A stretch of 7,233 nt of DNA from Candidatus Poribacteria bacterium. GTDB lineage: Bacteria > Poribacteria > DTPJ01 > WJIO01. The notes below the pieces were generated by a model. The model worked only from the letters and a program-made list of their open reading frames with translations. It was not told where the DNA came from and ran no database searches. The position numbers and the translations under genes are program-made. Below, piece by piece: positions 1-7,233 of the stretch; positions within the stretch are counted from its first letter, which is position 1; each line of letters starts with the position of its first letter. Location: assembly GCA_014730235.1 (NCBI GenBank), contig WJIO01000105.1, forward strand, positions 1-7,233, given 5' to 3'.

Positions 1-774
1 TATAGTCCGTTTTTCTGCTTTACCCTTCTTCTGGAAATCCAGAACTGCTCGCATCTGTGATATAGGATCATAGGGTGCTGTAAGGTCAACATCTGTTTCT
101 TCCATAAGTTTTAGAAGTCCTGTTTGAACGCCTCTACCGCTGACATCTTTGCCGTAGAAATTATTGGATGCAGATATCTTATCTATTTCATCGATGTATA
201 CCATACCGTATTTAGCAAGCTCAACATTACCATCAGCTTCGTTTACCAGATCCCTGATAAGATCCTCAACATTACCACCAACATAACCTGTTTCGCTAAA
301 TTTAGTAGCATCAGCTTTTACAAAAGGTACACCTATGAGTTTTGCAATAGTTTTAATCAAATAGGTTTTGCCAACACCTGTTGGACCGATCATAATAACA
401 TTTTGTTTGCAGTATTCTTCATCTGGAATTTCGTTATTATCGGCTTTCTTTCTTAACCTATCCTGCAAAACGCATTGGGTAACATGGTTATAATGATCGC
501 ATACTGCTATTGATAATATTTTCTTTGCCTCGTCCTGCTTAATTACGTATTGATCCAGATATGATTTAACTTCTTTAGGTTTTAAGTTAAAATTAAAGTC
601 GAATTCTGGTTTTTCTTCAGGAACGGTGCCTGGTTTTTCATTATCTTTCTGGTTCTGGGGAAATGTATTAAATTTAACATCCTGTATTCCATCCCCATAT
701 TCCTTTTTCAGTTTGTTTACGAAATCACTAACTTTTTTCTGTAATTCTTCCATTCCTGGAACTTTGTCTTTCAA
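1..774 (-). CDS. ClpX-like AAA+ ATPase without N-terminal zinc domain (3' end outside window)
   Basis: The first 258 residues of an AAA+ unfoldase-type ATPase are visible. Walker A is GPTGVGKT (130-137), followed by ADATKFSETGYVG (154-166), which matches ClpX including the GYVG pore-1 loop. Walker B is MVYIDEIDKIS (191-201). The ClpX-type motif SYLDQYVIKQDEAKK lies at 71-85. Differences from standard ClpX are clear. The N-terminal 60 residues are charged and hold no Cys4 zinc-binding domain. After SGRGVQTGLLKLMEE (212-226) the sequence continues TDVDLTAPYDPISQMRAVLD instead of leading quickly to the GGRKHP (RKH) loop. The gene is therefore more likely a ClpX-related paralogue than canonical clpX; ClpP partnership cannot be judged because the IGF-loop region lies outside the window. 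The start is taken as TTG at 774-772, with AGGAG 10 nt upstream. The ATG at 753-751 is the alternative, but GGA directly abuts it. A role in ATP-driven protein unfolding is inferred from the family. Confidence 0.85.
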   Translation of the reverse strand, partial: MKDKVPGMEELQKKVSDFVNKLKKEYGDGIQDVKFNTFPQNQKDNEKPGTVPEEKPEFDFNFNLKPKEVKSYLDQYVIKQDEAKKILSIAVCDHYNHVTQCVLQDRLRKKADNNEIPDEEYCKQNVIMIGPTGVGKTYLIKTIAKLIGVPFVKADATKFSETGYVGGNVEDLIRDLVNEADGNVELAKYGMVYIDEIDKISASNNFYGKDVSGRGVQTGLLKLMEETDVDLTAPYDPISQMRAVLDFQKKGKAEKRTI

Positions 775-784
775 GGAATCATCT

Positions 785-789
785 CTCCT
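785..789 (-). promoter_or_regulatory. Ribosome binding site that sets a TTG start
   Basis: AGGAG on the minus strand lies 10 nt before the TTG at 774-772. The only nearby upstream ATG (782-780) is in another frame and too close. The in-frame ATG at 753-751 has no separated Shine-Dalgarno. This favours the TTG start and a protein seven residues longer than the ATG version. Confidence 0.55.
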
Positions 790-801
790 ATCTCAATATT
801 G

Positions 802-830
802 AAAGTATTTAAACGAATTTTTAATGTCAA
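802..830 (-). promoter_or_regulatory. Candidate sigma-70 promoter for the ClpX-like gene
   Basis: On the minus strand a perfect -35 hexamer TTGACA (830-825) is followed after exactly 17 nt by TACTTT (807-802), a weak -10 matching three of six consensus positions. Transcription would begin near 795 and give a leader of about 20 nt carrying the AGGAG site. In such AT-rich sequence a chance match is possible, and the weak -10 lowers confidence. Confidence 0.35.
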
Positions 831-916
831 AATATTAGTAAAATATCCCACTAACAAAAACTGTATTCTATATAATATTATTCCTTATCACTTTGGTTCT
901 ATGAAGTTAAGTGTGG

Positions 917-1071
917 AAAATTCGGCTTTTCCGGGTTTAGTGCGGTTATAATTGAAAATTCTCTCATCTTGTCATTCCTGCTTCAAGCTTTTTGAAAAAG
1001 CTTGAAGCAGGAATGACAGCATAAAGAAGTTTCTAACCTTTACCATACTAAACCCGGAAGAACCGAAAATT
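917..1071. repeat. MITE/REP-like long palindromic element
   Basis: The stretch 921-1067 is one palindrome centred on position 994, with two 73-nt arms and no insertions or deletions needed for pairing. By hand count 56 of 73 positions pair. The inner 23 bp (971-993 with 995-1017) are perfect and the outer 26 bp (921-946 with 1042-1067) have four mismatches. Fourteen of the 17 mismatches are transitions. The ends AAAA (917-920) and TTTT (1070-1073) add a little symmetry. It carries no reading frame. An inner hairpin with terminal inverted repeats, lying between genes, fits a non-autonomous mobile or REP-type element. No clear target-site duplication was found. Only one copy is in this window, so dispersal through the genome is unproven. 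Confidence 0.7.
971..1017. repeat. Perfect 47-bp inner palindrome (23-bp arms, 1-nt centre)
   Basis: The arm starting GTCATTCCTGCTTCAAGC at 971-993 is the exact reverse complement of 995-1017, with G994 at the centre. The transcript of either strand would fold into a very stable hairpin. Neither side is followed by a run of U residues, so it is not a standard intrinsic terminator. It forms the core of the larger element at 917-1071. Confidence 0.9.
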
Positions 1072-1150
1072 TTATTCTTTGAGGTAGTATTGGCTTTAGC
1101 GAGTTTTAAGAGGTGAGTAAATTATAAATTCATTCTATAAAGCCAATTTA

Positions 1151-3610
1151 TTAAACAAGAAATGTGTTTATAGCTTTTTGCAAATCTTCAAATTTAAAAG
1201 GTTTACTTATAACTCCAACAAAACCAAAATCCCTATATTTTGAGACAATCGGATCGCTTGAATAGCCACTAGATACAACGGCTTTAACATCCGGGTCAAT
1301 AATGGAAAGCTCACGTATTGTTTCTTTACCGCTCATTCCTCCTGCAACTGTTAAGTCCAGTATGACAAGATCAAAAGGGTTGCCTGATCTGGCAGCGAAT
1401 TTATACGCAGTTATTGCCTCCTGACCATTAGCTGTTGCCTTTACTTCATATCCCATGCGAGTAATCATTGCAGTTGAAATATCTCTGATAACTTCCTCAT
1501 CGTCCATTATGAGAATTTTTTTAGTTCCTGATTCAAATTCTTTTTCTGGTGATTGTTTTTTGTATTCTGTGCTTTTTTCAACAGCCGGAAGATAAATATT
1601 TAATACAGTACCTTCTCCTAATTTTGAATTAACTTTTATAAATCCATCATGCTTTTTTATTATTGAATAGCAAACGGCAAGTCCCAGCCCACTACCTTTT
1701 TGCTTGGTGCTGAAATATGGATCAAATATATATGGCAGATGCTCTTTTGATATACCCATACCATTATCTTTTATGGATATTTTGATATATTTGCTATCTT
1801 CTGAATCCGGTAAATTCTCCTCTCCTGCTATAATATTTTTGGCATATACCTCAATTTTTCCACCTTCTGGCATGGCCTGTTCCGCATTTAATATAATATT
1901 GCCTATAGCTTGTTGTATTTGACCTATATCAATACTTACTGTTTTCAGGTTATCAGGTAACGATATCTTACAATCCAGTTTAGAGCCATGAAGGGCAAAA
2001 TTGATAGAGTCTTTAATTATATCTGATATATAAACTTCCTTTTTTACGGGTGATCCACCTTTAGCAAATGTCAGAAGTTGATTTGTAAGCCCTTTTGCCC
2101 GGATTGAAGACTTTTCTGCTTCTAATAGTCTGGTTTTTACTTTTTCCGGGTCTTTAAACATACGAGCAAGGGATATATTTCCCATTATACCTGTGAGTAT
2201 ATTATTAAAATCATGGGCTATTCCACCGGCTAATAATCCTATTGATTCTAATTTCTGTGATTTTAAAAGCTCCTCCTCAAGTTTCCTTTGTTCTGTAATA
2301 TCATGAAAAACTATTACAATACCAATAATTTCATTTTGCTTATCATGAATAGGAGCAGCACTGCCGGATATAACAACTTCTTTTCCTGATTTGTCTACCA
2401 ATAAAACATCGCTGGATAAATCATCGGATAAATCCACAGTTTTACCGGATTGCAAAACTCTTTTTACCGGATCTTCGCATTCCTGACCGCTGTTTTCTGT
2501 AATTATATGAAAGATATTACTTATATGTGTACCATAAGCCTGGTTTTCATCATATCCCGTAAGATTTTCTGCAACTTCATTCATCAATAAAATTTTACCC
2601 TGTCTGTCAGTGCTAATAACACCATCAGAAATTGACCTGAGAGTAACCCTGAGACGTTCTTTTTCAGCAGCTAATGAATTTGTTGTTCTTATCATTTCGG
2701 TTATTTCGGTGGAAATAACTATGGCATAAGTAGAATCGTCATCATAAGTTACAGGTGAAAGGCTATTATCAAACCATACTTTAAATCCATTTGGCGCAGT
2801 AACAGAGCCAATATAACGTCTGTTTTCCTTTAATTCGAAAACATCCCTCAGATTTTCACGAAGTTTAACCTGTTCATCTGAAGGTAGATATTCATATATT
2901 GAAGTGTTTACCATATTTTTAGCTTCATGACTAAAAAAACCTCTGTTGATAAATGTGACTTTACCATCTTTATCAATTACCAGTATTCGCTCTGGAGCAT
3001 TTTCTACAAGGGATCGCCACCGGACTTCTGAATACCTGAGTTTTTCTTCCACGCGTTTGCGTTCAGCTATTTCCTGGGTTAGATATGTTGTTCTTTCTTC
3101 AACCAGATTTTCCAGATGCTTTCGATGATTTTCCAGTTCTTTTTCTATTTTCTTATTTTCTGTAATGTCCGATATAAGAACAATATCTCTGATATGCTCT
3201 TTTTTGTCAGAATATACTGCTTTGGCGTATATACGTCCTATACGTTCGTTTCCATCCATATCTGTGAATATTAATTCGTATGGTGGAATATCCTCTCCTG
3301 AGATTCTTTCTGAAAGCATTTTTATTGCTTTTTGTTTACTCGCATCTGGTAAAAAAGGTAATTCCATCAGGTTTTTACCTACAGCATTTTCAGGTTCGTA
3401 ACCGAGCCAATCTTTTAGTCTGCCGTTTAGCTCTACTACATTGCCATATACATCCAGAATTACTATAGCTTCTGGGGAAAAGCTAAAAATCGTTTTATAT
3501 CTTTCTAGTTTTGACTTGGCAATATTTTCCTGATTAAGTTCTTTGATTTGTTGTTTTAGTTGTTCAATTTCTTCTAAAAGCTGTCCTTTGTTTTTATCTG
3601 CATCTCCCAT
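1151..3610 (-). CDS. Soluble hybrid sensor histidine kinase (three PAS domains, HisKA, HATPase, receiver)
   Basis: The protein has 819 residues and no membrane segment or signal peptide, so it should sense in the cytoplasm. A short coiled coil (about 8-40) precedes PAS domains at about 35-155, 192-305 and 318-440; a second coiled linker fills 151-192. The HisKA box GGIAHDFNNIL carries phospho-acceptor His466. The ATPase domain shows the N box (NIILNAEQAM, Asn575), G1 (DNGMGI, Asp615), F box (FDPYFSTK) and G2 (GSGLGLA, 639-645). A C-terminal receiver spans about 697-819, with acidic pair Asp703/Asp704, phospho-acceptor Asp752, Ser780/781 and Lys803. All catalytic residues are intact. No DNA-binding or enzymatic output domain follows, so a separate phosphotransfer protein or regulator is expected, but none is in the window. 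ATG 3610-3608 has AGGAG 6 nt upstream. The gene follows the glycosidase stop by 54 nt without a terminator and is probably cotranscribed with it. The ligand is unknown. Confidence 0.95.
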   Translation of the reverse strand: MGDADKNKGQLLEEIEQLKQQIKELNQENIAKSKLERYKTIFSFSPEAIVILDVYGNVVELNGRLKDWLGYEPENAVGKNLMELPFLPDASKQKAIKMLSERISGEDIPPYELIFTDMDGNERIGRIYAKAVYSDKKEHIRDIVLISDITENKKIEKELENHRKHLENLVEERTTYLTQEIAERKRVEEKLRYSEVRWRSLVENAPERILVIDKDGKVTFINRGFFSHEAKNMVNTSIYEYLPSDEQVKLRENLRDVFELKENRRYIGSVTAPNGFKVWFDNSLSPVTYDDDSTYAIVISTEITEMIRTTNSLAAEKERLRVTLRSISDGVISTDRQGKILLMNEVAENLTGYDENQAYGTHISNIFHIITENSGQECEDPVKRVLQSGKTVDLSDDLSSDVLLVDKSGKEVVISGSAAPIHDKQNEIIGIVIVFHDITEQRKLEEELLKSQKLESIGLLAGGIAHDFNNILTGIMGNISLARMFKDPEKVKTRLLEAEKSSIRAKGLTNQLLTFAKGGSPVKKEVYISDIIKDSINFALHGSKLDCKISLPDNLKTVSIDIGQIQQAIGNIILNAEQAMPEGGKIEVYAKNIIAGEENLPDSEDSKYIKISIKDNGMGISKEHLPYIFDPYFSTKQKGSGLGLAVCYSIIKKHDGFIKVNSKLGEGTVLNIYLPAVEKSTEYKKQSPEKEFESGTKKILIMDDEEVIRDISTAMITRMGYEVKATANGQEAITAYKFAARSGNPFDLVILDLTVAGGMSGKETIRELSIIDPDVKAVVSSGYSSDPIVSKYRDFGFVGVISKPFKFEDLQKAINTFLV

Positions 3611-3664
3611 TTTCTACTCCTAATACCAAACCCTCTTGCCTCTACATGAATTGCAATTAGGAAT

Positions 3665-4627
3665 TTATCCAAGGATATGTTTATAGACATAATAAGCCGG
3701 TTTGGGGTTTTCATCTATATCAACCAGTCCCCACGCCGTTTCACATGGACAATCAACAGCACCGCAGTTCCAGCATCTATCCTGATCTGCCCAGCAGTAC
3801 CATATTGCACCTAATACCGTTGGCGTTTCTTTGAATATCTTATATGTCTCTCCCAGATACTCGGCCTGGACTTCTGGTGTATGACCATCTCTCCAGTCAT
3901 AAGCCCATTTCTTTAATTCATGGGGTGATTTGCCGCTATTTCGTTCTTCTGGCGTCATTACTTCCCCTGCTGAAGCGTAACCAAATTCCTGAATGATTAT
4001 AGGTTTACGTATCTTTTCATAAAGGATTTTTAGCTTTTCATGCCAGCTATCAGGGCCACCGGAACTCCATGATCCAAAGTAACCATCTGTTCCTACATAG
4101 TTAAATTCTACCTGTTCTTTTTTGTCATCTTCTGGATAAAGCTTTGCATACATTCTTAAAGCTGAATCGCTGAATCCCGCCATATTTACCCCCACCAGGG
4201 CCGACGGACTTCCTTTTTTTACCCCGGAACCACCATATTTAGCGTATTCAATGGCCTGAGCTTCTGTTAATGGTCGGCGAAACATTTCCAGATTCAACTC
4301 GTTGGAAATTTGCCATCCCTGTACCGTATCTTTGAGTTCACTGGCAAGATAGCGACATGCTTCTTCATAAATTTCAAGAAAATCCTGGCTTCCCGGTTTA
4401 CCAGCTTCTAACTTCCATCCTCGTGGATAAGGGGTAATACCCATAACTTTAAAACCGGCTTTACTCCATTGGGATATTTTTTCCGCATAATTTTTAAAGC
4501 TTTTGGATGGATTACCTGTTTCTTTTTCAAATGGAAAAGGTGCATCAGCCCTTAGCCATTGGACACCTGCCTCTTTCATTAAATCCAGACGCTCTCGTGG
4601 ATGACAAACTCCTGCAAAAAATTCCAT
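3665..4627 (-). CDS. Clan GH-A-like TIM-barrel glycoside hydrolase with Cys4 cluster
   Basis: The protein has 320 residues, about the size of a single (beta/alpha)8 barrel. GWQISNELN (104-112) fits the Asn-Glu pair ending strand beta-4 in clan GH-A enzymes (acid/base Glu110). IIIQEFGY (210-217) fits the nucleophile strand beta-7 (Glu214). The barrel ends with GAIWYCWADQ (273-282). YVGTDGYFGSW (177-187) fits strand beta-6. I cannot assign a family; GH5-, GH39- or GH53-like relatives are possible, and the substrate is unknown. Between the barrel end and the C-terminus is C-x2-C-x4-C-x-C (Cys285, 288, 293, 295), unusual for these folds and suggestive of a metal site or disulfides. There is no signal peptide; the N-terminus MEFFAGVCHPRER enters the barrel directly. 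ATG 4627-4625 is preceded by GAGGG 4 nt away. The gene is first in a probable two-gene unit with the kinase. Confidence 0.75.
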   Translation of the reverse strand: MEFFAGVCHPRERLDLMKEAGVQWLRADAPFPFEKETGNPSKSFKNYAEKISQWSKAGFKVMGITPYPRGWKLEAGKPGSQDFLEIYEEACRYLASELKDTVQGWQISNELNLEMFRRPLTEAQAIEYAKYGGSGVKKGSPSALVGVNMAGFSDSALRMYAKLYPEDDKKEQVEFNYVGTDGYFGSWSSGGPDSWHEKLKILYEKIRKPIIIQEFGYASAGEVMTPEERNSGKSPHELKKWAYDWRDGHTPEVQAEYLGETYKIFKETPTVLGAIWYCWADQDRCWNCGAVDCPCETAWGLVDIDENPKPAYYVYKHILG

Positions 4628-4712
4628 GTTACCCTCAATTTTATTATATTGTTAGCAGTGTAAGAAGGTGATGTAAATAAACAAATATATAATATTTATT
4701 GTTTCTTGATAT

Positions 4713-4741
4713 AATATACCATTATTCCTACTTAGACTCAA
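4713..4741 (-). promoter_or_regulatory. Candidate extended -10 promoter for the glycosidase-kinase unit
   Basis: On the minus strand TTGAGT (4741-4736) is followed after 17 nt by TATATT (4718-4713), a five-of-six -10 directly preceded by TGG, the extended -10 motif. It lies just past the terminator of the upstream sulfatase unit and about 85 nt before the glycosidase ATG. That is where a fresh promoter is needed. The AT-rich setting leaves room for chance. Confidence 0.5.
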
Positions 4742-4774
4742 CAGAAATTTTTTCCTATTGACATTTTTTGGAAT

Positions 4775-4816
4775 AAAAAAACGGATTAAAAATAAGTCTA
4801 TTTTTAATCCGTTTTT
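4775..4816 (-). terminator. Rho-independent terminator after the sulfatase gene
   Basis: The arms AAAAACGGATTAAAAATA (4777-4794) and its exact complement (4799-4816) form an 18-bp perfect stem with a 4-nt loop. On the minus-strand transcript the stem is followed by seven U residues (4781-4775). It lies 25 nt past the sulfatase stop. The stem is A/T-heavy with one CGG core. T5 at 4812-4816 means it could also act weakly on the plus strand. Confidence 0.88.
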
Positions 4817-4841
4817 GAATATTCTCTATAAATTTTCTTTT

Positions 4842-6227
4842 TCAGGCAAAAGGTTCTTTGTCCATACTCCAATTATCCCCTACAGGTCGGATCTGACCTT
4901 TGCCGCTTACGTCATATTTCAATCCATCTTTGTCAGATTCCACGTATTTATCAAACCAATTCTCCATTTCAGCTTTCATTTCTTTAATTCGGCTGGCTTG
5001 AGATGGATTACTAAACAAATTTTCCCTTTCATCCGGATCATTTTTCAGATCATACAATTCATCAGGCCCTATCGGGTGTCGGTGGACATATTTCCAATCT
5101 CGGGTTCTTATCATTCGGGTTTGACCGTATTCATCGTAGATTATTACGTTTTCTCTGCCTGTACTTTCCTGACCCAATAGTGCCGGTAAGTAGCTCTGTC
5201 CCGGCAGGTTTCTACCCTCCGGTAAAGGAAGATCCAGATAGTCGAGAAGTGTTGGCATAAAGTCATAAGCCGATACCATTGCATCCTGGACATAGCCCTG
5301 AGGAATTCGTGCCGGATGGCTGGCGATGGCCGGAACTTTTATGGAATTGTCATACATATTCAATGGGCTTGTGCCATTACCTTTTCCCCAGAAGCCATGA
5401 TGACCGCAGTTAAAGCCGTTATCGCTGAAGAATAATATCAATGTGTTATCCCTTATACCCATTTCCTCGATTTTATCCATTATTCGACCCACATCCGCAT
5501 CCATGGCTGTAACGGCGGCGAAATAACCTTTGAGCATCTCCCGATTACCATGACAATTCTCAGTTAATCTCCCGGCCCATGGATGTATTGGTTCCTGTGG
5601 GCATGAATTGAATGGACAATCATCATAAGAATCCACGATATCCTGGGGATGACCTGTCCAGGGGCTGTGAGGTGCTGTATAATGAATACTCAGGTAAAAG
5701 GGATTATTGCCTTCAGCGTGATTGTCCAGAAATTCCAGCGCATCATCTGTAATGACGTTGGTAACATATCCCGGCTCATTTACCAGCTTTCCATCCCTTA
5801 CCATGGGCGCGTTATTATATGGTCCGCCGCCTCTTTGGTGGGTGAACCAGTGATGAAAACCATGTTGGACGACCTGGCTGTTCCCCATGTGCCATTTTCC
5901 GCTCATTCCGCATGTCCAGCCGTTTTCCGCCAGAATGTCAGTGTAGCAGCTTTCATCTTTAAGGTAGCTGGCGGCGTCAGGCCCCACATTGCCTTCCTTG
6001 ATCCAATCGTGGACACCATGCTGAGATGGTATCCTTCCGGTCATAAACGTTGCTCTGCTAGGTGAACATACAGGTATTGCCACAAAGAAACTTTCAAACT
6101 TTACACCGGTACTGGCTAATCTGTCCAGGTTTGGGGTTCGTATTTCTGGATTACCATAACAACCGGCTGCCCAGGGACCCTGATCATCAGTTAAGATAAA
6201 TACCACATTGGGTTTTCGGTTTTTCAT
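4842..6227 (-). CDS. Type I (formylglycine-dependent) sulfatase, apparently cytosolic
   Basis: The protein has 461 residues with the alkaline-phosphatase-superfamily sulfatase pattern. NVVFILTDDQ (7-16) supplies metal ligands Asp14/Asp15. PVCSPSRATFMTGR (52-65) is the signature in which Cys54 is converted to formylglycine, with Arg58 beside it. GKWHMG (110-115) carries Lys111/His113. FFSDNG (267-271 region) gives Asp269/Asn270, and FWGKGN (279-284) gives Lys282. The expected reaction is hydrolysis of a sulfate ester; the substrate cannot be read from sequence. The catalytic set is complete and the length is normal for a compact S1-family enzyme. The protein begins directly at the first core strand, so no signal peptide is visible, which is unusual because many carbohydrate sulfatases are exported. 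It needs a formylglycine-generating enzyme or anSME, not present here. The ATG overlaps the kelch stop codon (ATGA), with GGGGGA 5 nt upstream, implying translational coupling. A terminator follows. Confidence 0.94.
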   Translation of the reverse strand: MKNRKPNVVFILTDDQGPWAAGCYGNPEIRTPNLDRLASTGVKFESFFVAIPVCSPSRATFMTGRIPSQHGVHDWIKEGNVGPDAASYLKDESCYTDILAENGWTCGMSGKWHMGNSQVVQHGFHHWFTHQRGGGPYNNAPMVRDGKLVNEPGYVTNVITDDALEFLDNHAEGNNPFYLSIHYTAPHSPWTGHPQDIVDSYDDCPFNSCPQEPIHPWAGRLTENCHGNREMLKGYFAAVTAMDADVGRIMDKIEEMGIRDNTLILFFSDNGFNCGHHGFWGKGNGTSPLNMYDNSIKVPAIASHPARIPQGYVQDAMVSAYDFMPTLLDYLDLPLPEGRNLPGQSYLPALLGQESTGRENVIIYDEYGQTRMIRTRDWKYVHRHPIGPDELYDLKNDPDERENLFSNPSQASRIKEMKAEMENWFDKYVESDKDGLKYDVSGKGQIRPVGDNWSMDKEPFA

Positions 6228-7233
6228 CGAGTTCCCCCGCTTTCCTGTTTTATTTTCGCCCAGATACTTACCATATTACCAAAGGGCGTGACAGGTTCAC
6301 TGCTTATATAACCTGTATCATATTCTTCGACAAAAGCCTCGCCTTTTGGTTCTGCCGCAGGTAGTGTACCTCCTACAGCGTATACTTTCCCATTTACAGC
6401 AGCCGCTGCAAGACCCCATCTGGGTGTAAGCATATCAGCTTTCTTTGTCCATGTATCGGTTTTGGGATCATATTCTTCCACAGAATTGAAGACGTTATTT
6501 TTGGTTATTCCACCAAAGACATATATCTTACCCCCGGCTGCGCTAATCCCAAATGCTGTTCTGGGTGTAGGCATATCAGCTTTCTTTGTCCATGTGTCCG
6601 TAGCAGGATCATATTCTTCTACAGTAGAAAGAATTTCCCCACCGATTTGACCACCTGGACCCGCCTGACCACCAATGGCGTATATTTTACCGTTAATTTC
6701 ACAAACATTCAGGCCTGATCTGGGTGTAGGCATATCCATCTTTCTTTCCCACCTGTCTTTGGCCACATCGTATTCTTCAACATTGGCGAGGGGATTTATG
6801 CCGTCAGTTCCACCGATGGCATATATTTTGCCATCAACTACACTTGAAGCCAGAGCGCCTCTTGCTGTCGGCATGTTGGTCATCAATCTCCATTTGTCAC
6901 CGGCTGGATCATATTCCTCTACGTCTGACAGAAGAAATATCATATCAGCACCGCCTATAACATATATCTTTCCATCGGCTTCACATGAAGTTAAACCGGA
7001 TCTGGCGTTGGGAATTTCTTTTTTATTTGTCCATATATCAGTAGCAGGATCATATTCTTCCACTGCATTGACAGAAGATACCATATCCAGCATTCCACCT
7101 ATAGCGTAAATTTTCCCGCCTGAAGCTGCAACAGTCAGACCGTATCTCTCAGTGGGCATATTTGCCTTTTTAACCCAGGTATCAGGAGCACTAAAACAAA
7201 CCGAATTTAATATTAAAAACCCAATAATCCAGA
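6224..7233 (-). CDS. Secreted kelch-repeat six-bladed beta-propeller protein (5' end outside window)
   Basis: Six kelch repeats are visible, each with a D-x-W start, MPT-R motif, GKIYAIGG-type double glycine and VEEYD end. They span nucleotides 7183-6311 and are enough for a complete six-bladed propeller. The frame stays open above the first Met (7159-7157) to the window edge and encodes a hydrophobic stretch, WIIGFLILNSVCFSA, then PDTWVKKAN, the missing first strand of blade 1. That is the end of a signal peptide with likely cleavage after FSA, so 7159 is not the start; the true start lies outside. Cys in LNSVC has a poor lipobox context. At least 335 residues are present. A 28-residue tail (VTPFGNMVSIWAKIK and neighbours) follows blade 6. 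Propellers of this kind bind proteins or glycans, or in some families act as oxidases or lyases; no catalytic residues are recognised here. The gene is coupled by ATGA to the sulfatase. Confidence 0.92.
   Translation of the reverse strand, partial: WIIGFLILNSVCFSAPDTWVKKANMPTERYGLTVAASGGKIYAIGGMLDMVSSVNAVEEYDPATDIWTNKKEIPNARSGLTSCEADGKIYVIGGADMIFLLSDVEEYDPAGDKWRLMTNMPTARGALASSVVDGKIYAIGGTDGINPLANVEEYDVAKDRWERKMDMPTPRSGLNVCEINGKIYAIGGQAGPGGQIGGEILSTVEEYDPATDTWTKKADMPTPRTAFGISAAGGKIYVFGGITKNNVFNSVEEYDPKTDTWTKKADMLTPRWGLAAAAVNGKVYAVGGTLPAAEPKGEAFVEEYDTGYISSEPVTPFGNMVSIWAKIKQESGGTR
6311..7183 (-). repeat. Six tandem kelch repeats in coding sequence, about 141-nt period
   Basis: In transcription order the repeats are 7183-7040, 7039-6899, 6898-6758, 6757-6599, 6598-6458 and 6457-6311. 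Blades 2, 3 and 5 are exactly 141 nt (47 codons). Blade 4 has a longer Gly-rich loop (159 nt) and blade 6 an extra loop (147 nt). The start of blades 5 and 6 matches at 37 of 39 nucleotides (6598-6560 against 6457-6419), which points to fairly recent duplication or gene conversion. Confidence 0.9.
7165..7233 (-). other. End of a probable signal peptide in the kelch gene
   Basis: Codons upstream of the first Met read W-I-I-G-F-L-I-L-N-S-V-C-F-S-A, then P-D-T-W. This is a hydrophobic core followed by a small-residue site (F-S-A) suited to signal peptidase I. The positively charged n-region and start codon would lie beyond 7233. No ATG, GTG or TTG occurs in frame between 7160 and 7233. Confidence 0.75.

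Follow-up and report, generated by a model that had tools for sequence, protein, structure and literature searches.

A high-copy, ISL3-like MITE family in one genome of Candidatus Poribacteria, with a central hairpin found in unrelated MITE families

The window, the whole 7,233-nt stretch of Candidatus Poribacteria DNA analysed here, contained a long palindrome between two minus-strand genes, one for an AAA/ClpX-like ATPase (1–774) and one for a PAS/histidine-kinase/receiver hybrid (1151–3610). The palindrome consisted of inverted arms at 921–993 and 995–1067 with a single nucleotide (994) between them. When the arms were paired, 56 of 73 positions matched, and the 17 mismatches comprised 14 transitions and no indel. 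The palindrome score was 39, compared with at most 14 in composition shuffles of the window. This agreed with the first-pass annotation, which had described an intergenic, indel-free palindrome symmetric about 994. The perfect core, given there as 23 bp, was found to be 24 bp per arm (970–993 and 995–1018). A location upstream of a promoter, also proposed, was not supported, as promoter-like matches between 700 and 1200 were at the level of shuffles (2 vs. 1.5). No Rfam model matched the window at the gathering score, and a literature search with the letters of the core returned, among the papers listed, chance matches only. Elsewhere in the window, a terminator-like inverted repeat, perfect over 18 bp and with a loop of 4 nt (4777–4816), was located between two minus-strand genes, and repeats of approximately 141 bp were present within a minus-strand gene for a Kelch-like repeat protein (6317–7067).

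A search of the host genome with positions 900–1085 returned dozens of matches, of which those in the same orientation were 82–93% identical. The motif at the ends of the palindrome (GGYTCTTCCGGGTTYAGTGTGGT) had 616 matches in the host genome at up to 2 mismatches, and the reversed pattern, used as a control, had none. In 83 other genomes of the phylum, the same motif had one match in all, with 2 mismatches, in a single genome. The long core gave single 2-mismatch matches in two relatives, which were not copies of the element. The first-pass annotation had named a lone palindrome, with no second copy and nothing similar in relatives, as the outcome that would speak against a mobile family. Copies were in fact numerous in the host, and it was only the relatives that were nearly empty. 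The host assembly is an incomplete (91.6%) draft of 451 contigs from a short-read metagenome, and elements were collected from a 1.53-Mb sample of it, partly picked from contigs with hits. In this sample, 169 elements of 62–225 bp could be paired (chiefly 119–122, 140–142 and 160–165 bp), each bounded by 23-bp ends, and a further 195 ends were left without a partner. The elements were flanked by an 8-bp target-site duplication, which was exact in 59 of 168 cases and had at most one mismatch in 95 of 168 (mean for shuffled partners: 6.3). Duplications of 9 bp and 7 bp were exact in 0 and 15 cases, respectively, and the signal was lost when the boundaries were shifted by one base. The duplicated sequences were 89% A+T, and 145 of 149 placed elements were intergenic by a simple ORF proxy.

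Because it has defined ends, dispersed copies and an exact, AT-rich 8-bp target duplication, the palindrome family is a family of miniature inverted-repeat transposable elements (MITEs), as the first-pass annotation had proposed; pairing the copies defined both the 23-bp ends and the duplication, which it had suggested deriving from an alignment. The palindrome in the window is one copy of this non-autonomous mobile element, which is present in roughly 300 or more copies in the genome. The family is new and confirmed in one genome. It is a known kind of element, but its shared, exchangeable core with two-sided changes is unusual.

The window copy was delimited by means of its homologues, the consensus, and the ends, length class and target duplication of the 169 paired copies. 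It occupies 924–1064 on the plus strand (GGCTTTTCCGGG...CCCGGAAGAACC) and belongs to the 141-bp class, with arm A at the left, a long core and arm C at the right. The mobile unit is thus 141 bp and not 147 bp as described at first; the symmetry was real, but three further bases at either end (921–923 and 1065–1067) pair only through a chance complementarity between the ends of the flanking target duplication. The left copy of this duplication (GAAAATTC) is at 916–923 and the right copy (GAAAATTT), imperfect with one mismatch, at 1065–1072. The left terminal inverted repeat (924–946, plus strand) corresponds to the family end motif, and the right one (1042–1064, minus strand) matched the 18-mer used in the search without mismatch. 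Inward of these lie the subterminal segment of arm A (TTATAATTGAAAATTCTCTCA...CT; 947–969, plus strand), which is common to the oriented copies and approximately 5% divergent, and that of arm C (TAAAGATAAGAAACTTCTTTATGC-like; 1019–1041, minus strand), which differs from arm A by consensus mismatches common to the copies. The long core hairpin (970–1018) has perfect 24-bp arms and a 1-nt loop at 994. Within the element, no ORF reached 80 aa.

A consensus was derived from 18 copies oriented like the window copy, from which the window copy differed at 9 of 141 positions. The consensus itself contained 15 mismatched pairs, and 12 of the 17 mismatches of the window copy were also found in it. Arms A and C are therefore fixed, different sequences, and the proposed decay of a once-perfect palindrome by transitions does not account for most of the mismatches. 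Counted as cells over the 18 oriented copies, changes in the end regions were one-sided in 78 cases and complementary in 6, and those in the middle in 45 and 0. Divergence was approximately 1% in the long core, 5% in the middle and 10–13% at the ends. Maintenance for structure, which the first-pass annotation had considered along with a search for covariation, was accordingly not apparent in the outer and middle arms, where nearly all changes were one-sided. It had some basis in the 24-bp core, albeit in an unexpected form, as the changes there were two-sided and complementary.

The ends of the MITE start with GGTTC.TCCGG and equal GGTTCATCCGGTTAATGAGTACC, the ends of ISL3 relatives found via an ISL3 fragment in the host genome, at 14 of 23 positions, a resemblance and not an identity. 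One of these relatives showed an 8-bp duplication (GTAATTGT), the same length as that of the MITE. The resemblance suggests an ISL3 origin. The MITE may have been mobilised in trans by an ISL3-family transposase which has since been lost or is absent from the assembly. The transposase with matching terminal repeats that the first-pass annotation had suggested looking for was not found: the incomplete (91.6%) assembly contained three ISL3 fragments, all without the MITE's ends. One of them, on contig C391 (locus L079), had been considered as part of an autonomous partner, since a MITE-like end follows it at a distance of approximately 300 bp. The relatives of this transposase terminate at their stop codon in ...CCGGATGAACC, where C391 reads ...CCGGATGAATCC, a different end. 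Because the fragment has its own end, the later MITE-like end belongs to something else, and the candidate was rejected. End pairs 2972 and 3827 bp apart, considered as full-length elements, enclosed ordinary genes and no transposase. The fragment itself (positions 3–182 of L079) was 98% identical to one in a Desulfobacteraceae metagenome-assembled genome (MAG; Tobar14m) and 95% identical to one in a Neomarinimicrobiota MAG (Tobar18m), which indicates either that it was transferred recently between phyla or that the contig is a contaminant.

The MITE was also found within a second palindromic element (ends CCAAGCATAAAATTTATG), which carries it at one fixed site as a MITE inside a MITE. The target duplication of this nesting element is 9 bp long and was exact in 16 of 31 pairs. 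About 49 nested MITE copies were found in the 1.53-Mb sample plus other loci, one example being in L203 from position 5088 or thereabouts. The MITE was missing from one copy of the nesting element, on the minus strand of L183 at offset 7310. This copy had a single AAGACTTC at the site where occupied copies read AAAACTTT-MITE-AAAACTTC, and is a paralogous empty site, in which the 8 bp duplicated elsewhere are present once. Although they stem from one insertion, the 49 nested copies had at least five classes of core and several kinds of right arm.

The core hairpin was common to the ISL3-like MITE and at least two unrelated MITE families. Long cores were found between two ISL3-like arms (35 elements), between two arms of family 3 (9 elements) and in mixed elements, and short cores in ISL3-like elements (50), family 2 (13), family 3 (2) and mixed elements. 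Family 2 has the ends GTAATCGTTAAAAAATG, a length of mostly approximately 124 bp and a 5–6-bp duplication, and carries the same short core hairpins (for example at 9317–9440 of L082). The type of core barely tracked the surrounding body, as 60 of 139 elements shared their core type with the nearest neighbour by body sequence, compared with 49 expected (P = 0.06). A mosaic was observed at 8749–8992 of L080, in which family 2 ends enclose a long core together with an ISL3-like half and one half of the nesting element. The boundaries of the core were identical in unrelated families (TGTCATTCC...GGAATGACA), as would be the case if the core were a mobile palindrome of the REP/REPIN type which a Y1 transposase had inserted into several MITE families. 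We consider this unlikely. The sole Y1 (RAYT) transposase gene of the genome (contig C236) had no such hairpin in the 1.7 kb around it, which also spoke against the REP-like identity put forward in the first-pass annotation, and by inspection the core junctions were fixed and without visible target duplications, and the REP tags GTAG/CGTC were absent.

The changes within the core differed between long and short hairpins. At core positions 5–22 of 69 long-core copies, 10 two-sided complementary changes (8 kinds) were found versus one that was one-sided, with approximately 0.09 two-sided changes expected over all positions under independence. In the interior of 155 short cores, which have 12-bp arms, 65 changes were one-sided, 6 were two-sided and complementary, and 5 were two-sided but of another kind. 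The contrast between long and short cores was pronounced (Fisher P = 3.8e-8, counting cells, which are not independent events), and as copies were compared without outgroups, it describes differences among copies and neither the direction nor the single-step origin of the two-sided changes. Among the loops of short cores, GAAA and TTTC, mutual reverse complements, occurred in a ratio of 19:19 when arm A was placed at the left and of 8:6 in mRNA sense. Some cores were longer through an additional segment in just one of the two arms, left or right, a form that asymmetric intermediates would take.

We hypothesize that, during replication, intrastrand template switching rewrites one arm of the hairpin from the other and inverts the loop, a process that would be more efficient on long arms. 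Template switching of this kind has been described for inverted repeats (PMC8604942, PMC7202029 and PMC8794818). Between inverted repeats, it is described to homogenise arms and invert spacers (PMC8604942), and it makes instantaneous compensatory changes (PMC8794818). Recombination or gene conversion anchored at the common core could in addition swap cores and arms between elements and families. When repeated hairpins in bacteria show compensatory changes, these are often taken as selection for structure, and the REPIN paper takes them as favouring hairpin capacity (PMC3116915). In the same MITE, pairing of the core might be under selection for a role in RNA, as a terminator or in mRNA stability, or for a folded DNA form needed in transposition, with compensatory second mutations being selected. 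Transcripts of either strand indeed folded far better than shuffles (z about −12.8), and the long cores were the least divergent part of the element. One-sided intermediates were, however, nearly absent from long cores (1 vs. 10) and abundant in short cores (65 vs. 6). GAAA and TTTC loops were about equally frequent in both the element frame and mRNA sense, unlike in rRNA hairpins, whose structure is under selection and in which GAAA outnumbers UUUC 99-fold (PMC8794818), and the orientation of the elements to transcription was random, without preference (28:32). With the intermediates missing in long cores and no preference of strand or orientation, selection for folding is the less likely explanation, and we regard it as rather improbable. 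Coupled changes in long-arm cores, uncoupled changes in short-arm cores and loops flipped without strand preference point instead to a mutational process.

Short-read assembly or read correction in an abundant repeat could conceivably have generated the two-sided changes and mixed elements, given that the assembly is a 451-contig draft, several contigs end within elements and correction can erase one-sided singletons, but this is the least probable explanation, as correction favours the consensus and is hardly a source of private two-sided variants, one-sided variants persisted in the equally abundant short cores, and the target duplications of the MITE (8 bp) and the nesting element (9 bp) were intact around many copies.

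Taken together, 924–1064 is very probably an insertion of a high-copy ISL3-like MITE with a self-evolving, exchangeable central hairpin, on which template switching and recombination would act. More tentatively, and with somewhat less than even confidence, we propose that the core is an exchangeable module that template switching keeps perfectly palindromic while it drifts, and that conversion spreads, joining the arms of unrelated families into new elements. If so, the genome would be a natural record, over many copies, of how palindromes become homogenised and of how this depends on arm length. That dependence could be measured in one genome, in which MITE families could be seen exchanging parts via a common hairpin.

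In a non-exhaustive literature search, no prior description of a hairpin common to several MITE families, with two-sided changes and loop flips, was found. The element resembles ISL3-family insertion sequences and their MITEs in its GGTTC.TCCGG ends (14/23 positions) and its 8-bp AT-rich target duplication. It differs from ISL3 elements in having no ORF, no ISL3 gene with its ends in the assembly and an interior that is unrelated as far as seen. Like the bacterial MITEs QMITE2 of Coxiella and Chunjie of Geobacter (PMC10969869), it is short, AT-rich and intergenic, with inverted ends, target duplications, stable stem-loop transcripts and size variants. It differs from these in that the central hairpin is common to families with 8-bp, approximately 5–6-bp and other ends, and in its two-sided changes and loop flips. 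REPINs are likewise extragenic palindromes with compensatory hairpin changes, but they are REP doublets tied to RAYT transposases (PMC3116915), whereas the MITE has transposon ends and target duplications and is not linked to a RAYT. In quasipalindrome template-switch mutation, too, arms are homogenised and spacers inverted; PMC8604942, PMC7202029 and PMC8794818 record this at single loci or in rRNA and gene phylogenies, whereas here it would be read from the many copies that a single mobile element has in one genome.
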